Shown: positions 1 to 64,000 of the stretch, one piece after another
Layout: each line of letters starts with the position of its first letter
How positions within the stretch are numbered: position 1 is the stretch's first letter
Assembly: GCA_026400845.1 (NCBI GenBank)
Contig: JAPLOH010000110.1
Span: 1 to 64,000 of the forward strand
Length of the DNA stretch: 64,000 nt
Direction: 5' to 3'
DNA from: Alphaproteobacteria bacterium
Lineage (GTDB): Bacteria > Pseudomonadota > Alphaproteobacteria > Acetobacterales > Acetobacteraceae
Notes under the pieces: model-generated
Seen by the model: the letters and a program-made list of their open reading frames with translations, nothing else
The model's database searches: none
What the model was told of the DNA's origin: nothing
Position numbers and translations under genes: made by a program

Positions 1-234
1 GCCACCGAGCGCGCCAGCGCCGCTGTGGTGACGGCTATGATCCCCTATTGCATGGCAAAGGCGACGCAGGACGCCGACCCGGCAAAGCTTGCGAAGTTCA
101 AGACCGAGACCTCCTCCTACAGCCGCAGCGACATCGTGCGCTCGGCCGGCTGGGCGACGCTTGGCGCCAGCACCTCGCCCGACTACGCGCTGGCGCAGGC
201 CTGCTCGGAGAAGATGGCGGGCACGGCGAGCTGA
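1..234 (+). CDS. Small hypothetical protein, C-terminal part (5' end outside window)
   Basis: Frame 1 is open from the first base to a TGA at 232-234, giving 77 residues without a required start, so the gene begins upstream. The sequence has a helical start (ATERASAAVVTAMIPYC), a Lys/Asp-rich middle and a GWATLGAS segment. It resembles, from memory, a small proteobacterial family of about 110-120 residues with an N-terminal membrane helix and a conserved GWAT-like motif; its function is unknown. A perfect hairpin follows the stop. The function cannot be assigned from sequence. Confidence 0.6.
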   Translation, partial: ATERASAAVVTAMIPYCMAKATQDADPAKLAKFKTETSSYSRSDIVRSAGWATLGASTSPDYALAQACSEKMAGTAS

Positions 235-266
235 TCGTCGACGCCTGGATCATGTGATATCCTTAT

Positions 267-291
267 CCGCCGCACCGGTTCGGTGCGGCGG
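267..291. terminator. Perfect GC-rich hairpin, possible terminator
   Basis: An 11-bp perfect inverted repeat (CCGCCGCACCG / CGGTGCGGCGG) with a 3-base loop lies between the first partial gene and the FYDLN-acid gene. No T-run follows on the plus strand, so it could be a weak terminator or an RNA-stabilising hairpin. Confidence 0.4.
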
Positions 292-311
292 CTCGAAGCA
301 TTGGAGACAGC

Positions 312-641
312 GTGGGTAAACCCGAACTCGGCTCGAAACTGAACTGCGTGAATTGCGCGGTGCGGTTCTATGACCTCCTGCGCGTGCCGGCGGTGTGCCC
401 GAAATGCGACGCGGTGCAGCCGCCGCCGAAGCCGCGCGCGGCCTTCGTCACCCGTGGCGCGCCGCGGCGCTGGATGTCCCCCGCCGCATCGCCTGCCGCC
501 GCCGGACAGGCTGACGACGAGGCGGCCGTGGCGGTGGAGGTGGACGACGACCTCGACGCGGTCGATCCGCCGGAAATCGACGACGATGATGACGACGACG
601 ACACCGACGTGGTGAAGCCGGAGATCGGGGTCGACGGGTAG
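312..641 (+). CDS. TIGR02300 family protein (FYDLN acid domain)
   Basis: This 109-residue protein opens with GTG at 312. The N-terminus carries KLNCVNCAVRFYDLLRVPAVCPKC, which matches the FYDLN-acid family with two CxxC pairs that probably bind zinc. The rest is low complexity and ends in a run of Asp (EIDDDDDDDDTD), the acidic tail typical of the family. The family is characteristic of Alphaproteobacteria and has no known biochemical function. It often sits beside aroA, which is not the case here. The next gene starts on the last base of this stop codon, so the two are probably co-translated. Confidence 0.85.
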   Translation: MGKPELGSKLNCVNCAVRFYDLLRVPAVCPKCDAVQPPPKPRAAFVTRGAPRRWMSPAASPAAAGQADDEAAVAVEVDDDLDAVDPPEIDDDDDDDDTDVVKPEIGVDG

Positions 642-895
642 TGGAGCAATTCACCCTGGTGCGGCACGGGCTCTACGCGGTTGCCGCCGATCCGCGCTAC
701 GAGGACCAGCTCGAGGTCAGTGAAGTGACCTCGGAGCAGGCCTACCGCGTGCGCGCCGCCGGGGGCGCGCTGTTCGCCGCGCGTGCGGCGGCGGAGCTGG
801 CGCTGGCCGGCGCCCCACGCGGGCATTTCGCCAATGTGCGGATCAACGGCGCCGAGGCTTTCGTGCCGGCGCCGCCGAAGGGCGGTATGATCTAG
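641..895 (+). CDS. Small hypothetical protein
   Basis: An 84-residue open frame starts with GTG at 641, overlapping the stop of the FYDLN-acid gene by one base. The protein is soluble-looking and alternates short strands and Ala-rich helices (RAAGGALFAARAAAELALAG). I do not recognise a family. The tight coupling, the codon choice like that of its neighbours and the lack of a better frame support it as a real gene. It ends 23 bases before the probable start of the arsenic operon. Confidence 0.6.
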   Translation: MEQFTLVRHGLYAVAADPRYEDQLEVSEVTSEQAYRVRAAGGALFAARAAAELALAGAPRGHFANVRINGAEAFVPAPPKGGMI

Positions 896-917
896 CCAGC
901 CCAAGGGTTTCATCACA

Positions 918-1741
918 GTGTCATCCTGAACAGACTGGCGCAGGAGACGCGGCTCGATCTGCTGCGCCTGTTGTTCGCGCGCGGCGCGTCCGGCCTGGCC
1001 GCCGGCGAAATTGCCGGCCGGCTTGGCGTGCCGTCCTCCACCCTCTCCTTCCACCTCGCCGCGATGGAGCGTGAAGGGCTGCTGACGGCGACGCGGCAGG
1101 GGCGGAGCATCGTCTATGCGGTGCGCGTGATGGGCATGCGCGACCTGCTGGGGTTCCTCACCGAAACCTGCTGCGCTGGCCAGCCCGGCCTGTGCGGCGA
1201 CATCGCCGGCCTGTTGCCGGCGGTCAGCGAGGCACCATCCATGACCCCGTCCTTCAACGTGCTGTTCCTGTGCACCGCCAATTCGGCCCGCTCCATCATG
1301 GCCGAGGCGATCCTCAATACGGTCGGCGCCGGGCGGTTCCACGCCTGGTCGGCCGGTTCCGCGCCCGCCGACCGGCCGCAACCGAAGGTGATCGAACGGC
1401 TCGCCTCGCTCGGGCACGACGTCGCTTCGCTGCGCAGCAAGTCCTGGGAGGAGTTCATGGGGAAGGAGGCGCCGCCGATGGATTTCGTCATAGCCCTGTG
1501 CGACATGCTCGAAGGCCAACAATGCCCGGATTTCGGCGATCGTGCCGTGACCGGCGCCTGGCCGCTGCCGGACCCGATGAAGTTCACCGGCAGCGCGGTC
1601 GAGCAGGCGGCGCTGCTGAACGAGTTGTATGCCGCGCTTGACCGGCGCATCCGCATTTTCGTCAATCTTCCGTTCGCGGCGCTCGACCGCATCGCCGCGC
1701 GCAAGCGGCTCGACGAGATCGGCGCTTGGGTGCGGGCATGA
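918..1741 (+). CDS. ArsR-type repressor fused to ArsC-type arsenate reductase (start disrupted)
   Basis: One reading frame joins an N-terminal ArsR winged helix ([35 protein letters not shown] near TETCCAG as a possible As(III) site) to a low-molecular-weight-phosphatase-type arsenate reductase with the P-loop CTANSAR (CX5R). The reductase part begins near base 1240 ([17 protein letters not shown]) and keeps the late DP motif (PLPDP). Such a fusion would sense As(III) and reduce As(V) in one chain. The continuous frame has no ATG/GTG/TTG before TTG 971, which would cut into the HTH domain. A GTG at 918 gives [12 protein letters not shown] if one C is added to the CC at 925-926. It is the first gene of the arsenic operon and overlaps the next by ATGA. 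Confidence 0.85.
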
Positions 1742-2790
1742 GCATGCGGGTCGGCATCAGCGGCATGGGCCGCATCGGGAGGTTGGCGTTGCGCGCCGCC
1801 CTCGGCGCGGCGGAACGCGGGGAGGAGGACCCGCGGCGCGGCAACCGGCTGGAGGTGGTGCATCTCAACGAGATCAAGGGGGGCGCGGCGGCCTGCGCGC
1901 ACCTGCTGGAATTCGATAGCGTCCAGGGTCGCTGGCGCGGGCCGGCGATCGGCGCCGAGGGGGAGGACGCGGTGCGCATCGGCGCGCGCCGCCTCGGCTT
2001 CTCCGCCCATGCCACCCCCGGCGCGATCCCCTGGGGCGATCTCGGGGTGGATGTGGTGCTGGACTGCACCGGCAAGTTCCTTACCCCCGAGGCGCTGCAA
2101 GGCCATCTCGACCGTGGCGCCAGGCGGGTGATCGTTGCGGCACCGGTGAAGTTCGACAGCGTGCTCAACGTCGTCGTCGGCGTGAACCATCATCTCTATG
2201 ATCCCGCGCGGCACCCCATCGTCACTGCCGCCTCCTGCACCACCAACTGCCTCGCCCCGGTGGTGAAGGTGGTGCACGAGGCGATCGGCATCCGCCACGG
2301 GCAGATCACCACCATCCATAACCCCACCAACACCAACGTGGTGACCGACGCGCCGCACCGCGATCTGCGCCGCGCCCGCAGCGCCATGCTCTCGTTGCAG
2401 CCGACCACGACGGGCAGCGCCACCGCCATCGCGCTGATCTACCCGGAGTTGAAGGGCAAGCTGAATGGCCACGCGGTGCGCGCCCCGGTGCTGAACGCGA
2501 GCCTGACCGACTGCGTGTTCGAGATGCGACGCGAGACCACCGCCGAGGCGGTCAACACCCTGTTCGCCGCCGCCGCGGCGGGGCCACTGGCCGGGATTCT
2601 CGGCTATGAGGCGCGGCCGCTGGTGTCGGCCGACTATGCGCGGGATACACGGAGCAGCATCGTCGACGCGCTCTCCACCATGGTCACCGACGGCACGCTG
2701 CTGAAAATCTATGCCTGGTACGACAACGAGATGGGTTATGCCTGCCGCATGGTCGATCTCGCCTGCCACATGAACGCGGTCGGGATCTGA
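1738..2790 (+). CDS. ArsJ-associated glyceraldehyde-3-phosphate dehydrogenase
   Basis: This 350-residue GAPDH has an N-terminal Rossmann start ([19 protein letters not shown]) and the catalytic cysteine in AASCTTNC near residue 167. The ArsJ-associated GAPDH type is known to make 1-arseno-3-phosphoglycerate from arsenate and glyceraldehyde-3-phosphate, which ArsJ then exports. Placement directly between an arsenate-reductase fusion and arsJ marks this copy as the arsenic-dedicated one, not the glycolytic enzyme. The ATG at 1738 overlaps the upstream stop (ATGA), and arsJ starts one base after this stop, so the genes are translationally coupled. Confidence 0.9.
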
Positions 2791-2791
2791 G

Positions 2792-4024
2792 ATGGTTCCG
2801 GCGGCGCGCCACTACGCCATCGTCACGGCGGCGTATTTCCTGTTCACGCTGACCGATGGCGCGCTGCGCATGCTGGTGCTGCTGCATTTCTACCGGCTCG
2901 GCTATACGCCGTTCACGCTGGCGGCGCTGTTCCTGCTCTATGAGACGGCCGGCATTTTTACCAACGCAATCGGCGGCTGGCTCGCGGTACGCTTCGGCAT
3001 TCCGCGCATGCTCGCCTGCGGGCTGGGCTTGCAGATCGTCGGACTCGCGATGCTCTCGGCGCTCGATCCGGGCTGGACGGCGGCGGCTTCGGTGATCTGG
3101 GTGGTGGCAGCGCAGGGCTTGGCCGGGGTCGCCAAGGACCTCACCAAGACCGCTTCCAAGAGCGCGATCAAGGCGACATCGGAGGGCGGCAACGCGCAGT
3201 TGTTCCGCTGGGTCGCATGGTTCACCGGCTCCAAGAACGCGACCAAGGGGGCGGGGTTCTTCGCCGGCGGTGCGCTATTGCAGTGGGTCGGGTTCGCGCC
3301 GGCGCTGTGGCTGATGGCGGGGATGCTGGGGCTGGTGTTCGTGATGGTGTGGACCGCGCTGCCGCGCGCGCTGGGCAAGGCCAAGGCCTCGAAATCCGTG
3401 CGTGAACTCTTCGCGAAGTCCCCCGCGGTGAATCTCATGGCGGTGGCGCGCATCTTCCTATTCGGCGCGCGCGACGTGTGGTTCGTGGTCGGGCTGCCGG
3501 TGTTTCTCTACGCCAGCGGCTGGAGTTTCCTGGAAGTGGCGGGGTTCCTGGCGCTATGGACGATCGGTTACGGCGCCATCCAGGCCGCCGCCCCCGCGGT
3601 GGTGCGCCGCAGCAGCGACGGGCTGAGCCGGGAGGTGCCGGAGGCGCGGCTGTGGGGCGCGGCGCTGGCGGCGATCCCACTCGGGCTGGCGCTGGTGCTC
3701 GGGGGGCTTGATCCCGTGCGGCCGGACCTCGTGCTGGCCGCCGGGCTGTGCCTGTTCGGCGCGGTGTTCGCGGTGATCTCCTCGCTGCACTCCTATCTCA
3801 TCATGGCCTATGCCGGCTCGGAGAAGGCGGCCGAGGATGTCGGCTTCTACTACGCCGCCAATGCCGCCGGGCGACTGTTCGGCATCGTGCTCTCCGGCCT
3901 GCTGGCCAGTGCCGGCGGGATCGTTGCCTGCCTTTGGGGATCGGCGGCAATGCTGGCAGTGTGCTGGGGAGTGACGCTTCTGCTCCCCGCCAACCCCCAG
4001 GACCGACCGGTGATCGCCCCGTGA
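2792..4024 (+). CDS. arsJ: Organoarsenical efflux MFS transporter ArsJ
   Basis: This 410-residue membrane protein of the major facilitator superfamily begins HYAIVTAAYFLFTLTDGALRMLVLLHFYRLGY, which is characteristic of ArsJ. About twelve hydrophobic segments are visible. ArsJ exports 1-arseno-3-phosphoglycerate, which falls apart outside the cell to arsenate. Its partner GAPDH is the gene just upstream, one base away. The stop overlaps the GTG start of the Acr3 gene (GTGA at 4021-4024), so all four genes form one tightly packed operon. Confidence 0.92.
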   Translation: MVPAARHYAIVTAAYFLFTLTDGALRMLVLLHFYRLGYTPFTLAALFLLYETAGIFTNAIGGWLAVRFGIPRMLACGLGLQIVGLAMLSALDPGWTAAASVIWVVAAQGLAGVAKDLTKTASKSAIKATSEGGNAQLFRWVAWFTGSKNATKGAGFFAGGALLQWVGFAPALWLMAGMLGLVFVMVWTALPRALGKAKASKSVRELFAKSPAVNLMAVARIFLFGARDVWFVVGLPVFLYASGWSFLEVAGFLALWTIGYGAIQAAAPAVVRRSSDGLSREVPEARLWGAALAAIPLGLALVLGGLDPVRPDLVLAAGLCLFGAVFAVISSLHSYLIMAYAGSEKAAEDVGFYYAANAAGRLFGIVLSGLLASAGGIVACLWGSAAMLAVCWGVTLLLPANPQDRPVIAP

Positions 4025-5034
4025 ATATCTTCGAACGTTATCTGACCCTGTGGGTCGCCCTTTGCATGGCCGGCGGCATCGCGCTCGGCGCCTTCCTGCC
4101 GGCGCCCTTCCAGGCGCTCGGCCGCGCTACGGTGGCGCAGATCAATATCCCGATCGCCTTGCTGGTGTGGCTGATGATCGTGCCCATGCTGATGCGGATC
4201 GACCCCGCGGCGCTGCGCCAGGTCGGCCGCCACTGGCGCGGCATCACCGTGACGCTCGGGATCAACTGGCTGGTGAAGCCGTTCTCGATGGCGTTGCTGG
4301 CCTGGCTGTTCGTCGGCTGGCTGTTCCGCCCGCTGCTGCCCGCCGCGCAGATCGACAGCTACATCGCCGGGCTGATCCTGCTGGCCGCCGCGCCCTGCAC
4401 GGCGATGGTGTTCGTGTGGTCCAACCTCGTCGATGGTGACGCGGAATTCACCCTGTCCCAGGTCGCGCTCAACGACGCCATCATGCTGATCGCCTTCGCC
4501 CCCATCGTCGGGCTGCTGCTCGGCATCTCCGCCATCGCCGTGCCGTGGGATACGCTGGTGCTGTCGGTGGTGCTGTTCATCCTGGTGCCGCTGGTGATCG
4601 CGCAGGTCTGGCGCAGCCGTCTGCTCGCGGCCGGTGCGGATGTGCTCGATCGCATGCGGGCGCGGCTCGGCCCGGTCTCGATCTGTGCGCTGCTGGCCAC
4701 GCTGGTGCTGCTGTTCGCGCTGCAAGGCCAGCAAATCATCGCCCAGCCGATGGTGATCCTGCTGCTGGCGGTGCCGATCCTGATCCAGGTCTATTTCAAT
4801 GCCGGCCTTGCCTTGCTGCTCAACCGAAGCTGCGGTGAGAGCTTCGCCGTTGCCGCCCCCTCGGCGCTGATCGGCGCCAGCAACTTCTTCGAACTCGCGG
4901 TCGCCACCGCCATCGCCCTGTTCGGCTTCGAAAGCGGCGCCGCCCTCGCCACCGTCGTCGGCGTTCTCGTCGAAGTCCCCGTCATGCTCTCCGTGGTCGC
5001 CATCGCGCGGCGTCTGCGGCCGGGGTGGCGGTAG
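4021..5034 (+). CDS. Arsenite efflux transporter, Acr3 family
   Basis: This 337-residue protein has about ten membrane segments and starts with GTG at 4021, overlapping the arsJ stop by four bases. It contains the Acr3 signature around the functional cysteine (AAAPCTAMVFVWSNLVDGD) and the late GASNFFELAVATAIALFG motif. Acr3 exports As(III), the product of the upstream ArsR-ArsC fusion. The operon therefore covers two independent routes: reduction plus arsenite export, and conversion to an arseno-sugar phosphate plus ArsJ export. The next gene is convergent, with 57 bases between stops. Confidence 0.93.
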   Translation: MNIFERYLTLWVALCMAGGIALGAFLPAPFQALGRATVAQINIPIALLVWLMIVPMLMRIDPAALRQVGRHWRGITVTLGINWLVKPFSMALLAWLFVGWLFRPLLPAAQIDSYIAGLILLAAAPCTAMVFVWSNLVDGDAEFTLSQVALNDAIMLIAFAPIVGLLLGISAIAVPWDTLVLSVVLFILVPLVIAQVWRSRLLAAGADVLDRMRARLGPVSICALLATLVLLFALQGQQIIAQPMVILLLAVPILIQVYFNAGLALLLNRSCGESFAVAAPSALIGASNFFELAVATAIALFGFESGAALATVVGVLVEVPVMLSVVAIARRLRPGWR

Positions 5035-5091
5035 GGAACGCGGGGCTGGGGAACCCCCGAGACCTTTGTCATCTGCCAAGCGCGTGCGTGC

Positions 5092-6504
5092 CTACGGCAG
5101 CACCTTGCCGGGGTTCATCAGGCCCGCGGGGTCGATGGCGTGTTTGATCCGGCGCATCAGGTCGAGTTCGGCGCCGCCGCGCCAGTCCGGCATCATGTAG
5201 GGCTTGAGGCGGCCGATGCCGTGTTCGGCGGAGAAGCTGCCGCCGTAGCGGCGCACCACTTCGCAGACGGTGTCCATGATCTCGTGGTCGCGCGCGAGGA
5301 ACGCGGCGGGGTCCATGCCCACGGGCTGTTGCAGATTGAAGTGGATGTTGCCGTCGCCCATGTGGCCGAAGGGCACGGCGCGGATGCCCGGCATCAGCGC
5401 GGCGCAGGCCGCGGTGGCCTCGCGGATGAATTGCGGCACCTTGGAGACCGGCACCGAGACGTCGTTCTTGACGCTGGCGCCCTCGCGCTTCTGGCTCTCG
5501 CTGTGCTCCTCGCGCAGCTTCCAGATGGCGGCGCGCTGGGCGGCGGATTCGGCGATGGCGGCGTCGATCACCACGCCATCCTCCAGCGCGCCTTCCAGCA
5601 CCGTCTCCAAAGTGTCGCGCAGCCCGGCATTGGGGCGGGGGGTGGCCAGCTCGATCAGCGCGTAGTGCGGCGCGCGTTCAGCGAGCGGCAGGGTAACGCC
5701 GGGGATGTGCTTCAGCACGAAATCCATCCCGAGGCCGGACATGTATTCGAAGGCCTGCACCGCCGCCGGGTCGTGGCGGTGGAAGCGGGTGAACAGATCG
5801 AGCGCTGCGGCCTCGCTCGGCACGGCGCAGAACGCAACCTCCACCTCGCGCGGGCGGGGCACCAGCTTCAGCACGGCGGCGGTGATGATGCCGAGCGTGC
5901 CCTCGGCCCCGACGAAAAGCTGGCGCAGGCAGTAGCCGGTGTTGTCCTTCCGGAGGCGGCGCAGCCCGTGCCAGATTTCGCCGTCCGGCAGCACGACTTC
6001 GAGGCCGAGCACGAGGTCTCGCGCATTGCCGTAACGCACGGTGTTGTTGCCGCCGGCGTTGGTGGAGAGGATGCCGCCGATCTGCGCCGTGCCTTCCGAG
6101 CCGATGGAGAGCGGAAACAGGCAGCCGGCCTCATCGGCGGCGGTCTGCGCGGCCTTCAGCGTGGCGCCGGCCTCGATGGTGAGGCTGAGATCGATCGCAT
6201 CGACGTCGCGGATGCGGTTCATCCGGGACAGGCATAGCACGAGTTCACTACCGTCCTCGTCCGGCACCGCGCCGCCGACCATCGAGGTATTGCCGCCCTG
6301 CGGCACCACCTTGCGCCCGGCGGCGGCGCATGCGCGCAGCACCGCCGCGACCTGCTCGGTGCTGTCGGGGCGCAGCACTGCTTCGGTGCGGCCGCGATAG
6401 AGGCGGCGCCAGTCCTCGCTATGGGGGGCGGTGTCGGCGGGATCGGTCAATATGCCGGAGGGGCCGAGAATTTCGGCGAGACGGGCAATCAAGGCATCGG
6501 ACAT
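5092..6504 (-). CDS. FAD-binding 2-hydroxyacid dehydrogenase (GlcD / D-lactate dehydrogenase type)
   Basis: This 470-residue enzyme starts at ATG 6504, preceded by a perfect AGGAGG 7 bases upstream. The N-terminal half is a PCMH-type FAD domain (VPQGGNTSMVGGAVPDEDG, IGSEGTAQIGGILSTNAGG, GTLGIITAAVLKLVPRP). The C-terminal half carries FGHMGDGNIHFNLQQP and AEHGIGRLKPYMM, which contribute to substrate and flavin binding. The family oxidises D-lactate, glycolate or D-2-hydroxyglutarate and passes electrons to quinone, cytochrome or ETF; the substrate cannot be fixed here. It is a monocistronic minus-strand gene convergent with the arsenic operon. Confidence 0.88.
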   Translation of the reverse strand: MSDALIARLAEILGPSGILTDPADTAPHSEDWRRLYRGRTEAVLRPDSTEQVAAVLRACAAAGRKVVPQGGNTSMVGGAVPDEDGSELVLCLSRMNRIRDVDAIDLSLTIEAGATLKAAQTAADEAGCLFPLSIGSEGTAQIGGILSTNAGGNNTVRYGNARDLVLGLEVVLPDGEIWHGLRRLRKDNTGYCLRQLFVGAEGTLGIITAAVLKLVPRPREVEVAFCAVPSEAAALDLFTRFHRHDPAAVQAFEYMSGLGMDFVLKHIPGVTLPLAERAPHYALIELATPRPNAGLRDTLETVLEGALEDGVVIDAAIAESAAQRAAIWKLREEHSESQKREGASVKNDVSVPVSKVPQFIREATAACAALMPGIRAVPFGHMGDGNIHFNLQQPVGMDPAAFLARDHEIMDTVCEVVRRYGGSFSAEHGIGRLKPYMMPDWRGGAELDLMRRIKHAIDPAGLMNPGKVLP

Positions 6505-6574
6505 GGCGGAACCTCCTGGCGCGCGGTATTTGCCAGAACGCCGCGCGATTTGCACGCGAGGGGAGGAAGACGCG

Positions 6575-6992
6575 ATGAGCATCGAGATCGTCAATATTGT
6601 CGACCGGCCGGACCTCATTCCCGCCGATCGAGCAGGTCGAGGCGTTCATGGCCAGCCACACCGCCACGTCGGGCCCGCCACAGTGTTTCGTGCTGCTCGA
6701 TGGCGGGGTGCCGGCGGCGGTGGCGACGCTGGAGCACCATGATCTCGACGCGCGGCCCGATCTCACCCCCTGGCTCGCCAATCTGGTGGTGGACCCTGCC
6801 TTCCGCGGCCGTGGCCACGCGATCCGTCTGGTGCAGCACACCGAGGCCGCCTGCCGCGCCGCCGGGCTGGCGCGCTTCTACCTCAACACCGAATCAGCCG
6901 TCCCCCTCTACGCAAGGCTCGGCTGGACCGAGATCGGCACCGCGCCGCACTATGATCACACCGTGACCATCATGGTCCGCGAACTCGGTTGA
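6575..6992 (+). pseudogene. GNAT-family N-acetyltransferase, broken by a one-base frameshift
   Basis: ATG 6575 has a good ribosome site (GGGAGGAAG) and reads MSIEIVNIVDRPDLIP, then leaves the acetyltransferase frame. The remaining protein (PIEQVEAFMASHT to MVRELG) lies in the +1 frame and holds the GNAT core: LVVDPAFRGRGHAIRLVQHTEAACRAAG, the acetyl-CoA pyrophosphate loop, and FYLNTESAVPLYARLGW. Removing one C from the CCC at 6620-6622 joins the two parts into a 138-residue protein of usual GNAT size. As written, only a TTG-started version from 6597 could be made. It is either a recently broken gene or a sequence error. The substrate is unknown. Confidence 0.75.
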
Positions 6993-7085
6993 GCGCCGCT
7001 TGCCCGCACGGCATTTTCGTGGCTTGTGCGTTCGGGGTAGCAAACACATCTAACCGGCGCATGAGCGCGGAGCGAGGACGTCGAT

Positions 7086-8009
7086 ATGGATGAGATCATC
7101 GGGCAGAAGCCGGCCGCCGAGGCCATGATCGTGGACGGGGACCAAAGCACCTTCATGAAGGATGTGGTGGAGGCCTCGCGCGCCATCCCCGTCCTGGTGG
7201 ATTTCTGGGCGACCTGGTGCGGTCCCTGCAAGACATTGACGCCGACGCTGGAGAAGGTGGTGAAGGCCGCCGGCGGGCGGGTGAAGCTGGTCAAGATCGA
7301 CATCGACAAGAACCGCCAACTGGTTCAGCAACTCGTGCAGATGGGGCTGCCCTTGCAGTCCGTCCCCACGGTCGCCGCCTTCTGGCAGGGCCAGATCGCC
7401 GATTTGTTCCAGGGTGCGAAGCCGGAAAGCGAGGTCAAGCGCTTCGTCGAGGCATTGCTGAAAAACGCCGGCGGCGCCATGCCGGTGGCCGACATGCTGG
7501 CCGAGGCCAAGGCCGCCACCGAGGCGGGCGAGCACGAGGAGGCCGGCGCAATCTACAGCGGCGTGCTCCAGGAGGAGCCGGAGAACCCCGATGCCTGGGG
7601 CGGGTTGATCCGCGCATTGATGGCGCTCGGCCGCGAGGATGAGGCGCAGCACGCGCTGACCCAGGTGCCGGAAAAGATCGCCGAGCATGGCGAAATCGCC
7701 GGCGCCCGCAGCGCGCTGTCGCTGGCCGTCGAGGGCCGCAAGGCGCGCGAGCAGCTCGGTGCGTTCGAAGCCCGCCTCGCCGCCGATGCCGATGACCACC
7801 AGGCGCGCTACGACCTCGCCACCGCGCTCAACGCGATGGACCGCCGCGAGGATGCCGCCGAGGCGCTGCTCTACATCATCAGGAAGGCGCGCGCCTGGAA
7901 CGAGGACGGGGCGCGGCTGCAATTGCTGAAGTTTTTCGAGGCCTGGGGCTTCGACGACGCGGCCACGATGGCGGCGCGGCGCAAGCTGTCGGCCCTCCTG
8001 TTCCGCTGA
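7086..8009 (+). CDS. Thioredoxin with TPR-like C-terminal domain (CnoX/YbbN type)
   Basis: This 307-residue protein has an N-terminal thioredoxin fold with the redox pair WCGPC at residues 44-48 (Cys45 and Cys48), a cis-Pro loop (SVPTVAAFWQG) and then about 170 residues of helical TPR-like repeats (AEAKAATEAGEHEEAGAIYSGVL...). This matches the alphaproteobacterial CnoX/YbbN type, a chaperone-redoxin that protects proteins from over-oxidation and hands them to GroEL or DnaK. Because the CxxC motif is intact, redox activity is expected. It is followed five bases later by the Lon-domain gene, which suggests one operon. Confidence 0.88.
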   Translation: MDEIIGQKPAAEAMIVDGDQSTFMKDVVEASRAIPVLVDFWATWCGPCKTLTPTLEKVVKAAGGRVKLVKIDIDKNRQLVQQLVQMGLPLQSVPTVAAFWQGQIADLFQGAKPESEVKRFVEALLKNAGGAMPVADMLAEAKAATEAGEHEEAGAIYSGVLQEEPENPDAWGGLIRALMALGREDEAQHALTQVPEKIAEHGEIAGARSALSLAVEGRKAREQLGAFEARLAADADDHQARYDLATALNAMDRREDAAEALLYIIRKARAWNEDGARLQLLKFFEAWGFDDAATMAARRKLSALLFR

Positions 8010-8014
8010 GCGCG

Positions 8015-8677
8015 ATGCCCGCATTTGCCGGGCGGGTGGAGCGGCTGCCGGAGGTGTTTCCGGTGTTTCCGCTCGCCGGCGTGCTGCTGCTGCCCGGCGG
8101 CAAGCTGCCGCTCAACATCTTCGAGCCGCGCTATCTGGCGCTCACCGAGGATGCCCTGGCGGCGGGGCGGCTGTTCGGCATGGTGCAGCCCGATGCGTCC
8201 CGCCCTGCCGGGGCGCAGGGGCCGGCGGTCTATCCGGTCGGCTGTCTCGGGCGGATCGTCTCCTTCGCCGAGACCGATGATGGGCGCTATCTGATCACGC
8301 TGACCGGACTAAGCCGCTTCACCATCGCGGCCGAGGCCGCGATGTGCCGCGGCTATCGCCGGTTTCACGCCGATGCCGCCGCCTTCGCCGAGGATGCGGC
8401 GCCAGGCGATCCGGTGTTCGACCGCGCGGCGATGCTCGCCGAGCTGCGTCCCTTTTTCGCCGCCCGGCGGATCGACGCGAACTGGGAGGTGATCTCCCGG
8501 ATGACGGACAGCGAACTGGTGACCACCTTGTCCATGGTCTGCCCGTTTCAGCCGGCGGAAAAACAGGCCCTGCTGGAGGCGCCGAGCCCGACCGATCGCG
8601 CCACGGTGCTGCTTGCACTGCTGCGGATGGACGCCTATGCCCCGCGCAGCGAGACCCCGCCCGGCCGGGCTAGTTGA
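8015..8677 (+). CDS. Lon N-terminal substrate-binding domain protein
   Basis: This 220-residue protein consists of a single Lon_substr_bdg (LAN) domain: [62 protein letters not shown]. It has no AAA or protease part, so it is a stand-alone relative of the Lon N-domain with a presumed protein-binding role. It sits between the thioredoxin-TPR gene and the Trm112-like gene, a grouping commonly seen in Alphaproteobacteria. The end of the gene overlaps a short tandem repeat at 8674-8703. Confidence 0.85.
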
Positions 8678-8706
8678 CGATCGCCCAGTTGACGATTGCC
8701 CAGTTG
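8674..8706 (+). repeat. Tandem 15-base microrepeat
   Basis: TTGACGATCGCCCAG at 8674-8688 is followed directly by TTGACGATTGCCCAG at 8689-8703 (one mismatch) and a truncated third TTG. It spans the stop of the Lon-domain gene and the region before the Trm112-like start, and offers several in-frame TTG codons there. Confidence 0.8.
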
Positions 8707-8733
8707 ACTGCCGCCAGGATGAAAGCGCCCGCC

Positions 8734-8940
8734 ATGACCGAAATCCAGCAGACCCCCACCGCCGCCCCGCTCGATCCGCGACTGCTCGAAATCCTGGTCT
8801 GTCCGCTCACCAAGACCACGCTCGAATACGACCGCGCGGCGGGCGAGCTGATCAGCCGCGCCGCCGGCCTCGCCTACCCGATCCGCGATGGCATCCCCAT
8901 CATGCTGGCCGACGAAGCCCGCGCGCTGGACCCCGCGTGA
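8734..8940 (+). CDS. Trm112-like protein (UPF0434)
   Basis: This 68-residue protein has the family motifs [21 protein letters not shown] and [19 protein letters not shown]. Trm112-like proteins activate methyltransferases in eukaryotes and archaea; the bacterial form is small and its role is less clear. The start is uncertain: ATG 8734 gives the usual short N-terminus, ATG 8719 adds five residues, and in-frame TTG codons exist back to 8674 within a microrepeat. Its stop overlaps the next ATG by one base (TGATG). Confidence 0.82.
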
Positions 8941-9293
8941 TGCCGACCCCCACCGAAATCCGCCTCCGGCGCGAGCAGAAACTGATCGAGGTCAGCTTCG
9001 ACGACGGGGCGGCATTCTCCCTGCCGGCGGAATATCTGCGGGTGGAGAGCCCGAGCGCGGAAGTGCAGGGCCACGGCCCGGGCGAGCGCAAAACCATCGC
9101 CGGGCGCCGCCATGTCGGCATCATGACCGTCGAGCCGGTGGGCAACTACGCGGTCAGGCTGATGTTCGACGATCTCCACGATACCGGCATCTATTCGTGG
9201 GACTACCTGTACGACCTCGGGCGCGACCAGACCCGGCGCTGGCATGCCTATCTCGACGCGCTGAAGGCCAAGGGATTGTCGCGCGATCCGTGA
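8940..9293 (+). CDS. DUF971 family protein (gamma-butyrobetaine hydroxylase-like N-terminal domain)
   Basis: This 117-residue single-domain protein begins PTEIRLRREQKLIEVSFDDGAAFSLPAEYLRVESPSAEVQGHG and contains VEPVGNYAVRLMFDDLHDTGIYSWDYLYDLG, the DUF971 signature. The domain occurs alone in many Proteobacteria, is often linked to Fe-S cluster or Mrp contexts, and occurs fused to BBOX-type dioxygenases. Its exact role is unknown. The start overlaps the Trm112-like stop, so it is co-translated with it and ends the operon that begins with the thioredoxin gene. Confidence 0.85.
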   Translation: MPTPTEIRLRREQKLIEVSFDDGAAFSLPAEYLRVESPSAEVQGHGPGERKTIAGRRHVGIMTVEPVGNYAVRLMFDDLHDTGIYSWDYLYDLGRDQTRRWHAYLDALKAKGLSRDP

Positions 9294-9372
9294 GGCTGCA
9301 CGCGGCAATGGGTTTGGCGTGAAGGCGCGCGGCCTGTAGAGTGTACGGAGTCTCGGAGTTTCGACCCCTTCC

Positions 9373-10551
9373 ATGTGGCTGCGCGCGACCAGGATCGATC
9401 GCTACGTGTTGCGCCAGCTCCTGGCCGGGCTGCTCGCCGTCACGTTCGGGCTGGCGGCACTGATCTGGCTCACCCAGTCGCTGCGTTTCGTCGAGCTGGT
9501 GGTGAACCGTGGGCTGTCCTTCGGGGTGTTTCTGCAGCTCACCTCGCTGCTGCTGCCGAATTTCGTCGCCATCATCCTGCCGATCGCCTGCTTCGTGGTG
9601 ACGCTGTTCGTTTACCACCGGCTTGCCGGCGATCGCGAATTGACGGTGATGCGCGGTGCCGGCCTGTCGCAATGGGCGGTCGCGCGCCCGGCGCTCGCCA
9701 TGGCGGTGGGGGCGATGGTGTGCCTCTATGCGCTCAACCTCGCGGTGGTGCCGGCCTCCTCGGCGGCGTTCCGCGAATTCCAGTTCGAGATCCGCAATCG
9801 CGTGGTGGCCTTCCTGTTGCAGGAGGGGGTGTTCACCTCGGTCTCGGAGAACCTCACCGTCTATGTGCGGGCGCGGGACCGCGACGGCACGTTGCGCGGC
9901 CTCCTGATCGATGATGCCCGCAACCCCGCCAGCCACGCCACCATCCTCGCCGAAAGCGGCCGGCTCATCATGGACAGCGGCGCGCCGCGGGTACTCCTGG
10001 TGAACGGCAGCCGGGAGGAGCTTGATCATCGCACCGGCCGGTTGAACGTGCTGAGTTTCGCCGAGAACACCGTGGAGCTGGCCGATACCGACCGCAGCGG
10101 CGAGCAGCGCTTCCGCGACCCCTCGGAGATGACGATCGCCGAATTGTTCAACCCCAACCCCGCGATCGTCCCGGCGCGGGATTTCGGCAAGCTGCGCATG
10201 GAGGCGCACCGGCGGCTGGCGAGCCCGTTCTCCGCGGCCGGCTACACGTTGATCGCCCTCGCCGCGGTGCTGACCGGGGCCTTTCGCCGCCATGGCAGCT
10301 TGTTGCGGCCCTTCGCGAGCATTCTGCTGATCGTGGCGCTGGTGGCCGGCGGGCTGGCGGTCGCCAATCTGGCGGCCAAGCAAAACGCGCTGCTGCCCCT
10401 GGTCTGGCTGCATGCGTTGGTGCCCGGCGTGCTGGCGGCCTGGGCGCTGCTGGCGCCGCAGTTCGGCGCGCTGCCGGCCGGGCTCATGACGCGCCGTCCG
10501 CCGCCGGGTGGTTTCGCGCCAGGCCGGCTGCCGCCGGCCGGGGCAAGGTAG
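9373..10551 (+). CDS. lptF: LPS export ABC transporter permease LptF
   Basis: This 392-residue inner-membrane permease of the YjgP/YjgQ family has six expected membrane helices split around a periplasmic beta-jellyroll region (about residues 120-270). It starts MWLRATRIDRYVLRQLLAGLLAVTFGLAALIWL, and has LTVMRGAGLSQWAVARPAL in the cytoplasmic coupling region. With LptG and the ATPase LptB (not in this window) it extracts LPS from the inner membrane. It begins the envelope operon lptF-lptG-lptD-surA-rsmA and is followed after four bases by lptG. Confidence 0.93.
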   Translation: MWLRATRIDRYVLRQLLAGLLAVTFGLAALIWLTQSLRFVELVVNRGLSFGVFLQLTSLLLPNFVAIILPIACFVVTLFVYHRLAGDRELTVMRGAGLSQWAVARPALAMAVGAMVCLYALNLAVVPASSAAFREFQFEIRNRVVAFLLQEGVFTSVSENLTVYVRARDRDGTLRGLLIDDARNPASHATILAESGRLIMDSGAPRVLLVNGSREELDHRTGRLNVLSFAENTVELADTDRSGEQRFRDPSEMTIAELFNPNPAIVPARDFGKLRMEAHRRLASPFSAAGYTLIALAAVLTGAFRRHGSLLRPFASILLIVALVAGGLAVANLAAKQNALLPLVWLHALVPGVLAAWALLAPQFGALPAGLMTRRPPPGGFAPGRLPPAGAR

Positions 10552-10555
10552 GCCG

Positions 10556-11668
10556 GTGCGCTTCGCGACAACCCTCTCGCTCTACATCGCCCGCGTCTTC
10601 ACGCTCTCGGTGCTTGGGATGTTGGCGGCGCTGAGCTTCGTGGTCGGGCTGTTCGATTTCATCGAACTGCTGCGCCGCGCGGCGACCAAGCCGGATGCGA
10701 CGCTCGCCATCGTCGCCGAGATCGGCGGGCTGCGGCTGCCGTGGATCGCCATGCATATCCTGCCCTTCGCGGTGCTGCTCGGCGGCATCATGGCGTTCTG
10801 GCGGCTGACCCGCTCGTCGGAGCTGATCGTGGCGCGCGCCGCCGGGGTGTCGGCCTGGCAGTTTCTCGCCGCGCCGGTGCTGGCGGCGATCGCTCTCGGC
10901 GCTTTCGCCACCGCGGCGATCAGCCCGCTCTCGGCCAGCATGCGCGGCCGCGCCGAGGTGCTGGAGACGCGCTACCTCAAGACCGGCGGTGGGCCGATGG
11001 CGCTGAACGGCGGTGCGCTGTGGCTGCGCCAGTCCGACCGCCAGCTTGATCCGCTGGGGGTGGCGATACTGCATGCCGCAGGGGTGGCGCTGCGCGACGG
11101 GGCGTTGACGGCGCAGGCGGTCAGCGTTTTCCGGCTCGACCAGCGCGATCAGCTGATCCAGCGCATCGAGGCCACCGGCGCGCGGCTCGAGGGTGACGCC
11201 TGGGTGCTCGACAATGCGCGCCGGGTGACGCCGAACCATCTGCCGGAGCCGGCGCAGTCGATCCGCCTGCCGACGGAGATGACGGTCGATCGGGTGCAGG
11301 AGAGCTTCGCCGCGCCGGACACCTTCTCGGTCTGGGCGCTGCCGCCCTTCATCGCCCTGCTGGAGCATTCCGGCTTCTCGGCGATCCGCCACCGGCTGCA
11401 ATTCCAGAGCCTGCTTGCCCTGCCGCTGCTGGCCGGCACGATGGCGCTGGTGGCCGCCGGGTTCTCGATGCGCCCGGCCCGGCGCGGCGGCGTGGCGCGG
11501 ATGATCGGCAGCGGGGTGGCGGCCGGCTTCGCGCTGTTCGTGGTCACCAAGATCGCCGAGGAATTCGGCCAGTCCGGCGCGCTGCCCGCGGTGCTGGCGG
11601 CCTGGGCGCCGGCGGCGGCGGGGCTGCTGCTGTCGGTGTCGCTCCTGCTCCATCTGGAGGATGGCTGA
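10556..11668 (+). CDS. lptG: LPS export ABC transporter permease LptG
   Basis: This 370-residue partner permease of LptF starts with GTG 10556. It begins FATTLSLYIARVFTLSVLGMLAALSFVVGLFDFIELLRR and includes LTRSSELIVARAAGVSAWQFL, the helix that contacts LptB, then a periplasmic domain and three C-terminal membrane segments. Gram-negative LPS transport needs the LptB2FG complex. The frame is open further upstream but that part overlaps lptF, so the GTG four bases after the lptF stop is the sensible start. lptD follows two bases after the stop. Confidence 0.93.
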   Translation: MRFATTLSLYIARVFTLSVLGMLAALSFVVGLFDFIELLRRAATKPDATLAIVAEIGGLRLPWIAMHILPFAVLLGGIMAFWRLTRSSELIVARAAGVSAWQFLAAPVLAAIALGAFATAAISPLSASMRGRAEVLETRYLKTGGGPMALNGGALWLRQSDRQLDPLGVAILHAAGVALRDGALTAQAVSVFRLDQRDQLIQRIEATGARLEGDAWVLDNARRVTPNHLPEPAQSIRLPTEMTVDRVQESFAAPDTFSVWALPPFIALLEHSGFSAIRHRLQFQSLLALPLLAGTMALVAAGFSMRPARRGGVARMIGSGVAAGFALFVVTKIAEEFGQSGALPAVLAAWAPAAAGLLLSVSLLLHLEDG

Positions 11669-11670
11669 GC

Positions 11671-13878
11671 ATGAAGGCGCCGTTGCGGATACTGCTCGCG
11701 ACTTGCCTGGCGCTGCTCGGCGTGGCGGTGACGGGTATCGAGCGCCCGGGCGCCCAGCCGCGCCCGCCGGGCGGCCCGTCGGCGCCGATCCGCCAGGACC
11801 AGCCGACATTCTACCAGGCCGATCAGGCCGAATATGACCGTGATCGCGGCATCGCCATCCTGCGCGGCCATGTCGAGCTGTGGCAGGACCCGCGGATGTT
11901 GCTGGCCGACATGGTGACCTACGACCGCAACACCGGCGTTGCCACCGCCAAGGGCAATGTCGTGCTGCTGGAGCCCGATGGCCAGACGGTGTTCGCCGAT
12001 GAGGCGGAATTGTCGGAAGGCATGAAGCAAGGCGTGCTCGCCGGTATGCGGGCGCTGCTCCCCGAGAACGGCCGCCTCGCCGCCAGCGGAGCGCGGCGGA
12101 TCGACGGGCGGATCAACGAATTGTCCCGCGTCGTCTACTCCACCTGCGACCTCTGCAAGGACGACCCGACCAAGCCGCCGCTGTGGCAGATCCGCGCCGC
12201 CGAAGCGGTGCAGGACACCGACAACAAGATGATCGAATACCGTGATGTCGTGGTCGACATGTTCGGCTTCCCGGTCATCTGGCTGCCCTACCTCACCCAC
12301 CCCGACCCCTCGCAGAAGCGGGCGAGCGGGCTGCTGACGCCGAATTTCGGCCTCTCCAAACACCTCGGCGCCTTCTTCGGGCAACCCTACTACTGGGTGA
12401 TCGACGCGCAGTCGGACGCCACCATCACGCCGCTGGTGGCAACCAGGAACGGCCCCGCCGTCGTGATCGACTATCGCCGCCGCTTCAACGACGGGATGGT
12501 CTCGATCAACGCCGGGATTGCCCAGTTCGGCGGCGAGCCGGGCGCCCATGTCATCGCCAAGGGGAAGTTCGCGATCGACGAGGTCTGGCGCTGGGGGTTC
12601 GATGTGCAGCGCACCACCAGCCTCAACTATATGCGCGACTTCCGGATCGCCGGCGCCCAGACCGTGCTCACCAGCCAGGCCTATCTCGAAGGCTTTGGCC
12701 AGGGCGCCTGGACGCGGATCGACACCCGCGCCTACCAGGCACTGTCGAGCCCGGTGCGCGCGGAAAAACTGCCCTATGTTCTGCCGCGCTATGAATACAG
12801 CTTCGTAAGCGCGCCCGGCTGGCTCGGCGGGCGGGTATCGGTGGATGCCGGCGCGTTCAACATCTTCCGCTACTCCGGCACCAACACCCAGCGCGCCAGC
12901 CTCGCGATGGCCTGGGACGGCAGCGCCATCGGCCGGCTCGGCGATGTCTGGAGTGCCCGCGTGCAGGTGGAGAGCGCGACTTACTACGCCCATCAGTATG
13001 ACCAGCAGCCGAATTTCGGACCCAACGGCACCGTCAATGCGGCGCAGGCGATGCCGACCGCCGCCGTGCGCCTCAATCTCCCGTTTGCCCGCAACAGCGG
13101 CAGCTGGGGCACACAGATACTGGAGCCGATCGCCCAGGCGGTCGTCGCGCCGCGCGGCAGCACCTACCGGGGCACGCTGATCCCCAACGAGGACAGCCTC
13201 GATCAGGACTTCACCGACGCCAACCTGTTCTCGCTCAACCGCTTCCCCGGCATCGACCGCATGGAGGGTGGGGTGCGCTTCAACGTGGCACTGCACGCCG
13301 CCTGGTACCTGCCGGCCGGCGGCACCATCGACGCGCTGGTCGGCCAGAGTTTTCGCGCCCGGCCGGACCGCAGCTTCCTCGCCGAGTCCGGCCTCGAGAA
13401 GACCGCGAGCGACATCGTCAGCCATCTCTCCTACACGCCGAACAAATGGTTCGACATCACCACCCGCCAGCGCTTCGACAACAAGAGCATGAAAATCCGC
13501 TTCGCCGAAGCGCTCGCCGGCTATGGCCCGGAATGGGCGCGGTTCTCCACCGGCTACACCTATTCGGTGACTAACCCGTTCTATTATTTCGATACTGCCG
13601 GCGGCTCGGCGCTGGCCACCAAGCCGCGCAACGAACTGGTCGCCGGAGTGGCCACCACCGCCGGCCCCTACCGGCTGCACACCAGCGCAAGGCGAGATCT
13701 GCAACTCAACAAGATGGTGTCCCTCGCCGCCGGCGGCAGCTACGAGGACGAGTGCTTCATCTTCGACTTGAGCTTGCAGCGGCGCTATACCTCCATCAAC
13801 AACGACCGCGGTGCGAGTACCGTCCTATTCGAGATCACCTTCAAGACGATCGGCCAGTTCGGCTTCCACGCGCTGTGA
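11671..13878 (+). CDS. lptD: LPS assembly outer-membrane protein LptD
   Basis: This 735-residue protein starts with a signal peptide (LRILLATCLALLGVAVTG), followed by an OstA/LptA-like jellyroll (ADQAEYDRDRGIAILRGHVELWQDPRMLLAD, TYDRNTGVATAKGNVVL) and then a large beta-barrel with many alternating strands to the end. LptD inserts LPS into the outer leaflet, together with LptE. Two Cys close together (YSTCDLCKDDP near residue 155) and a late Cys (DECFIFDLSLQ) probably form the disulphides needed for LptD activation. It is part of the envelope operon and ends 31 bases before surA. Confidence 0.93.
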   Translation: MKAPLRILLATCLALLGVAVTGIERPGAQPRPPGGPSAPIRQDQPTFYQADQAEYDRDRGIAILRGHVELWQDPRMLLADMVTYDRNTGVATAKGNVVLLEPDGQTVFADEAELSEGMKQGVLAGMRALLPENGRLAASGARRIDGRINELSRVVYSTCDLCKDDPTKPPLWQIRAAEAVQDTDNKMIEYRDVVVDMFGFPVIWLPYLTHPDPSQKRASGLLTPNFGLSKHLGAFFGQPYYWVIDAQSDATITPLVATRNGPAVVIDYRRRFNDGMVSINAGIAQFGGEPGAHVIAKGKFAIDEVWRWGFDVQRTTSLNYMRDFRIAGAQTVLTSQAYLEGFGQGAWTRIDTRAYQALSSPVRAEKLPYVLPRYEYSFVSAPGWLGGRVSVDAGAFNIFRYSGTNTQRASLAMAWDGSAIGRLGDVWSARVQVESATYYAHQYDQQPNFGPNGTVNAAQAMPTAAVRLNLPFARNSGSWGTQILEPIAQAVVAPRGSTYRGTLIPNEDSLDQDFTDANLFSLNRFPGIDRMEGGVRFNVALHAAWYLPAGGTIDALVGQSFRARPDRSFLAESGLEKTASDIVSHLSYTPNKWFDITTRQRFDNKSMKIRFAEALAGYGPEWARFSTGYTYSVTNPFYYFDTAGGSALATKPRNELVAGVATTAGPYRLHTSARRDLQLNKMVSLAAGGSYEDECFIFDLSLQRRYTSINNDRGASTVLFEITFKTIGQFGFHAL

Positions 13879-13909
13879 CGACCGGCCATACCGGAGTGAA
13901 TCCCCAGAG

Positions 13910-15232
13910 ATGACGACGCCTTTCCGCATTCCGACCTGGGCCCGGCCCGCGCTGCTGGCGCTCGGCCTCGCCGTGGCATTCATGCCGGCGGCCGGCATCG
14001 CCCAGCCAGCCATCAAGCCGACCGCCAGCCCCGATGCCGCGCGCATCGTCGCCATCGTCAACGGCGAGGTGATCGCGCAGGGCGACGTGGACAACCGCCG
14101 CCGCCTGTTCGCGCTCTCCGCCGGCATGGGCGCAGCACCCGAGGTACTGTCCCGGCTGACCGGGCAGGTGACCAACCAGCTTGTCGACGAGCGGCTCAAG
14201 CTGCGCGAGATGCAGCGGCGCCAGGTCGTGGTGCCCGATGTCGCGATCGCCGAAGCGATCCGCAATCTCGAAAACCGCAACGGCATGCCGGAGGGCGCCA
14301 TGCGCAAGCGCCTCGGCGCCGACGGGGTGGCGATGCGCACGCTGATCGACCAGATCCGCGTGCAAATCGGCTGGGGACAGGTGCTGCGCCTGGCGATGGG
14401 CACCCAGTTGACGGTTTCCGAAGCCGATCTTGTGCAGCGCGAAAACAGCATCAAGGCGCTGGTCGGGCAGATGGAGTTCCGCATCGGCGAAATCCTCGTC
14501 GCCTACCCGAGCCCGGAAAAGACCGAGGACGCCCGCCGCTTTGCCGAAACCATCATCCAGCAACTGCGCGCCGGCGCCCCCTTCCCGGTGGTCGCCGCCC
14601 AGTTCAGCCAGAGCCAGAGTGCACTGCAAGGCGGCGACGCCGGCTGGGTGCAGGGTATCGAACTCGATCCCGCGGTTCTGCGGGTCGCCGGCGAGATGCC
14701 CGAGGGTGCGGTCAGCAACCCCATTCCGGTGCCGGGCGGCCTCTCGATCGTGACGCTGCGCGGCAAACGCCAGATCGGCCGCGATCAGGCGACGATGATG
14801 ACGCTGCGCCAGGTGTTCTACAAATTCGCCACCCCGCTGCTGCAGGAAAATCCCACCGACGCGCAGCGCCAGCTGATCGAGCGGGCGCGGCAGATCGGCA
14901 CCAACGCGAAATCCTGCTCCGATATGGAGGCCGCGGCCAAGGCGGCCGGTGATGAGAAGGGCGGCGACCCCGGCGAGGTCCGGCTGGAAGGGGTCCAGGT
15001 TCCCGCCCTGCGCCAGCTCATGGGCAGCCAGCCCGTCGGCAAGGGAACCCAGCCGCTGATCGCCGACGACGGCGTCGCAGTGATGATGATCTGCTCGCGC
15101 GAGGTCAAGACGCTCGAACTGCCCAATCGGCGCGAGTTGGCGGACCGCATCCTCGGCGAGCGCGCGGAGCTTGCGGCCCGCCAGATGATCCGGGACCTTC
15201 AGCGGCGGGCGGTGATTGAATATCGCAACTGA
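13910..15232 (+). CDS. surA: Periplasmic chaperone / peptidyl-prolyl isomerase SurA
   Basis: This 440-residue protein starts at ATG 13910 with a signal peptide (ALLALGLAVAFMPAAGIAQ). A SurA N-terminal chaperone domain (ARIVAIVNGEVIAQGDVDNRRRLFA) is followed by a parvulin domain at about residues 180-290 (FRIGEILVAYPSPEKTEDA, GGDAGWVQGIELDPAV) and a second PPIase-like region. SurA escorts outer-membrane proteins, including LptD, whose gene lies directly upstream. The end overlaps the rsmA start by 17 bases. The pdxA gene often found between surA and rsmA is absent here. Confidence 0.92.
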   Translation: MTTPFRIPTWARPALLALGLAVAFMPAAGIAQPAIKPTASPDAARIVAIVNGEVIAQGDVDNRRRLFALSAGMGAAPEVLSRLTGQVTNQLVDERLKLREMQRRQVVVPDVAIAEAIRNLENRNGMPEGAMRKRLGADGVAMRTLIDQIRVQIGWGQVLRLAMGTQLTVSEADLVQRENSIKALVGQMEFRIGEILVAYPSPEKTEDARRFAETIIQQLRAGAPFPVVAAQFSQSQSALQGGDAGWVQGIELDPAVLRVAGEMPEGAVSNPIPVPGGLSIVTLRGKRQIGRDQATMMTLRQVFYKFATPLLQENPTDAQRQLIERARQIGTNAKSCSDMEAAAKAAGDEKGGDPGEVRLEGVQVPALRQLMGSQPVGKGTQPLIADDGVAVMMICSREVKTLELPNRRELADRILGERAELAARQMIRDLQRRAVIEYRN

Positions 15233-16061
15233 CGCCGTCGCTCTGCCGCCGCTGCGCGATGTCATCGCGCGGCACGGCCTCGATGCGCGGCGCTCGCTCG
15301 GCCAGCATTTCCTGCTCGATGCCAATCTGATCGGGCGCATCGTTCGCCAGGCCGGCGATCTCGCGGGGCGCCATGTCGTCGAGGTCGGCCCGGGCCCCGG
15401 CGGGCTCACCCGCGGGTTGCTGGCAAGCGACGCGGCCGAAGTGGTGGCGGTCGAAATCGACCAGCGCGCGGTTGGCGCCGTCAGCGAGCTGGCGCTGTCG
15501 GCCGGCGGGCGGTTGCGGGTGATCGAGGCCGATGCGCTGAAATCGGATCTCACGGCGCTGGTACCCGCGCCCCGCCAGATCATCGCCAACCTGCCGTACA
15601 ACATCGGCTCGCCTTTGCTCGTCGGCTGGCTGCGCCAGGCCGCGCAATGGGAGCGCTTCACCCTGATGTTCCAGGAGGAGGTTGCCGAGCGCATCTGCGC
15701 CGCGCCGGGCAGCGACGCCTATGGACGGTTGTCGGTTCTCGCACAGTGGATCTGCACCGCGGAGCTGCGACTGCGCATCCCGGCCGCCGCCTTCGTGCCG
15801 CCGCCCAAGGTGGTCTCCGCCGTCGTCACCCTCACTCCCCGGCCGGCGCAACCCACCGCTGCCGCCTTCGCCATCATGGAGCGGGTGACCGCCGCCGCTT
15901 TCGGCCAGCGTCGCAAAATGCTGCGCGGGGCACTGAAATCGATCGGCGGCGAGAGACTGCTGGACGCCGCGGCCATCGACGGCGTCCGCCGCGCCGAGAC
16001 CTTGTCGATCGCCGAATTCGTCCGGCTCACCGAGGCGCTGATGTCCATCGAGGCCGCATGA
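15216..16061 (+). CDS. rsmA: 16S rRNA (adenine1518-N6/adenine1519-N6)-dimethyltransferase
   Basis: This 281-residue KsgA/RsmA enzyme uses SAM to dimethylate two adenines in helix 45 of 16S rRNA late in small-subunit assembly. The SAM site is VVEVGPGPGGLTRGLL, the catalytic motif IV is NLPYNIGSPLL, and SLGQHFLLD is the conserved start. The TTG at 15216 lies inside the end of surA (17-base overlap) and gives a full-length N-terminus. The stop overlaps the ATG of the next gene (ATGA), so translation is coupled. Confidence 0.93.
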   Translation: MNIATDAVALPPLRDVIARHGLDARRSLGQHFLLDANLIGRIVRQAGDLAGRHVVEVGPGPGGLTRGLLASDAAEVVAVEIDQRAVGAVSELALSAGGRLRVIEADALKSDLTALVPAPRQIIANLPYNIGSPLLVGWLRQAAQWERFTLMFQEEVAERICAAPGSDAYGRLSVLAQWICTAELRLRIPAAAFVPPPKVVSAVVTLTPRPAQPTAAAFAIMERVTAAAFGQRRKMLRGALKSIGGERLLDAAAIDGVRRAETLSIAEFVRLTEALMSIEAA

Positions 16062-16828
16062 TTTCCACCTTCATCCCCCGTGCGGCCCTCGTCACCGGCG
16101 CAGGCAAGCGCATCGGCCGCGCCATCGCCATCGCACTCGCCGAATCCGGTTTCGCGGTGGCTGTGCATTGCCGCGACAGCGTGGCCGAAGCCGAGCTCAC
16201 CGCGGCGGACATCCGCGCCCATGGCGTCGCCGCCTGCGTGTTGCGGGCCGATCTTGCCGAGGAAACCCAGGTAGACCAGCTGATCCCCTCCGCCACCGCG
16301 GCGCTCGGCCCGATCGGCGTGCTGGTGAACAGCGCCTCGACCTTCGAGCGCGACGAATGGCACGACGCCACTCGCGAATCGTGGGATCGCCACATCGAGC
16401 CCAATCTCCGCGCCCCTTTCGTGCTCACCCAGGCGCTTGCCCGACAGCTTCCGCCGCCCGCCGAGGGGGTGGTGGTGAACCTGCTGGACGAACGGGTATG
16501 GTCTCTGACGCCGCATTTCATGAGCTACACGATTTCCAAGGCCGCGTTGTGGGCGCTGACCCAGACGATGGCCCTCGCCCTTGCGCCGCGTATCCGCGTG
16601 GTCGGCATCGGCCCCGGACCCACCATCCCCTCGCCGCGCCAGAGCGACGCCCAGTTCGCCCGCCAGGCCGCCTCCGTCCCGCTCGGACACGGATCATGCC
16701 CCGAGGAGGTTGCCCGCGCCGTGCTGATGCTGCTCGAATTGCGCTCGATGACCGGCCAGATGATCGCGCTCGACGGCGGGCAGCATCTGCAATGGTCGCC
16801 CGCCGCCGGCCCGGCGATCGAGGAATGA
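16058..16828 (+). CDS. Short-chain dehydrogenase, probably pteridine reductase / FolM-like
   Basis: This 256-residue SDR has the cofactor motif TGAGKRIGRAIAIALAESG near residue 13, an NSAST element and the catalytic YTISK. The Arg in the TGxxxRIG form of the cofactor motif is the feature that separates pteridine reductases (PTR1, FolM) from other SDRs, where Gly is usual. It overlaps rsmA and folB by four bases each. Pairing with folB points to dihydromonapterin or dihydrofolate reduction in pterin metabolism (inference). The substrate is not proven. Confidence 0.82.
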   Translation: MISTFIPRAALVTGAGKRIGRAIAIALAESGFAVAVHCRDSVAEAELTAADIRAHGVAACVLRADLAEETQVDQLIPSATAALGPIGVLVNSASTFERDEWHDATRESWDRHIEPNLRAPFVLTQALARQLPPPAEGVVVNLLDERVWSLTPHFMSYTISKAALWALTQTMALALAPRIRVVGIGPGPTIPSPRQSDAQFARQAASVPLGHGSCPEEVARAVLMLLELRSMTGQMIALDGGQHLQWSPAAGPAIEE

Positions 16829-17235
16829 GCATCGCCAGCGCCGGGCGGCGGATACGTCATGTGTTCTTGCGGGACCTCGAGCTGGCCGCGCGGATCGGGG
16901 TCTATGCCTCCGAGCATGGCCGCACCCAGCGGATCCGGGTCAATGTCGATCTCGGCGCCGAGGAAACGGGCGAGGACGGGGTGGATGATCTCGATCGGGT
17001 GGTGGACTACAGCGTGATCGTGGACCGCTTGCGCGCCCTCGTTGCGGCCGGGCATGTGCGGCTGGTGGAGACTTTGGCCGAGCGGATCGCCGCCGTCTGC
17101 CTCGAAGACCCGCGCATTCTGAGTGCCCGCATCCGGGTGGAGAAGCTTGACATCTACCCCGATGCCAGCAGCGTCGGCGTCGAGATCGAACGGGTGCGTG
17201 CAGTGGATTGTCCACTTGGCGCGGTTCCCCCTTGA
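16825..17235 (+). CDS. folB: Dihydroneopterin aldolase FolB
   Basis: This 136-residue protein has the FolB family layout: VFLRDLELAARIGVYASEHGRTQRIRVNVDLGAEE, DLDRVVDYSVIVDRLRALV and VETLAERIAAVCL, ending in RIRVEKLDIYPDASSVGVEIER. FolB cleaves or epimerises 7,8-dihydroneopterin in folate synthesis, and the conserved Glu (in YASE) and Tyr (in VVDYS) are present. The ATG overlaps the SDR stop by four bases, which supports a shared pterin role. It is the last gene of the long operon. Confidence 0.9.
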   Translation: MSIASAGRRIRHVFLRDLELAARIGVYASEHGRTQRIRVNVDLGAEETGEDGVDDLDRVVDYSVIVDRLRALVAAGHVRLVETLAERIAAVCLEDPRILSARIRVEKLDIYPDASSVGVEIERVRAVDCPLGAVPP

Positions 17236-17451
17236 GTTACAGTGACATGGCGGCCTTTCTTGAGCCTGTTACTGGTTTGTCACATTGAAATTAAGCAAAA
17301 TCAATGCATTAGAGATTTTGCGCAAATTCCGGGCAGCCTCGTGAAGCGCAGGTATTCCGCCATGTTCACCAAGCTGAACCGGCGTTCTGCACAGAGTTAT
17401 CCACCGGAATCGTGGATGAAATCGCCGGACGCTGCGGAGAGATGAGGCAGG
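17236..17451 (+). other. AT-richer intergenic region before the acyl-CoA synthetase gene
   Basis: This 216-base gap is clearly richer in A/T (about 17275-17335) than its surroundings and probably carries the promoter of the acyl-CoA synthetase gene; TTGAAA at about 17285 could be a -35 element with a poor -10 after it. It also holds TTATCCACC at 17397-17405, one base from a DnaA box. No terminator or RNA gene was recognised. Confidence 0.4.
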
Positions 17452-19017
17452 ATGACCCGAGCCACCCAACGCGTGATGAACCTCGCCCATTTCCTGCGCC
17501 AGGCCGCAAGGCGGCTGCCCGACGGCATCGGCTTCGTCCACGGCGAGGCCAGCTGGACGTGGCGGCAAATGGAGACCCGCTGCCAGGCGCTGGCCGGAAT
17601 TCTCGCCGCGCACGGGGTCGTCAAGGGGGACCGTGTGCTGGTGCAGTCGAAGAACTGCCTGGCGATGTTCGAGTCGATGTTCGCCTGCTTCCGCCTCGGC
17701 GCGGTATGGGTGCCGACCAATTTCCGTCAGACCCCAAGCGAGGTCGCCTATCTCGCCGCGGCCAGCGGCGCGGTGGCGATGCTCTGCCACCCCGATTTCC
17801 CCGCCCACCCGCAAGCCGCGCAGGACGCCGCCCCGGCGCTGCGCCACCTGTTGTGGATCGGTGATGACGCCTACGAGGCGGCGCTCGCCACCTGCACTGC
17901 GCCGTTTGCGGCGCTCGCCGATGTCGAGCATGACGACCCCTGCTGGTTTTTCTTCACCTCCGGCACCACCGGCCGCCCCAAGGCCGCCGTGCTCACCCAT
18001 GGCCAGATGGGCTTCGTCGTCACCAACCACCTCGCCGACCTCATGCCCGGGACCAGCCAGGACGACGCCTCACTGGTGGTGGCCCCCCTCTCCCACGGCG
18101 CCGGCATTCACCAACTCGTTCAGGTCGCTCGCGCGGTAAAGACGGTGCTGCCGGGGGGCGAGCGCTTCGACCCCGCCGAGGCCTGGGCGATGGTTGAGCG
18201 CTGGCGGGTGACCAACATGTTCACCGTGCCGACCATCCTCAAACTGCTGGTGGAGCACCCGGCGGTGGATCAGCACGACCATTCCTCGCTCCGCCACGTC
18301 ATCTACGCCGGCGCCCCGATGTACCGCGCCGACCAGAAGGCGGCGTTGGCGAAGCTCGGGCCGGTGCTGGTGCAGTATTTCGGCCTCGGCGAGGTGACCG
18401 GCAACATCACCGTGCTGCCCCCCGCGCTTCACCGCCTCGAGGACGGGCCGGAGGCGCGCATCGGCACCTGCGGCATCGAGCGCACGGCGATGCAGGTCTC
18501 GATCCAGGACGACGGCGGCGCCGAGGTGGCGCCGGGCGTCACCGGCGAAATCTGCGTCTGCGGCCCGGCCGTCTTTGCCGGCTACCACGACAACCCCGAG
18601 GCCAACGCCCGCGCCTTCCGCGACGGCTGGTTCCGCACCGGTGATCTCGGCCACATGGACGCGGAGGGATTCCTCTACATCACCGGCCGGGCGTCGGACA
18701 TGTACATCTCCGGCGGCTCCAACATCTATCCCCGCGAGATCGAGGAGAAAGCGCTGGACCACCCCGCGATCGCCGAAATTGCCGTGCTCGGCATGGCGGA
18801 CCCGACCTGGGGCGAAGTCGGCGTCGCGGTTTGCGTGGCGCGCGGGGCAATCACCGAGGCGGACCTGATCGCCTTCCTTGCCGAACGCATCGCCCGCTAC
18901 AAACTGCCACGTCGGGTGGTGTTCTGGGACGAACTGCCGAAATCGGCCTACGGCAAGGTGCCGAAAAAGCTGATCCGAGAAGAACTCGTGGCGCGCGGCG
19001 ACTGGGCCGCGAGCTGA
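17452..19017 (+). CDS. Acyl-CoA synthetase (AMP-forming)
   Basis: This 521-residue adenylate-forming enzyme activates a carboxylic acid with ATP and CoA. The P-loop is FFFTSGTTGRPKAAVLTHGQ at about residue 165; YFGLGEVTG, GYHDNPEANARAFRDGWFRTGDLG and the catalytic-Lys C-terminal motif LPKSAYGKVPKKLIRE follow. The sequence has the general long/medium-chain fatty-acid or aryl-CoA ligase layout; the substrate cannot be told. It has its own promoter region and is convergent with the alcohol dehydrogenase gene ten bases downstream. Confidence 0.88.
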   Translation: MTRATQRVMNLAHFLRQAARRLPDGIGFVHGEASWTWRQMETRCQALAGILAAHGVVKGDRVLVQSKNCLAMFESMFACFRLGAVWVPTNFRQTPSEVAYLAAASGAVAMLCHPDFPAHPQAAQDAAPALRHLLWIGDDAYEAALATCTAPFAALADVEHDDPCWFFFTSGTTGRPKAAVLTHGQMGFVVTNHLADLMPGTSQDDASLVVAPLSHGAGIHQLVQVARAVKTVLPGGERFDPAEAWAMVERWRVTNMFTVPTILKLLVEHPAVDQHDHSSLRHVIYAGAPMYRADQKAALAKLGPVLVQYFGLGEVTGNITVLPPALHRLEDGPEARIGTCGIERTAMQVSIQDDGGAEVAPGVTGEICVCGPAVFAGYHDNPEANARAFRDGWFRTGDLGHMDAEGFLYITGRASDMYISGGSNIYPREIEEKALDHPAIAEIAVLGMADPTWGEVGVAVCVARGAITEADLIAFLAERIARYKLPRRVVFWDELPKSAYGKVPKKLIREELVARGDWAAS

Positions 19018-19027
19018 GCGGTCGGGC

Positions 19028-20158
19028 TCAGCCGTTCGGGCGGAGGATCTGCCGCAGCACGGTGCCATCGGCGAGGCGGTCGAAGCCGGCGTTGATGTCT
19101 TCGAGGGGCAGGTAGCCGCTTTTCAGGCGGTCGACGGGGAGTTTGCCGCGGCGGTAGAGGTTGAGGAGGCGGGGGATGTCGCGTTCGGCGACGCAGCTGC
19201 CCATGTAGCTGCCGCGGATTTCGCGTTCGCTGCTGACGAGGTCGGCGTGCAGATAGGCGTGGCGGGATTTGCCGTCGGGCAGGCCAGCGCAGACGACGCA
19301 GCCGCCGAGGCCGGTCATGGCGTAGGCGAGTTCGACGGCTTTCATCACGCCGGCCGCCTCCACCACCTTGTCGAGCCCGCCGCCGGTGGCCGCGCGGACC
19401 TGTTCGGCGCAATCGGGGTCGGTGGCGAGGAAGGTGTCGGTGGCGCCCCATTGGCGGGCGAGGGCGAGTTTTTCGGGGCTGGCATCGACGCAGACGATGC
19501 GCCCGGCGCCGGCGGAGACGGCGGCGAAGAGTGCGTTCATGCCGACGCCGCCGAGGCCGACGATGCCGATATCCTCGCCGGCCTTGAGGCCAGCCGTGTT
19601 GATAACGGCCCCGGCCCCGGTCATCACCGCGCAGCCGAAGATGGCCGCGTCATCGAGGGGGATGTCGTGGTCGATCTTCACCGCCGAGCGGCGATCAATG
19701 ACTGCGAACTGGGCGAAGAGCGAAAGGCCGCTGCCATGGTTGATCGGCTTGCCGTTCTGGAACAGCCGGCGGGTGCCGGCGCGCAGCGTGCCGGCGGCGC
19801 GGGCGGCGTTGCCGGCGGGGCAGATGTTGGGCCGACCGGCGACGCAGTAACGGCAGATTCCACAGGAGGCCGCGAAAACGGTGATGACGTGATCGCCCGA
19901 CCTGAGATCGGCCACGCCCTCACCCACTTCGCGCACGATGCCCGCGCCCTCATGGCCGATGATCACCGGCAGTGGGCGGGGGCGGATGCCCTCGATCGCC
20001 GAGAGGTCGGAATGGCAAAGCCCGGCGGCGGCGACCTCGATCAGCACCTCGCCCGGGCCTGGCGGCAGCAGATCGACCTCCTCGATGGAGAGGGCGATGG
20101 ATTGCGCGAAGGGGCGCGGCCGCCCCTGCTCGCGTAGAATGGCGGCCTTCATGCGCAT
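19028..20158 (-). CDS. Zinc-dependent alcohol dehydrogenase (class III-like MDR)
   Basis: This 376-residue medium-chain dehydrogenase has the catalytic zinc ligands in GLCHSDLSAIEG and GHEGAGIV, four structural-zinc cysteines in CGICRYCVAGRPNIC, and an NAD-binding Rossmann motif GLGGVGMNALFAAV. The layout resembles the aryl-alcohol/S-nitrosomycothiol-type and Rxyl alcohol dehydrogenases; the substrate is unknown. ATG 20158 has GGAAAGG upstream; ATG 20152 is an alternative. It is the last gene of a minus-strand group with a 3-hydroxyisobutyryl-CoA hydrolase, so a role in branched-chain or alcohol breakdown is possible (inference). Confidence 0.87.
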   Translation of the reverse strand: MRMKAAILREQGRPRPFAQSIALSIEEVDLLPPGPGEVLIEVAAAGLCHSDLSAIEGIRPRPLPVIIGHEGAGIVREVGEGVADLRSGDHVITVFAASCGICRYCVAGRPNICPAGNAARAAGTLRAGTRRLFQNGKPINHGSGLSLFAQFAVIDRRSAVKIDHDIPLDDAAIFGCAVMTGAGAVINTAGLKAGEDIGIVGLGGVGMNALFAAVSAGAGRIVCVDASPEKLALARQWGATDTFLATDPDCAEQVRAATGGGLDKVVEAAGVMKAVELAYAMTGLGGCVVCAGLPDGKSRHAYLHADLVSSEREIRGSYMGSCVAERDIPRLLNLYRRGKLPVDRLKSGYLPLEDINAGFDRLADGTVLRQILRPNG

Positions 20159-20180
20159 GGCGGATTACCTTTCCGGGGGA

Positions 20181-20846
20181 TCAAGGGCAGGCGGAGGGGC
20201 TGACGCCGAAGGCGGCCTTGTTCTTGCCGTCGTTGAAGCAGCCGGCCTTCCAGGTGCCGGTAACGCTGCCGGCGGGGTCGGTGAGGGTGCCCTGCCCTTC
20301 CGGCAGACCATCCTTCAGCGCGCCGTCGTATTTGCGGCCATCGGAAAGCACCAGCACGCCACGTCCGGTCATGGCATCCTCGGCAAACTCGCCATCGTAG
20401 CGGTCGCCGTTCATCGTGGTGAGCACGCCGCGGCCGTTCTTGCGGCCGGCCTTCCACAGCCCCTCGAAACGCACCCCAGGCTCGGCCATCACGCCCTTGC
20501 CGTCAAAATCGTCGTCCTTGAAGTCGCCCTCATAGAAGGTGCTAAGGGTAAAGGTATACTTGCCGCGGCCGTTGAGGTGGCCATCGCGCATCTCGCCCTC
20601 GTAGCGCTGCTCACTTTCGCCGGCGCGCCACACCAGCAGGCCGCGCCCGGAGGCGCGCTTGTTGATGCAGGGGCCGGACCAGGAGGCGGTCTCCTCGGGG
20701 GCGGGGGCGCGGTTCCATACAAAACAGCCGTTGCCGGAAGGGGTCCAGCCGGGCTTGCCGACCTCGGCGAGCGGGGTCTGTGCCTGGGCGTCGAACGGGA
20801 GGAGGGCGGCCACCAGCAGGGCGACGAGGAGGATCCGGCTGATCAT
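20181..20846 (-). CDS. Secreted MORN-repeat protein
   Basis: This 221-residue protein has a signal peptide (ILLVALLVAALLPFDAQAQ) and then about five to six MORN-type units of the form YEGEMRDGHLNGRGKYTF, YEGDFKDDDFDGKGVM, FEGLWKAGRKNGRGVL, YDGEFAEDAMTGRGVL and YDGALKDGLPEGQGTL. MORN repeats form beta-hairpin strips that bind lipids or proteins. It also has two Cys near the N-terminus and one near the end. It overlaps the upstream hydrolase gene by four bases, so the two are co-translated. The exact role is unknown. Confidence 0.83.
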   Translation of the reverse strand: MISRILLVALLVAALLPFDAQAQTPLAEVGKPGWTPSGNGCFVWNRAPAPEETASWSGPCINKRASGRGLLVWRAGESEQRYEGEMRDGHLNGRGKYTFTLSTFYEGDFKDDDFDGKGVMAEPGVRFEGLWKAGRKNGRGVLTTMNGDRYDGEFAEDAMTGRGVLVLSDGRKYDGALKDGLPEGQGTLTDPAGSVTGTWKAGCFNDGKNKAAFGVSPSACP

Positions 20847-21847
20847 GCGAACACCGCGGCGATGGCGGCCGGGTCGACATCCTCGAGCCGCGCCGGGGAC
20901 CATTTCGGCGTGCGGTCCTTGTCGACCAGCATGGCGCGCACGCCCTCGTGGAATTCGGGGTGAACCGAGACAATGCGGGTGAGTGCCAGCTCGGCGGCGA
21001 GTGCGCCGCGCAGGCTGAGGGCGGCGCCGCGGCGGATCGCCTCGAAGGACCACAACACCGCCGAGGGGGAGCCGTGGCGCAGGGCGGCGAGGGCTTCGGA
21101 CGCCCAGTCGCTGCCTTCCGCTTCGAGCGCCGCGATGATGGCGGCGACGCTGTCCTGCCCAAAGCAGCGGTCGATCGCCGCACGGTGTGGGGCCAGGCTG
21201 AAGGGCGGCAGGGTTTCGGCCACCGCGGCGATAGCGGCCACACCGTCGGCGGCGATGGCGTCGGCCAGGCCGGAGATCGCCGCCTTGGGCACGAAATGGG
21301 TGGCGAGCCCGGCATGCACCGCATCCGCCCCGTGCAGGCGAGCGCCGGTGAGGCCGAGATACATGCCGAGCGCGCCGGGCAGGCGCGGCAGCATGAAGGT
21401 GGCGCCCACGTCGGGGAACAGCGCGATCGCGGTCTCCGGCATGGCGAACAGGCTGGCTTCGGACGTCACGCAGATATCGCCATGCACCGAGAGCCCGATG
21501 CCGCCGCCCATGCAAACGCCGTCGATGAGGGAGATATAGGGCTTGGGATATTCGTCGATCATCGCGTTGAGCGCGTATTCGGTGCCGAAGAACTCGGCGA
21601 CCTTGGCGTGCTCGCCGGCCATGGCGAAGGCGCGGATGGCACGGATGTCGCCGCCGGCGCAGAAGGCCCGGCCGCCGGCGCCCTCCACCACCACTGCGTG
21701 GACCGTCGGATCGTCCCGCCATGCGGTGAGCGCGGCGGTCATCGCGTGCAGCATCTCGGCGTCGAGCGCGTTCAGCGCCTTGGGCCGGTTGAGCAGCAGA
21801 TGGCCAATGCGGCCGCGGCGGGTGGCGATGATCGAGGGCTCGGACAT
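20843..21847 (-). CDS. 3-hydroxyisobutyryl-CoA hydrolase / enoyl-CoA hydratase family
   Basis: This 334-residue crotonase-fold enzyme starts at ATG 21847. It carries LNRPKALNALDAEM, GRAFCAGGDIRAI, YPKPYISLIDGVCMGGGIGLSVHG and FAMPETAIALFPDVGATFMLPRLPG. The FCAGGDIR element, the MPET Glu and the longer C-terminal half are typical of 3-hydroxyisobutyryl-CoA hydrolase (valine breakdown), rather than a simple hydratase of about 260 residues. The downstream MORN gene overlaps its stop, and an alcohol dehydrogenase follows. Confidence 0.88.
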   Translation of the reverse strand: MSEPSIIATRRGRIGHLLLNRPKALNALDAEMLHAMTAALTAWRDDPTVHAVVVEGAGGRAFCAGGDIRAIRAFAMAGEHAKVAEFFGTEYALNAMIDEYPKPYISLIDGVCMGGGIGLSVHGDICVTSEASLFAMPETAIALFPDVGATFMLPRLPGALGMYLGLTGARLHGADAVHAGLATHFVPKAAISGLADAIAADGVAAIAAVAETLPPFSLAPHRAAIDRCFGQDSVAAIIAALEAEGSDWASEALAALRHGSPSAVLWSFEAIRRGAALSLRGALAAELALTRIVSVHPEFHEGVRAMLVDKDRTPKWSPARLEDVDPAAIAAVFA

Positions 21848-21915
21848 GCGGATCTCTTGCTGGGGCGAATGAAGCGGATATAGCGGCGCGAGCGTATGCG
21901 GGAAAGCGGGCTGCA

Positions 21916-22701
21916 TCAGCGCTTTCGGGCGAGCGCGACCATGTCCCTGAGATCGGCGAGCGCCATGGCGCCGGGGTGCAACTGCTGGCCGATCACATAG
22001 GCGGGGGTGCCCTCGATTTCCAGCGCGCTGGCGAGTTTGAGATTGGCGTCCAGCCGGGCCTGGATCGCCGGATCGGCCATGTCGCGCTGCATGCGCTCCC
22101 AGTCGAGGCCAAGGCGCTGTGCGGCGGCCTTGACGACATCGGCGTCGATCTGGCCCGGGCCGGTCATCAACGCCTCGCGCATCCGCAGGTAACCACCCTG
22201 GCGCTGGGCGGCGAGCACGGCGCGAGCGGCGACGACGCTGCCGGGGCCGAGGATGGGGATGTCCTTGTAGACGATGCGCAGCTTCGGGTCGGTGCGCAGC
22301 AGTTCTGCGATTGTCGGCAGGGTGCGCCGGCAATAAGGGCAGCGGATGTCGTAGAACTCGACGATGGTGACATCGCCGCTGGGGTTGCCGGCCACCGGGT
22401 CTCCGGGCATGCGGGTCAGCGCCTCGGCGTTGCGGGCGATCGCCGCGCCGGAAGCGGCGGATTCGGCGCGCTTGGCGTCGGCCCGCACCGCCTCGATTGC
22501 GTCGCGCAGGATCGACGGGTCGGTGCGCAGGGCATGGCGGAGGATTTCGACGATCTCCTTGCGCTGGGCGTCGCTGAAGGCACTCGGGCTGATTGGCAGC
22601 CGGGGGCTGGTCTGCGCCATCGCTGGCGCGACGGCGTCCAGGACGAGCATCACGGTCAGAGCCACGATGGAGGCGATGGCCCGGGCGGGCAGTCGGAGCA
22701 T
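21916..22701 (-). CDS. DsbA-family thiol-disulfide oxidoreductase
   Basis: This 261-residue periplasmic protein has a signal peptide (IASIVALTVMLVLDAVAPAMAQ), a helical N-terminal region, and a DsbA/thioredoxin domain with the redox site CPYC at residues 121-124 (VTIVEFYDIRCPYCRRTLP) and a cis-Pro loop (EIEGTPAYVIGQ). It resembles the alphaproteobacterial BdbD/ScsC-like DsbA family, which introduces or isomerises disulphides. It lies between the M48 protease gene (37 bases upstream) and the hydrolase gene. A link to LptD disulphide formation is possible, but it is only inference. Confidence 0.87.
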   Translation of the reverse strand: MLRLPARAIASIVALTVMLVLDAVAPAMAQTSPRLPISPSAFSDAQRKEIVEILRHALRTDPSILRDAIEAVRADAKRAESAASGAAIARNAEALTRMPGDPVAGNPSGDVTIVEFYDIRCPYCRRTLPTIAELLRTDPKLRIVYKDIPILGPGSVVAARAVLAAQRQGGYLRMREALMTGPGQIDADVVKAAAQRLGLDWERMQRDMADPAIQARLDANLKLASALEIEGTPAYVIGQQLHPGAMALADLRDMVALARKR

Positions 22702-22738
22702 GCGAGGGACGTCCTTGTTTGGCTGCGGCCTCTATAGG

Positions 22739-24112
22739 TCAGAAGCCGCTGCGGTTCTCCTTTTTCACGGCATTGCTGATATCGGTCGCCCGGAGCCGGG
22801 CCGGCCCGGGTGGCAGCGCCTTTTCGGCACGGGCGGCGAATTGCCGGGCGGTGGCGATCTCGCCGTTCACCATCGCCTCCTCGGCCAGGGCGAGGTTGGC
22901 CTGGGCGGTGTCGCCGAGCTTGCCCCAGGCGACGCCGAGGGCGCGCCAGCCATCGGCATTGTCGCGCTCACGTTCGAGCGCGACCTGCAACTCCTGGATC
23001 GCCGGGCGCAGCATCAGCGGGTCCCCGCTTTCCACCATCGCATGGGCGAGGGCGATACGGATCTGCGGCTGCTCGGGGGCAATGCGGGAGGCGGCGCGGT
23101 AGGGCCCCAGCGATTCCCGCACCTTGCCGTTCTCGAACAGGATCTGGCCCTTGAGCTCGTTGAGCCACGGGTTCACCGGCTGGGCGGCGAGCAGGCCGTC
23201 GACCAGCGCCAGCGCGTCGGACAAATGGCCGAGGCGGTAGTGCGCGATGGCGCGCGCGTAGCGGGCGGGCGCCGAGGTGTCGCCCTCCGGCACATTGCGC
23301 AGCGTGACCGAGCTCGGGGTAAGGAACGCCTGCAGCTTCGCCCGCACCATGAGAAACCCGGAATCGAACCCCGGCGGCAGCGGGTTCTTGCTGTAGGGGT
23401 CGGTCGCGATGTGGTTCTGCACGAACTCGATCCGTTCGCGGGTGACCGGATGGGTCATCACGTAAGGGTCCTGCTGCGCACGGGCCAGCACTTCCTGGCC
23501 CTCGAGGTGGCGGAACAGGTCGAGCAGGCCCTGGGCCGACCATTTATTGCCAGCGAGGAACACCAGCGCACCCTGGTCGGCTGAGCGCTCCATGCCGCGG
23601 GTGAAAGAGAGGAAATTGCGCTGGGCAAGCTGCTGGGCGCCGATCGCCGCCCCTGCGCCGGCGCCCCGGGTCATCGCGCCGGCCGCAGCCCCGATCAGCA
23701 TGGCAGCGATGCTGGAGATCATCATCTCGCGCAGCGCCTCGGGCAGCTTGGCGAGGTGGCCGCCGGCGATGTGGCCGGTCTCGTGCGCGAGCACGCCGAT
23801 GAGTTCCAGCGCGCTGTCCGCCTTCATGATAAGACCCGTGTGCACGAACAGTACGTTGCCGGTGCTGACGAACGAGTTTATGGCGTTGTCCCGGATGAGG
23901 ACGATGCGGACCAGGTTGGGATCAACCCCGGCCGCGCGGAACAAGGGATTGGCGAAGGTGCGCAGCAGCGTCTCGGTTTCGGCGTCTCGGATAAGGGTGA
24001 GGCGGACGCCGCCGCCCGCGGATTGCGCGTGCGCGGATGACGCCGCGAGCGTCGCGGCCAACATGATCGGAGCCAGCATGGCAGAGACGACACGGACGAA
24101 CGAGCGCTTCAT
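22739..24112 (-). CDS. M48-family periplasmic metalloprotease with TPR domain (BepA-like)
   Basis: This 457-residue protein has a signal peptide (MLAPIMLAATLAASSAHAQ), an M48 domain with the zinc motif HETGH at residues 110-114 and the downstream third-ligand Glu in MERSADQGAL, and a C-terminal TPR region (AIAHYRLGHLSDALALVDGLLA and following). This is the BepA/YfgC layout, a protease-chaperone that checks outer-membrane protein assembly, notably LptD. The start codon (complement of 24110-24112) shares two bases with the start of the divergent lipoprotein gene. No strong ribosome site is visible. Confidence 0.9.
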   Translation of the reverse strand: MKRSFVRVVSAMLAPIMLAATLAASSAHAQSAGGGVRLTLIRDAETETLLRTFANPLFRAAGVDPNLVRIVLIRDNAINSFVSTGNVLFVHTGLIMKADSALELIGVLAHETGHIAGGHLAKLPEALREMMISSIAAMLIGAAAGAMTRGAGAGAAIGAQQLAQRNFLSFTRGMERSADQGALVFLAGNKWSAQGLLDLFRHLEGQEVLARAQQDPYVMTHPVTRERIEFVQNHIATDPYSKNPLPPGFDSGFLMVRAKLQAFLTPSSVTLRNVPEGDTSAPARYARAIAHYRLGHLSDALALVDGLLAAQPVNPWLNELKGQILFENGKVRESLGPYRAASRIAPEQPQIRIALAHAMVESGDPLMLRPAIQELQVALERERDNADGWRALGVAWGKLGDTAQANLALAEEAMVNGEIATARQFAARAEKALPPGPARLRATDISNAVKKENRSGF

Positions 24113-25544
24113 GCGGTCGAGAATAGCCAATCCCGCGCTCGCCGTCGCGCTCGCCTTCGGGCTGCTGACGTCGGGCTGCACGACGATCGGCAATTTCTTC
24201 AGCGACGAGAAGCCGAAGGAGGGTAGCGTCGGTTTTGTCAGCGGCTTCCTCGGTGCCGTGAGCGGCGACGAGCCGCAGGCGGTGTTGGCGGCGCGAAAAG
24301 TGCTGTCGGCCGGCGGCAACGCGGTGGACGCGGCGGTGGGCGGAATTTTCGCCCTCTCCGTCACCCTGCCCTCGCGCGCCGGGCTCGGCGGCGGTGGCGC
24401 CTGCCTCGCCCATCGCGGCGATTCGCGGGCCATCGGCTACCCGGACGCCTTCCTTTTCCAGCCCCAGGCCCCCGCCTCGGCCGGCGGGGCGGACCGACCG
24501 GCGGCGGCGCCGATGCTGGCGCGCGGCCTGTTCCTGATGCATGCCCGCCAGGGCAAGGCACGGTTCGAATCGCTGATCGCGGTCGGTGAGACCCTGGCGC
24601 GCGACGGCGTGCCGGCCAGCCGCGCGCTGGTGCGGGACCTCGCCATCGTCGCCGGCCCGCTCGCGGGCGATCCCGCCGCGCGCGAGATATTCCTGCCCGG
24701 CGGCCAGCCGCTCGCAGAAGGCGCGCCGCTGCTGCAACCCGATCTCGGCTCCACCTTCGCCCAGCTCCGCCGTCTCGGCGTCGGCGAGCTTCATGTCGGC
24801 GCGACCTCGCAGCGCTTCCTTGCCGGCGCCAAGCTGGCTGGTGCCTCGTTGACCGCCGAGGATATGCGCAAGGCGCTGCCGCAGATGACGCGCCCCCTGA
24901 TCGTGCCCGGCTCGGAGGAGATCGCAGTCTCCTTCCTGCCGACCCCGGCCGACGGCGGTCTCGCGGCCGCGATTGCCTACCAGACGCTGGCCGCCAACCC
25001 CACCGCGCTCGCCGAGGCGAAATCCCGCGGCTTGGCTGCCGCTGCCCTGTACCGCCGTGACGGCACCGTGGCGGAAGCCATGCTCAACGGCGCCGTGGCG
25101 CCGTCCGGAACCCTGCCACCGCTGCCCGCCAGCACTACCTTCGCGGTGCTGGATCGCGAGGGCAACGCGGTGATCTGCGCGCTCACGATGGGCAATTTGT
25201 TCGGCACCGGGCGGATCGCCGCGGGCACCGGCGTGATGCTTGCGGCCTCGCCGGCCTGGCTGCCCCCGCCGCTGCTGGCGGCCGGGATGGTGACCCTGCG
25301 CCGCGATAGCGCGCTGCGCGTGATGGCCGGGGGATCGGGCCAGGAGGGGGCACCGGTCGCCGTCGGCCTCGCCATCGCCCGCTCCCTCGCCGACCCCGGC
25401 CGGACCTTCACCGCCGACCCCGCGGCCTCGCCCGAGCCCGGCCGCGCCAACGTGGTCGGCTGCAACCGCGGTCCGACCTCGCCGGAAAGCTGCGGCTGGA
25501 CGACCGATTCGCGCGGCTTCGGGCTGGCGACCGGCAGCAACTGA
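24111..25544 (+). CDS. Gamma-glutamyltransferase-like lipoprotein
   Basis: This 477-residue protein opens with a lipoprotein signal ending LLTSGC (lipid-modified Cys at about residue 23). The rest follows the Ntn-hydrolase gamma-glutamyltransferase fold: AARKVLSAGGNAVDAAVGGIFALSV, GLGGGGACL and, near residue 342, ASTTFAVLDREGNAV, where the conserved Thr would be the self-cleavage nucleophile. The two halves are divergent from classical GGT, so the substrate may not be glutathione. ATG 24111 is used here; ATG 24078 would add eleven residues and lie inside the divergent protease gene. Confidence 0.78.
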   Translation: MRSRIANPALAVALAFGLLTSGCTTIGNFFSDEKPKEGSVGFVSGFLGAVSGDEPQAVLAARKVLSAGGNAVDAAVGGIFALSVTLPSRAGLGGGGACLAHRGDSRAIGYPDAFLFQPQAPASAGGADRPAAAPMLARGLFLMHARQGKARFESLIAVGETLARDGVPASRALVRDLAIVAGPLAGDPAAREIFLPGGQPLAEGAPLLQPDLGSTFAQLRRLGVGELHVGATSQRFLAGAKLAGASLTAEDMRKALPQMTRPLIVPGSEEIAVSFLPTPADGGLAAAIAYQTLAANPTALAEAKSRGLAAAALYRRDGTVAEAMLNGAVAPSGTLPPLPASTTFAVLDREGNAVICALTMGNLFGTGRIAAGTGVMLAASPAWLPPPLLAAGMVTLRRDSALRVMAGGSGQEGAPVAVGLAIARSLADPGRTFTADPAASPEPGRANVVGCNRGPTSPESCGWTTDSRGFGLATGSN

Positions 25545-25546
25545 CG

Positions 25547-25573
25547 TGGCGCTGAAAACATGGCGCTGAAAAC
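25547..25573 (+). repeat. Tandem duplication at the aminotransferase start
   Basis: TGGCGCTGAAAAC occurs at 25547-25559 and again at 25561-25573 with one base between (period 14). Each copy supplies a start-like codon (GTG 25546, ATG 25560), but only the second is in frame with the aminotransferase. Confidence 0.85.
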
Positions 25574-26720
25574 CGGCCGCGGCGCCGCAGCGCCGTCGTT
25601 CATCGTGATGGACGTGATCAGCGCCGCCAATGCGCGCCAGGCTGCCCTGCCGCCGGGGGCGCCGCACATCATCCGCATGGAGGTCGGCCAGCCCGGCACC
25701 GGCGCGCCGGCGGGCGCGGTCGCCGCCGTGCAGCGGGCGCTCGCCGCCGGTGGTTCGCTCGGCTACACGGAGGCGCTCGGCATCCCGAGCCTGCGCGCAC
25801 GCATCGCCCGCCACTACGCCGACTGGTATGGCGCCGACGTGCCGGCGCACCGCGTCGCCGTCACCGTGGGTGCTTCCGGTGCGTTCCCACTGGCCTTCCT
25901 CGCCGCCTTCGACCCGGGTGACCGGGTCGCCATGGCCGCGCCGTTCTACCCGCCCTATGTGAATATACTCACCGCGCTCGGCATCGAGCCGGTGATCCTC
26001 ACTGCCGGGCTCGAAACCCGCTTCCAGCCGACGGTCGCCATGCTGGAGCGGCTCGATCCGCGACCGGACGGCCTGATCGTCGCCAGCCCCTGCAACCCCG
26101 CCGGCACCATGCTGCATCCCGCGGAACTGGCCGAGATCGCGACCTGGTGCCACGCGAACGGCGTGCGGCTGATCAGTGACGAGATCTACCACGGCCTCAA
26201 CTACGACGCCCCGTTGGCCACCGCCGCCAAGCTGAGCCCCTCCGCCGTGGTGGTGAACAGCTTCTCGAAATACTTCTCGATGACCGGCTGGCGCATCGGC
26301 TGGCTGGTGCTGCCGGACGATTTGGTGCGCCCGGTGGAGTGCCTGGCGCAGAACATGTTCATCTCCGCCCCGCACATCGCCCAGATTGCCGCCGAGGCGG
26401 CGTTCGACTGCACCACGGAGCTGGAGGCCAATATCGCCCGCTACCGGCGATCGCGCGATTTGCTGCTGGCGCGGCTGCCCGGCGCCGGTTTCCCTCGCCT
26501 TTCACCGGCCGAGGGCGCCTTCTACATCTACGCCGACGTCTCAGACCGCACCAACGACAGCCGCGAATTTTGCGCCCGCATGCTGGCCGAGGCCGGCGTC
26601 GCGGCTTCCCCCGGCGTCGACTTCGACCGCGAGCGGGGGCACCATTTCGTGCGCTTCAGCTATTGCGGCCCGGAGGAGGACATGGCCGAGGCGGCAGAGC
26701 GGCTCGCGCGCTGGCGATAG
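25560..26720 (+). CDS. PLP-dependent aminotransferase (class I/II)
   Basis: This 386-residue fold-type I aminotransferase has RMEVGQPGTGAP at the substrate-binding start, YTEALGIPSLRARIARHY, SPCNPAGTMLHPAEL, LISDEIYHGLNYD, and the PLP lysine in NSFSKYFSMTGWRIGW near residue 237. It ends with an Arg-containing FVRFSYCG motif that binds the substrate carboxylate. It belongs to the aspartate/alanine-type aminotransferases; the amino donor is not deducible. It lies 15 bases after the lipoprotein gene and is probably transcribed with it. Confidence 0.9.
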   Translation: MALKTGRGAAAPSFIVMDVISAANARQAALPPGAPHIIRMEVGQPGTGAPAGAVAAVQRALAAGGSLGYTEALGIPSLRARIARHYADWYGADVPAHRVAVTVGASGAFPLAFLAAFDPGDRVAMAAPFYPPYVNILTALGIEPVILTAGLETRFQPTVAMLERLDPRPDGLIVASPCNPAGTMLHPAELAEIATWCHANGVRLISDEIYHGLNYDAPLATAAKLSPSAVVVNSFSKYFSMTGWRIGWLVLPDDLVRPVECLAQNMFISAPHIAQIAAEAAFDCTTELEANIARYRRSRDLLLARLPGAGFPRLSPAEGAFYIYADVSDRTNDSREFCARMLAEAGVAASPGVDFDRERGHHFVRFSYCGPEEDMAEAAERLARWR

Positions 26721-26823
26721 TCGGCCGCCGCAGCGTGTTACCGCGCGTCGGAAGATTTTACACACGGGCTTTTGCGTAGCCGTGTTCCGCGGCGAAACAG
26801 GCGGGTTTCCTGAGTCTTCGCCT

Positions 26824-26840
26824 TTGGCACGCGGATTGCA
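26824..26840 (+). promoter_or_regulatory. Sigma-54 (RpoN) promoter of the PEP-CTERM gene
   Basis: TTGGCACG-CGGA-TTGCA at 26824-26840 matches the -24/-12 consensus (TGGCACG N4 TTGCW) at every conserved base, with GG at 26826-26827 and GC at 26838-26839 at the right spacing. Transcription would begin near 26851, giving a leader of about 78 bases before the ATG at 26929. An activator-binding site would be expected upstream, but none was recognised. Confidence 0.8.
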
Positions 26841-26928
26841 TTTATGTTGGCAGGGACGATCTCAACGCGGTCGTCGACAGATGAACATTGGTGAGTGGCT
26901 TCAAATGGCCGTTCGAAGGATAGTTACG

Positions 26929-27630
26929 ATGATCCAGTTTCGCGCACTGAAGACGATGGCGATGGCTCTGGCAGCCGTAGCGCTCCTTGGCGGCCCGGCC
27001 GCCGCGGATAGCGTTACCTACAACCTCGATCAGGATGCCTGCACCAACAGCTGCGGCGTCAGCCAGGCGTTGACCGGCGGTACCATCACCCTCACCGAAG
27101 TGACCGCCTTCCAGGTTGACGTCATCGTCACCCTCGCCCAGGTCGTGAAGTTCGTCAACACCGGTGCCGGCGACGCGCTCGCCTTCAACATGACGCCCGG
27201 CCTGAGCATCCAGCTCGGCTCGGAGTATTCGAGCACCACTGGCCCCTACAGCTGGGCCAGCACCTCGGTCTTCGTCACTGACTCGACGCCCAAGGGCTAC
27301 CAGAACGGCGGCTACGGTTATGGCGTCGACTACACGGCCGGCAGTGGCGCGAGCCAGGCGGTCGGCGGTGCGCTCAAGGTGAGCGTGATTTCGACGACGG
27401 CGATCTCGATCGCCAACTTCGTCGCCAACTCGATCGGCATCCTCTTCTCCGTCGACGTCATCGGCACCACCCCGAACTACACCGGCAACACCGGCAATAT
27501 CGGCGCAAAGGCATCCTCGCTGGTACCCGGCGGTGGCGGCGGCACGACCGCCGTGCCGGAGCCGATGTCGATGCTCCTGTTCGGCCCGGCCGCATTCGGT
27601 CTCGCCGCCCTGCGCCGCCGCCGTCGCTGA
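26929..27630 (+). CDS. PEP-CTERM sorting-domain protein
   Basis: This 233-residue exported protein has an N-terminal signal peptide (FRALKTMAMALAAVALLGGPAAA), a beta-rich body with a Cys pair (DACTNSCGVS) and many Thr/Ser/Gly, and a C-terminal PEP-CTERM signal: AVPEPMSMLLFGPAAFGLAALRRRRR (VPEP, hydrophobic helix, Arg cluster). The signal is cleaved by exosortase, which is not in this window. ATG 26929 has GAAGGA upstream; ATG 26881 and an internal ATG are in frame but add a charged stretch before the signal. The gene has a sigma-54 promoter and a strong terminator, so it is monocistronic. Confidence 0.88.
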   Translation: MIQFRALKTMAMALAAVALLGGPAAADSVTYNLDQDACTNSCGVSQALTGGTITLTEVTAFQVDVIVTLAQVVKFVNTGAGDALAFNMTPGLSIQLGSEYSSTTGPYSWASTSVFVTDSTPKGYQNGGYGYGVDYTAGSGASQAVGGALKVSVISTTAISIANFVANSIGILFSVDVIGTTPNYTGNTGNIGAKASSLVPGGGGGTTAVPEPMSMLLFGPAAFGLAALRRRRR

Positions 27631-27648
27631 GACGACGGGCCTCGCACA

Positions 27649-27683
27649 AAAACGCCGCCGGAGCGCTGCTTCGGCGGCGTTTT
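27649..27683 (+). terminator. Rho-independent terminator after the PEP-CTERM gene
   Basis: AAAACGCCGCCG (27649-27660) pairs with CGGCGGCGTTTT (27672-27683) across an 11-base loop. The 12-bp stem ends in T residues, and the A-run on the other side makes it work for the convergent minus-strand gene too. Confidence 0.85.
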
Positions 27684-27700
27684 GCTGTCCGGCGGCCGGG

Positions 27701-28885
27701 TCAGCCGCCGATCGGCATCCAGGCGCCATTGGCCGCCGAGGACGCCACTGCAGCGGTGACGAAGGCGATACCACGCACCCCTTCGCGCACCCCGGGCACC
27801 AGCATATGCGCGGCATCTGGCACGGCGCCGACATGGCGGGCGCGCAACTGGCCGGCGATGTCGCGGTAGAGCTGGGCGAAGCCTTCAAGATACCCCTCGG
27901 GATGCCCCGCCGGAATGCGCGTCGCATGCGCTGCCGCGGGGCCGGAGCCATGGCCGCCCCGGGTGAGCAGCTCCGGCTTCTGGCCGAGCCGGGCGAAGTG
28001 CAGCTGGTTCGGGTGCTCCTGCCGCCAGGACAGCCCGCCCTTCTCACCGTAGACCCGCAGCGTCAGCCCGTTCTCATTGCCCGGCGACACCTGGCTCGCC
28101 CACAGCGCGCCCCGCGCCCCGCCCTGGTAGCGCAGCAGCATCTGCGCATTATCATCCACCCGCCGCCCGGCCACGAAGCTCGACAACTCCGCGGCGAGCT
28201 CGGTGCAGTCCAGCCCGGTGACGAATTCGGCGAGGTTGAACGCATGCGTCCCGATATCGCCGATCGCCCCGCCGGCCCCACTGCGCGCCGGGTCCGTCCG
28301 CCAATCCGCCTGCTTCTGCCCGGTCGATTCGAGGTCGGTGGACAGCCAATCCTGCGCATACTCCGCCTGCACACTGCGGATCGCCCCCAACTCCCCGGCC
28401 GCGATCATCTCGCGCGCCTGGCGGATCATCGGGTAGCCCGTGTAGTTGTAGGTCACCGCAAACAACCGCCCGCTCGCCGCCACCCGTGCGGCCAAATCGC
28501 GCGCCTCCTCCATCGTCCGGCACAGCGGCTTGTCGGAAATCACGTCGATCCCGGCCTCAAGAAACGCCACCGCGACGGGATGATGCATATGGTTGGGCGT
28601 GACGATCGCCACCGCGTCGATACGATCATCCCGCATCGCCTCAGCCGCCGCCATATCCGCAAAACTGCCATAGCTGCGCGCCGGATCAAGCCGCAACATC
28701 GCCCCACTGCGGCGGGCACGCTCGGGCTCGGACGACAATGCGCCCGCCACCAACTCCCACTCGTCATCCAGCCGCGCCGCGATGCGGTGCACGGCGCCGA
28801 TGAAGGCCCCCTCACCGCCGCCGACCATGCCCAGCCGCAACCGCCGTGCGGTGCCGCCGTCGTTCACTGCGCCTATGGTCATCAT
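27701..28885 (-). CDS. Gfo/Idh/MocA family oxidoreductase
   Basis: This 394-residue NAD(P)-dependent sugar or inositol dehydrogenase has a Rossmann start (RLGMVGGGEGAFIGAVHRIA), the EKP-type motif as DKPLCRTMEEA, and GGAIGDIGTHAFNLAEFVTG, which holds the catalytic His region. Family members oxidise sugars or inositols, often to 3-keto compounds. It is the last gene of the LacI-linked sugar operon, separated from the other genes by a 205-base gap that holds a dispersed repeat. The start may be either of two adjacent ATG codons (28885 or 28882). Confidence 0.87.
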   Translation of the reverse strand: MMTIGAVNDGGTARRLRLGMVGGGEGAFIGAVHRIAARLDDEWELVAGALSSEPERARRSGAMLRLDPARSYGSFADMAAAEAMRDDRIDAVAIVTPNHMHHPVAVAFLEAGIDVISDKPLCRTMEEARDLAARVAASGRLFAVTYNYTGYPMIRQAREMIAAGELGAIRSVQAEYAQDWLSTDLESTGQKQADWRTDPARSGAGGAIGDIGTHAFNLAEFVTGLDCTELAAELSSFVAGRRVDDNAQMLLRYQGGARGALWASQVSPGNENGLTLRVYGEKGGLSWRQEHPNQLHFARLGQKPELLTRGGHGSGPAAAHATRIPAGHPEGYLEGFAQLYRDIAGQLRARHVGAVPDAAHMLVPGVREGVRGIAFVTAAVASSAANGAWMPIGG

Positions 28886-28901
28886 CGACTCCTTGATTCA
28901 G

Positions 28902-29086
28902 GGAAGTCTTCTTTTTCTGAAGAAAAAGAAGCAAAAAGACTTTTATCCGTTTGGGTTGGCGGATTGCCGGCAAGGGAGGTGCGCGAAGCAATCAATCATG
29001 GGCTTCGCCCGCCCTCCCGCCGGCGAGCGGCGAAGCCAACGGATAAAAGTTTTTTGGTTCTTTTTTTCAAAAAAGAACACGCTTCC
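28902..29086. repeat. Dispersed palindromic repeat, copy A
   Basis: A compound inverted repeat fills most of the gap between two operon genes. The left hairpin CTTCTTTTTC-TGAA-GAAAAAGAAG is at 28908-28931; the right hairpin GTTCTTTTTT-TC-AAAAAAGAAC is at 29057-29078. Between them, CTTTTATCCGTT on the left and AACGGATAAAAG on the right pair over a long GC-rich stem. The whole could fold as a three-arm RNA or cruciform. A near-copy lies at 44184-44318 and a fragment at 63026-63058. No coding gene is inside. Confidence 0.85.
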
Positions 29087-29090
29087 TGCC

Positions 29091-30152
29091 TTACGTAAGC
29101 CCCAACATCCGCCGATTAGCCGCCTCATCGGTGCCCGAAGCGGCGAAATCGTCGAAGGCCTTGTCGGTGACGGGGATGATATGCGCGGCGATGAATTCGG
29201 CGCCTTCGCGGGCGCCGGCCTCGGGCGATTTCAGGCAGCATTCCCATTCCAGCACCGCCCAGCCGTCGTAGCCGTATTGTGCAAGCTTGGAGAAGATAGG
29301 CGCGAACTGCACCTGGCCATCGCCCAGCGAGCGGAAGCGGCCGGCGCGGTCGGTCCAGGACTGGAAGCCGCCATAGACGCCTTGCTTGCCGGTCGGGTTG
29401 AATTCGGCGTCCTTGGCGTGGAAGGCGCCGATGCGCTGGTGGTAGATGTCGATGAAGGCGAGGTAGTCGAGCTGTTGCAGCACGAAGTGGCTGGGGTCGT
29501 AGAGGATGCGGGCGCGGGGGTGGTTGCCGACGCGCTCGAGGAACATCTCGTAGCTGATGCCGTCGTGCAGGTCCTCGCCCGGGTGGATTTCGTAGCAGAC
29601 GTCCACGCCATGGCTGTCGAACGCGTTGAGGATCGGCAGCCAGCGCTTGGCCAGCTCGTCGAACGCGGTCTCGATCAACCCTGCCGGGCGCTGTGGCCAG
29701 GGGTAGACGTACGGCCAGGCCAATGCGCCGGAGAAACTGGCATGGGCCTTGAGGCCGAGGCGCTCCGAGGCGCGGGCGGCGTAGAGCAGCTGATTGACCG
29801 CCCATTCCTGCCGCGCCGCCGGCTTGCCGCGCACGCTCTCGGGGGCAAACCCGTCGAACGCCGCGTCATAGGCCGGGTGCACCGCGATGAGCTGCCCCTG
29901 GAGATGGGTGGACAGCTCGGTCACCTCGAGATCGAATTCGGCGAGCGTGCCTTTGATCTCGTCGCAGTAGGTCTGGCTCTCCGCGGCCTTGGCGAGGTCG
30001 AACAGCCGCCCGTCCCAGGAGGGGATCTGGATGCCGGTATAGCCGAGATCGGCCGCCCATTCCGCCATGCCGGCCAGGGTGTTGAAGGGCGCCTCGTCGC
30101 CGGCGAACTGGGCGAGGAAAATGCCGGGGCCCTTGACCATGCCCTTGCTCAT
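29091..30152 (-). CDS. Sugar phosphate isomerase/epimerase (xylose-isomerase-like TIM barrel)
   Basis: This 353-residue protein of the AP-endonuclease-2/xylose-isomerase-like fold has metal-site residues in VCYEIHPGEDLHDG (Glu), YDPSHFVLQQLDY (Asp, His), GAFHAKDAEF (His, Asp) and AVLEWECC (Glu). The start overlaps the upstream dehydrogenase by four bases, so the pair is co-translated. Such enzymes isomerise, epimerise or dehydrate keto-sugars or keto-inositols made by Gfo/Idh/MocA enzymes. The end of the gene lies five bases from the palindromic repeat. Confidence 0.87.
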   Translation of the reverse strand: MSKGMVKGPGIFLAQFAGDEAPFNTLAGMAEWAADLGYTGIQIPSWDGRLFDLAKAAESQTYCDEIKGTLAEFDLEVTELSTHLQGQLIAVHPAYDAAFDGFAPESVRGKPAARQEWAVNQLLYAARASERLGLKAHASFSGALAWPYVYPWPQRPAGLIETAFDELAKRWLPILNAFDSHGVDVCYEIHPGEDLHDGISYEMFLERVGNHPRARILYDPSHFVLQQLDYLAFIDIYHQRIGAFHAKDAEFNPTGKQGVYGGFQSWTDRAGRFRSLGDGQVQFAPIFSKLAQYGYDGWAVLEWECCLKSPEAGAREGAEFIAAHIIPVTDKAFDDFAASGTDEAANRRMLGLT

Positions 30153-31321
30153 GCGAGGAAGACCTCCTCGCCCGCTCCCTGCGGCACCGGCGCCGGCCGC
30201 TCGCAGGTGGTGGTGAGATCGACCCAGCGCCGCTCGGCGCCGGCGATGCCCACGGCCTCCAGCACTTCCAGCACATGGGTCGTCAACTCGCCCGAGGCGC
30301 GATGCGGCCGGCCCTGCTGGATGGCGGCGGCCATGTCGAGCAGGCCGATGATGCGGTAATCCGCCACTTCGCGGCCGTCGCGCATGGTGCGGTTGGGGGT
30401 GTGGAAGGGGTGGGCGGAGATGTCGACCGGGGTCCAGTCACCGCCCTTGTCGGAAATCTCAATTGTGCCGCCGAAGAAGTTGGGGTCGGGCACGATCAGC
30501 GAGCCGTCGACGCCGTAGAGCTCGAACGGCAGGCGCTTGTTCTTCCAGACGTCCCACGAGGCGGCCAGCGTGATGGTGGCGCCGGAGACGAATTCGAGCA
30601 GCGCGGTGGCAGTGGTCTCGATATCCACATCAATGGTCTCGCCCGCGCGCGGCTGGCTGGTGATGGTGCGCACGGGGTTGCCGATGCAGGTGGTGGCGGC
30701 CACGCGGGCGACCGGGCCGAGCAGCTGCACCAAATCCGTCACGTAGTACGGCCCCATGTCGAGGATCGGTCCGCCGCCCTTCATGAAGTAGAAATTGGGG
30801 TTGGGGTGCCAATGCTCCATGCCGTGGCTCAGCACGGTGGCGGAGCCGGAGATCACCTTGCCGATGCGCCCGGAGTCGATGATGCGGCGGCAAGCCTGGT
30901 GGCCGGCGCCGAGGAAGGTGTCGGGCGCGCCGCCCACGCGCACCCCGGCCTTGGCGGCCTGGGCGAGCAGGGCCTGGGCCTCGCCGAAGCTGGCGCAGAG
31001 TGGCTTCTCGGCATAGGCGTGCTTGCCGGCGGCAACGATGGCGCGGTTCACCTCGGCATGCGCGAGCGGAATGGTGAGGTTCAGCACGATGGAGATCTCG
31101 GGGTCGGCCAACAGCCCGTCCACCGTGTCCGAACCGACGCCGAAGGCCTCGGCCTTGGCCTTGGCGGCTTCGGGCCGGATGTCGGCGACCGACTTGATGT
31201 TGATGATGCGCGACGGCGCGGCGGCGGGTCGGCCCTCATTGGCGGGAACGCCAAGGGCGCCGCGCAAATAGGAGTCGCAGATGACGCCGGTGCCGATGAT
31301 GCCGATATTGATGGGTTGCAT
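30149..31321 (-). CDS. Gfo/Idh/MocA family oxidoreductase
   Basis: This 390-residue protein starts NIGIIGTGVICDSYLRGALGVP (nucleotide-binding) and has AEKPLCASFGEA (the conserved EKP Lys), and GGGPILDMGPYYVTDLVQLLGP with the catalytic Tyr/Asp region. It is probably a sugar or inositol dehydrogenase. It overlaps the downstream isomerase by four bases and starts seven bases after the stop of the other isomerase, firmly inside the ABC-transporter operon. Confidence 0.87.
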   Translation of the reverse strand: MQPINIGIIGTGVICDSYLRGALGVPANEGRPAAAPSRIINIKSVADIRPEAAKAKAEAFGVGSDTVDGLLADPEISIVLNLTIPLAHAEVNRAIVAAGKHAYAEKPLCASFGEAQALLAQAAKAGVRVGGAPDTFLGAGHQACRRIIDSGRIGKVISGSATVLSHGMEHWHPNPNFYFMKGGGPILDMGPYYVTDLVQLLGPVARVAATTCIGNPVRTITSQPRAGETIDVDIETTATALLEFVSGATITLAASWDVWKNKRLPFELYGVDGSLIVPDPNFFGGTIEISDKGGDWTPVDISAHPFHTPNRTMRDGREVADYRIIGLLDMAAAIQQGRPHRASGELTTHVLEVLEAVGIAGAERRWVDLTTTCERPAPVPQGAGEEVFLA

Positions 31322-31327
31322 GGTGGT

Positions 31328-32089
31328 TCAGCCCGTGATGGAGCGAAGGAAATTCAGCGAGTTGCGTGCGGTGGCGCCGGGATCGGCCGGCTTGTCGTGC
31401 TCGACGACCATGTGCCGGGCGCCGGCGGCGATGCAGGCGGCCCAGAGGTCCTTCCAGTCCAGCACCCCGGCGCCGACATCGGCCCAGCCGTCCTGATCGA
31501 CATTCTGCCCGGCGGGCGCGATGTCCTTCACATGGGCGGCGGTGACGATCGGCTGGTAGCGCGTCATCCAGGCCTTGGGGTCCACGCCCCCGCGCACGAG
31601 CCAGGCGACATCCACCTGCCAGGCAAGGCCGCTGCCGCCGGCGGCGTCGAACAACAGTTCGAACGCCGTCTTGTCGCCCGCCTTCTTGTCCATCTCCCAG
31701 TGGTGGTTGTGGTAGCCGAGCTTGATGCCGGACTTGGCGAAACGCTCGGCGAGGTTACCGAGTTCCTTGCCCACTGCGGTCCAGCCGGCGGCGTCCATCT
31801 GGCGCATGTCGGGCGGCACGGCGGGCATGTAGAGGTCGGTGAAGCCGAAGGTCTTGCAGGCCTCGATGATGGTGTCGGGCCGTTCGCGCAGCGCCATCAG
31901 GCCGACATGGCTCGACGTCATCTTCATCCCACGGGCTGCGACCTTGCGGGCAACGGTGGCCGCGTCATCGAGGTGCGAGCCGATGCCCTCGACGTTCTTG
32001 TACCCGGCGGCGGCGACGGTATCGAGGATGAGGTCGACGTCGCCGAGATTGCGCAATGTGTAGAGCTGGATGGAAATCAGGTCGGTCAT
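31328..32089 (-). CDS. Sugar phosphate isomerase/epimerase (xylose-isomerase-like TIM barrel)
   Basis: This 253-residue, shorter paralogue of the isomerase fold has the start ISIQLYTLRNLGDVDLILDTVAAAGYKNVEGIGSHL and metal-site segments GYHNHHWEMD, WQVDVAWLVRGG, HVKDIAP and MVVEHDKP. It matches the IolE/IolH-like sugar-phosphate isomerase group. It sits directly after the ABC ATPase gene (17 bases), so it is likely part of the same transcript and acts on the imported sugar or its keto derivative. Confidence 0.86.
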   Translation of the reverse strand: MTDLISIQLYTLRNLGDVDLILDTVAAAGYKNVEGIGSHLDDAATVARKVAARGMKMTSSHVGLMALRERPDTIIEACKTFGFTDLYMPAVPPDMRQMDAAGWTAVGKELGNLAERFAKSGIKLGYHNHHWEMDKKAGDKTAFELLFDAAGGSGLAWQVDVAWLVRGGVDPKAWMTRYQPIVTAAHVKDIAPAGQNVDQDGWADVGAGVLDWKDLWAACIAAGARHMVVEHDKPADPGATARNSLNFLRSITG

Positions 32090-32106
32090 CGCAAGGTCCT
32101 TGGGGT

Positions 32107-33180
32107 CTAAAGGCGTCGTTCGGTGGTGGCGTCGAACAGCGAGGCGAGGCGGAGGTCGAGCGCGAGGGTCGTCGCACCGGCGACGGCACGCGCCCGTTGC
32201 GGCGCGAGGCGCACGGACAGGCGGTGGCCGCCCATGGCGAACCAGCCGAGCGTGTCGGCCCCCATCGGCTCCATGAACTGCATGGTGGTCGCGATGGCCT
32301 CGCCGGGCGCACCGTCCTCGGCGAGGCCGATATGCTCGGGGCGCACACCGAGCACCACCGATGTGCCATCCGCCACCGGCGCCCGCAGGTCAAGCGCTCC
32401 GGCGGGAATGCGGATGCCGTCGACTTCGACCGCGCCGGCACGCCAAATGCCCGGCAGGAAGTTCATCGCCGGGGCGCCCACGAAGCCGGCGACGAACAGC
32501 GTCTCCGGTCGTTCGTACAGCTCATCCGGCGCGGCGTATTGCTCGATCCGCCCGCCCTGCATCACCGCGATGCGGGTCGCCAGCGTCATCGCCTCGATCT
32601 GGTCGTGGGTGACGTAGACGATGGTGAGGCCAAGCTCCTTGTGCAGCTTCTTGATCTCGACGCGCATTTCGGTGCGCAGCTTGGCGTCGAGGTTGGAGAG
32701 CGGCTCGTCGAACAGGAACAGCCTGGCGTCCTGCACCAAAGCGCGGCCGATCGCCACCCGCTGGCGCTGGCCGCCGGACATCTGGCCCGGCTTGCGGTCG
32801 AGCTGCGGGGTGATCTGCAACAGCTCCGCCGCCCAGGCCACCCGCTTCTCGATCTCCGCGCGTGGCCGGCCCTTCACCTTGAGGCCGAAGGAAAGGTTCC
32901 CCCGCACCGTCATGGTCGGATAGAGCGCGTAGGACTGGAACACCATGGCGATGCCGCGCTTGCTCGGCTCGCGGGCGGTGACGTCCTCGCCCCCGATCAT
33001 GATGGTGCCGTCGTTGATGTCGTCGAGCCCGGCGATCGCGTTCAGCAGTGTCGATTTGCCGCAGCCCGACGGGCCGAGCAGCACGGTGAACTCGCCCTCC
33101 GCCACTTCGAGATCGATGTCGCGCAGCACGCTGAGCGCGCCGTAGGATTTGCTGAGCGCGGAGACCCGAACGCCTGCCAT
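32107..33180 (-). CDS. ABC transporter ATP-binding protein (UgpC/MsmK/MalK type)
   Basis: This 357-residue ATPase has Walker A GPSGCGKSTLLN, Q-loop VFQSYALYPTMTV, signature MSGGQRQRVAIGRALV, Walker B LFLFDEPLSNLD and H-loop VYVTHDQIEAMTL, followed by a C-terminal TOBE/OB region (RPEHIGLAEDG). The layout is that of carbohydrate importers. Its two permeases and binding protein lie upstream in the operon; the permease gene ends three bases before this start. Confidence 0.93.
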   Translation of the reverse strand: MAGVRVSALSKSYGALSVLRDIDLEVAEGEFTVLLGPSGCGKSTLLNAIAGLDDINDGTIMIGGEDVTAREPSKRGIAMVFQSYALYPTMTVRGNLSFGLKVKGRPRAEIEKRVAWAAELLQITPQLDRKPGQMSGGQRQRVAIGRALVQDARLFLFDEPLSNLDAKLRTEMRVEIKKLHKELGLTIVYVTHDQIEAMTLATRIAVMQGGRIEQYAAPDELYERPETLFVAGFVGAPAMNFLPGIWRAGAVEVDGIRIPAGALDLRAPVADGTSVVLGVRPEHIGLAEDGAPGEAIATTMQFMEPMGADTLGWFAMGGHRLSVRLAPQRARAVAGATTLALDLRLASLFDATTERRL

Positions 33181-33183
33181 GAA

Positions 33184-34050
33184 TTACCCCTTCACCGCGC
33201 CGGCGGCGATGCCGCGGACGAACCAGCGCCCGGAGATGAAATAGACCGCCAGCGGCACCAGCGCGGTCAGCATGGTGGCCGCCATGTCGACGTTGTATTC
33301 GCGCTCGCCCTGGGTCGAGTTGACGATGTTGTTGAGCTGCACTGTCATCGGGAAGTTCTCGCGCCCGGCGAACACCAGGCCGAATATGAAGTCGTTCCAT
33401 ATTCCAGTGGTTTGCAGGATCATCGCCACCACGATGATCGGCACCGCCATCGGCAGCATGATGGAGCCGAAGATGCGCCAGAACCCGGCGCCATCCACCC
33501 GCGCCGCCTTGAACAGCTCGATCGGCACCGAGGCGAAGTAGTTGCGGAAAATCAGTGTCATGGTCGGCAGGCCGAAGATCGTGTGGATCACGATGATCCC
33601 GAGCAGCGTCGAGTTCAGCCCGACATAGGAGAACATCCGCACCAGGGGAAACAGGAACACCTGGTAAGGCACGAACGCCACCGACATCAGGATGCCGAAC
33701 AGCAGCGCCGCGCCGCGGGGCCGCCACAGCGACAGCGCATAGCCGGTCACCGCGCCGACGGAAATCGAGACGGCCACGCTTGGCACCAGGATGGTCACCG
33801 AATTCCAGAACCCGACCTGGATGCCGTTGCAGGTGAGGCCGGTGCAGGCGGTGGACCACGCCTTGATCCAGGCCGCCGCACTCGGCGCACCCGGCAGGGC
33901 CAGCAAATTGCCCTCGCGGATCTCCGGCATCGACTTCAGCGATGTCACCACCATCACGTAAAGCGGCAGCAGGAAGAAGGCCGCCGAAATCAGCAGGAAG
34001 CCGTAGATCCCCAGCCGCACCGGCGAGAAGGCGCCGCTCTGGCCCCTCAT
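33184..34050 (-). CDS. Carbohydrate ABC transporter permease (MalG-like)
   Basis: This 288-residue permease has six predicted membrane segments and the EAA loop (IELFKAARVDGAGFWRIFGSIMLPMAVP). It starts with LGIYGFLLISAAFFLLPLYVMVVTSLKS and ends GRWFVRGIAAGAVKG. With the neighbouring MalF-like permease and the ATPase it forms the channel of a sugar importer. It overlaps the upstream permease gene by four bases. Confidence 0.92.
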   Translation of the reverse strand: MRGQSGAFSPVRLGIYGFLLISAAFFLLPLYVMVVTSLKSMPEIREGNLLALPGAPSAAAWIKAWSTACTGLTCNGIQVGFWNSVTILVPSVAVSISVGAVTGYALSLWRPRGAALLFGILMSVAFVPYQVFLFPLVRMFSYVGLNSTLLGIIVIHTIFGLPTMTLIFRNYFASVPIELFKAARVDGAGFWRIFGSIMLPMAVPIIVVAMILQTTGIWNDFIFGLVFAGRENFPMTVQLNNIVNSTQGEREYNVDMAATMLTALVPLAVYFISGRWFVRGIAAGAVKG

Positions 34051-34940
34051 CGCGCCGCCCGCTCGGCCGAGCGGCTCTGCCAGTACAGGAGTGGTGCCAC
34101 CACGGCGACCACGGTCACCAGCATCGAGGTGGCGGCCGCGGTGGCGAGGCCGATGTTCTGCCGCTCGAACAAATTATCCATCACGAACTTGGCCGGCACT
34201 TCCGAGGCGATCCCCGGCCCGCCATTGGTCATCGCGACCGAAAGATCATAGAGCCGCACGACGGAGGTCGCCATCAGGATGGTGGCGGTGGCGAAACTGC
34301 CCTTCAGCATCGGCAGCACCACGAACAGATAGGTCCGCCACGCCGGAATGCCCTCGATGCGCGTCGCTTTCCAGATTTCCTGGTCGATCCCGCGCAACCC
34401 GGCCAGCATGATCGCCATCACCAGCCCCGCCGCATGCCATACGCCGGCGGCGAGCAGGGTGAAGATCACCCGGTCCTGGCGGACCAGCCAATCGAACTGG
34501 ATCGCCTCGAAGCCGAGGTCGTGTGCGAGTTTGCTGATGCCGAGGGTGGGGTCGAGAATCCAGCGCCATGCCAGGCCGGTGACGATGAAGGACATCGAGA
34601 AGGGATACAGGAACATCGAGCGCAGCAGATCCTCGGCGCGCACCCGCTGGTCGATCAGCACCGCCAGCAGGAAGCCGAGTGCCAGCGAGATGACGATGAA
34701 CAGCGCGCCGAACAGGGCGAGGTTCTGCACCGAGACAATCCAGCGCTCGTTGGCGAACAGGCTGCCGTACTGCCGCAAGCCGATGAAGTTGGTGTTGGGC
34801 AGCATGCGCGAGTTGGTGAGCGAGATCCACACCGTCCAGCCGGTCGCGCCGCAGAAGACGGTAAGCGCGATCAGCATGGCGGGCAGCAGCGCGACCTGGG
34901 CGGCGATGCGGCCTGACACAAAACGGAGGTTGAAGCGCAT
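34047..34940 (-). CDS. Sugar ABC transporter permease (MalF-like)
   Basis: This 297-residue permease has six membrane segments, a WTVWISLTNSRMLPNTNFIGLRQYGSLFANERW start typical of MalF/UgpA-type subunits, and the EAA loop DQEIWKATRIEGIPAWRTYLFVVLPML. It lies 40 bases after the binding-protein gene and overlaps the next permease gene by four bases. Confidence 0.92.
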   Translation of the reverse strand: MRFNLRFVSGRIAAQVALLPAMLIALTVFCGATGWTVWISLTNSRMLPNTNFIGLRQYGSLFANERWIVSVQNLALFGALFIVISLALGFLLAVLIDQRVRAEDLLRSMFLYPFSMSFIVTGLAWRWILDPTLGISKLAHDLGFEAIQFDWLVRQDRVIFTLLAAGVWHAAGLVMAIMLAGLRGIDQEIWKATRIEGIPAWRTYLFVVLPMLKGSFATATILMATSVVRLYDLSVAMTNGGPGIASEVPAKFVMDNLFERQNIGLATAAATSMLVTVVAVVAPLLYWQSRSAERAAR

Positions 34941-34980
34941 GGCGCGATGGGGAGCGGCCGAAGCCGCCCCCCGATCCCGA

Positions 34981-36234
34981 TCAGAGCTGCGAGGCCAGCG
35001 CGGCCGAAACCTTGGCCACGAAGGCGTCGGTCGTCATCGTATTGTCGTTCCAGAACGCCGAGATGATGTCCTCGACCGCGCCGGTCAGCGCGGGCGGCGA
35101 GAGCAGCTCGTTGGCGGGGATCTGGGCGGCCTTGTTGGCGACCGAGGCGACCGCCTTCTGGGCGCAGATGTCGAGCGACTTCACGTCAAGGTCGGTGCGC
35201 GACGGGATCGAACCCTTCTTCTGGGCGAACTCGAGCTGGGTCGCCGGCGCCATCATGGTCGAGGCCAGCAGGGTCTGCGCCTTGGCGACATCGGCCGTCT
35301 TCGGCTTGGGGAAGGCGAACACGTCGCCGCCCATCACATAGCCGCCGCCATGGTCGGACACCACGGTGCAGCCGTATTCCTTGCCCGGGGTCTGGCCGGC
35401 GGCGGTGAATTCGCCCTTCGCCCAGTCGCCCATCATCTGCATGCCGGCCTTTCCCTGGATCACCATGGTGGTGGCGTCATTCCAGTTGCGGCCCGGCGAA
35501 CCCGGATCGACGTATCCCTTCAAGCGGCGATAGGTCTCGGCGACTTTGCGGAAGCCCGGGCCCTTGACGAAGCCCTGGTCGCGCTTGCCCCACAGCTTGA
35601 CGAAGCCGTCCGCGCCGCCGACACCGGCCAGCACGTTGTTGAACATGTTGCGCTCCCAGTTTTTCTGGTCGCCGAATGCCAGCGGGATCAGCCCGGCCGC
35701 CTTGAGCTTGTCGAGCTGGACGAACAGGTCATCCCAGTTTTTCGGCTCGGTCGCGCCGGCCTTGGCGAAGGCTGCGGTGGAGTAGAAGAACCAGTTCTGC
35801 CCATGGATGTTCACCGGCACCGCGTAGGCGTGGCCATTCCGCGTCACCGCCTCGAGGATGGCGGGCGGGACGATCGCCTTCCAGTTCTGCGACGCGGCCA
35901 CCGCGTCGACATCGGCGAGCAGCCCGGCCTCGACCAGTTCGTCGAACTGCTTGCCGGTGTTGAACTGCATCGCTGTCGGCGGGTTGCCGCCGATGGTGCG
36001 GTTGATGGCGGCGGTGCGGGCGTTGGGGCCACCGGCGATGGCAGTATCGACCCATTTGCCGCCGGCCTTGGTGAACTGGTCGGCGAACACCTTCACGGCA
36101 GCCGATTCACCGCCCGAGGTCCACCAATGGATCACCTCGGCGGTCTGCGCCGCGGCCGGCGTGGCAAAGCCGAGCACCGTGGCAGCGGCACAAGACAACA
36201 GATATCGCTTCGACAACACGGCGCGTCTCCCCAT
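34981..36234 (-). CDS. Sugar ABC transporter substrate-binding protein (glucose/mannose type)
   Basis: This 417-residue periplasmic protein has a signal peptide (YLLSCAAATVLGFATPAAAQ), then AEVIHWWTSGGESAAVKVFADQFTKAGG, which resembles the glucose/mannose-binding GtsA family. It is the first gene of the minus-strand operon, faces the LacI-type regulator across 149 bases and is likely the most strongly expressed member. The imported sugar cannot be fixed from the sequence alone. Confidence 0.9.
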   Translation of the reverse strand: MGRRAVLSKRYLLSCAAATVLGFATPAAAQTAEVIHWWTSGGESAAVKVFADQFTKAGGKWVDTAIAGGPNARTAAINRTIGGNPPTAMQFNTGKQFDELVEAGLLADVDAVAASQNWKAIVPPAILEAVTRNGHAYAVPVNIHGQNWFFYSTAAFAKAGATEPKNWDDLFVQLDKLKAAGLIPLAFGDQKNWERNMFNNVLAGVGGADGFVKLWGKRDQGFVKGPGFRKVAETYRRLKGYVDPGSPGRNWNDATTMVIQGKAGMQMMGDWAKGEFTAAGQTPGKEYGCTVVSDHGGGYVMGGDVFAFPKPKTADVAKAQTLLASTMMAPATQLEFAQKKGSIPSRTDLDVKSLDICAQKAVASVANKAAQIPANELLSPPALTGAVEDIISAFWNDNTMTTDAFVAKVSAALASQL

Positions 36235-36316
36235 TTGGTTTCTTGGTCGGTGGTCTGATGTTATCTCAGGCGGGCCAGTCCCGTCACGATATTACGCGCC
36301 GGGGCATAACTGGGTC

Positions 36317-36332
36317 ATACAAACGATTGCAA
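36317..36332. promoter_or_regulatory. Probable LacI-family operator
   Basis: ATACAAACGATTGCAA (complement TTGCAATCGTTTGTAT) fits the LacI/GalR-family pattern TTGnAAnCGnTTnCAA around a central CG, with imperfect symmetry at the ends. It lies between the divergent transporter operon and the regulator gene, 85 bases from the first and 52 bases from the second start codon, and so is well placed to repress both. Confidence 0.75.
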
Positions 36333-36383
36333 AGATCGGTCAAGCCATTGTCGCATCGCGCTGTGCGGCGCAAGGATCGCGCC

Positions 36384-37388
36384 ATGATCGCGCCGCACAT
36401 GACCGAGCCCGCGCCGAACCGGCCCAGGATGGAGGATATCGCCCGTCTCGCCGGCGTCTCGGTCTCCACTGTCAGCCGGGCGCTGGCGGGCTCGCCCAGG
36501 GTGACCGGGGACACGCGCGAACGCATCGAGGCGGCGGTGCGGCAGACCGGCTACGTGGTGAACCAGGTCGCCCAGGGTTTGCGCCTGCAGCGCAGCCGGC
36601 AGTTGCTGGTGCTGCTGCCCACCATCGCCAACCCCTTCTTCGCCGAAGTCGTCCAGGGCATCGAGGAGGCCGCGGGCGCCGCCGGCTATGGCGTGCTGGT
36701 CGGCTCCACCGAGGGGGACCCGGCCCGCGAGGCAGTGCTGGCCCGCCAGCTCCTCACCGGCGTGGTCGACGGGCTGGTACTGCTCACCGGGCGCATCCCC
36801 GCCGGGCTCGACGTGCCATCCCTCGCCGGCCAGGTGGTCGCGGTTTCAGAGACCATCCCCGGCGCCGACCTGCCGACGATCGGCATCGACAACGCAGCCG
36901 CGGCCCAGACTGCCGTCGATCACCTGCGCGGCCTCGGCCATCGCGCGATCGCCCATATCGCCGGACCGCCCGGCAACGTTCTCACCGCCCAGCGCATCGA
37001 AGGATGGCGCCGCGCCACCGGCACTCATGCCGTCCTCGCCTTTGGTGACTTCACAATGGCATCCGGGGAAGCTGCCATGGCAGAGCTCCTCGCCCAACTC
37101 CCTCGCCCCACGGCCGTCTTCTGCGCCAACGACGAAATGGCGATCGGCGCCATCAAGGCTGCCCGCGATGCCGGGCTGCGGGTGCCGGAAGACCTCTCGG
37201 TGATCGGCTTCGACGACATCAGCTTCGCTGCCTTCACCCACCCCCCGCTCACGACCATCCGCCAACCCCGCCGCGAATTCGGCCAGGCCGCCGTCGCTGC
37301 CCTGCTCGCTGGCCAAGCCCCCCCGCACCTCGCCTACACCCTGATCGTCCGTGCAAGCACTGCGCCGCCCGGGGATGATACCCATTGA
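36384..37388 (+). CDS. LacI-family transcriptional regulator
   Basis: This 334-residue repressor has an N-terminal helix-turn-helix and hinge helix (MEDIARLAGVSVSTVSRALAGSPRVT, RQTGYVVNQVAQGL) and a periplasmic-binding-protein-like sensor domain ending VIGFDDISFAAFTHPPLTTIRQP. ATG 36384 has AAGGA upstream; ATG 36399 is an alternative. Its position opposite the sugar operon and the operator between them indicate local control, with a sugar or catabolic intermediate as inducer (inference). Confidence 0.9.
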   Translation: MIAPHMTEPAPNRPRMEDIARLAGVSVSTVSRALAGSPRVTGDTRERIEAAVRQTGYVVNQVAQGLRLQRSRQLLVLLPTIANPFFAEVVQGIEEAAGAAGYGVLVGSTEGDPAREAVLARQLLTGVVDGLVLLTGRIPAGLDVPSLAGQVVAVSETIPGADLPTIGIDNAAAAQTAVDHLRGLGHRAIAHIAGPPGNVLTAQRIEGWRRATGTHAVLAFGDFTMASGEAAMAELLAQLPRPTAVFCANDEMAIGAIKAARDAGLRVPEDLSVIGFDDISFAAFTHPPLTTIRQPRREFGQAAVAALLAGQAPPHLAYTLIVRASTAPPGDDTH

Positions 37389-37635
37389 TGTTGATTGGGT
37401 TGCTGGGTGGGTAGCGGAGGTCGGGGCGTCGGTTTCCAGCTTGCGCTTTTGCTGATTTGCCTTGGCCTCCCGTGCCACCGCGCCGGGATCAGGATCGGCG
37501 GGAAGCCAGTCCAGCAATTCGCTGAACTGGCCCCTTGGGAGCAATGTTATGTTCCATATATGTTATTATAACACGATCAATCAGAAGCGTGACGAGAACT
37601 ACTTCAACGCAAATGGTGCGAGGCTCTCGCCGTCT
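37389..37635. other. Intergenic region with AT-rich patch and a possible gene remnant
   Basis: This 247-base gap lies between two convergent genes. The minus strand has an open stretch from 37544 (MLPRGQFSELLDWLPADPDPGAVAREAKANQQKRKLETDAPT) that runs into the LacI gene, preceded by a markedly AT-rich patch at about 37545-37580. It may be the head of a lost gene; I recognise no family. No terminator was seen. Confidence 0.35.
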
Positions 37636-39063
37636 CTACTCCGCCACCGGCCGCGTGCGGATGGGTGGTTGCACCTCGGGGGGCAATGGCGAGACGTAGG
37701 GGTTGTCGCGGGTGCGTTCGGCGAGGTCGGCCTTGGCTTCGGCGATCAGGGTGGGGCTCTTGATGGCGTCGATCGCGGTGCCGGCCATGACTTTGGCGAC
37801 GTGGACCATGCCTTTCTTGGCGAGGGCGGATTTGCCTTGGGCGGTCATCTGCCAGGAGTGGAAGGGCGTGCCGATGGCCACCGTGGCGCCGTCGGCCTGG
37901 ACGAGCGGGACGTTCCAGGAGACGTCGCCGACGTCGGTGGAGCCCAGCATGGCTTCGCCGCGCAGGCCGAGGGGGACGATGAAGTCGGCGAGCGGCTGGT
38001 CGCGGCGGATGGGCAGGCCAGCGCGGCGATATTGGGTGCTGATGTCGCCGTCGGTGAGGGTGGCGCGGATGCCCTCGGCGAAATCGCGGTCTTCGGCGTC
38101 GAAGGGTGGCGGGCCGAGGCGCAGGAGGTTCGCGTGCATGGCGTGGTCGAGCGGAGTGTTGCCCATGAGGTTGGAGACGGCGGAGATGGTTTGCATTTCG
38201 ACGCGGGTCTCGGTCATCAACGCCGCGCCTTGGGCGACTTTCTTCACGCGCTCGACGAGGGCGAACATTTCGCCGAGGTCGCGCGCGCGAATGGCGTAGC
38301 GCACCTTGGCGTTGGCCTGCACCACGTTGGGGGCGATGCCGCCGGTTTCCAGCAGGGCATAGTGGATGCGCGCGTCGGACGGCATGTGTTCGCGCAGGTA
38401 GTTGACGCCGACATTCATCAGTTCGACGGCATCGAGCGCGGAGCGGCCGAGATGGGGTGAGGCGGCAGCATGGCTGGCGCGGCCGATGAAGGCGAAGTCC
38501 ATGCGGGTGTTGGCGAGGCTCATCGCGTCGTTCACGCCGGCGAAGGGCATGGAGTGCCAGGTGATGGCGATATCGACGTCATCGAAGCAGCCCGCGCGGA
38601 CCATGAAGGCCTTGGCGGCGCCGCCTTCCTCGGCGGGGCAGCCGTAGTAGCGCACGCGGCCTTTGACGCCGTTTTCGGCCAGCCAGTCCTTCACCGCGGC
38701 GGCGGCGAGCAGAGCGCCGGAGCCGAGCAGATTATGGCCACAGCCATGGCCCATGCCGTCGCCCGGCAGTGGGCGCGGCTCGGCGACGCCAGCCTCCTGG
38801 GAGAGGCCGGGGAGTGCGTCGTACTCGCCGAGGATGGCAATCACCGGGCCTTCCTCGCCCGCCTCGCCCATCACGGCGGTTGGGATGCCCGCGAGGTCGC
38901 GGGTGATGCGGAAGCCCTCGGCCTCCAGCATCGCGGTATGCTCGGCGACGGCGGCGAATTCGGTATAGGCGATCTCCGGCTTGTCCCAGATGCGGTCGCT
39001 GAGGGCTTCGTACTGGTCCTTGCGGACATCGACGAGTTGCCAGATCCGTTCGCTGTTCTGCAC
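37636..39063 (-). CDS. M20-family amidohydrolase (AbgB-like)
   Basis: This 475-residue metallohydrolase starts with GTG 39063, with a perfect AGGAGG upstream. Zinc-site motifs are GDGMGHGCGHNLLGSGALLAA and YGCPAEEGGAAKAFM, and the dimerisation/lid domain follows (FAFIGRASHAAASPHLGRSALDAVELM). The layout matches p-aminobenzoyl-glutamate hydrolase subunit B and related peptidase/aminoacylase enzymes. It lies 22 bases after the dnaQ stop and may share its transcript. Confidence 0.88.
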   Translation of the reverse strand: MQNSERIWQLVDVRKDQYEALSDRIWDKPEIAYTEFAAVAEHTAMLEAEGFRITRDLAGIPTAVMGEAGEEGPVIAILGEYDALPGLSQEAGVAEPRPLPGDGMGHGCGHNLLGSGALLAAAAVKDWLAENGVKGRVRYYGCPAEEGGAAKAFMVRAGCFDDVDIAITWHSMPFAGVNDAMSLANTRMDFAFIGRASHAAASPHLGRSALDAVELMNVGVNYLREHMPSDARIHYALLETGGIAPNVVQANAKVRYAIRARDLGEMFALVERVKKVAQGAALMTETRVEMQTISAVSNLMGNTPLDHAMHANLLRLGPPPFDAEDRDFAEGIRATLTDGDISTQYRRAGLPIRRDQPLADFIVPLGLRGEAMLGSTDVGDVSWNVPLVQADGATVAIGTPFHSWQMTAQGKSALAKKGMVHVAKVMAGTAIDAIKSPTLIAEAKADLAERTRDNPYVSPLPPEVQPPIRTRPVAE

Positions 39064-39085
39064 GGCGTGCCTCCTGTGGGCGGGT

Positions 39086-39763
39086 TCAGGTATTCCAGAG
39101 CGGGGATTTAAGCTTGCCGAGAAAGGCCGCGTGGGCGGCGAGTTCGCCCTCATTCGGCGCGATCGGGCGCGGGATGCGCGGCCCCTCGGCGGCGTAGGTG
39201 GCGATTTGCAGGCTCGTCTGTTCCTCGGTGGCGAGCGAGAGGCCACGTTGGCGGCCGCCGGTGAGCTCGACATAGACTTCGGACAGCAGTTTGCAGTCGA
39301 GCAGGGCGTTGTGGGTGGTGCGCTCGGAGAGATCGATATCAAAGCGGCGGCACAGCGCGTCGAGGCTGTTGGGGAGGCCTGGAAAGCGCGTTTTGGCGAG
39401 GGCCAGCGTGTCGACCATGCGGGCGCGGTCGAGCGAAAGGCGGCCGCAGCGGGCGAATTCGGCGTTGAGGAAGTTAAAGTCGAACGGCGCGTTGTGGGCC
39501 ACGAGGGGGCCGTCGCCGAAGAATTCCAGCAGGTCGTCGACGATTTCCTCGAAGCGGGGCGCATCGCGCAGCTTGTCGATGGTAATGCCGTGGATGCGCA
39601 CGACGTCGTCGGGGATGTCGCGCTGCGGATGGATGAGGCGGTGGAAGGACTTGCCGGTCGGCAGGTCGTTGTCGAGCTCAAGTGCCGCGACTTCGATCAC
39701 CCGATCGCCCTTGAGGGGATCGAGGCCGGTGGTCTCGGTGTCGAACAATACGGAACGGGTCAT
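39086..39763 (-). CDS. dnaQ: DNA polymerase III epsilon subunit (3'-5' exonuclease)
   Basis: This 225-residue DEDDh exonuclease has Exo I FDTETTGLDP, Exo II VAHNAPFDFNFLNAEF and Exo III TTHNALLDCKLLSEVYVEL. It proofreads for the replicative polymerase. The start overlaps the coaE stop (ATGA, 39760-39763), an arrangement common in Alphaproteobacteria. Confidence 0.93.
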   Translation of the reverse strand: MTRSVLFDTETTGLDPLKGDRVIEVAALELDNDLPTGKSFHRLIHPQRDIPDDVVRIHGITIDKLRDAPRFEEIVDDLLEFFGDGPLVAHNAPFDFNFLNAEFARCGRLSLDRARMVDTLALAKTRFPGLPNSLDALCRRFDIDLSERTTHNALLDCKLLSEVYVELTGGRQRGLSLATEEQTSLQIATYAAEGPRIPRPIAPNEGELAAHAAFLGKLKSPLWNT

Positions 39764-40347
39764 GCGTGCAGTATGTGCAGGAAGCGGCGCAGGGTGCGCA
39801 AGGCGTGGAAGCGGGAGAGCCCGGTGTTGACCACCAGATCGGCCTGGCGCCGCTTGGCGCGGTCGGGCATTTGGCGGGCAATGAAGGCCTCGACTTGGGC
39901 GCGATCCATAGTGCGGCGCAGCAGCACGCGATGGACCTGCACCGCCTTGGGGGCGGAGACCACGAGGATGAGGTCCACGTAGGGGCGGCGCGCGGTTTCC
40001 AGCAGCAGCGGAATATCGAGCACCGCGGCCCGGCAGGCGCGGCGGCGGGCGCGGGCCAGGAAGGCCAGTTCCTCCTCGCGCACCATCGGGTGGATGATGT
40101 GGTTGAGGATGGCGAATCCGTCGGGTCGGGCGATGGCGGCGGCTCGCAGCGCCGCGCGGTCAAGTCGGTTGTCGCTGATGGTACCGGGGAAGGCGGCGGC
40201 AATCGCCGGCAAGGCGCGACCGCCGGGGGCCTGCAATGCGCGCACGCAGGCGTCGGCGTCGAACACCGGGATGCGGGTGCGGCGGAAAAACCCCGCCGCG
40301 GTGGACTTGCCCATGCCGATGCCGCCGGTCAGGCCGATGATCTTCAT
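39760..40347 (-). CDS. coaE: Dephospho-CoA kinase CoaE
   Basis: This 195-residue kinase has the P-loop GLTGGIGMGKSTAAGFF at the very start and the CoaE features DADACVRALQ and DIPLLLETARRPYVDLILVV. It phosphorylates the 3'-OH of dephospho-CoA in the last step of CoA synthesis. It heads the coaE-dnaQ(-M20) minus-strand group and is divergent from the ABC ATPase gene. Confidence 0.93.
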   Translation of the reverse strand: MKIIGLTGGIGMGKSTAAGFFRRTRIPVFDADACVRALQAPGGRALPAIAAAFPGTISDNRLDRAALRAAAIARPDGFAILNHIIHPMVREEELAFLARARRRACRAAVLDIPLLLETARRPYVDLILVVSAPKAVQVHRVLLRRTMDRAQVEAFIARQMPDRAKRRQADLVVNTGLSRFHALRTLRRFLHILHA

Positions 40348-40468
40348 GCGTGCTCGCCTCCCCGGGGGGTCATCTCTGGCGCCGCCGGTATGGCGGGCGC
40401 TACCATGGAACTGTCACATGCCATGCAGTCCGTGCAAAGCTATGGAGGGGCAGGAGACCAGCCGCGTG

Positions 40469-41536
40469 ATGCCAGCCGAGCAGACCCGTACCGCAACCAC
40501 CGGCGCCGCCGTGCGGTTGACCAACGTCGCGCGCCGCTGGGGCAGCGTCGCGGCGCTCGATGGCGTGTCGCTGACGGTGGCGGCCGGCACATTTTGCGTG
40601 CTGCTCGGCCCGTCCGGCTGCGGCAAAACCACGTGCCTGCGCATCGTCGCCGGGTTGGAGACCGCGAGCGGGGGGACGGTGGAGATCGGCGGGCGGGACG
40701 TCACCAACCTGCCGCCGGCGGAACGGGGGGTGGCGATGGTGTTCCAGTCCTACGCGCTGTTCCCGCATCTCAACGTCGCCGAGAACATCGTATTTGGTCT
40801 CCGGGCGCGCAGCGTTGCGCCGGCGGAGCGCAAGCGGCGGCTCGATCGGGCAGTGGAAATCCTCGGCATCGGCCATCTGCTCGCCCGCCGTCCCGCTCAG
40901 CTTTCGGGCGGGCAGCAACAGCGCGTTGCCCTCGGCCGCGCCATCGTCGCCGAGGCGCCGGTGTGCCTGATGGATGAGCCGCTTTCGAACCTGGACGCGC
41001 AGCTGCGCGCCGATATGCGCCGGGAAATCCTGGCTTTGCAGCGCCGCCTCGGCATCACCATGCTGTACGTCACCCATGACCAGACCGAGGCGATGGGCAT
41101 GGCCGACCAGGTGGTGCTGCTGCGCGACGGGCATATCGAGCAGGACGCCCCGCCGGCGGATGTCTACGCGACGCCGGCCACCGCGTTTGCCGCCAGCTTC
41201 ATCGGCACCCCGCCGATGAACCTGATCAAATTACCGGACTCCGGCACCATTGCCGGCGCCCTCCTCGGCCCGCCCGGCGTGGGCCTGCTTGCCGGCATCC
41301 GCCCGGAGTCGCTACGGCTCGGCGGGCAGGGCATTTCCGCCGTTGTCTCCCATGCCGAGTATCTCGGCGCCGACACCGTCGTCGCCTGCCGGCTCGCTGA
41401 CGGCCAGAGCCTGCTCGCCCGCCTGCCCGGCCGCGCCGGCCTGCCCGACGGGGCGGCGGTGACCTTCGATTTCGACCGCGCCGACCTGCATCTGTTCGAC
41501 GCCGCCAGCGGGCGGCGCCTTCCCACCAACGCCTGA
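40469..41536 (+). CDS. ABC transporter ATP-binding protein (Ugp/spermidine type)
   Basis: This 355-residue ATPase has Walker A GPSGCGKTTCLR, Q-loop VFQSYALFPHLNV, signature LSGGQQQRVALGRAIV, Walker B VCLMDEPLSNLD and H-loop LYVTHDQTEAMGM, and a C-terminal TOBE region (GIRPESLRLGG). ATG 40469 with AGGAG upstream is chosen; GTG 40466 or ATG 40442 are alternatives. It heads an operon with two binding proteins and two permeases, in the UgpC role. Confidence 0.91.
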   Translation: MPAEQTRTATTGAAVRLTNVARRWGSVAALDGVSLTVAAGTFCVLLGPSGCGKTTCLRIVAGLETASGGTVEIGGRDVTNLPPAERGVAMVFQSYALFPHLNVAENIVFGLRARSVAPAERKRRLDRAVEILGIGHLLARRPAQLSGGQQQRVALGRAIVAEAPVCLMDEPLSNLDAQLRADMRREILALQRRLGITMLYVTHDQTEAMGMADQVVLLRDGHIEQDAPPADVYATPATAFAASFIGTPPMNLIKLPDSGTIAGALLGPPGVGLLAGIRPESLRLGGQGISAVVSHAEYLGADTVVACRLADGQSLLARLPGRAGLPDGAAVTFDFDRADLHLFDAASGRRLPTNA

Positions 41537-41548
41537 AGCGAGGACCCC

Positions 41549-42865
41549 ATGCGCAATATCGCCACCACCCACCGCACGCTGCCCCGTCGTACGCTTATCG
41601 GGGCCACCGCTGCCACGCTCGCGGCCCCGTCGATCCTGGGCGCCCAGGGCAAGACCACCGTCGAGTTCTACTTCCCCGTCGCCGTCGGCGGCCCGATCAC
41701 CAAGATCATCGACGGCTACTGCACCGAATTCATGGCTGCCAACACCGACATTGAGGTGAAGCCGATCTACGCCGGCTCCTATGTCGACACGCTGACCAAA
41801 GCGATCACCGCGACCAAGGCCGGCCAGGGCCCGCAGATGGCCCTGGTGCTTGCCGTCGACGCCTACACGCTGATCGACGACGAGCTGATCCTGCCGTTCG
41901 ACACGCTTGCCACCTCGGACGCCGACAAGGCCTGGCTCAAGAGCTTCTACCCGGCCTTCATGGCCAACGGCACCATCGACGGGCATGTCTGGGGCATTCC
42001 GTTCCAGCGTTCGACGATCGTCGCCTATTGGAACAAGGAAATCTTTAAGGAGATCGGCCTCGACCCCGAGAAAGGCCCGGCCTCCTGGGCCGAGAACGCC
42101 GAATGGACCGCCAAGGCGACCAAGCGTGAGGGCGACAAGGTCTCGCGCTGGGGCATCCAGATACCCGGCGACGGCTTCACCTACTGGCTCTACCAGGCGA
42201 TGGCGGCCCAGGCCGGCGTCGAGCTCGCCGGCGACAATGGCCGCAGGACGGATTTCAACTCCGCCGGTGCCGTCGAGGGCCTGCAATTCTGGCTCGATCT
42301 GATGAACAAGCACCGCTCGCACCCAACCGGCATTTCCGCCTGGGGCACCGGTCCGCGCGACTTCCTCGAAGGCACTACCGCGGTGATCTGGCACACCACG
42401 GGCAACCTCACCAACATCAAGAACAACGCCAAATTCCCCTTTGGCGTCGCCATGCTGCCGGCCGGCAAGCGCCGTGGCTCGCCCGCCGGCGGCGGCAACT
42501 TCCATCTCTTCAAGGGCGCCACCCCCGCCCAGCAGCAGGCCAGCCTGCGCTTCCTGCGCTGGCTCACCTCGCCCGAGAAGGCCGCCGCCTGGGGCATGGC
42601 CACCGGCTACGTCGCCACCCGCCCCGATGCCTGGGAGACCCCGACGATGAAGGACTATGTTGCCGGTTTCCCGCAGGCCGCGGTGGCGCGCGACCAGCTC
42701 GCCTTCGCCGTGCCCGAACTCTCCACCCACGACAACCAGCGCGTCGCCAAGGCACTCACCGACGAGCTTCAGGCCGCCCTGCTCGGCCGCAAGCCGCCCA
42801 AACAAGCGCTCGACGACGCCCAGGCCGCCGCCACCCGCCTGCTCAAGCCGTACCAGAAGGCCTAA
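41549..42865 (+). CDS. ABC transporter substrate-binding protein, paralogue 1 (UgpB-like)
   Basis: This 438-residue periplasmic protein has a twin-Arg-type leader (LPRRTLIGATAATLAAPSILGAQG), then KTTVEFYFPVAVGGPITKIIDGYCTEFMAANTDIEVKPIYAGSY. It matches the glycerol-3-phosphate/sugar-binding family, in which a conserved FYFPVAVGG segment binds the ligand. It starts 12 bases after the ATPase and is followed by a close paralogue. The ligand may be glycerol-3-phosphate or another glycerophosphodiester or sugar (inference). Confidence 0.88.
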   Translation: MRNIATTHRTLPRRTLIGATAATLAAPSILGAQGKTTVEFYFPVAVGGPITKIIDGYCTEFMAANTDIEVKPIYAGSYVDTLTKAITATKAGQGPQMALVLAVDAYTLIDDELILPFDTLATSDADKAWLKSFYPAFMANGTIDGHVWGIPFQRSTIVAYWNKEIFKEIGLDPEKGPASWAENAEWTAKATKREGDKVSRWGIQIPGDGFTYWLYQAMAAQAGVELAGDNGRRTDFNSAGAVEGLQFWLDLMNKHRSHPTGISAWGTGPRDFLEGTTAVIWHTTGNLTNIKNNAKFPFGVAMLPAGKRRGSPAGGGNFHLFKGATPAQQQASLRFLRWLTSPEKAAAWGMATGYVATRPDAWETPTMKDYVAGFPQAAVARDQLAFAVPELSTHDNQRVAKALTDELQAALLGRKPPKQALDDAQAAATRLLKPYQKA

Positions 42866-42889
42866 CCCACCGAACCCGGAGGAACCGCC

Positions 42890-44176
42890 ATGATCCGTCG
42901 CCGCACACTGCTCGGCGCCACCGCCGCCACGCTCGCCGCCCCCGCTGTAGCGCGGGCACAGGGCGTGAAGATCTCGTTCTACTACCCGATCGCCGTCGGA
43001 GGGCCGATCCCGGCCATCGTCGATGGCTACTGCAAGGAGTTCCAGGCCAAGACCGGCATCGAGGTGGCGCCGGTCTATGCCGGCAACTACGGCGAGACGC
43101 TGACCAAGGCGGTCACCGCCATCAAGGGCGGCTCCGGCCCCGCGATGGCCGTGCTGCTGGCCGCCGAGATGCACGCGCTGCAGGACCTCGACATCCTCGC
43201 CAGCCTTGAGGATGTCGGGCTCGACGCCGAAGGGAAGAAGTGGCTCGAAGGCTTCTACCCCGCGTTCCTCGCCAACAGCCGCGCCGAGGGCAAGCTGTGG
43301 AGCATCCCGTTCCAGCGCTCCACCGCCGTGATGTACTACAACAAGGCCGCCTTCGCCGAAGCCGGGCTCGACCCCGAGAAGTTCCCGCGCACCTGGGCGG
43401 AACTCCAGGCCGCCGCCATCAAGCTCACCAAGAAGGACGCCAGCGGCAAGGTGACCCGCTGGGGCGTGAAGATGGCTGCCGATACCGGCAATGCGCAATG
43501 GACCTTCGGCGCGCTGGCCAACCAGGCCAACCACGTGCTGATGAACGAGGCCGGCACCGAGACCTACTTCAACCACCCCAAGGCGATCGAGGCGCTGGCC
43601 TATTGGCGCGGCCTCGGCACCTCCGGCGCCTCGCCGGAGGGTGTGTCGAACTGGGGCCAGCTGACGCCGGACTTCCTGGAGGGCAACACGGCCATCATCC
43701 AGCACACCACCGGCAACCTCACCAACATGCGTGCGAACGCCAAGTTCCCCTTCGGCATCGTCGGCCTACCCGGCAAGGACGGCCCGCGCACCGTGGTGGG
43801 CGGCGGCAACATCTACTTCTTCAAGAACGCCAACCCCGCCGAACGCAAAGCGGCGCTGGCCTTCGCCCGCTTCCTCGCCGAGCCCGATCGTGCGGCCGAC
43901 TGGTCGATGAAGACCGGCTACATCGCCTCCTCGCCGGCGGCCTACGAGACCAAGACGCTGAAGGACTACATCGCCGGCTTCCCCGCTGCTGACGTGGCGC
44001 GCGGCTATCTGCCGGTGGCCGTCGGCGAGCTGTCCACCTTCGAGAACCAGAAGGTCTATGCGGCGCTGACGAATAATGTGCAGGCGTGCCTTTCCGGGCA
44101 GAAGACGCCGGCGCAGGCGATGGCCGATACGCAGGCGGAGGCGGATCGCATTTTGAAGGCGTACAAGAAGGCGTAA
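42890..44176 (+). CDS. ABC transporter substrate-binding protein, paralogue 2 (UgpB-like)
   Basis: This 428-residue protein is a paralogue of the previous gene: leader MIRRRTLLGATAATLAAPAVARAQ, then GVKISFYYPIAVGGPIPAIVDGYCKEFQAKTGIEVAPVYAGNY, and the shared blocks HTTGNLTNMRANAKFPFG and MKTGYIASSPAAYETKTLKDYIAGFP. The two probably arose by tandem duplication and may bind different ligands through the same permeases. It ends eight bases before a palindromic repeat. Confidence 0.88.
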   Translation: MIRRRTLLGATAATLAAPAVARAQGVKISFYYPIAVGGPIPAIVDGYCKEFQAKTGIEVAPVYAGNYGETLTKAVTAIKGGSGPAMAVLLAAEMHALQDLDILASLEDVGLDAEGKKWLEGFYPAFLANSRAEGKLWSIPFQRSTAVMYYNKAAFAEAGLDPEKFPRTWAELQAAAIKLTKKDASGKVTRWGVKMAADTGNAQWTFGALANQANHVLMNEAGTETYFNHPKAIEALAYWRGLGTSGASPEGVSNWGQLTPDFLEGNTAIIQHTTGNLTNMRANAKFPFGIVGLPGKDGPRTVVGGGNIYFFKNANPAERKAALAFARFLAEPDRAADWSMKTGYIASSPAAYETKTLKDYIAGFPAADVARGYLPVAVGELSTFENQKVYAALTNNVQACLSGQKTPAQAMADTQAEADRILKAYKKA

Positions 44177-44183
44177 GGCAAGT

Positions 44184-44318
44184 GGAAGGAAGGAAGCGCT
44201 TCTTTTTGAAAAAAGAAGCAAAAACTTTTTATCCGTTTTGCTGCGCACTCTCCCGGGAGGGCGTGCAGCAAACGGGTAGAAGTTTTTTGGTTCTTTTTTT
44301 CAAAAAAGAACTCCTTCC
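44184..44318. repeat. Dispersed palindromic repeat, copy B
   Basis: An inverted repeat fills the gap between the second binding-protein gene and the first permease gene. Its ends pair (GGAAGGA 44184-44190 / TCCTTCC 44312-44318). Inside are a left hairpin CTTCTTTTT-G-AAAAAAGAAG (44199-44218), a right hairpin GTTCTTTTTTT-C-AAAAAAGAAC (44290-44311), and a long near-perfect central stem folding about CTCCCGGGAG. It is related to copy A at 28902-29086. The permease start downstream has no visible ribosome site. Confidence 0.87.
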
Positions 44319-44327
44319 TTTTTCCTG

Positions 44328-45197
44328 ATGCGCCGCGAATCCCTCCAAGCCTGGCTCCTGCTGCTGCCCGCATTGGTTCTGCTGGTGGCCTTTACCCACT
44401 GGCCAGCGGCTACCACGATCATCGACAGCTTCTACACCACGCCCAAGGGCAGCCGCCCGCCGCGCTTCGTCGGCATCGAGAACTACGCCGACCTGATGAG
44501 CGACCCGGTGTTCTGGACCGCGCTCACCAACAACGCGATCTACGCGGTCTGGACCATCCCCGTCTCGGTGATCCTCGCACTGGTGATGGCGCTCGCCGTC
44601 AATACCGCCATGCCCGGCCGCGCTTTGGTGCGCATGGCGTATTTCACGCCGACCATGCTGCCGATGATCGCGGTCGCCAATATCTGGCTGTTTTTCTACA
44701 CGCCCGATTACGGGCTGTTCGACCACATCCTCTCCTGGTTCGGCGGCGGCCGGCACAACTGGCTCGGCGATCGCGCCACCGCCCTGCCGGCGATGATCGC
44801 GGTGGCGGTGTGGAAGGAGGCGGGGTTCTTCATGATTTTCTACCTCGCCGCCCTGCAGGCCATGCCGCCCGACCTCAAGGAATGCGCCGCCCTTGAAGGC
44901 TCTTCGCGCTGGAACTTCTTCCGCCGCGTCACCATCCCGTTGCTGATGCCCACCACCCTGTTCGTGCTGGTCAACGCGGTGATCAACGCCTTCCGCCTGG
45001 TGGACCACGTGGTGGTGATGACGCGCGGCGGGCCGGACAACGCGACCACGCTGCTGCTCTACTACATCTATGAGGCCGGGTTCCGCTTCTGGGACCAGGC
45101 GCTGGCGGCGACACTAACGGTGGTGCTGCTGGGGCTGCTCGGATTGCTGGCCTGGCTGCAATTCGGCGTGCTCGGCAAGCGGGTGCACTACCGGTGA
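44328..45197 (+). CDS. ABC transporter permease (UgpA-like)
   Basis: This 289-residue permease has six membrane segments, starting MRRESLQAWLLLLPALVLLVAFTHWPAATTIIDSFY, with the EAA loop LKECAALEGSSRWNFFRRVTIPLLMP. It resembles the UgpA subunit for glycerol-3-phosphate. It overlaps the next permease gene by four bases. The start codon lies just after the repeat, and the sequence before it (TCCTTTTTCCTG) has no purine-rich ribosome site. Confidence 0.92.
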   Translation: MRRESLQAWLLLLPALVLLVAFTHWPAATTIIDSFYTTPKGSRPPRFVGIENYADLMSDPVFWTALTNNAIYAVWTIPVSVILALVMALAVNTAMPGRALVRMAYFTPTMLPMIAVANIWLFFYTPDYGLFDHILSWFGGGRHNWLGDRATALPAMIAVAVWKEAGFFMIFYLAALQAMPPDLKECAALEGSSRWNFFRRVTIPLLMPTTLFVLVNAVINAFRLVDHVVVMTRGGPDNATTLLLYYIYEAGFRFWDQALAATLTVVLLGLLGLLAWLQFGVLGKRVHYR

Positions 45198-46003
45198 AGG
45201 TTTCGACGCGCTTCCTTGAGATCATCGGCGCCTGGATGCTGGCCATCATCTGGGTGCTGCCGCTGCTCTACGCGCTGTGGACGGCCTTCCACCCCGGGGA
45301 ATACGCCACCCGCTTCAGCCTCACCGCGCCGCTGACGCTGGAGAATTTCCACAACGCCTGGGCCGCCGCCCCCTTCGCCCGCTACTTCCTCAACACCACC
45401 ATTCTGGTGACGCTGATCCTGGTGGCGCAGTTCATCATCTGCACCCCCGCCGCCTTCGCCTTCGCGCGCATGGAGTTCGCGGGGCGCAACGTGGTGTTCG
45501 CCATCATGCTGATGCAGCTGATGATCATGCCGGACGTGCTGCTGGTGGGGAATTACCGCAGCATGGCGAAACTCGGGCTGGTGGACACCATCCTGGCGAT
45601 CGCGCTGCCCTATCTCGGCTCCGCCTTCGGCATTTTCCTCCTGCGCCAGACCTTCCTCACCGTGCCGCAGCAACTGGATGATGCCGCGCGGCTGGAGGGC
45701 TGCACCCTGCTCGGTCGGCTCTGGCGCGTCTACGTGCCGCTCGCCCGGCCGACCTACATCGCCTACGGGCTGGTGAGCGTCTCCTACCATTGGAACAACT
45801 TCCTCTGGCCGCTGGTGATCACCAACTCGGTCGACACCCGCCCACTCACCGTCGGCCTCTCGGTGTTCGCCTCGACCGATCAGGGCATCGACTGGTCGAT
45901 CATCACGGCCGCGACGCTGATGACCAGCGCGCCGCTGCTGGTGGCCTTCCTGCTGTTCCAGCGCCAGTTCGTGCAGAGTTTCATGCGCGCGGGAATCCGT
46001 TGA
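45194..46003 (+). CDS. ABC transporter permease (UgpE-like)
   Basis: This 269-residue permease starts FLEIIGAWMLAIIWVLPLLYALWTAFHPGEYATRF, with the EAA loop QQLDDAARLEGCTLLGRLWRVYVPLARPT and NNFLWPLVITNSVDTRPLTVGL. The layout and position match UgpE. It completes the transporter operon (ATPase, two binding proteins, two permeases). Confidence 0.92.
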   Translation: MKVSTRFLEIIGAWMLAIIWVLPLLYALWTAFHPGEYATRFSLTAPLTLENFHNAWAAAPFARYFLNTTILVTLILVAQFIICTPAAFAFARMEFAGRNVVFAIMLMQLMIMPDVLLVGNYRSMAKLGLVDTILAIALPYLGSAFGIFLLRQTFLTVPQQLDDAARLEGCTLLGRLWRVYVPLARPTYIAYGLVSVSYHWNNFLWPLVITNSVDTRPLTVGLSVFASTDQGIDWSIITAATLMTSAPLLVAFLLFQRQFVQSFMRAGIR

Positions 46004-46082
46004 CCAGACCGGGATTAGCGTTCCGGTAAGCCATTTCCGTCAAGCTGTCCGACCAAGGACACCTTGCGAAAGGCGTGGCTGG

Positions 46083-48085
46083 ATGATGACCGATGATGGA
46101 GTGCGGGCCGATAATAAGCGCGGCGGCGGTATCGCCGTGCGGATGCGCGGCGGGGTGCTGCACCTCACCCTCGCAGGGCTGGCCGGCGCCGCCATCGGCA
46201 TCGGCGCCGTGCTGACCTACGGCACTCAGGTGCGTGAGATGGAGGCGGCGGCCGATCGCGCGATAACCGGCGAGCGGATCAATGGCACGATCAACGCAGT
46301 GGTGATGGATTCGCGCGGCATGTACATGTCCCGCAGCGTCGCCGAACTCGAAAAATTCGCGCCGCCCCTCCTCGCCAACCTGGTGCGCCTGGAGGATCTG
46401 GCGCGCGCTTGGGAAGAAAAATTGCCGGCAGGGCGGCGCGGCGAAATCGCCGATGCCCAGACCCAGTTGCGCCGCTTCGTCGAACTGCGCCGTCAGATGG
46501 TCGCTGCTGGGCGGCGCGAAGGCCCGCGGCGGCGGACGCCATTGGCAACAACGATGTCAATCGCGCGACCCGCCAGGCGTTGAACGCGGTCATCCAGCGC
46601 CTCGCCGCCGCCAATCAGGCCGAGCTCGACACCGTGGTCGCCACCGTCGCGGCATCCCGTCAGGTGATCCTGCTGCTGCTCGCCAGTATCGGCGGCGGTG
46701 GCACTTTGGTCGCGGCGCTACTTGCGGTGCTCTTCACCACGTGCAGCATCGCCCGCCCGCTCACCGGCATGGTAGCTGCGATGCGCGCGCTCGCCGGCGG
46801 GGAGACTGGCGTCGCCATCGCCGGGACGGCCAAGCGCGACGAGATCGGCCAGATGGCCCGCGCGCTGGAAGTCTTCCGCGATCAGGCGATCGAGAACCGC
46901 CTGTTGGCCAGCCAGAAGGAGCAGGCAGAAGGGGTAGCCGAACGCGACAAAAGCACGGCGTTGATGCGCATGGCCAGCGATGTCGAGAGTGAAGCCTCGC
47001 GCGCGATGACGGTGATCGCCGAACGTGGTCAGGAGATGGCGCGCGCCGCCGAGACCATGGCCAATTCCGCATCGCAGACCGACCACGCCGCCCGCGGCGC
47101 GCTGGAGGCGGCTGGCGAGGCGGAGCTTGCCGCCCACGCGGCCGCGGCTGCGACCGAGCAACTCACCGCGTCGATCCGCACGATCGGTGGTCAGGTCACC
47201 CATGCCAGCGCCACGGTGACCCGGGCGGTCGGCATCAGCACGGCGGCGCGTGGCGCCTTCGATGCCCTCGATACCCGCGTCGGCCGGATCAGCACCGTCG
47301 CCGACATGATCGCCGATATCGCTGGGCGGACCAATTTGCTGGCATTGAACGCGACGATAGAGGCCGCCCGCGCCGGCGATGCCGGCAAGGGCTTCGCGGT
47401 GGTGGCCAGCGAAGTCAAGCAGCTTGCCGCCCAGACGGCACGGGCGACCGCGGAAATCGCCCTGCTCATCGCCAGCGTGCGCGAGGCCACGGCGGATGCG
47501 GCGGGGGCGGTGCGCGAGATCGGCTCAACGGTCAGCGATATCGACGCGATCGCCAGTGCGATCGCCACGGGCATGTCGCAGCAGGCGGAGGCCACGGCGG
47601 AGATTGCGCGCACCGTGGCTGGCACCGCCGCGTCGGTCATGGTCATCCGCACCCGCAACGAGGCCGTCCTGCGCGAGGCTGGCACGACCGGCACGGTCGC
47701 AAGTGGCGTGCGCGCTGACACTGCGGCGCTGGTCAGTACCGTCAGTGCGCTGCGCCATGCGCTGGTCGAAACCCTGCGCACCTCGACCGAGGACGTCAAC
47801 CGCCGGTTGACGCCGCGCTTCGCCGCCTCTGGCGAGGCCACCAACAAGCGCGGCGACGGACGTTCTGACAAGATGAGCATGGTCGACATCGGCGCCGGTG
47901 GGCTGCGGGTCTCCGGTCAGCCCACGTTGAGTGTGGGCGAGCGCGTTGCCGTGGCACTACCCGGCGGGGCACAACCGATCGCCGCCGTCGTGCGATCCAG
48001 CGGAGGCGGCAGCGCCGGACTTGCCGCCACGATCGACGCTGCCACCCTCGCCCGTATCGCTCCTGCGGCCGTCGCGGCGGCTTGA
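46083..48085 (+). pseudogene. Methyl-accepting chemotaxis protein with C-terminal PilZ-like domain, frameshifted
   Basis: The N-terminal part (46083-46583 frame) has a membrane helix (LHLTLAGLAGAAIGIGAVLTYG) and a helical sensor region; the rest lies in another frame from about 46530: second membrane helix ([25 protein letters not shown]), HAMP ([19 protein letters not shown]), signalling tip ([40 protein letters not shown]) and a C-terminal PilZ-like domain (NRRLTPRF then [14 protein letters not shown], the RxxxR and D/NxSxxG c-di-GMP pattern). Adding one C to the CCC at 46523-46525 joins them in frame. As written the receptor is broken; it may instead be a sequence error. Confidence 0.8.
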
Positions 48086-48173
48086 GGCTGCCGAGGCCCG
48101 GTTCCAACCGGCCCGCTCATGGACTACAGCAGGTCATGGCGCAGAGTGGCCGCGCCGCATGGAGTACCCTGCA

Positions 48174-48962
48174 ATGTCCGACGCCCTGCAACGTCGCCTC
48201 GAAACCGCCATCGCCATCGCCACCGAGGCCGGGCAGATGGCGCTGCGGATGCGCCCGCCAGCGGGCGGCGCCGTGGCCACGCTGAAGGACCGGCAGGACT
48301 GGTTGACCGAGGCAGACGGCGCAGTGGAGAATTTCATTTCCGACCGCCTCGCGAGCGCCTTCCCGGCCGACGGCTTCCAGGGCGAGGAGACCGGGAAGGG
48401 TCGCCAAGGCGTGCTGACCTGGGTGGTCGACCCGATCGACGGCACCTCCAACTTCGCCCGCGGCGCCGCGCGGTTCTGCGTCTCGCTTGGTCTCATCGAG
48501 GGGCGCCAATCGGTCGCCGGTGTGCTGGTGGCCCCTGCCTTGGACGAGACCTTCGCGGCCCGGTTGGGCGGCGGCGCGACGCTGAACGGTGCGCCGATCC
48601 GCGCCGCCAACACCGAGGATCTCGCCCGTGCCCAGGTGGAATGCGGCTGGTCGCACCGTCGGTCCAATGCTGACTTCTACCGCATGGTGCAGGGCGTGAT
48701 GGACGCCGGCGCCATGCTGCGGGCCGGCGGCTCGGGCGCGCTGGGCCTGGCCGACGTCGCCGCCGGCCGGATCGACGCCTATATCGAGCAGCACATCAAT
48801 TTGTGGGACGTGGCCGCGGTGATGGCGATCCTCGCCGAGTCAGGCGCCGTGGTGTCGGATTTCACCGCCGGCACTGGCATGACTGAGGGCAACCGTATTT
48901 TCGCCGCCGCGCCGGGCATCGCTGCGGCGCTGCGACAGGCCACGGGGTTCGTGGACGCATAG
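48174..48962 (+). CDS. Inositol monophosphatase family protein
   Basis: This 262-residue magnesium-dependent phosphatase has the metal-site motifs GFQGEETGKGRQG, WVVDPIDGTSNFARG and NLWDVAAVMAILAESGA. It may act on inositol phosphate, 3'-phosphoadenosine phosphate or histidinol phosphate; SuhB-type and HisN-type enzymes share these motifs and the substrate cannot be separated here. ATG 48174 follows a GGAG at 48161-48164; ATG 48159 is an in-frame alternative. The MFS pseudogene begins one base after the stop. Confidence 0.88.
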   Translation: MSDALQRRLETAIAIATEAGQMALRMRPPAGGAVATLKDRQDWLTEADGAVENFISDRLASAFPADGFQGEETGKGRQGVLTWVVDPIDGTSNFARGAARFCVSLGLIEGRQSVAGVLVAPALDETFAARLGGGATLNGAPIRAANTEDLARAQVECGWSHRRSNADFYRMVQGVMDAGAMLRAGGSGALGLADVAAGRIDAYIEQHINLWDVAAVMAILAESGAVVSDFTAGTGMTEGNRIFAAAPGIAAALRQATGFVDA

Positions 48963-48963
48963 C

Positions 48964-50094
48964 TTGAGCCTGCGGGCGACCCAGCGGCGGCTCGCCCTCG
49001 CGCTCGGCGCCAGCCAGGTGCTGGCCTGGGCGAGCACCTTCTACATCCCGGCGACCATGATCGGCCTCGCGAGCGCCGAACTCGGAGTCTCGCGCACCTG
49101 GCTGCTCGGCGGCTTCTCCTGGTCCCTGCTGGTCTCCGCGATGTGCGCGCCGCGGATCGGCCGGTTCATTGACGCCCATGGCGGCAAACCGGTCCTGGTC
49201 GGCGGCGCGCTGGTCACCGCGGCGGGGCTGGTGGTGCTGGCGATGGCGGGCTCGCTACTCCACTGGTATGCGGCCTGGACGGTGCTCGGCGTCGGCATGG
49301 CGCTCGGGCTCTATGACACGGCATTTGCCACCATCGGCCGTCTCCTCGGGCGTGACGCGCGCCCGGCAATCGTGGGGGTGACGCTGATGGGCGGGTTTGC
49401 GAGTTCCGTCGGCTTTCCGACCGGCACCTGGCTCGCCGCGAGTTTCGGCTGGCGTGCCTCGGTGCTGGCCTATGCGGCGATGCAACTCGCGGTGATCCTG
49501 CCGATCATCCTCGCCTTCATCCCGCGCGACCCCGGCCCGCCGCACCCCATCATCGCCCGACCGGCTCCAGCGCCCGGGGCGATGACCGGGCGCACTGCCT
49601 TCGCGTTGCTCGCAGTGTTCTTCACCAGCCGCGCGGGGATCGGCGCGTTGATCTCGGTGCACGCGCTGGTGCTGCTGAAGGGGATGGGGCTGTAGTGGGT
49701 GGCCTGTTGGCAGGAGGCATGCTGCTTGTTCAGTTGATTCCGTTGAAAGCAATTCGTACGCTCAACGATCGTTCGACGCATCAATTGATGCAGTTGCTTC
49801 GTGGCCTTTCGAGCGATGCTGGGCGGTGCGCCGGCGCTGGTGTTCGCCATCGGCTATGGCCTCAGCAACGGTATCCTGACCATCAACCGCGGTACGCTGC
49901 CGATGCATGTGTTCGGGCCGGCGGGCTATGCGACCTTGCTGGGCCGGCTCGCGCTGCCGAGCCTACTGGCGCAGGCCATCATGCCCACCCTCGCCGCGCC
50001 GCTGATCGACACGATGCCGGCGAGTTGGACATTCGCCGCATTGGGCGCGATTTCGCTCGCGGCCTTCGCATGTCTGCTGCCGCTGAAACGATGA
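48964..50094 (+). pseudogene. MFS transporter, disrupted by an internal deletion/replacement
   Basis: The first part (TTG 48964 to TAG 49695) holds about seven membrane segments (ALGASQVLAWASTFYIPATMI to GIGALISVHALVLLKGMGL). The last three helices appear at about 49815-50094 in another frame (LGGAPALVFAIGYGLSNGILTINRGTLPMHVFGPAGYATLLGRLALPSLLAQA to LPLKR). The sequence between (about 49696-49810) is AT-richer and does not read as membrane helices in either frame. Helices 8-9 are therefore missing, so the gene is dead or makes two fragments. Confidence 0.8.
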
Positions 50095-50110
50095 CCGTGC
50101 CGTAGCGGGT

Positions 50111-50305
50111 TCAGCCCTGGGTGGGCGTCGAGCCGCTCGTCTTGGCCTTCGGTGCCTTGTGGGCGGTCTTGGGGCTGGCTGGCTTCATGGTTTTCTTGGC
50201 GGGAAGCCGCTTCTTCGCGCCACTATTCTCTGACGTCTGGGCCATGGCGGCGCCCGGGATGGACAGGCCAATGGCGGCGAGCAGGGCTCTACGGTTGATG
50301 ATCAC
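50111..50305 (-). CDS. Small secreted Lys/Pro-rich protein
   Basis: This 64-residue protein starts at GTG 50305 and has a clear signal peptide (INRRALLAAIGLSIPGAAMAQ), followed by a basic tail (KKRLPAKKTMKPASPKTAHKAPKAKTSGSTPTQG). The tail may bind nucleic acid, LPS or cell wall, but no family is recognised. It lies alone between the MFS remnant and prfB. Confidence 0.6.
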   Translation of the reverse strand: MIINRRALLAAIGLSIPGAAMAQTSENSGAKKRLPAKKTMKPASPKTAHKAPKAKTSGSTPTQG

Positions 50306-50434
50306 GGCGGCGCTCCAGAATGGCGGTTGCGGCAGGGCGGTTATGTTCAGGCTTGACGCGAACAAGTCGCGCTACGTGCCTGAAATATCAATGCACCTCT
50401 TGTCGCGTCGTGGCAAGGTCTTTCAGAATTCCGC

Positions 50435-51566
50435 CTATTGCGCCTGCGCCGAGGCGTCCGAGCGGGTGGCGCCGACGCGGGCGGCCAGGGCGGCGGCCAT
50501 GAAGGCGTCGAGATCGCCGTCGAGCACCGCGTCGGGGTTGCCTTTTTCGACGCCGGTGCGGAGGTCCTTCACCATCTGATAGGGCGCCAGCACGTAGCTG
50601 CGGATCTGGTGGCCCCAGCCGATCGCGGTTTTGGCGTCTTCCTGCGCCGTGCTGATGGCCTCGCGGCGTTGCAGCTCGGCCTCGTACATCCGCGCCTTCA
50701 GCATCCCCATCGCGGTGGCGCGGTTGCGGTGTTGGCTGCGGTCGGTCTGGCAGGCGACGACGATGCCGGACGGGAGATGCGTTATGCGAATGGCGGACTC
50801 GGTCTTGTTGACGTGCTGGCCCCCGGCACCGGAGGCGCGGTAGGTGTCGACCTTGAGGTCCGACGGGTCGATCTCGATTTCGATGGTATCGTCCACCACC
50901 GGATAGACCCATACGCTGGCGAAACTGGTCTGCCGCCGCGCCGCGGCATCGAAGGGCGAGATGCGCACAAGGCGATGCACGCCCGATTCGGTCTTGAGCC
51001 AGCCATAGGCGTTGTCGCCCGTGATCTGGAGGGTCACCGATTTCAGCCCGGCCTGCTCGCCTTCGCTCTGGTCGAGCATCTGTATCTTGTAGTTGTGCTT
51101 CTCCGCCCAGCGCGAATACATCCGCATCAGCATCTCGGCCCAGTCCTGCGCCTCGGTGCCGCCGGCGCCTGCGTTGATTTCCATGTAGCAGTCATTGCCG
51201 TCGGCCTCGCCGGACAGCAGGCTCTCGAACTCGCGGCGCTTGGCTTCCTCGGCGAGCACCCTCAGCGTGGCGAGCCCCTCGGTGACCATCGCCGACTCGC
51301 TTTCGGCCTCCGCCATCTCGATCAGCTCAATGGTGTCGGCGACCTCGGTTTCGAGCCGGATCACGCCCTCGATCAGACCAGCGAGGCGGTTGCGTTCACG
51401 CATCAGCTCCTGCGCCTTCGCGGCGTCGTTCCAGACGTCGGGATCCTCGGCGCGGTGGTTCAGTTCCTCGAGGCGAGGAAGCGCGACATCCCAGTCAAAG
51501 ATGCCTCCTCAGCAGCGCGACGGACTGCTTGATCTGTTGGTTGAGGGCGTCGGATTCGGCGGACAT
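50435..51566 (-). CDS. prfB: Peptide chain release factor 2 (RF2), with programmed +1 frameshift
   Basis: RF2 recognises UGA and UAA. Reading starts at ATG 51566 ([23 protein letters not shown], 23 codons) and meets an in-frame TGA at 51495-51497; the protein continues in the +1 frame from 51496 ([36 protein letters not shown]) to the stop at 50435, about 376 residues in all. The catalytic GGQ is in [16 protein letters not shown] and the codon-reading SPF tripeptide in [12 protein letters not shown]. The upstream mrcA gene ends 45 bases before this start. The shift is regulated by RF2 level (established for the family). Confidence 0.95.
51494..51509 (-). promoter_or_regulatory. RF2 programmed +1 frameshift site
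   Basis: On the minus strand AGGAGG CAT CTT TGA C reads exactly like the classical RF2 site (AGG GGG TAT CTT TGA C in E. coli): a Shine-Dalgarno-like hexamer, a three-base spacer, the slippery CTT codon and the TGA C stop. Confidence 0.95.
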
Positions 51567-51611
51567 GGTCTCGTCTTCCGGTGAAAAATCAGGAGAACAA
51601 TGAGGGGCGCG

Positions 51612-54272
51612 TCAATACAACCCGTCCATCGAACTGTCGACCCCGGCGGCGGCCGGCTTGGCCGGTTTGGCGGCCAGGGTCTCGCCCTCGGCGGGCGCCA
51701 CGGGTGGCGGCGCGCCGCCGACCGGGCCGGAGGCGCCGGGCACCTGCCCGGTCTTGAAGGCGTCGGTCACCTGGCCGTTGCCGGCATCCCAGGACGCCAT
51801 GGTGACGCCGGGGGGCGGCACGAATTTGAGGTTCGGCCGGGCCTTGAGGGCGACGGCCATGAAATCATGCCACACCGGGGCGGCGTTGCTGCTGCCGGTC
51901 TCGTTGTTGCCGAGCGTGGTCGGCGTGTCGAACCCGATCCATACGGCCGTGACGAGATCGGGCGTGAAGCCGACGAACCAGTTGTCGTTGAACTCCTGGC
52001 TGGTGCCGGTCTTCCCCGCGATCTGGCGGTTGAGCCCGGCACCAGCCGCAACGCCGGTGCCCCGGGTGACGACGCCCTGCATCATGGTGACCAGCTGAAA
52101 TACGCTCGCCGCATCGACCACCTGCTTGCGCGCGTCGGCGAGCAGCGGCGGGCGGGTGGGGTCGTTGCAGCCGGTGCACTCCGCCGCTGGCGCCCGCCAC
52201 AGGACCTTGCCGTCGCGGTCCTGCACGCTGTCGATCAGCGTCGGGATCACCTCGCGGCCGCCGGCAGCCAATGCGGCATAGCCCGCCGCATTGCGCATCA
52301 CCGTGGTCTCGACCGCGCCGAGGGCGGCAGGGAGCACGCGCGGCATGTCGTCGACCACGTGCAGCCCTATCGCCGTCTGCGCCACCGCCTGCATGCCGAC
52401 CCGGTCGGCCACCCGGACGGTAACCAGGTTGAGGGATTTTTCGAGCGCGACACGCAACGGCACCGGGCCGTTGAATTCGAGATCGAAATTCCCTGGCCGC
52501 CATTTGCCCGCCGCCCCCTGGTCGACCACGAAGGGGGCGTCGAGGAATTTCTGCGACGGCGAGATATTGGCCATCATCGCCGTCAGATACACGTAGGGCT
52601 TGAAGCTGGAGCCCGGCTGGCGGCTCGCCTGGGTGGCGCGGTTGAACTGGCTGAGCTCGAAACTCCAGCCGCCCGACATCGCCAGCACCCGCCCGGTCGC
52701 CGGGTCGAGTGCGACCAGCGCGCCCTGCACTTTCGGCACTTGGCGCAACAGCAAACGCTCGGTGCGGGCGGGATTGCGCCCTTGGGCTGCCACAGCGGGC
52801 GCCGGTTCGACCATCACGAGGTCGCCCGGGACGACTACTTCCGCCATTTTGCGCGGCGCTGGGCCGGGCTTGCCGTCCTTCAGCGCCCGCGCCCAGCCAA
52901 GATCGGCGATCTGCATCGGCGCCACGCGGGGTTGCACGATACTGGTGCCCGCGGTGCGCTCCATGAAACCGAGCCGCGCCTCGGTGTCATTCGCCTCGAT
53001 CACCACCGCGAGCCGCCAATCCGGCAGCATGCCGGCCGGGCGCGGCGTCAGTGCCAGCGCGTTGGTCCAGGTTTGGCGGAAGGCGCCGGATGCTTCCACA
53101 TGCGCCACCGGCCCGCGCCAGCCGCCGCGCCGCTGATCGTAGCGCAGCAAGCCGTCATGCAGCGCCTTGTCGGCGGCGATCTGCAGGGCAGGATCGAGCG
53201 TGGTGCGCACCACGAGCCCACCCTGGGTGGTGCGATCGGGGCCGAAGCGCTCGATCAAGGTGCGTCGCACCTCCTCGCCGAAATATTCGCCGCCGGCGAC
53301 CACCTCGGGTCGGCGGAACGGCGAGGGGGCGATCGGCGTCGCCTTGGCCTGGGCTGCCTGCGCGGCGGTGATCGCGCGGTCATCGGCGAGGCGGTCGATC
53401 ACCCAGTCGCGCCGGGCACGGGCGGCGTCGGGGAAGCGGAAGGGGTTGTAGTTGTTGGGCGCCTTGGGCAGGGCGGCGAGGAAGGCGGCCTCGGGCAGGG
53501 TGATCTCGTCGAGCGGCTTGTTGAAATAGGTCTGCGCAGCGGCGGCCACGCCGTAGCTTTGCAGACCCAGGAAAATCTCATTGAGATAGAGCTCCAGGAT
53601 GCGATCCTTGGGCAGTGACTGCTCGATGCGCGCGGCCAGGATCATCTCCTTGGCCTTGCGCGCGATCGAGACCTCGTTGGTCAGCAGCATGTTCTTGGCG
53701 ACCTGCTGGGTGATCGTCGAGGCGCCGATCGGGCGGCGGCCCTGGCCGTATTGCAGCACGTCGGTCACCACCGCGCGCAGGATCGCCACCGGGTCGATGC
53801 CTTTGTGGGTATAGAAGTTCTGGTCCTCGGCGGAGATGAAGGCCTGCTTCACCACGTCCGGCACCGCATTGGCGGGGACGAAGATGCGCCGCTCGGTGGC
53901 GAGTTCGGCGAGCAGGCGGGCGTCACCGGTGTAGAGCCGGCTCATCACCCGCGGCTGGTAGGTGCGCAGGCTTTCGATGTCCGGCAGGTCGGCACTGAAG
54001 CGTTGGTAGCCGGCGTAGAGCACCACGGCGCCGGCCACCGCGCCGAGCACGAAGAGGCCAAAGACCAGCGAAATCAGCCGCCGCAGCCAGCCCAGCGGCG
54101 CGGCCTTGCGGCGCGGCTTTTCCGGCTTCGACCGCTTCGAGATCGGCGGCGGGGCGTCAGCCGCCTCCGGCCCGGCCGCGGGTGCCAAGTCGGGCGCAGC
54201 CTCCGGCAGCGGCGCGGCGCGGGGGCGCCGGCGCCCGCCGAGCGGATCGCCAGCGGTCAGAGGTTCGTTCAT
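51612..54272 (-). CDS. mrcA: Penicillin-binding protein 1A (glycosyltransferase/transpeptidase)
   Basis: This 886-residue bifunctional enzyme builds and crosslinks peptidoglycan. A Pro/Ala-rich cytoplasmic tail precedes one membrane helix (RLISLVFGLFVLGAVAGAVVLYAG). The GT51 domain has EDQNFYTHKGIDP, IGASTITQQVAKN and IEQSLPKDRILELYLNEIFLG. The transpeptidase domain has the SxxK motif in QPGSSFKPYVYL near residue 553, SLN in ALEKSLNLVTV near 610 and KTG in IAGKTGTSQ near 752. ATG 54272 is used; the frame is open upstream without a better start. Amidase, mrcA and prfB form one minus-strand group. Confidence 0.92.
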   Translation of the reverse strand: MNEPLTAGDPLGGRRRPRAAPLPEAAPDLAPAAGPEAADAPPPISKRSKPEKPRRKAAPLGWLRRLISLVFGLFVLGAVAGAVVLYAGYQRFSADLPDIESLRTYQPRVMSRLYTGDARLLAELATERRIFVPANAVPDVVKQAFISAEDQNFYTHKGIDPVAILRAVVTDVLQYGQGRRPIGASTITQQVAKNMLLTNEVSIARKAKEMILAARIEQSLPKDRILELYLNEIFLGLQSYGVAAAAQTYFNKPLDEITLPEAAFLAALPKAPNNYNPFRFPDAARARRDWVIDRLADDRAITAAQAAQAKATPIAPSPFRRPEVVAGGEYFGEEVRRTLIERFGPDRTTQGGLVVRTTLDPALQIAADKALHDGLLRYDQRRGGWRGPVAHVEASGAFRQTWTNALALTPRPAGMLPDWRLAVVIEANDTEARLGFMERTAGTSIVQPRVAPMQIADLGWARALKDGKPGPAPRKMAEVVVPGDLVMVEPAPAVAAQGRNPARTERLLLRQVPKVQGALVALDPATGRVLAMSGGWSFELSQFNRATQASRQPGSSFKPYVYLTAMMANISPSQKFLDAPFVVDQGAAGKWRPGNFDLEFNGPVPLRVALEKSLNLVTVRVADRVGMQAVAQTAIGLHVVDDMPRVLPAALGAVETTVMRNAAGYAALAAGGREVIPTLIDSVQDRDGKVLWRAPAAECTGCNDPTRPPLLADARKQVVDAASVFQLVTMMQGVVTRGTGVAAGAGLNRQIAGKTGTSQEFNDNWFVGFTPDLVTAVWIGFDTPTTLGNNETGSSNAAPVWHDFMAVALKARPNLKFVPPPGVTMASWDAGNGQVTDAFKTGQVPGASGPVGGAPPPVAPAEGETLAAKPAKPAAAGVDSSMDGLY

Positions 54273-54319
54273 GCGCGGGCAGTTACACCAGATCGTGGCG
54301 CCAACGGTAGTGTCTCGCC

Positions 54320-55153
54320 TCAGCCCTGCGCCGGCGGCGGACCGGCGGATTTCTCCGGCCGGACGGCGAACCACGCATCCACCGCGCGGCGCATGGCGGC
54401 GGCGACTTTCGCACGATGCTCGGGCCGTCGCAGCGCCGCCTCGTCCTCCCGATTGGACATGAAACCCATCTCGACCAGCACGCTCGGGATATCGGCGGCC
54501 TTGAGCACCATGAAACTGGCATGGCGCGCGGGGTTCTGGATCAGCCGGAGATCATGGCCGAATTCGCCCACCACCCGGCTCGCCAGCCGCGCCGAGCCCT
54601 GGCGGGTTTCCTGGCGCACCAGGCTCGAAAGGATGCGCGACACCTCGGGCGGAGTATCGCGGAAGGCGGGACCGCCGAAGCGGTCGGCGGCATTCTCGCG
54701 CTGCGCCAGCGCCGCGGTCTGGCGGTCGGACGCGGCGTCGGACAATGTGTAGACGCTGGCGCCGCGCACGCTGCGATCGCCGAGTGCATCGGCGTGCATG
54801 GAGACGAACAGCGCCGCGCCCCGCCGCTGCGCGAAGGCGACACGCTGTTCGAGCGGGACGAACACGTCGCGCGTGCGTGTCAGCTCGACGCGGTAGCGGC
54901 CGGCAGCGGCGAGTTGGCGCTGCAACTCCTGCGCCGCCGCAAGGGCGACATGCTTCTCGTAGGTGCCGGAGATGCCGATCGCGCCTGGGTCCTTGCCGCC
55001 ATGGCCGGGATCGAGCACCACCAGCGGCAGGCCGGGCTTGGCCGGTTTCGTGGGTGACGGACGCGCCGCCGGGGCGGCGGCCGCCGCCTGCTCCGGCCAC
55101 ATGAACCGGGCAGTCACTCCAGCGACAAGCAGGACACGGCGGGAGATCAACAC
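54320..55153 (-). CDS. N-acetylmuramoyl-L-alanine amidase (Amidase_3)
   Basis: This 277-residue enzyme starts at GTG 55153 with a signal peptide (RRVLLVAGVTARFMWPEQAAAAAP). The zinc-amidase motifs are VVLDPGHGGKDPGAIG, EKHVALA, SMHADAL and VLVEMGFMSNREDEA. It cleaves the sugar-peptide bond of murein during cell separation, like AmiC. It lies 47 bases before mrcA and is divergent from rne across a 636-base region. Confidence 0.9.
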   Translation of the reverse strand: MLISRRVLLVAGVTARFMWPEQAAAAAPAARPSPTKPAKPGLPLVVLDPGHGGKDPGAIGISGTYEKHVALAAAQELQRQLAAAGRYRVELTRTRDVFVPLEQRVAFAQRRGAALFVSMHADALGDRSVRGASVYTLSDAASDRQTAALAQRENAADRFGGPAFRDTPPEVSRILSSLVRQETRQGSARLASRVVGEFGHDLRLIQNPARHASFMVLKAADIPSVLVEMGFMSNREDEAALRRPEHRAKVAAAMRRAVDAWFAVRPEKSAGPPPAQG

Positions 55154-55789
55154 AGACCCTCGTTCGCGGACACCGCGCGAAACCTAACAAATAACTTACA
55201 GAAAAGCACCTTATCTATTGATTAAGGCGAATTCACGGTCGGCGTTCCCAGCTCTGGCACATGTGCGCTTGCACAAGAGCGGGGTTTGCTCCATGGTCCT
55301 TCAGCTACGGTGACGTCACCGGATCGGCGCGCTTGCGCAGGGTTCGGGGGTCCATGCGACGGCGATGCAGGGGCTGGCAATACGCCAGGATGCGCAGAGC
55401 AGGCTCGCAAAACCCGCCACCGTCCGCGCCGCGCGCTGTCAGCGCCGGCTAGGCCGCAGATGCAGGCGCCGCCATGGAGGGCGGCCGTATCGGGCGGCGG
55501 TGGGGGACGCGCAAGCGCCCGGCAACAAGTTTCACCGGGGCGGCGCGCCCTTATCCGGCGCGCGCCCGACCGCAGATACAGGGTCCGATGACCGCCGCGA
55601 CGAGTGTTTTTTCCGGGACCGACTTCTCGAACCGTATTCGGTTCCCGGCACGCGCGCGTTCTTCGTTCGACGCTACCGCCTCCCTGCCACTCCTGCGACC
55701 GGGTCAGCCCCTCCCGCCATGCCTATCGCCCCCGACGCGCGCCGACTTAGCGGCGCGCGCGACCAGGGCCCACCGGAGTTCAGGGCTTA
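55154..55789 (+). promoter_or_regulatory. Shared promoter region and long leader of rne
   Basis: This 636-base gap lies between the divergent amidase and rne genes. The first 70 bases are AT-rich (about 55180-55225, with an imperfect palindrome CCTTATCTATTGATTAAGG at 55209-55227) and probably hold both promoters, though no clear -35/-10 pair stands out. The rest is GC-rich, without a convincing gene, and would form a structured rne leader. In E. coli the rne leader mediates autoregulation by RNase E; a similar role here is inference. Confidence 0.5.
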
Positions 55790-58732
55790 ATGACCAAGCG
55801 CATGTTGATCGACGCCACCAACGCGGAAGAAACCCGCGTTGTGGTGCTGGACGGTACCCGCCTCGAGGATTTTGACGTCGAGACGTCAACCAAGAAGCAA
55901 CTCAAGGGAAACATCTATCTCGCCAAGGTGGTCCGCGTGGAGCCCTCGCTCCAGGCGGCCTTCGTGGAATATGGCGGCGGCCGTCACGGCTTCCTCGCCT
56001 TCGGCGAAATCCATCCCGACTACTACCAGATCCCGGTCGCTGACCGGCAGCGGCTGATCGCCATGCAGGCCGAGGAGGCCCGCGCCGAAGCGGAAGCCGA
56101 GGAGGCGGAGGACGCCGAGGAGAAGCCCGCCCCGCGCCGCGAGCGTGACCGCCGCCGCGAGCCAGACCGCGAGCCAGACCGCGAGCCCGCCCGCGAGCAG
56201 GCCTCTCCGCTTGAGGTCAGCTTCGGCGAGGTGACCTATGGCGCCTTCGATCCCGATGCAGCACCGACCGGCGACGTGATGGCCGCCGTTCCCGCGGACG
56301 AAGCCCCCGTGCCCGTCGAGGAGGCCGGCGCGCCGGAGCCCTACGACGCGGCCCGCGACGAGGTGCCCGACGAGCCCGGCTATGACGATCTCGACGCGCC
56401 CCCCTCCGACCAGGCGCCGCCCGAGGCGCTCGGTGGCGAAAGCGACGTTTTCGAAGGCAATGGTGCCGAGGAGGCCCGCGCACGGCGCTCGTCGCGTTTC
56501 CTGCGCAACTATCGCATCCAGGAGGTGATCCGCCGCCGCCAGATCCTGCTCATCCAGGTGGTCAAGGAGGAGCGCGGCACCAAGGGCGCGGCGCTTACCA
56601 CCTATATCTCGCTCGCCGGCCGCTTCTGCGTGCTGATGCCGAACTCGCCGCGTGGCGGCGGCATTTCGCGCAAAATCACGTCGGCCGCCGATCGCCGCCG
56701 CCTCAAGGAAATCACCGCCGAGCTGGAAATTCCCCAGGGCATGGGGCTGATCGTCAGAACGGCGGGCGCCGCGCGACCAAAACCCGAGATCAAGCGCGAC
56801 TGCGAATACCTGATGCGCCTGTGGGACGACATCCGCGAGCACACCATGCAGTCGATGGCGCCGGCGCTGATCTACGAGGAGGCGAGCCTCATCAAGCGCG
56901 CCATCCGCGACGGCTACTCGCGCGATATCGACGAGGTGCTCGTCGATGGCCGCGAGAGCTGGAAGGCGGCGCATGATTTCATGCGCATGCTGATGCCCGC
57001 CCATGCCCGCAAGGTGATCCAGTGGCGCGAAGCGGAAACCGGCGGCCAGTCGCTGTTCAGCCGCATGGGGGTCGAAGCCCAGCTCGACGCTATGCTGTCG
57101 CCCAACGTGCAGCTCAAATCGGGCGGCTATCTCGTCATCAACCAGGCCGAGGCGCTGGTCGCCATCGACGTCAACTCGGGCCGTTCGACGCGTGAGCGGA
57201 ACATCGAGGAGACGGCGCTGCGCACCAACCTCGAAGCCGCCGAGGAAGCCGCCCGCCAGCTTCGCCTGCGCGATCTCGCGGGGTTGATCGTCATCGATTT
57301 CATCGACATGGAATCGCGCAAGAACAACGCGATGGTCGAGCGCCGCCTGAAGGACTCGCTGAAGAACGATCGCGCGCGCATCCAGGTCGGTTCGATCAGC
57401 CATTTCGGCCTGCTGGAGATGAGCCGCCAGCGGCTGCGCCCCAGCCTGACGGAAACCAACTTCGTCACCTGCCCGCATTGCAGCGGCCTCGGCCATGTCC
57501 GCAGCGTGGAAAGCAGCGCGATGCACGTGCTGCGCGCGGTGGAGGAGGAGGGCGCGAAGGCCCGTTCGGCGCTCATCACCGTGCATGTCGCCGGGGCGGT
57601 CGCGATGTATCTGCTCAACCACAAGCGCGATCGCCTGGTCGACATCGAGACGCGGACGGGCATGCGGGTGCATTTCGCCGCCGATGACAGCCTCGCCGCG
57701 CCGCAGGTTCGGGTCGTGCGCGAGCGCGCCCTCGAACCCGGCGAGCGGCCGACGGTGATCCCCATTGCCGCGGCGCCGGTCGCGACAGCGCCGGACGAGA
57801 TCGAGGAGGAGGATGTCGCCTTCGCCGGCGACGTCGAGGAGCCGGCCGCGCCGGCGGCGGATGACGCAGCGGCTGGGGCCGAGGCCCGGGATGAGGAAAG
57901 TCGCCGGCGTGGCCGCCGTCGCCGTCGTGGCGGCCGCCGCGAGGATGGCGAGGAAGCCAAGGCCGACGCCCCGGCTGTAGCGGCCCCGATCGCCGATGGC
58001 GAAAGCGAGACCACGCTCACCGATGCCGCCGACGCCCCACCTGTCGAGGTCGCCGCGGCAGACGCTGCAGCCGGCGACCAGCCGACGCTCGATGAGAACG
58101 CGCTTGACGAGAACGGCCGCCCGCGCGCCCGGCGCCGTGGTCGGCGTGGCGGCCGTCGCCGTCGTCGCGACGAGGACGGCAACGAGATCCCCGATACCGC
58201 TGAGGCCTCGGCCGAAGGTGACGAGGCCCCGCCGGCGGTGACGCCTGCCCCCGCTTTTGTCGCTCCCGTGTTCGTCGCCCCCGCCTATTCCGGCCCGACC
58301 CCGGCGGACCCGTTCGGCGGCCAGCAGATCATCGACATCTTCGATATCATGGAGCAGCAGGCCGAAGCCGAGCAGGCCGCCGCGACCGTCGCGCCTCGTG
58401 CGGCGGAACCTGTGGCTGTGGTGGTGGAAGCCGTCGAGGCCATCGTCGTGGCGGCACCGGAATCCGCGGCGGAACTGCTGATCGCGCCAACGGCGCCGGA
58501 GCAGGCGGCCGCCGCGCCGGTGCCGGTCGACGTTGCCATCCCCGAGGTCGCCATCCCCGAAGTCGTGGCGCCGGAGGCAGCCCCGGAGGCACCGAAGGAG
58601 ACGCACGCCGCGGCGGAGCCGGCCGCCGCCGCCGTCTCTGAACCTGACGTTGGCCCTGCGATCAAGCCGATCGTGCTCGGCGAGGATCCAGCCCCCGCCT
58701 CCCCGCCCAAGCGCGGGTGGTGGCGGCGCTGA
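55790..58732 (+). CDS. rne: Ribonuclease E
   Basis: This 980-residue endoribonuclease and degradosome scaffold has an S1 domain at its N-terminus (KGNIYLAKVVRVEPSLQAAFVEYGGGRHGFL) interrupted by a long acidic/basic low-complexity insert (about residues 100-220), as in other Alphaproteobacteria. The catalytic Asp residues lie in VAIDVNSGRST (near 458) and LIVIDFIDMES (near 498), and the zinc-link cysteines in CPHCSGLGHV (near 560). The C-terminal half is disordered, with Arg-rich RNA-binding clusters (RRRGRRRRRGGRR, RARRRGRRGGRRRRR) and Ala/Pro/Glu-rich tracts. A perfect terminator follows. Confidence 0.95.
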   Translation: MTKRMLIDATNAEETRVVVLDGTRLEDFDVETSTKKQLKGNIYLAKVVRVEPSLQAAFVEYGGGRHGFLAFGEIHPDYYQIPVADRQRLIAMQAEEARAEAEAEEAEDAEEKPAPRRERDRRREPDREPDREPAREQASPLEVSFGEVTYGAFDPDAAPTGDVMAAVPADEAPVPVEEAGAPEPYDAARDEVPDEPGYDDLDAPPSDQAPPEALGGESDVFEGNGAEEARARRSSRFLRNYRIQEVIRRRQILLIQVVKEERGTKGAALTTYISLAGRFCVLMPNSPRGGGISRKITSAADRRRLKEITAELEIPQGMGLIVRTAGAARPKPEIKRDCEYLMRLWDDIREHTMQSMAPALIYEEASLIKRAIRDGYSRDIDEVLVDGRESWKAAHDFMRMLMPAHARKVIQWREAETGGQSLFSRMGVEAQLDAMLSPNVQLKSGGYLVINQAEALVAIDVNSGRSTRERNIEETALRTNLEAAEEAARQLRLRDLAGLIVIDFIDMESRKNNAMVERRLKDSLKNDRARIQVGSISHFGLLEMSRQRLRPSLTETNFVTCPHCSGLGHVRSVESSAMHVLRAVEEEGAKARSALITVHVAGAVAMYLLNHKRDRLVDIETRTGMRVHFAADDSLAAPQVRVVRERALEPGERPTVIPIAAAPVATAPDEIEEEDVAFAGDVEEPAAPAADDAAAGAEARDEESRRRGRRRRRGGRREDGEEAKADAPAVAAPIADGESETTLTDAADAPPVEVAAADAAAGDQPTLDENALDENGRPRARRRGRRGGRRRRRDEDGNEIPDTAEASAEGDEAPPAVTPAPAFVAPVFVAPAYSGPTPADPFGGQQIIDIFDIMEQQAEAEQAAATVAPRAAEPVAVVVEAVEAIVVAAPESAAELLIAPTAPEQAAAAPVPVDVAIPEVAIPEVVAPEAAPEAPKETHAAAEPAAAAVSEPDVGPAIKPIVLGEDPAPASPPKRGWWRR

Positions 58733-58740
58733 ACCCGGTC

Positions 58741-58774
58741 GGGGAGCGCCTGCCGGTCCCGGCAGGCGCTCCCC
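58741..58774. terminator. Perfect 16-bp hairpin, likely bidirectional terminator
   Basis: GGGGAGCGCCTGCCGG at 58741-58756 is followed by TC and its exact complement at 58759-58774. It lies between the convergent rne and beta-propeller genes, 8 bases after the rne stop. Only a short TT follows, but the stem is very stable. Confidence 0.8.
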
Positions 58775-58783
58775 TTACCCGCG

Positions 58784-59884
58784 TCAGTCCTTGCCGAAGG
58801 TCAGCACCGTGAAGCTGTCGGCGCGGAAGGTGTTGGCGTAGAACGGGCTGACGGACGTCGTGATTTTCTTGGCGAAATCGGCGCTGCCCTCGGCGGCCAC
58901 CGCGTGCAGCTTCTTGCTCTTGGGGTCGATCACCAGCGTGCGCATGCCCGAGCGCGTGCCCAGCGCCTCGACCGGCTTGTAGGTATCGGCGTCGACCTGC
59001 TCGAATACGTTCAGCACCGCGCCCACGCCGTTGGCGAGGAAGATGCGCTTGAGCCCGGCGTCATAGACGATGGCGTCGTTCCCGCCGCCGATTTCCGCAG
59101 TGTAGATCACCGTCCCGCTCTGCGCGTCCATCACCGCGAAGGAGGGCTTGACGGTGTCGCTGCCGCGGCAGCCCAGGAAAATCCGCCGGTTAGCACGATC
59201 GATCGTCAGGCCGTTGGTCTGTGCGCAGCCCGGGGTCGGCCAGGAGGCGGTGAGGGTCAGCGCCTTGGTATCGACGCGATAGACCATGTTGGTGTCCCGC
59301 GCCGCGATGAAGAACCCGCCCACGCCGTCGGAATCGGCGCCTTCCATCTTCTTCGTCGGCAAGCGGATCGAACCCACCTTGGTCAGCGACGGCACGTCGA
59401 GCACGATGGCATCGGTACCGTCCTTGTCGGGTGCCATGTTCATCACCATCCGCTTGGTCACCGGGTCATAGTGGCCGGTATCGAGCTCCTCGCCGAGCTT
59501 GATCGCCGGGCGTGCGGCGAGCGTCGAGAGGGTGAACGGGATGATGCTGCCGTTCTCGTTCAGCGAAATACCAAGGTCGAATTCCGGCAACAGCAACGCG
59601 CCGTTGGAACTCGCCGCCGCGGTGCCCTCGATGGTCGTGATCATTTTGCGTGAAGTCAGATCGAACGCCTGCAACCCATCGCGGCGATGCCCGATGAAGA
59701 GACGGTTGTGTGTCGTGTCGAGCGAGAGGTAGTCCCAGGCACCGGTCTTGCCGGGGATGACCGTCGCCTGCTGGACGTGCCAGCCGTCAAACGCGCGCGC
59801 CGGCTGGCCGGTCAGCAGTAGAATGGCGCCCGCCAGGAGCCTGCAAAATCTCGCTCTGATTACCGGGACGCCGGGGTCAGACGT
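58784..59884 (-). CDS. YncE-like beta-propeller protein, secreted
   Basis: This protein of about 366 residues has a signal peptide (LLAGAILLLTGQPARA) and then repeated beta-propeller blades (YLSLDTTHNRLFIGHRRDGLQAFDL, GHYDPVTKRMVMNMAPDKDGTDAIVLD, GLTIDRANRRIFLGCRGSD), as in YncE/NHL-type periplasmic proteins of unknown ligand. No ATG, GTG or TTG stands near a good ribosome site. A perfect AGGAGG (complement of 59889-59894) lies four bases before an in-frame ACG (59882-59884), which fits a mutated or non-canonical start. TTG 59995 and GTG 59959 are far upstream alternatives. Confidence 0.75.
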   Translation of the reverse strand, partial: TSDPGVPVIRARFCRLLAGAILLLTGQPARAFDGWHVQQATVIPGKTGAWDYLSLDTTHNRLFIGHRRDGLQAFDLTSRKMITTIEGTAAASSNGALLLPEFDLGISLNENGSIIPFTLSTLAARPAIKLGEELDTGHYDPVTKRMVMNMAPDKDGTDAIVLDVPSLTKVGSIRLPTKKMEGADSDGVGGFFIAARDTNMVYRVDTKALTLTASWPTPGCAQTNGLTIDRANRRIFLGCRGSDTVKPSFAVMDAQSGTVIYTAEIGGGNDAIVYDAGLKRIFLANGVGAVLNVFEQVDADTYKPVEALGTRSGMRTLVIDPKSKKLHAVAAEGSADFAKKITTSVSPFYANTFRADSFTVLTFGKD

Positions 59885-60067
59885 GTTTCCTCCTAGCTTA
59901 CTGCCCGGTGCGAGGGCGGTGATATTGCTAACAAGGGAAAAAAAATTGGCGTAACGCACGAGCTGCGCACGCCACGTGCGGGGCACTTTTCCCAAACCGG
60001 GACACAGTTGCTAGAACCTCCCCGCCAAGTCCAAGTCCAAGCCCCGGCGCAGGAGACCCGACCGAAT

Positions 60068-61741
60068 ATGACGGCGAATGTCCACTCACCCGATGACCTC
60101 TCGGGCCTCGCCACCGCGGTGATCGACCGTCTCGGCATGGCGTTCGACGTGGCGGTCAGCCGGGCGGCCGCTATGTGCGCCAAGGGCGGGCGGCTCGATG
60201 CCGGGCTGCTCGATACCCATCAGTGGATTTGCTACGAGCTCGCGCTGGCCAATGCCGATCTCTACGCTGCGCGCACCTTGCTGGGGCTGGGAGGAAATAT
60301 CTCTCCGCTCGATGCCGGGCTCGGCCTGGCGTTCGCCGCCCAGACGGCGCCGGCGCTGCTGGAGCGGTTGAGTGGCATATATGCCGCCGCCGGGCTCGAC
60401 ACCGCGGCGCTCGACGATCTCGTGACCGGGACAGCGCTGCGCCGCCTGCGCCGTGATGCGGGGGGGCCGGAGGTGCTGGCGGCACTGGGGGCCGAACTCG
60501 CCGAGACCGGCCTCGAGATCGCCGACGTGCAGGTGGATGAGGCCACTGCCCAGGCGCGCGATGGATTTCGGCGTTTCGCCGCCGACGTGGTGGCACCACT
60601 CGCGGCGGCGATCCATCGCGAGGACCGCACGGTACCCGAGAGCCTGCTGCAACCGTTGCGCGAGATGGGCGTGTTCGGCCTCTCCATCCCAGAGGAATAT
60701 GGCGGTCTGGCGCCGGCGGGTGGCGCCAATACGCCGATGATGATCGCGGTGACCGAGGCGCTGTCAGAGGCCAGTCTCGCCGCCGCCGGTTCGCTGATCA
60801 CTCGCCCCGAGATCCTCGCCCGTGCTTTGCTGGCCGGCGGTACCGAGGCGCAGAAGGCGCATTGGCTGCCCAAGCTGGCGGCCGGCGAGCCGCTCTGCGC
60901 CATCGCCATCACCGAGCCGGATGCCGGCTCCGACGTCGCCAGCCTCAAGTTGCGCGGCACCAAAACCGAGGGTGGCTGGCTGCTCGATGGCGCCAAGACC
61001 TGGTGCACCTTCGCGGGCAAGGCGGGGGTGCTGATGGTGGTGACCCGCACCAACCCCGACCGCTCGCTCGGCCATCGCGGCCTGAGCCTGCTGCTGGTGG
61101 AGAAGCCATCCTATGAGGGCCATGATTTCGCCTATCGCCAGGAGGGCGGCGGCAGCCTTACCGGGCGCGCCATCCCGACGCTCGGCTATCGCGGCATGCA
61201 CTCCTTCGACCTCGCCTTCGAGAATTTCTTCGTGCCCGATGCCTGCGTGATCGGCGAGGAGGGCGGGCTCGGCAAAGGGTTCTATCTCACCATGGCCGGC
61301 ATGGTCGGCGGACGCATCCAGACCTCCGGGCGGGCGCTCGGGGTGATGAAGGCGGCGCTCTCAGCCGCCATCCGCTACGCCCGCGATCGGAAAGTATTCG
61401 ACGCGCCGCTGATCGATTTCCCGCTCACCCGCATCAAGCTCGCCACCATGGCCGCCCGCTTCGCCGCCTGCCGCCACCTCGCCTATGCCGTCGCGCGCGA
61501 GTTGGACCAGGGGCGCGGACGGATGGAGGCGAGCCTGGTGAAGCTGCTGGCCTGCCGTTCCGCCGAGCTGGTCACCCGCGAGGCGCTGCAGATCCATGGC
61601 GGCATGGGCTACGCCGAGGAAAGCCCGGTCAGCCGCTATTTCGTCGATGCCCGCGTGCTCTCCATCTTCGAGGGCGCGGAGGAGACGCTGGCGCTGAAAG
61701 TGGTCGCGAAATCCCTGCTGGAAGAGGCGCTCAAGTCATGA
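60068..61741 (+). CDS. Acyl-CoA dehydrogenase with N-terminal extension, (2S)-methylsuccinyl-CoA dehydrogenase-like
   Basis: This 557-residue flavoenzyme is about 170 residues longer than usual acyl-CoA dehydrogenases because of an N-terminal helical extension (residues 1-150), a hallmark of methylsuccinyl-CoA dehydrogenase (Mcd). The core has FGLSIPEEYGGLAPAG, AIAITEPDAGSDVASLKL, ALGVMKAALSAAIRYARDRKVFDAPL and LQIHGGMGYAEESPVSRYFVDARVLSIFEGAEE. GRIQTSGRALGV parallels the RIQTAARA block I recall from Mcd. The next gene encodes a mesaconyl-CoA-type CoA transferase and overlaps the stop, supporting a shared C5 dicarboxylyl-CoA step. A general acyl-CoA dehydrogenase role cannot be excluded. Confidence 0.78.
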   Translation: MTANVHSPDDLSGLATAVIDRLGMAFDVAVSRAAAMCAKGGRLDAGLLDTHQWICYELALANADLYAARTLLGLGGNISPLDAGLGLAFAAQTAPALLERLSGIYAAAGLDTAALDDLVTGTALRRLRRDAGGPEVLAALGAELAETGLEIADVQVDEATAQARDGFRRFAADVVAPLAAAIHREDRTVPESLLQPLREMGVFGLSIPEEYGGLAPAGGANTPMMIAVTEALSEASLAAAGSLITRPEILARALLAGGTEAQKAHWLPKLAAGEPLCAIAITEPDAGSDVASLKLRGTKTEGGWLLDGAKTWCTFAGKAGVLMVVTRTNPDRSLGHRGLSLLLVEKPSYEGHDFAYRQEGGGSLTGRAIPTLGYRGMHSFDLAFENFFVPDACVIGEEGGLGKGFYLTMAGMVGGRIQTSGRALGVMKAALSAAIRYARDRKVFDAPLIDFPLTRIKLATMAARFAACRHLAYAVARELDQGRGRMEASLVKLLACRSAELVTREALQIHGGMGYAEESPVSRYFVDARVLSIFEGAEETLALKVVAKSLLEEALKS

Positions 61742-62979
61742 ATCTCGGCCTGCTCAACCTCCGGGTCGTCGAATCCAGCGCCTTCATCGCCGCCCCGCTG
61801 GCTGGGCTCACACTGGCGCAGTTCGGCGCCGACGTGATCCATATCGACAATATCGGCGGCGGCATCGATTACGGCCGCCTGCCGCTGATGCCCTCCGGCC
61901 GCTCGCTTTACTGGACCAGCCTCAACAAGGCCAAGCGCTCGATTGCGATCGATCTGCGCCGCCCCGAAGGGCGCGAACTCGTCCAGGCCCTCGTCACCGC
62001 TCCCGGCGAAAACGCCGGCATTCTGCTCACCAACATCGTCTCCAAATGGCTCGATCACGCGGCACTGGCCAAGACGCGGCCGGACCTCATCACCTGCATG
62101 ATCGAGGGTAACCAGGACGGCACCACCGCCGTCGACTACACGGTGAACGCCGCCACCGGCTACCCGGCGATGACCGGGCCGGGCTCGATCGACGCGCCGG
62201 TGAACCATGTGCTGCCGGCCTGGGACATCGCCTGTGCCTTCCAGGCGGCGCTGGCGATATCCGCCGCCGCCGATCGCCGCCGCCGCACCGGGGTGGGGGC
62301 CGAGTTGCGGCTCGCGCTGTCGGACGTCGCGTTCACCATGCTCTCGCATCTCGGGCTGGCTACCGAGGCGCAGTTGTTGGGCGAGGCGCGTCCCTCGCTC
62401 GGCAATCATATCTACGGCGCCTTCGGACGGGATTTCGCCACCGCCGACGGCAAGCGGATCATGGTCGCCGGGATATCCGCCGCGCAATGGACGACGCTGG
62501 TGAAGTCCTGCGGGATCGAGGCGGAGATCGCCGCGCTGGAAGCCCGGCTTGGCAAGCGTTTCGTCGATGAGTCCGACAGGTTCGACGCCCGCGATGCCAT
62601 CGCCGAGCTGGTCGCTGGCTGGTGCCTGGCGCGGACACTCGCCGAAATCCGGCCTACTTTCGATGCCAACCGGGTCTGTTGGGGCCCCTACCGCACCACG
62701 CCCGACCTGATGGCGAACGACGCTCGCGTCGGCCCGACCAACCCGGTGTGGGAACAACTCGATCCCGCCGGGATCGGCCCCCATCGCGCCGCCGGTACCC
62801 CAGTGCGCGCTCCGGCCGAGCCGCGCGGCGCGATGACCCCGGCGCCCCTGCTCGGCCAGCATACCGACGACATTCTGCTCGGCGTACTCGGCCTCAGCGG
62901 CGCCGCCGTCGGCAAGTTGCATGACAGCGGCGTGGTCGCGGGACCCGACAAGGACCCGACCGGACTGCGCGATCTATGA
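61738..62979 (+). CDS. CoA transferase family III, 2-methylfumaryl-CoA isomerase-like (Mct)
   Basis: This 413-residue formyl-CoA-transferase-like (class III) protein starts at ATG 61738, overlapping the dehydrogenase stop (ATGA). It contains LRVVESSAFIAAPLAGLTLAQFGADVIHIDNIGGGIDYGRLP, SLNKAKRSIAIDLRRPEGRELVQ, GNQDGTTAVDYTVNAATGYPAMTGP, and APVNHVLPAWDIACAFQAAL, which I recall as characteristic of mesaconyl-C1-CoA to mesaconyl-C4-CoA transferase (Mct) of the 3-hydroxypropionate bicycle. It would move CoA within mesaconate after dehydrogenation of methylsuccinyl-CoA. Other CoA-transferase substrates remain possible. Confidence 0.83.
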   Translation: MNLGLLNLRVVESSAFIAAPLAGLTLAQFGADVIHIDNIGGGIDYGRLPLMPSGRSLYWTSLNKAKRSIAIDLRRPEGRELVQALVTAPGENAGILLTNIVSKWLDHAALAKTRPDLITCMIEGNQDGTTAVDYTVNAATGYPAMTGPGSIDAPVNHVLPAWDIACAFQAALAISAAADRRRRTGVGAELRLALSDVAFTMLSHLGLATEAQLLGEARPSLGNHIYGAFGRDFATADGKRIMVAGISAAQWTTLVKSCGIEAEIAALEARLGKRFVDESDRFDARDAIAELVAGWCLARTLAEIRPTFDANRVCWGPYRTTPDLMANDARVGPTNPVWEQLDPAGIGPHRAAGTPVRAPAEPRGAMTPAPLLGQHTDDILLGVLGLSGAAVGKLHDSGVVAGPDKDPTGLRDL

Positions 62980-63025
62980 TAACGATTGAGAGAAAAGCTG
63001 GCCCAGGGTTGCAGACAGAAGCAAG

Positions 63026-63058
63026 GGGTTCTCCTTTCAAAAAGAAGCGCTTTCTTTG
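63026..63058. repeat. Fragment of the dispersed palindromic repeat, copy C
   Basis: GGTTCTCCTTTCAAAAAGAAGCGC and following bases resemble one arm of copies A and B (GGTTCTTTTTTTCAAAAAAGAA; on the other strand GCGCTTCTTTTTGAAA matches the left arm of copy B). It lies in the 104-base gap between the convergent CoA-transferase and ABC permease genes. Confidence 0.6.
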
Positions 63059-63083
63059 ATTTCCCGCCACGCGCAACAGCCCA

Positions 63084-63911
63084 TCACGCCTTCACCGCCC
63101 CGGCCGTAAGGCCAGCGACCAGATAGCGCTGCAACAGCAGCACCAGCGCCAGGATCGGTGCGAGCTGAATGGTTGAAGCAGCAAAAATCACGCCCCATTG
63201 CACGCCCTCGACAGTGCCGAGCAGTTCGGCGATCACAACCGGCGCCGTCTTGGCCGAGGTGGTGGTGAACACCAAGGCGAAGACGAATTCGTTCCACGCG
63301 AACACCACCACGAAAATCGCCGCCGCCACCATGCCCTGCGCCGCCAGCGGCAGCACGATCCGCCACAGCACCCGCGCCAGCCCGGCTCCGTCGACCTCGG
63401 CGGCCTCCTCCAGTTCGCGCGGCAAGGCGGCGATGAAGGCGCGCATGATCCAGGTGGCGATGCTGACGTAGAACGCGGCATACAACAGGATCAGCAGCCC
63501 ATGGGTGTCGTTGAGCCCGAGCGCGTTCACCGCGGGGAACAGCGGGATGGTGATGATGATCGGCGGCAGCATGCGCAGCGCCAGCATGACGAATGCCGTT
63601 CCCTGCAACACCCGCCCGAGGTGACGGGCATAGACGTAGCCGGCCAGCGAGGAGACCGCCAGCGTCAGCGCGGTCGCCCCTGCTGTCACCACCAGGCTCG
63701 ACAGCAGGCCGCGGAAGAACATCGGATGATGCGCCCACAGGGCCCGGTAGTTGTCGAGCGTCGGCGCGAAGACCAGGCTCGGCGGTGTGGCAAAGATGTC
63801 GCGCGCTTCCTTAAAGGAGGACGTCACCACCAGCAGAATCGGCCCCACCGACCATGCGAGTGCCAGCAATACCGCCGCCCAACGCAGCAGACTCGGCACG
63901 AAGCTACGCAT
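63084..63911 (-). CDS. Carbohydrate ABC transporter permease (MalG-like)
   Basis: This 275-residue permease has six membrane segments, beginning LLRWAAVLLALAWSVGPILLVVTSSFKEARDIF, with the EAA loop RELEEAAEVDGAGLARVLWRIVLPLAAQG and NEFVFALVFTTTSAKTAPVVI, and ends GLTAGAVKA. ATG 63911 overlaps the stop of the upstream permease by eight bases. This is the third ABC sugar-type transporter in the window; the rest of the operon lies beyond the end of the window. Confidence 0.9.
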   Translation of the reverse strand: MRSFVPSLLRWAAVLLALAWSVGPILLVVTSSFKEARDIFATPPSLVFAPTLDNYRALWAHHPMFFRGLLSSLVVTAGATALTLAVSSLAGYVYARHLGRVLQGTAFVMLALRMLPPIIITIPLFPAVNALGLNDTHGLLILLYAAFYVSIATWIMRAFIAALPRELEEAAEVDGAGLARVLWRIVLPLAAQGMVAAAIFVVVFAWNEFVFALVFTTTSAKTAPVVIAELLGTVEGVQWGVIFAASTIQLAPILALVLLLQRYLVAGLTAGAVKA

Positions 63912-64000
63912 GACGCACCAGCCGATCGTAGAGCCGCCACAAATAGGGCAGCGCGACAACCATGCAGAGCAGCAGCATGATGGTTCCGGTCGCCGCCGCA
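63904..64000 (-). CDS. ABC transporter permease, C-terminal part (gene continues past the window)
   Basis: The minus strand is open from 64000 to a TAG at 63904-63906, encoding ATGTIMLLLCMVVALPYLW then RLYDRLVRHA. This is the last membrane helix and basic tail of a MalF/UgpA-type permease, matching the downstream MalG-like gene, whose start it overlaps by eight bases. The rest lies beyond base 64000. Confidence 0.75.
   Translation of the reverse strand, partial: AAATGTIMLLLCMVVALPYLWRLYDRLVRHA

Follow-up and report, generated by a model that had tools for sequence, protein, structure and literature searches.

Two plus-strand genes of the window, by which we mean the whole 64,000-nucleotide stretch of DNA analysed here, encode proteins resembling (2S)-methylsuccinyl-CoA dehydrogenase (Mcd) and mesaconyl-CoA C1-C4 transferase (Mct), respectively (Table 1). 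Both open reading frames are intact, and the ATG of mct at 61738 shares bases with the TGA stop codon of mcd (61739-61741), confirming the ATGA overlap described in the first-pass annotation of this DNA. The ATG at 60068 is probably the start codon of mcd, with an AGGAG motif upstream of it. At 67.5-69.5%, the two genes resemble the flanking DNA in GC content. A divergent gene without an assigned role (58784-59995, minus strand) lies 72 bases to the left of mcd, followed further left by what we read from its ORF as a ribonuclease E-like gene, and a sugar-type ABC transporter permease gene on the minus strand lies to the right of mct. No gene for Mch or Meh was found near the pair, and of the genes that make up the pseudomonad itaconate/methylsuccinate cluster, namely ict, ich, ccl and those for a C4-specific dehydrogenase and an MmgE/PrpD isomerase, none was found adjoining it. 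In a congeneric genome (G001), an amidase gene and an ABC transporter lie 3' of mct, unlike in the window, and since the neighbours of mct differ in this way, mcd-mct alone looks like the conserved unit within the genus.

Table 1. Positions of the two genes and associated features in the window
Feature	Position	Strand	Basis
mcd-like gene, predicted (2S)-methylsuccinyl-CoA dehydrogenase, 557 aa	60068..61741	+	ORF, match to 8CIW, residues, tree
mct-like gene, mesaconyl-CoA C1-C4 transferase-like, 413 aa	61738..62979	+	match to 8APQ, residues, tree
N-terminal extension of Mcd, residues ~1-154	60068..60530	+	precedes Acyl-CoA_dh_N (Pfam)
ATGA stop/start overlap of mcd and mct	61738..61741	+	translational coupling inferred
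AGGAG, possible ribosome-binding site 5' of the mcd ATG	60051..60055	+	sequence; inference

Identity of the dehydrogenase and the transferase

The best PDB match of the window Mcd is 8CIW (E 1e-212, 66% identity over 529 aa), which we take to be the (2S)-methylsuccinyl-CoA dehydrogenase of Pseudomonas migulae; residues 8-556 are aligned, the N-terminal extension included. The next match is 6ES9, the Mcd of Paracoccus denitrificans (E 1e-86, 38% identity). As the mark of an Mcd we used an N-terminal extension of about 150-170 aa ahead of the dehydrogenase core, and the window protein has one: the Pfam domain Acyl-CoA_dh_N starts at residue 159 and the preceding extension aligns to both 8CIW and 6ES9. 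In Mcd this extension mimics a dimer-dimer interface, and the residues of the Paracoccus enzyme (PdMCD) that have been shown or proposed to be important are the catalytic E535 and the carboxylate-binding R252, R376 and R421 (PMC5798300). The catalytic glutamate is kept in the window Mcd, likewise at position 535, and the three arginines correspond to R246, R375 and R422, all of which are identical in 8CIW. In the C2-methyl pocket, A285 and F287 of PdMCD are replaced by I279 and I281, and 8CIW has the same pair. The window Mcd and 8CIW fall into one clade of mostly mct-linked Mcds in our tree, with ordinary acyl-CoA dehydrogenases placed far outside the Mcd clade; the other acyl-CoA dehydrogenases encoded in the same genome matched Mcd at no more than 35% identity over the longer matches and at 37-40% over two shorter ones. 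Fold family, extension, catalytic glutamate, the three arginines and the predicted reaction are thus common to the window protein, 6ES9 and 8CIW.

For the transferase, the best PDB matches are 8APQ (E 7e-126, 51% identity) and 7XKG (50% identity), the Mct enzymes of Chloroflexus and Roseiflexus, with other family III transferases matching far more weakly (E 6e-22 or worse). TIGR04253, 2-methylfumaryl-CoA isomerase, is by far the best NCBIfam model, and as its score of 441 bits lies under the equivalog cut-off of 725, we claim membership of the wider Mct family and not equivalence to the enzyme of the 3-hydroxypropionate bicycle. Asp165, Arg47 and the cork residue Leu43 of the solved Mct correspond to Asp163, Arg47 and Ile43 here, and leucine or isoleucine at the cork position is conserved among intramolecular CoA transferases (PMC9813914). 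In a family alignment of 74 sequences Arg47 and Asp163 are present in all and Ile or Leu at position 43 in 69, whereas two intermolecular outgroups, formyl- and HMG-CoA transferase, have Asp at position 43 and Ala or Thr at position 47. The CoA-binding Phe101 and Arg104 are replaced by Ile100 and Lys103 in the window protein. With the bicycle enzyme the window Mct has in common its family, the catalytic Asp, the pocket Arg, a Leu or Ile as cork and the predicted reaction; it differs from that enzyme in its adenine-clamp residues, in sequence, in its partner gene, which is mcd rather than a bicycle gene, and in its position in the tree, where it lies within the Mct family in a subclade separate from that of Chloroflexus, Roseiflexus and Accumulibacter.

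Tree, motif residues and gene context together support both the Mcd-like and the Mct-like assignment. The first-pass annotation, which had seen in the letters an Mcd-like dehydrogenase with a long N-terminal extension and an Mct-like CoA transferase, is borne out on both counts, and in the trees that it proposed as a check the former joins 8CIW, apart from the fatty-acyl enzymes, while the latter joins Mct, apart from formyl- and succinyl-CoA transferases.

Partners of mcd and mct in other bacteria

Among loci of the window's relatives that were found via Mct alone (n=12), mcd adjoins mct in nine; either gene can come first, and the Mcds belong to two lineages. Of the 80 named loci from the Mcd alignment, with neighbours counted within 2.9 kb, mct alone is nearby at 53, mch at 15, both at 1 and neither at 11. 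When this sample was extended to whole loci and four plasmids (n=84), 56 loci had mct only, 15 mch only, three both and ten neither, a near mutual exclusion (Fisher p 1e-7, a value that ignores relatedness), and the mct or mch label is clustered on the Mcd tree well beyond shuffles. The pairing of mcd and mct, adjacent in 9/12 loci in both orders and present at 54/80 Mcd loci, is not chance. Plasmid records found via Mct (n=24) had an Mcd-type match within about 2 kb of mct in 16 cases, eight of which are from Azospirillum and are non-independent.

Across the phylum the picture is broader. At 29 loci found via Mct alone and viewed with 1.5 kb flanks, a true Mcd was present at 2, another acyl-CoA dehydrogenase at 4 and a Meh-type hydratase at 13. 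The notion that every Mct goes with an Mcd was rejected on this sample, in which Mct is more often beside the hydratase, and Mct instead appears to be a module used in several settings, with Mcd as one main partner. We counted the few Mcds near phylum-wide Mct, together with the TIGR04253 score under its cut-off and Ile100/Lys103, against our main reading of the pair. Such settings also bear on the view that the window carries a remnant or partial 3-hydroxypropionate bicycle, co-assimilating glyoxylate and propionyl-CoA, in which Mct would work without Mcd. In Accumulibacter and elsewhere, members of the Mct family do have Meh, Mch and further genes of bicycle type as neighbours, yet the window Mct lies outside the subclade of the bicycle enzymes, its gene overlaps that of an enzyme unused by the bicycle, and no mch homologue is near the pair, so that we regard this view as very improbable.

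Complete gene sets suggest what the pair may be for. The hydratase is found at 18/56 mct loci compared to 1/15 mch loci (p 0.055), and we take this preference for mct loci as no more than suggestive. At 11 of the 84 Mcd loci mcd, mct, a hydratase gene and a gene for a citramalyl-CoA-type lyase are all present. Plasmid pEmeITTGR7c of Sinorhizobium mexicanum has Mcd, Mct, Meh, Ccl, EtfB and EtfA consecutively on one strand; the Mcd is of 555 aa, the Mct is 62% identical to that of the window, and the lyase has the itaconate-degradation RipC/Ccl model as its best, under the model cut-off. Sphingobium herbicidovorans MH has Mct, Mcd, MaoC and an aldolase/citrate lyase in a row on pSHV1. In Paraburkholderia D15 a stretch of about 10 kb encodes a hydratase, a lyase, ETF, Mcd, Mct and also a CoA transferase of family I. 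The pair is also on pAKD34, together with the phenoxypropionate dioxygenase genes rdpA and sdpA, and on pCADAB1 of the MCPA degrader Sphingomonas ERG5 (PMC3877037). Three mcd-mct plasmids (pCADAB1, pSHV1 and pAKD34) thus have links to phenoxy-herbicide degradation, and in Variovorax and Hydrogenophaga mcd-mct lies inside large ring-degradation or beta-oxidation clusters.

The many loci within such large clusters could also be taken to mean that the pair acts on larger 2-substituted dicarboxylyl-CoA esters (alkyl- or cycloalkyl-succinyl-CoA) in the degradation of cyclic compounds, much like ThnP and ThnO, and an unrelated pair of an intramolecular CoA transferase and a dehydrogenase is known for a cyclohexane dicarboxylate. 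ThnP and ThnO of anaerobic naphthalene degradation (PMC11659651) combine these two activities, although ThnP is a family I transferase, the substrate is another, and transfer precedes oxidation, unlike what is predicted for the window pair. The residues binding the free carboxylate are all kept in the window Mcd, its methyl-pocket residues equal those of 8CIW, and the recurring partners, a Meh-type hydratase and a citramalyl-CoA-type lyase, suit a C5 chain. Larger esters are accordingly a rather improbable substrate in our estimate.

The rest of the genome

Mcd was first known from the ethylmalonyl-CoA pathway (PMC5798300), in which its product passes via Mch to glyoxylate and propionyl-CoA, and mch without mct at an Mcd locus is the ethylmalonyl-CoA arrangement. 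The window Mcd is instead paired with Mct, and loci with Mcds of its type lack mch, whereas ethylmalonyl-type loci have it. In the genome from which the window comes (97.8% complete, 369 contigs) no Ccr scored over the family cut-off, the best match reaching 61 bits against 378; no match to the MM_CoA_mutase family of methylmalonyl- and ethylmalonyl-CoA mutases was found, a search that was positive in eight control genomes; and ten other genomes having mct homologues likewise gave no Ccr. With neither ccr nor the mutase found in its own genome, the assignment of the pair to the ethylmalonyl-CoA pathway is largely refuted, and we consider it extremely improbable. Acetate, which the first-pass annotation had offered as a possible input, would need ccr and the ethylmalonyl-CoA mutase, neither of which was found, and is not supported. 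Nor is itaconate, offered alongside it, supported, since the conversion of itaconyl-CoA to citramalyl-CoA needs neither Mcd nor Mct (PMC12290011). For the glyoxylate shunt nothing convincing as isocitrate lyase was found in this genome, where PF00463 gave short 40-bit matches only, which we read as the wider lyase superfamily.

The same annotation had called for a genome search for ccr, ecm, a hydratase and a lyase, and although the first two were not found, candidates for the other two were. A Meh-like hydratase candidate on contig C103 is 55% identical to the hydratase of Paraburkholderia D15, and a lyase candidate on contig C100 is 43-46% identical to lyases near Mcd-Mct (L092, L105, L117 and others). 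Both sit on contigs apart from mcd-mct. The hydratase gene adjoins an adenylosuccinate-lyase-family gene, a context that has been ascribed to another pathway (PMC12290011), which makes the role of this hydratase in the route unsure. In the congeneric genome G002 mcd-mct is present and no hydratase of the C103 type was found. The lack of linkage between the pair and the window genome's hydratase and lyase, the gene context of that hydratase, and the absence of such a hydratase from G002 were counted against our main reading.

A proposed C5 route and its meaning

Taken together, our data make it quite probable that mcd and mct encode the central steps of a C5 route of catabolism, which would drain methylsuccinyl-C1-CoA to pyruvate and acetyl-CoA. 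Mcd is predicted to oxidise (2S)-methylsuccinyl-C1-CoA to mesaconyl-C1-CoA, and Mct would then shift the CoA from C1 to C4 intramolecularly by way of anhydride and thioester steps at Asp163, as judged from its 51% identity to a solved Mct and from the conserved Asp163, Arg47 and cork Ile43. A Meh-like hydratase and a citramalyl-CoA-type lyase, both encoded elsewhere in the genome, would convert the C4 ester to citramalyl-CoA and this to pyruvate and acetyl-CoA, steps for which we draw on the candidates described above and on the contiguous clusters of other bacteria. The first-pass annotation had proposed the same junction to pyruvate and acetyl-CoA, and it gains support from those bacteria in which the pair is clustered with hydratase and lyase genes. 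Propionate was a further input offered by that annotation; the proposed route neither makes nor requires propionyl-CoA.

The source of methylsuccinyl-C1-CoA is likely the thiolytic breakdown of methyl-branched compounds, as the C1 ester would arise when a thiolase cuts the chain with the methyl group beside the new thioester. MCPA and mecoprop yield methylcatechols. One example source of the C1 ester would be 4-methyl-3-oxoadipyl-CoA formed from methylcatechols, whose thiolysis gives acetyl-CoA and methylsuccinyl-CoA (PMC6449761); by structure, and this is our own chemistry, the thioester would adjoin the methyl-bearing carbon and the product would be the C1 ester. The presence of mcd-mct on herbicide-linked plasmids and in ring-degradation and beta-oxidation clusters is in keeping with such a source. 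In Cupriavidus necator, which lacks the ethylmalonyl-CoA pathway, methylsuccinyl-C1-CoA is regarded as a dead end by Goenner et al. (PMC12290011), and Mct would rescue the ester from this fate. A different version of the same reading has the pair serve the uptake and use of free environmental methylsuccinate, as might be expected from the family I CoA transferase and transporters in the clusters of Paraburkholderia D15, Polaromonas and others, and from the TRAP genes at the Hydrogenophaga locus. No D15-type CoA transferase was found in the window genome and two congeneric genomes (in a search run without a positive control), a result that we also set against our main reading, and neither a CoA-activating enzyme nor a dicarboxylate transporter was recognised adjoining the pair, and we think this version unlikely.

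Each of the enzymes is already known, and their junction is known as an artificial design. The THETA cycle reportedly uses the Mcd-Mct junction. In the artificial reductive citramalyl-CoA cycle (PMC10521678) the same sequence runs from Mcd over mesaconyl-C1-CoA, Mct, hydratase and lyase to pyruvate and acetyl-CoA; that cycle is a designed, CO2-fixing one fed by Ccr and Ecm, whereas the junction in the window is natural, lacks Ccr and Ecm and is probably catabolic. The itaconate and methylsuccinate route of pseudomonads also reaches pyruvate and acetyl-CoA via mesaconyl-C4-CoA, a Meh-type hydratase and citramalyl-CoA lyase, but its dehydrogenase acts on the C4 ester and Mct is not needed (PMC12290011), whereas the window pairs a C1-type Mcd with Mct. 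We found no description of a natural Mcd-Mct route in the open literature, subscription papers being outside the search.

We lean towards regarding mcd-mct as the signature of a widespread, undescribed bacterial pathway that would take methyl-branched compounds, methylated aromatics and chloromethylphenoxy herbicides among them, through methylsuccinyl-C1-CoA to pyruvate and acetyl-CoA without B12, propionyl-CoA or glyoxylate. Methylsuccinyl-CoA is known to be consumed in the ethylmalonyl-CoA pathway and, in the form of its C4 ester, during methylsuccinate use by pseudomonads (PMC12290011); a conserved Mcd-Mct pair would give the C1 ester its missing exit and could explain how the breakdown of methylcatechols, herbicides of the MCPA/mecoprop type and other branched compounds is completed. 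For the reading of genomes, mcd beside mch suggests the ethylmalonyl-CoA pathway and mcd beside mct the proposed C5 route. Natural Mcd-Mct pairs would also serve synthetic acetyl-CoA/pyruvate cycles, which now combine enzymes of unrelated organisms, and, if our reading is true, the Mcd-Mct pathway would be the natural counterpart of the junction in synthetic CO2-fixation cycles.

Mcd neighbourhoods elsewhere

A large conserved cluster is seen at L077, L086-L092, L094, L096 and L111, loci that belong for the most part to Burkholderiales. It comprises a ketoacyl-synthase-III-like protein, a thiolase, enoyl-CoA hydratases, a 3-hydroxyacyl-CoA dehydrogenase, an FAD oxidoreductase, Mcd and Mct, and looks like a degradation pathway with methylsuccinyl-CoA as its end point. 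On the Sinorhizobium mexicanum plasmid, a D-2-hydroxyacid dehydrogenase-like gene stands before the complete Mcd-Mct-Meh-Ccl-EtfBA run and a LeuC-type isomerase/dehydratase gene comes after it, flanks which hint that the substrates of the run might be of the citramalate or citraconate type. Two gammaproteobacterial MAGs (L144 and L145) have a tblastn match to Mcd that extends over 2392 bases, some 0.75 kb longer than at other loci; the extra length suggests that the gene carries an insertion, is split or is present twice.

Coordinates of the features discussed
Feature	Location	Strand	Remark
Protein adjoining mcd	window 58784-59995	-	Weak NCBIfam match only (MmpL3/TtfA stabilizer)
Adenylosuccinate-lyase/CMLE-superfamily gene and Meh-like hydratase	G000:C103:3-1987 (L164)		Window organism's genome
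Genes flanking the complete run	L214:12553-14067 and 5318-6319		S. mexicanum pEmeITTGR7c
Long Mcd match	L144 and L145, 10001-12392		

The window organism's genome

The protein adjoining mcd had no match in Pfam. Searches of the organism's genome (G000) that bear on its possible growth on acetate found no ethylmalonyl-CoA pathway markers and gave no convincing match to isocitrate lyase. The adenylosuccinate-lyase/CMLE-superfamily gene lies closely upstream of the Meh-like hydratase in G000; both genes are also present in genomes G001, G006 and G008, side by side in G001 and G008. The pair possibly represents a separate pathway, a hint of which is already found in the work on the pseudomonad itaconate/methylsuccinate route (PMC12290011).
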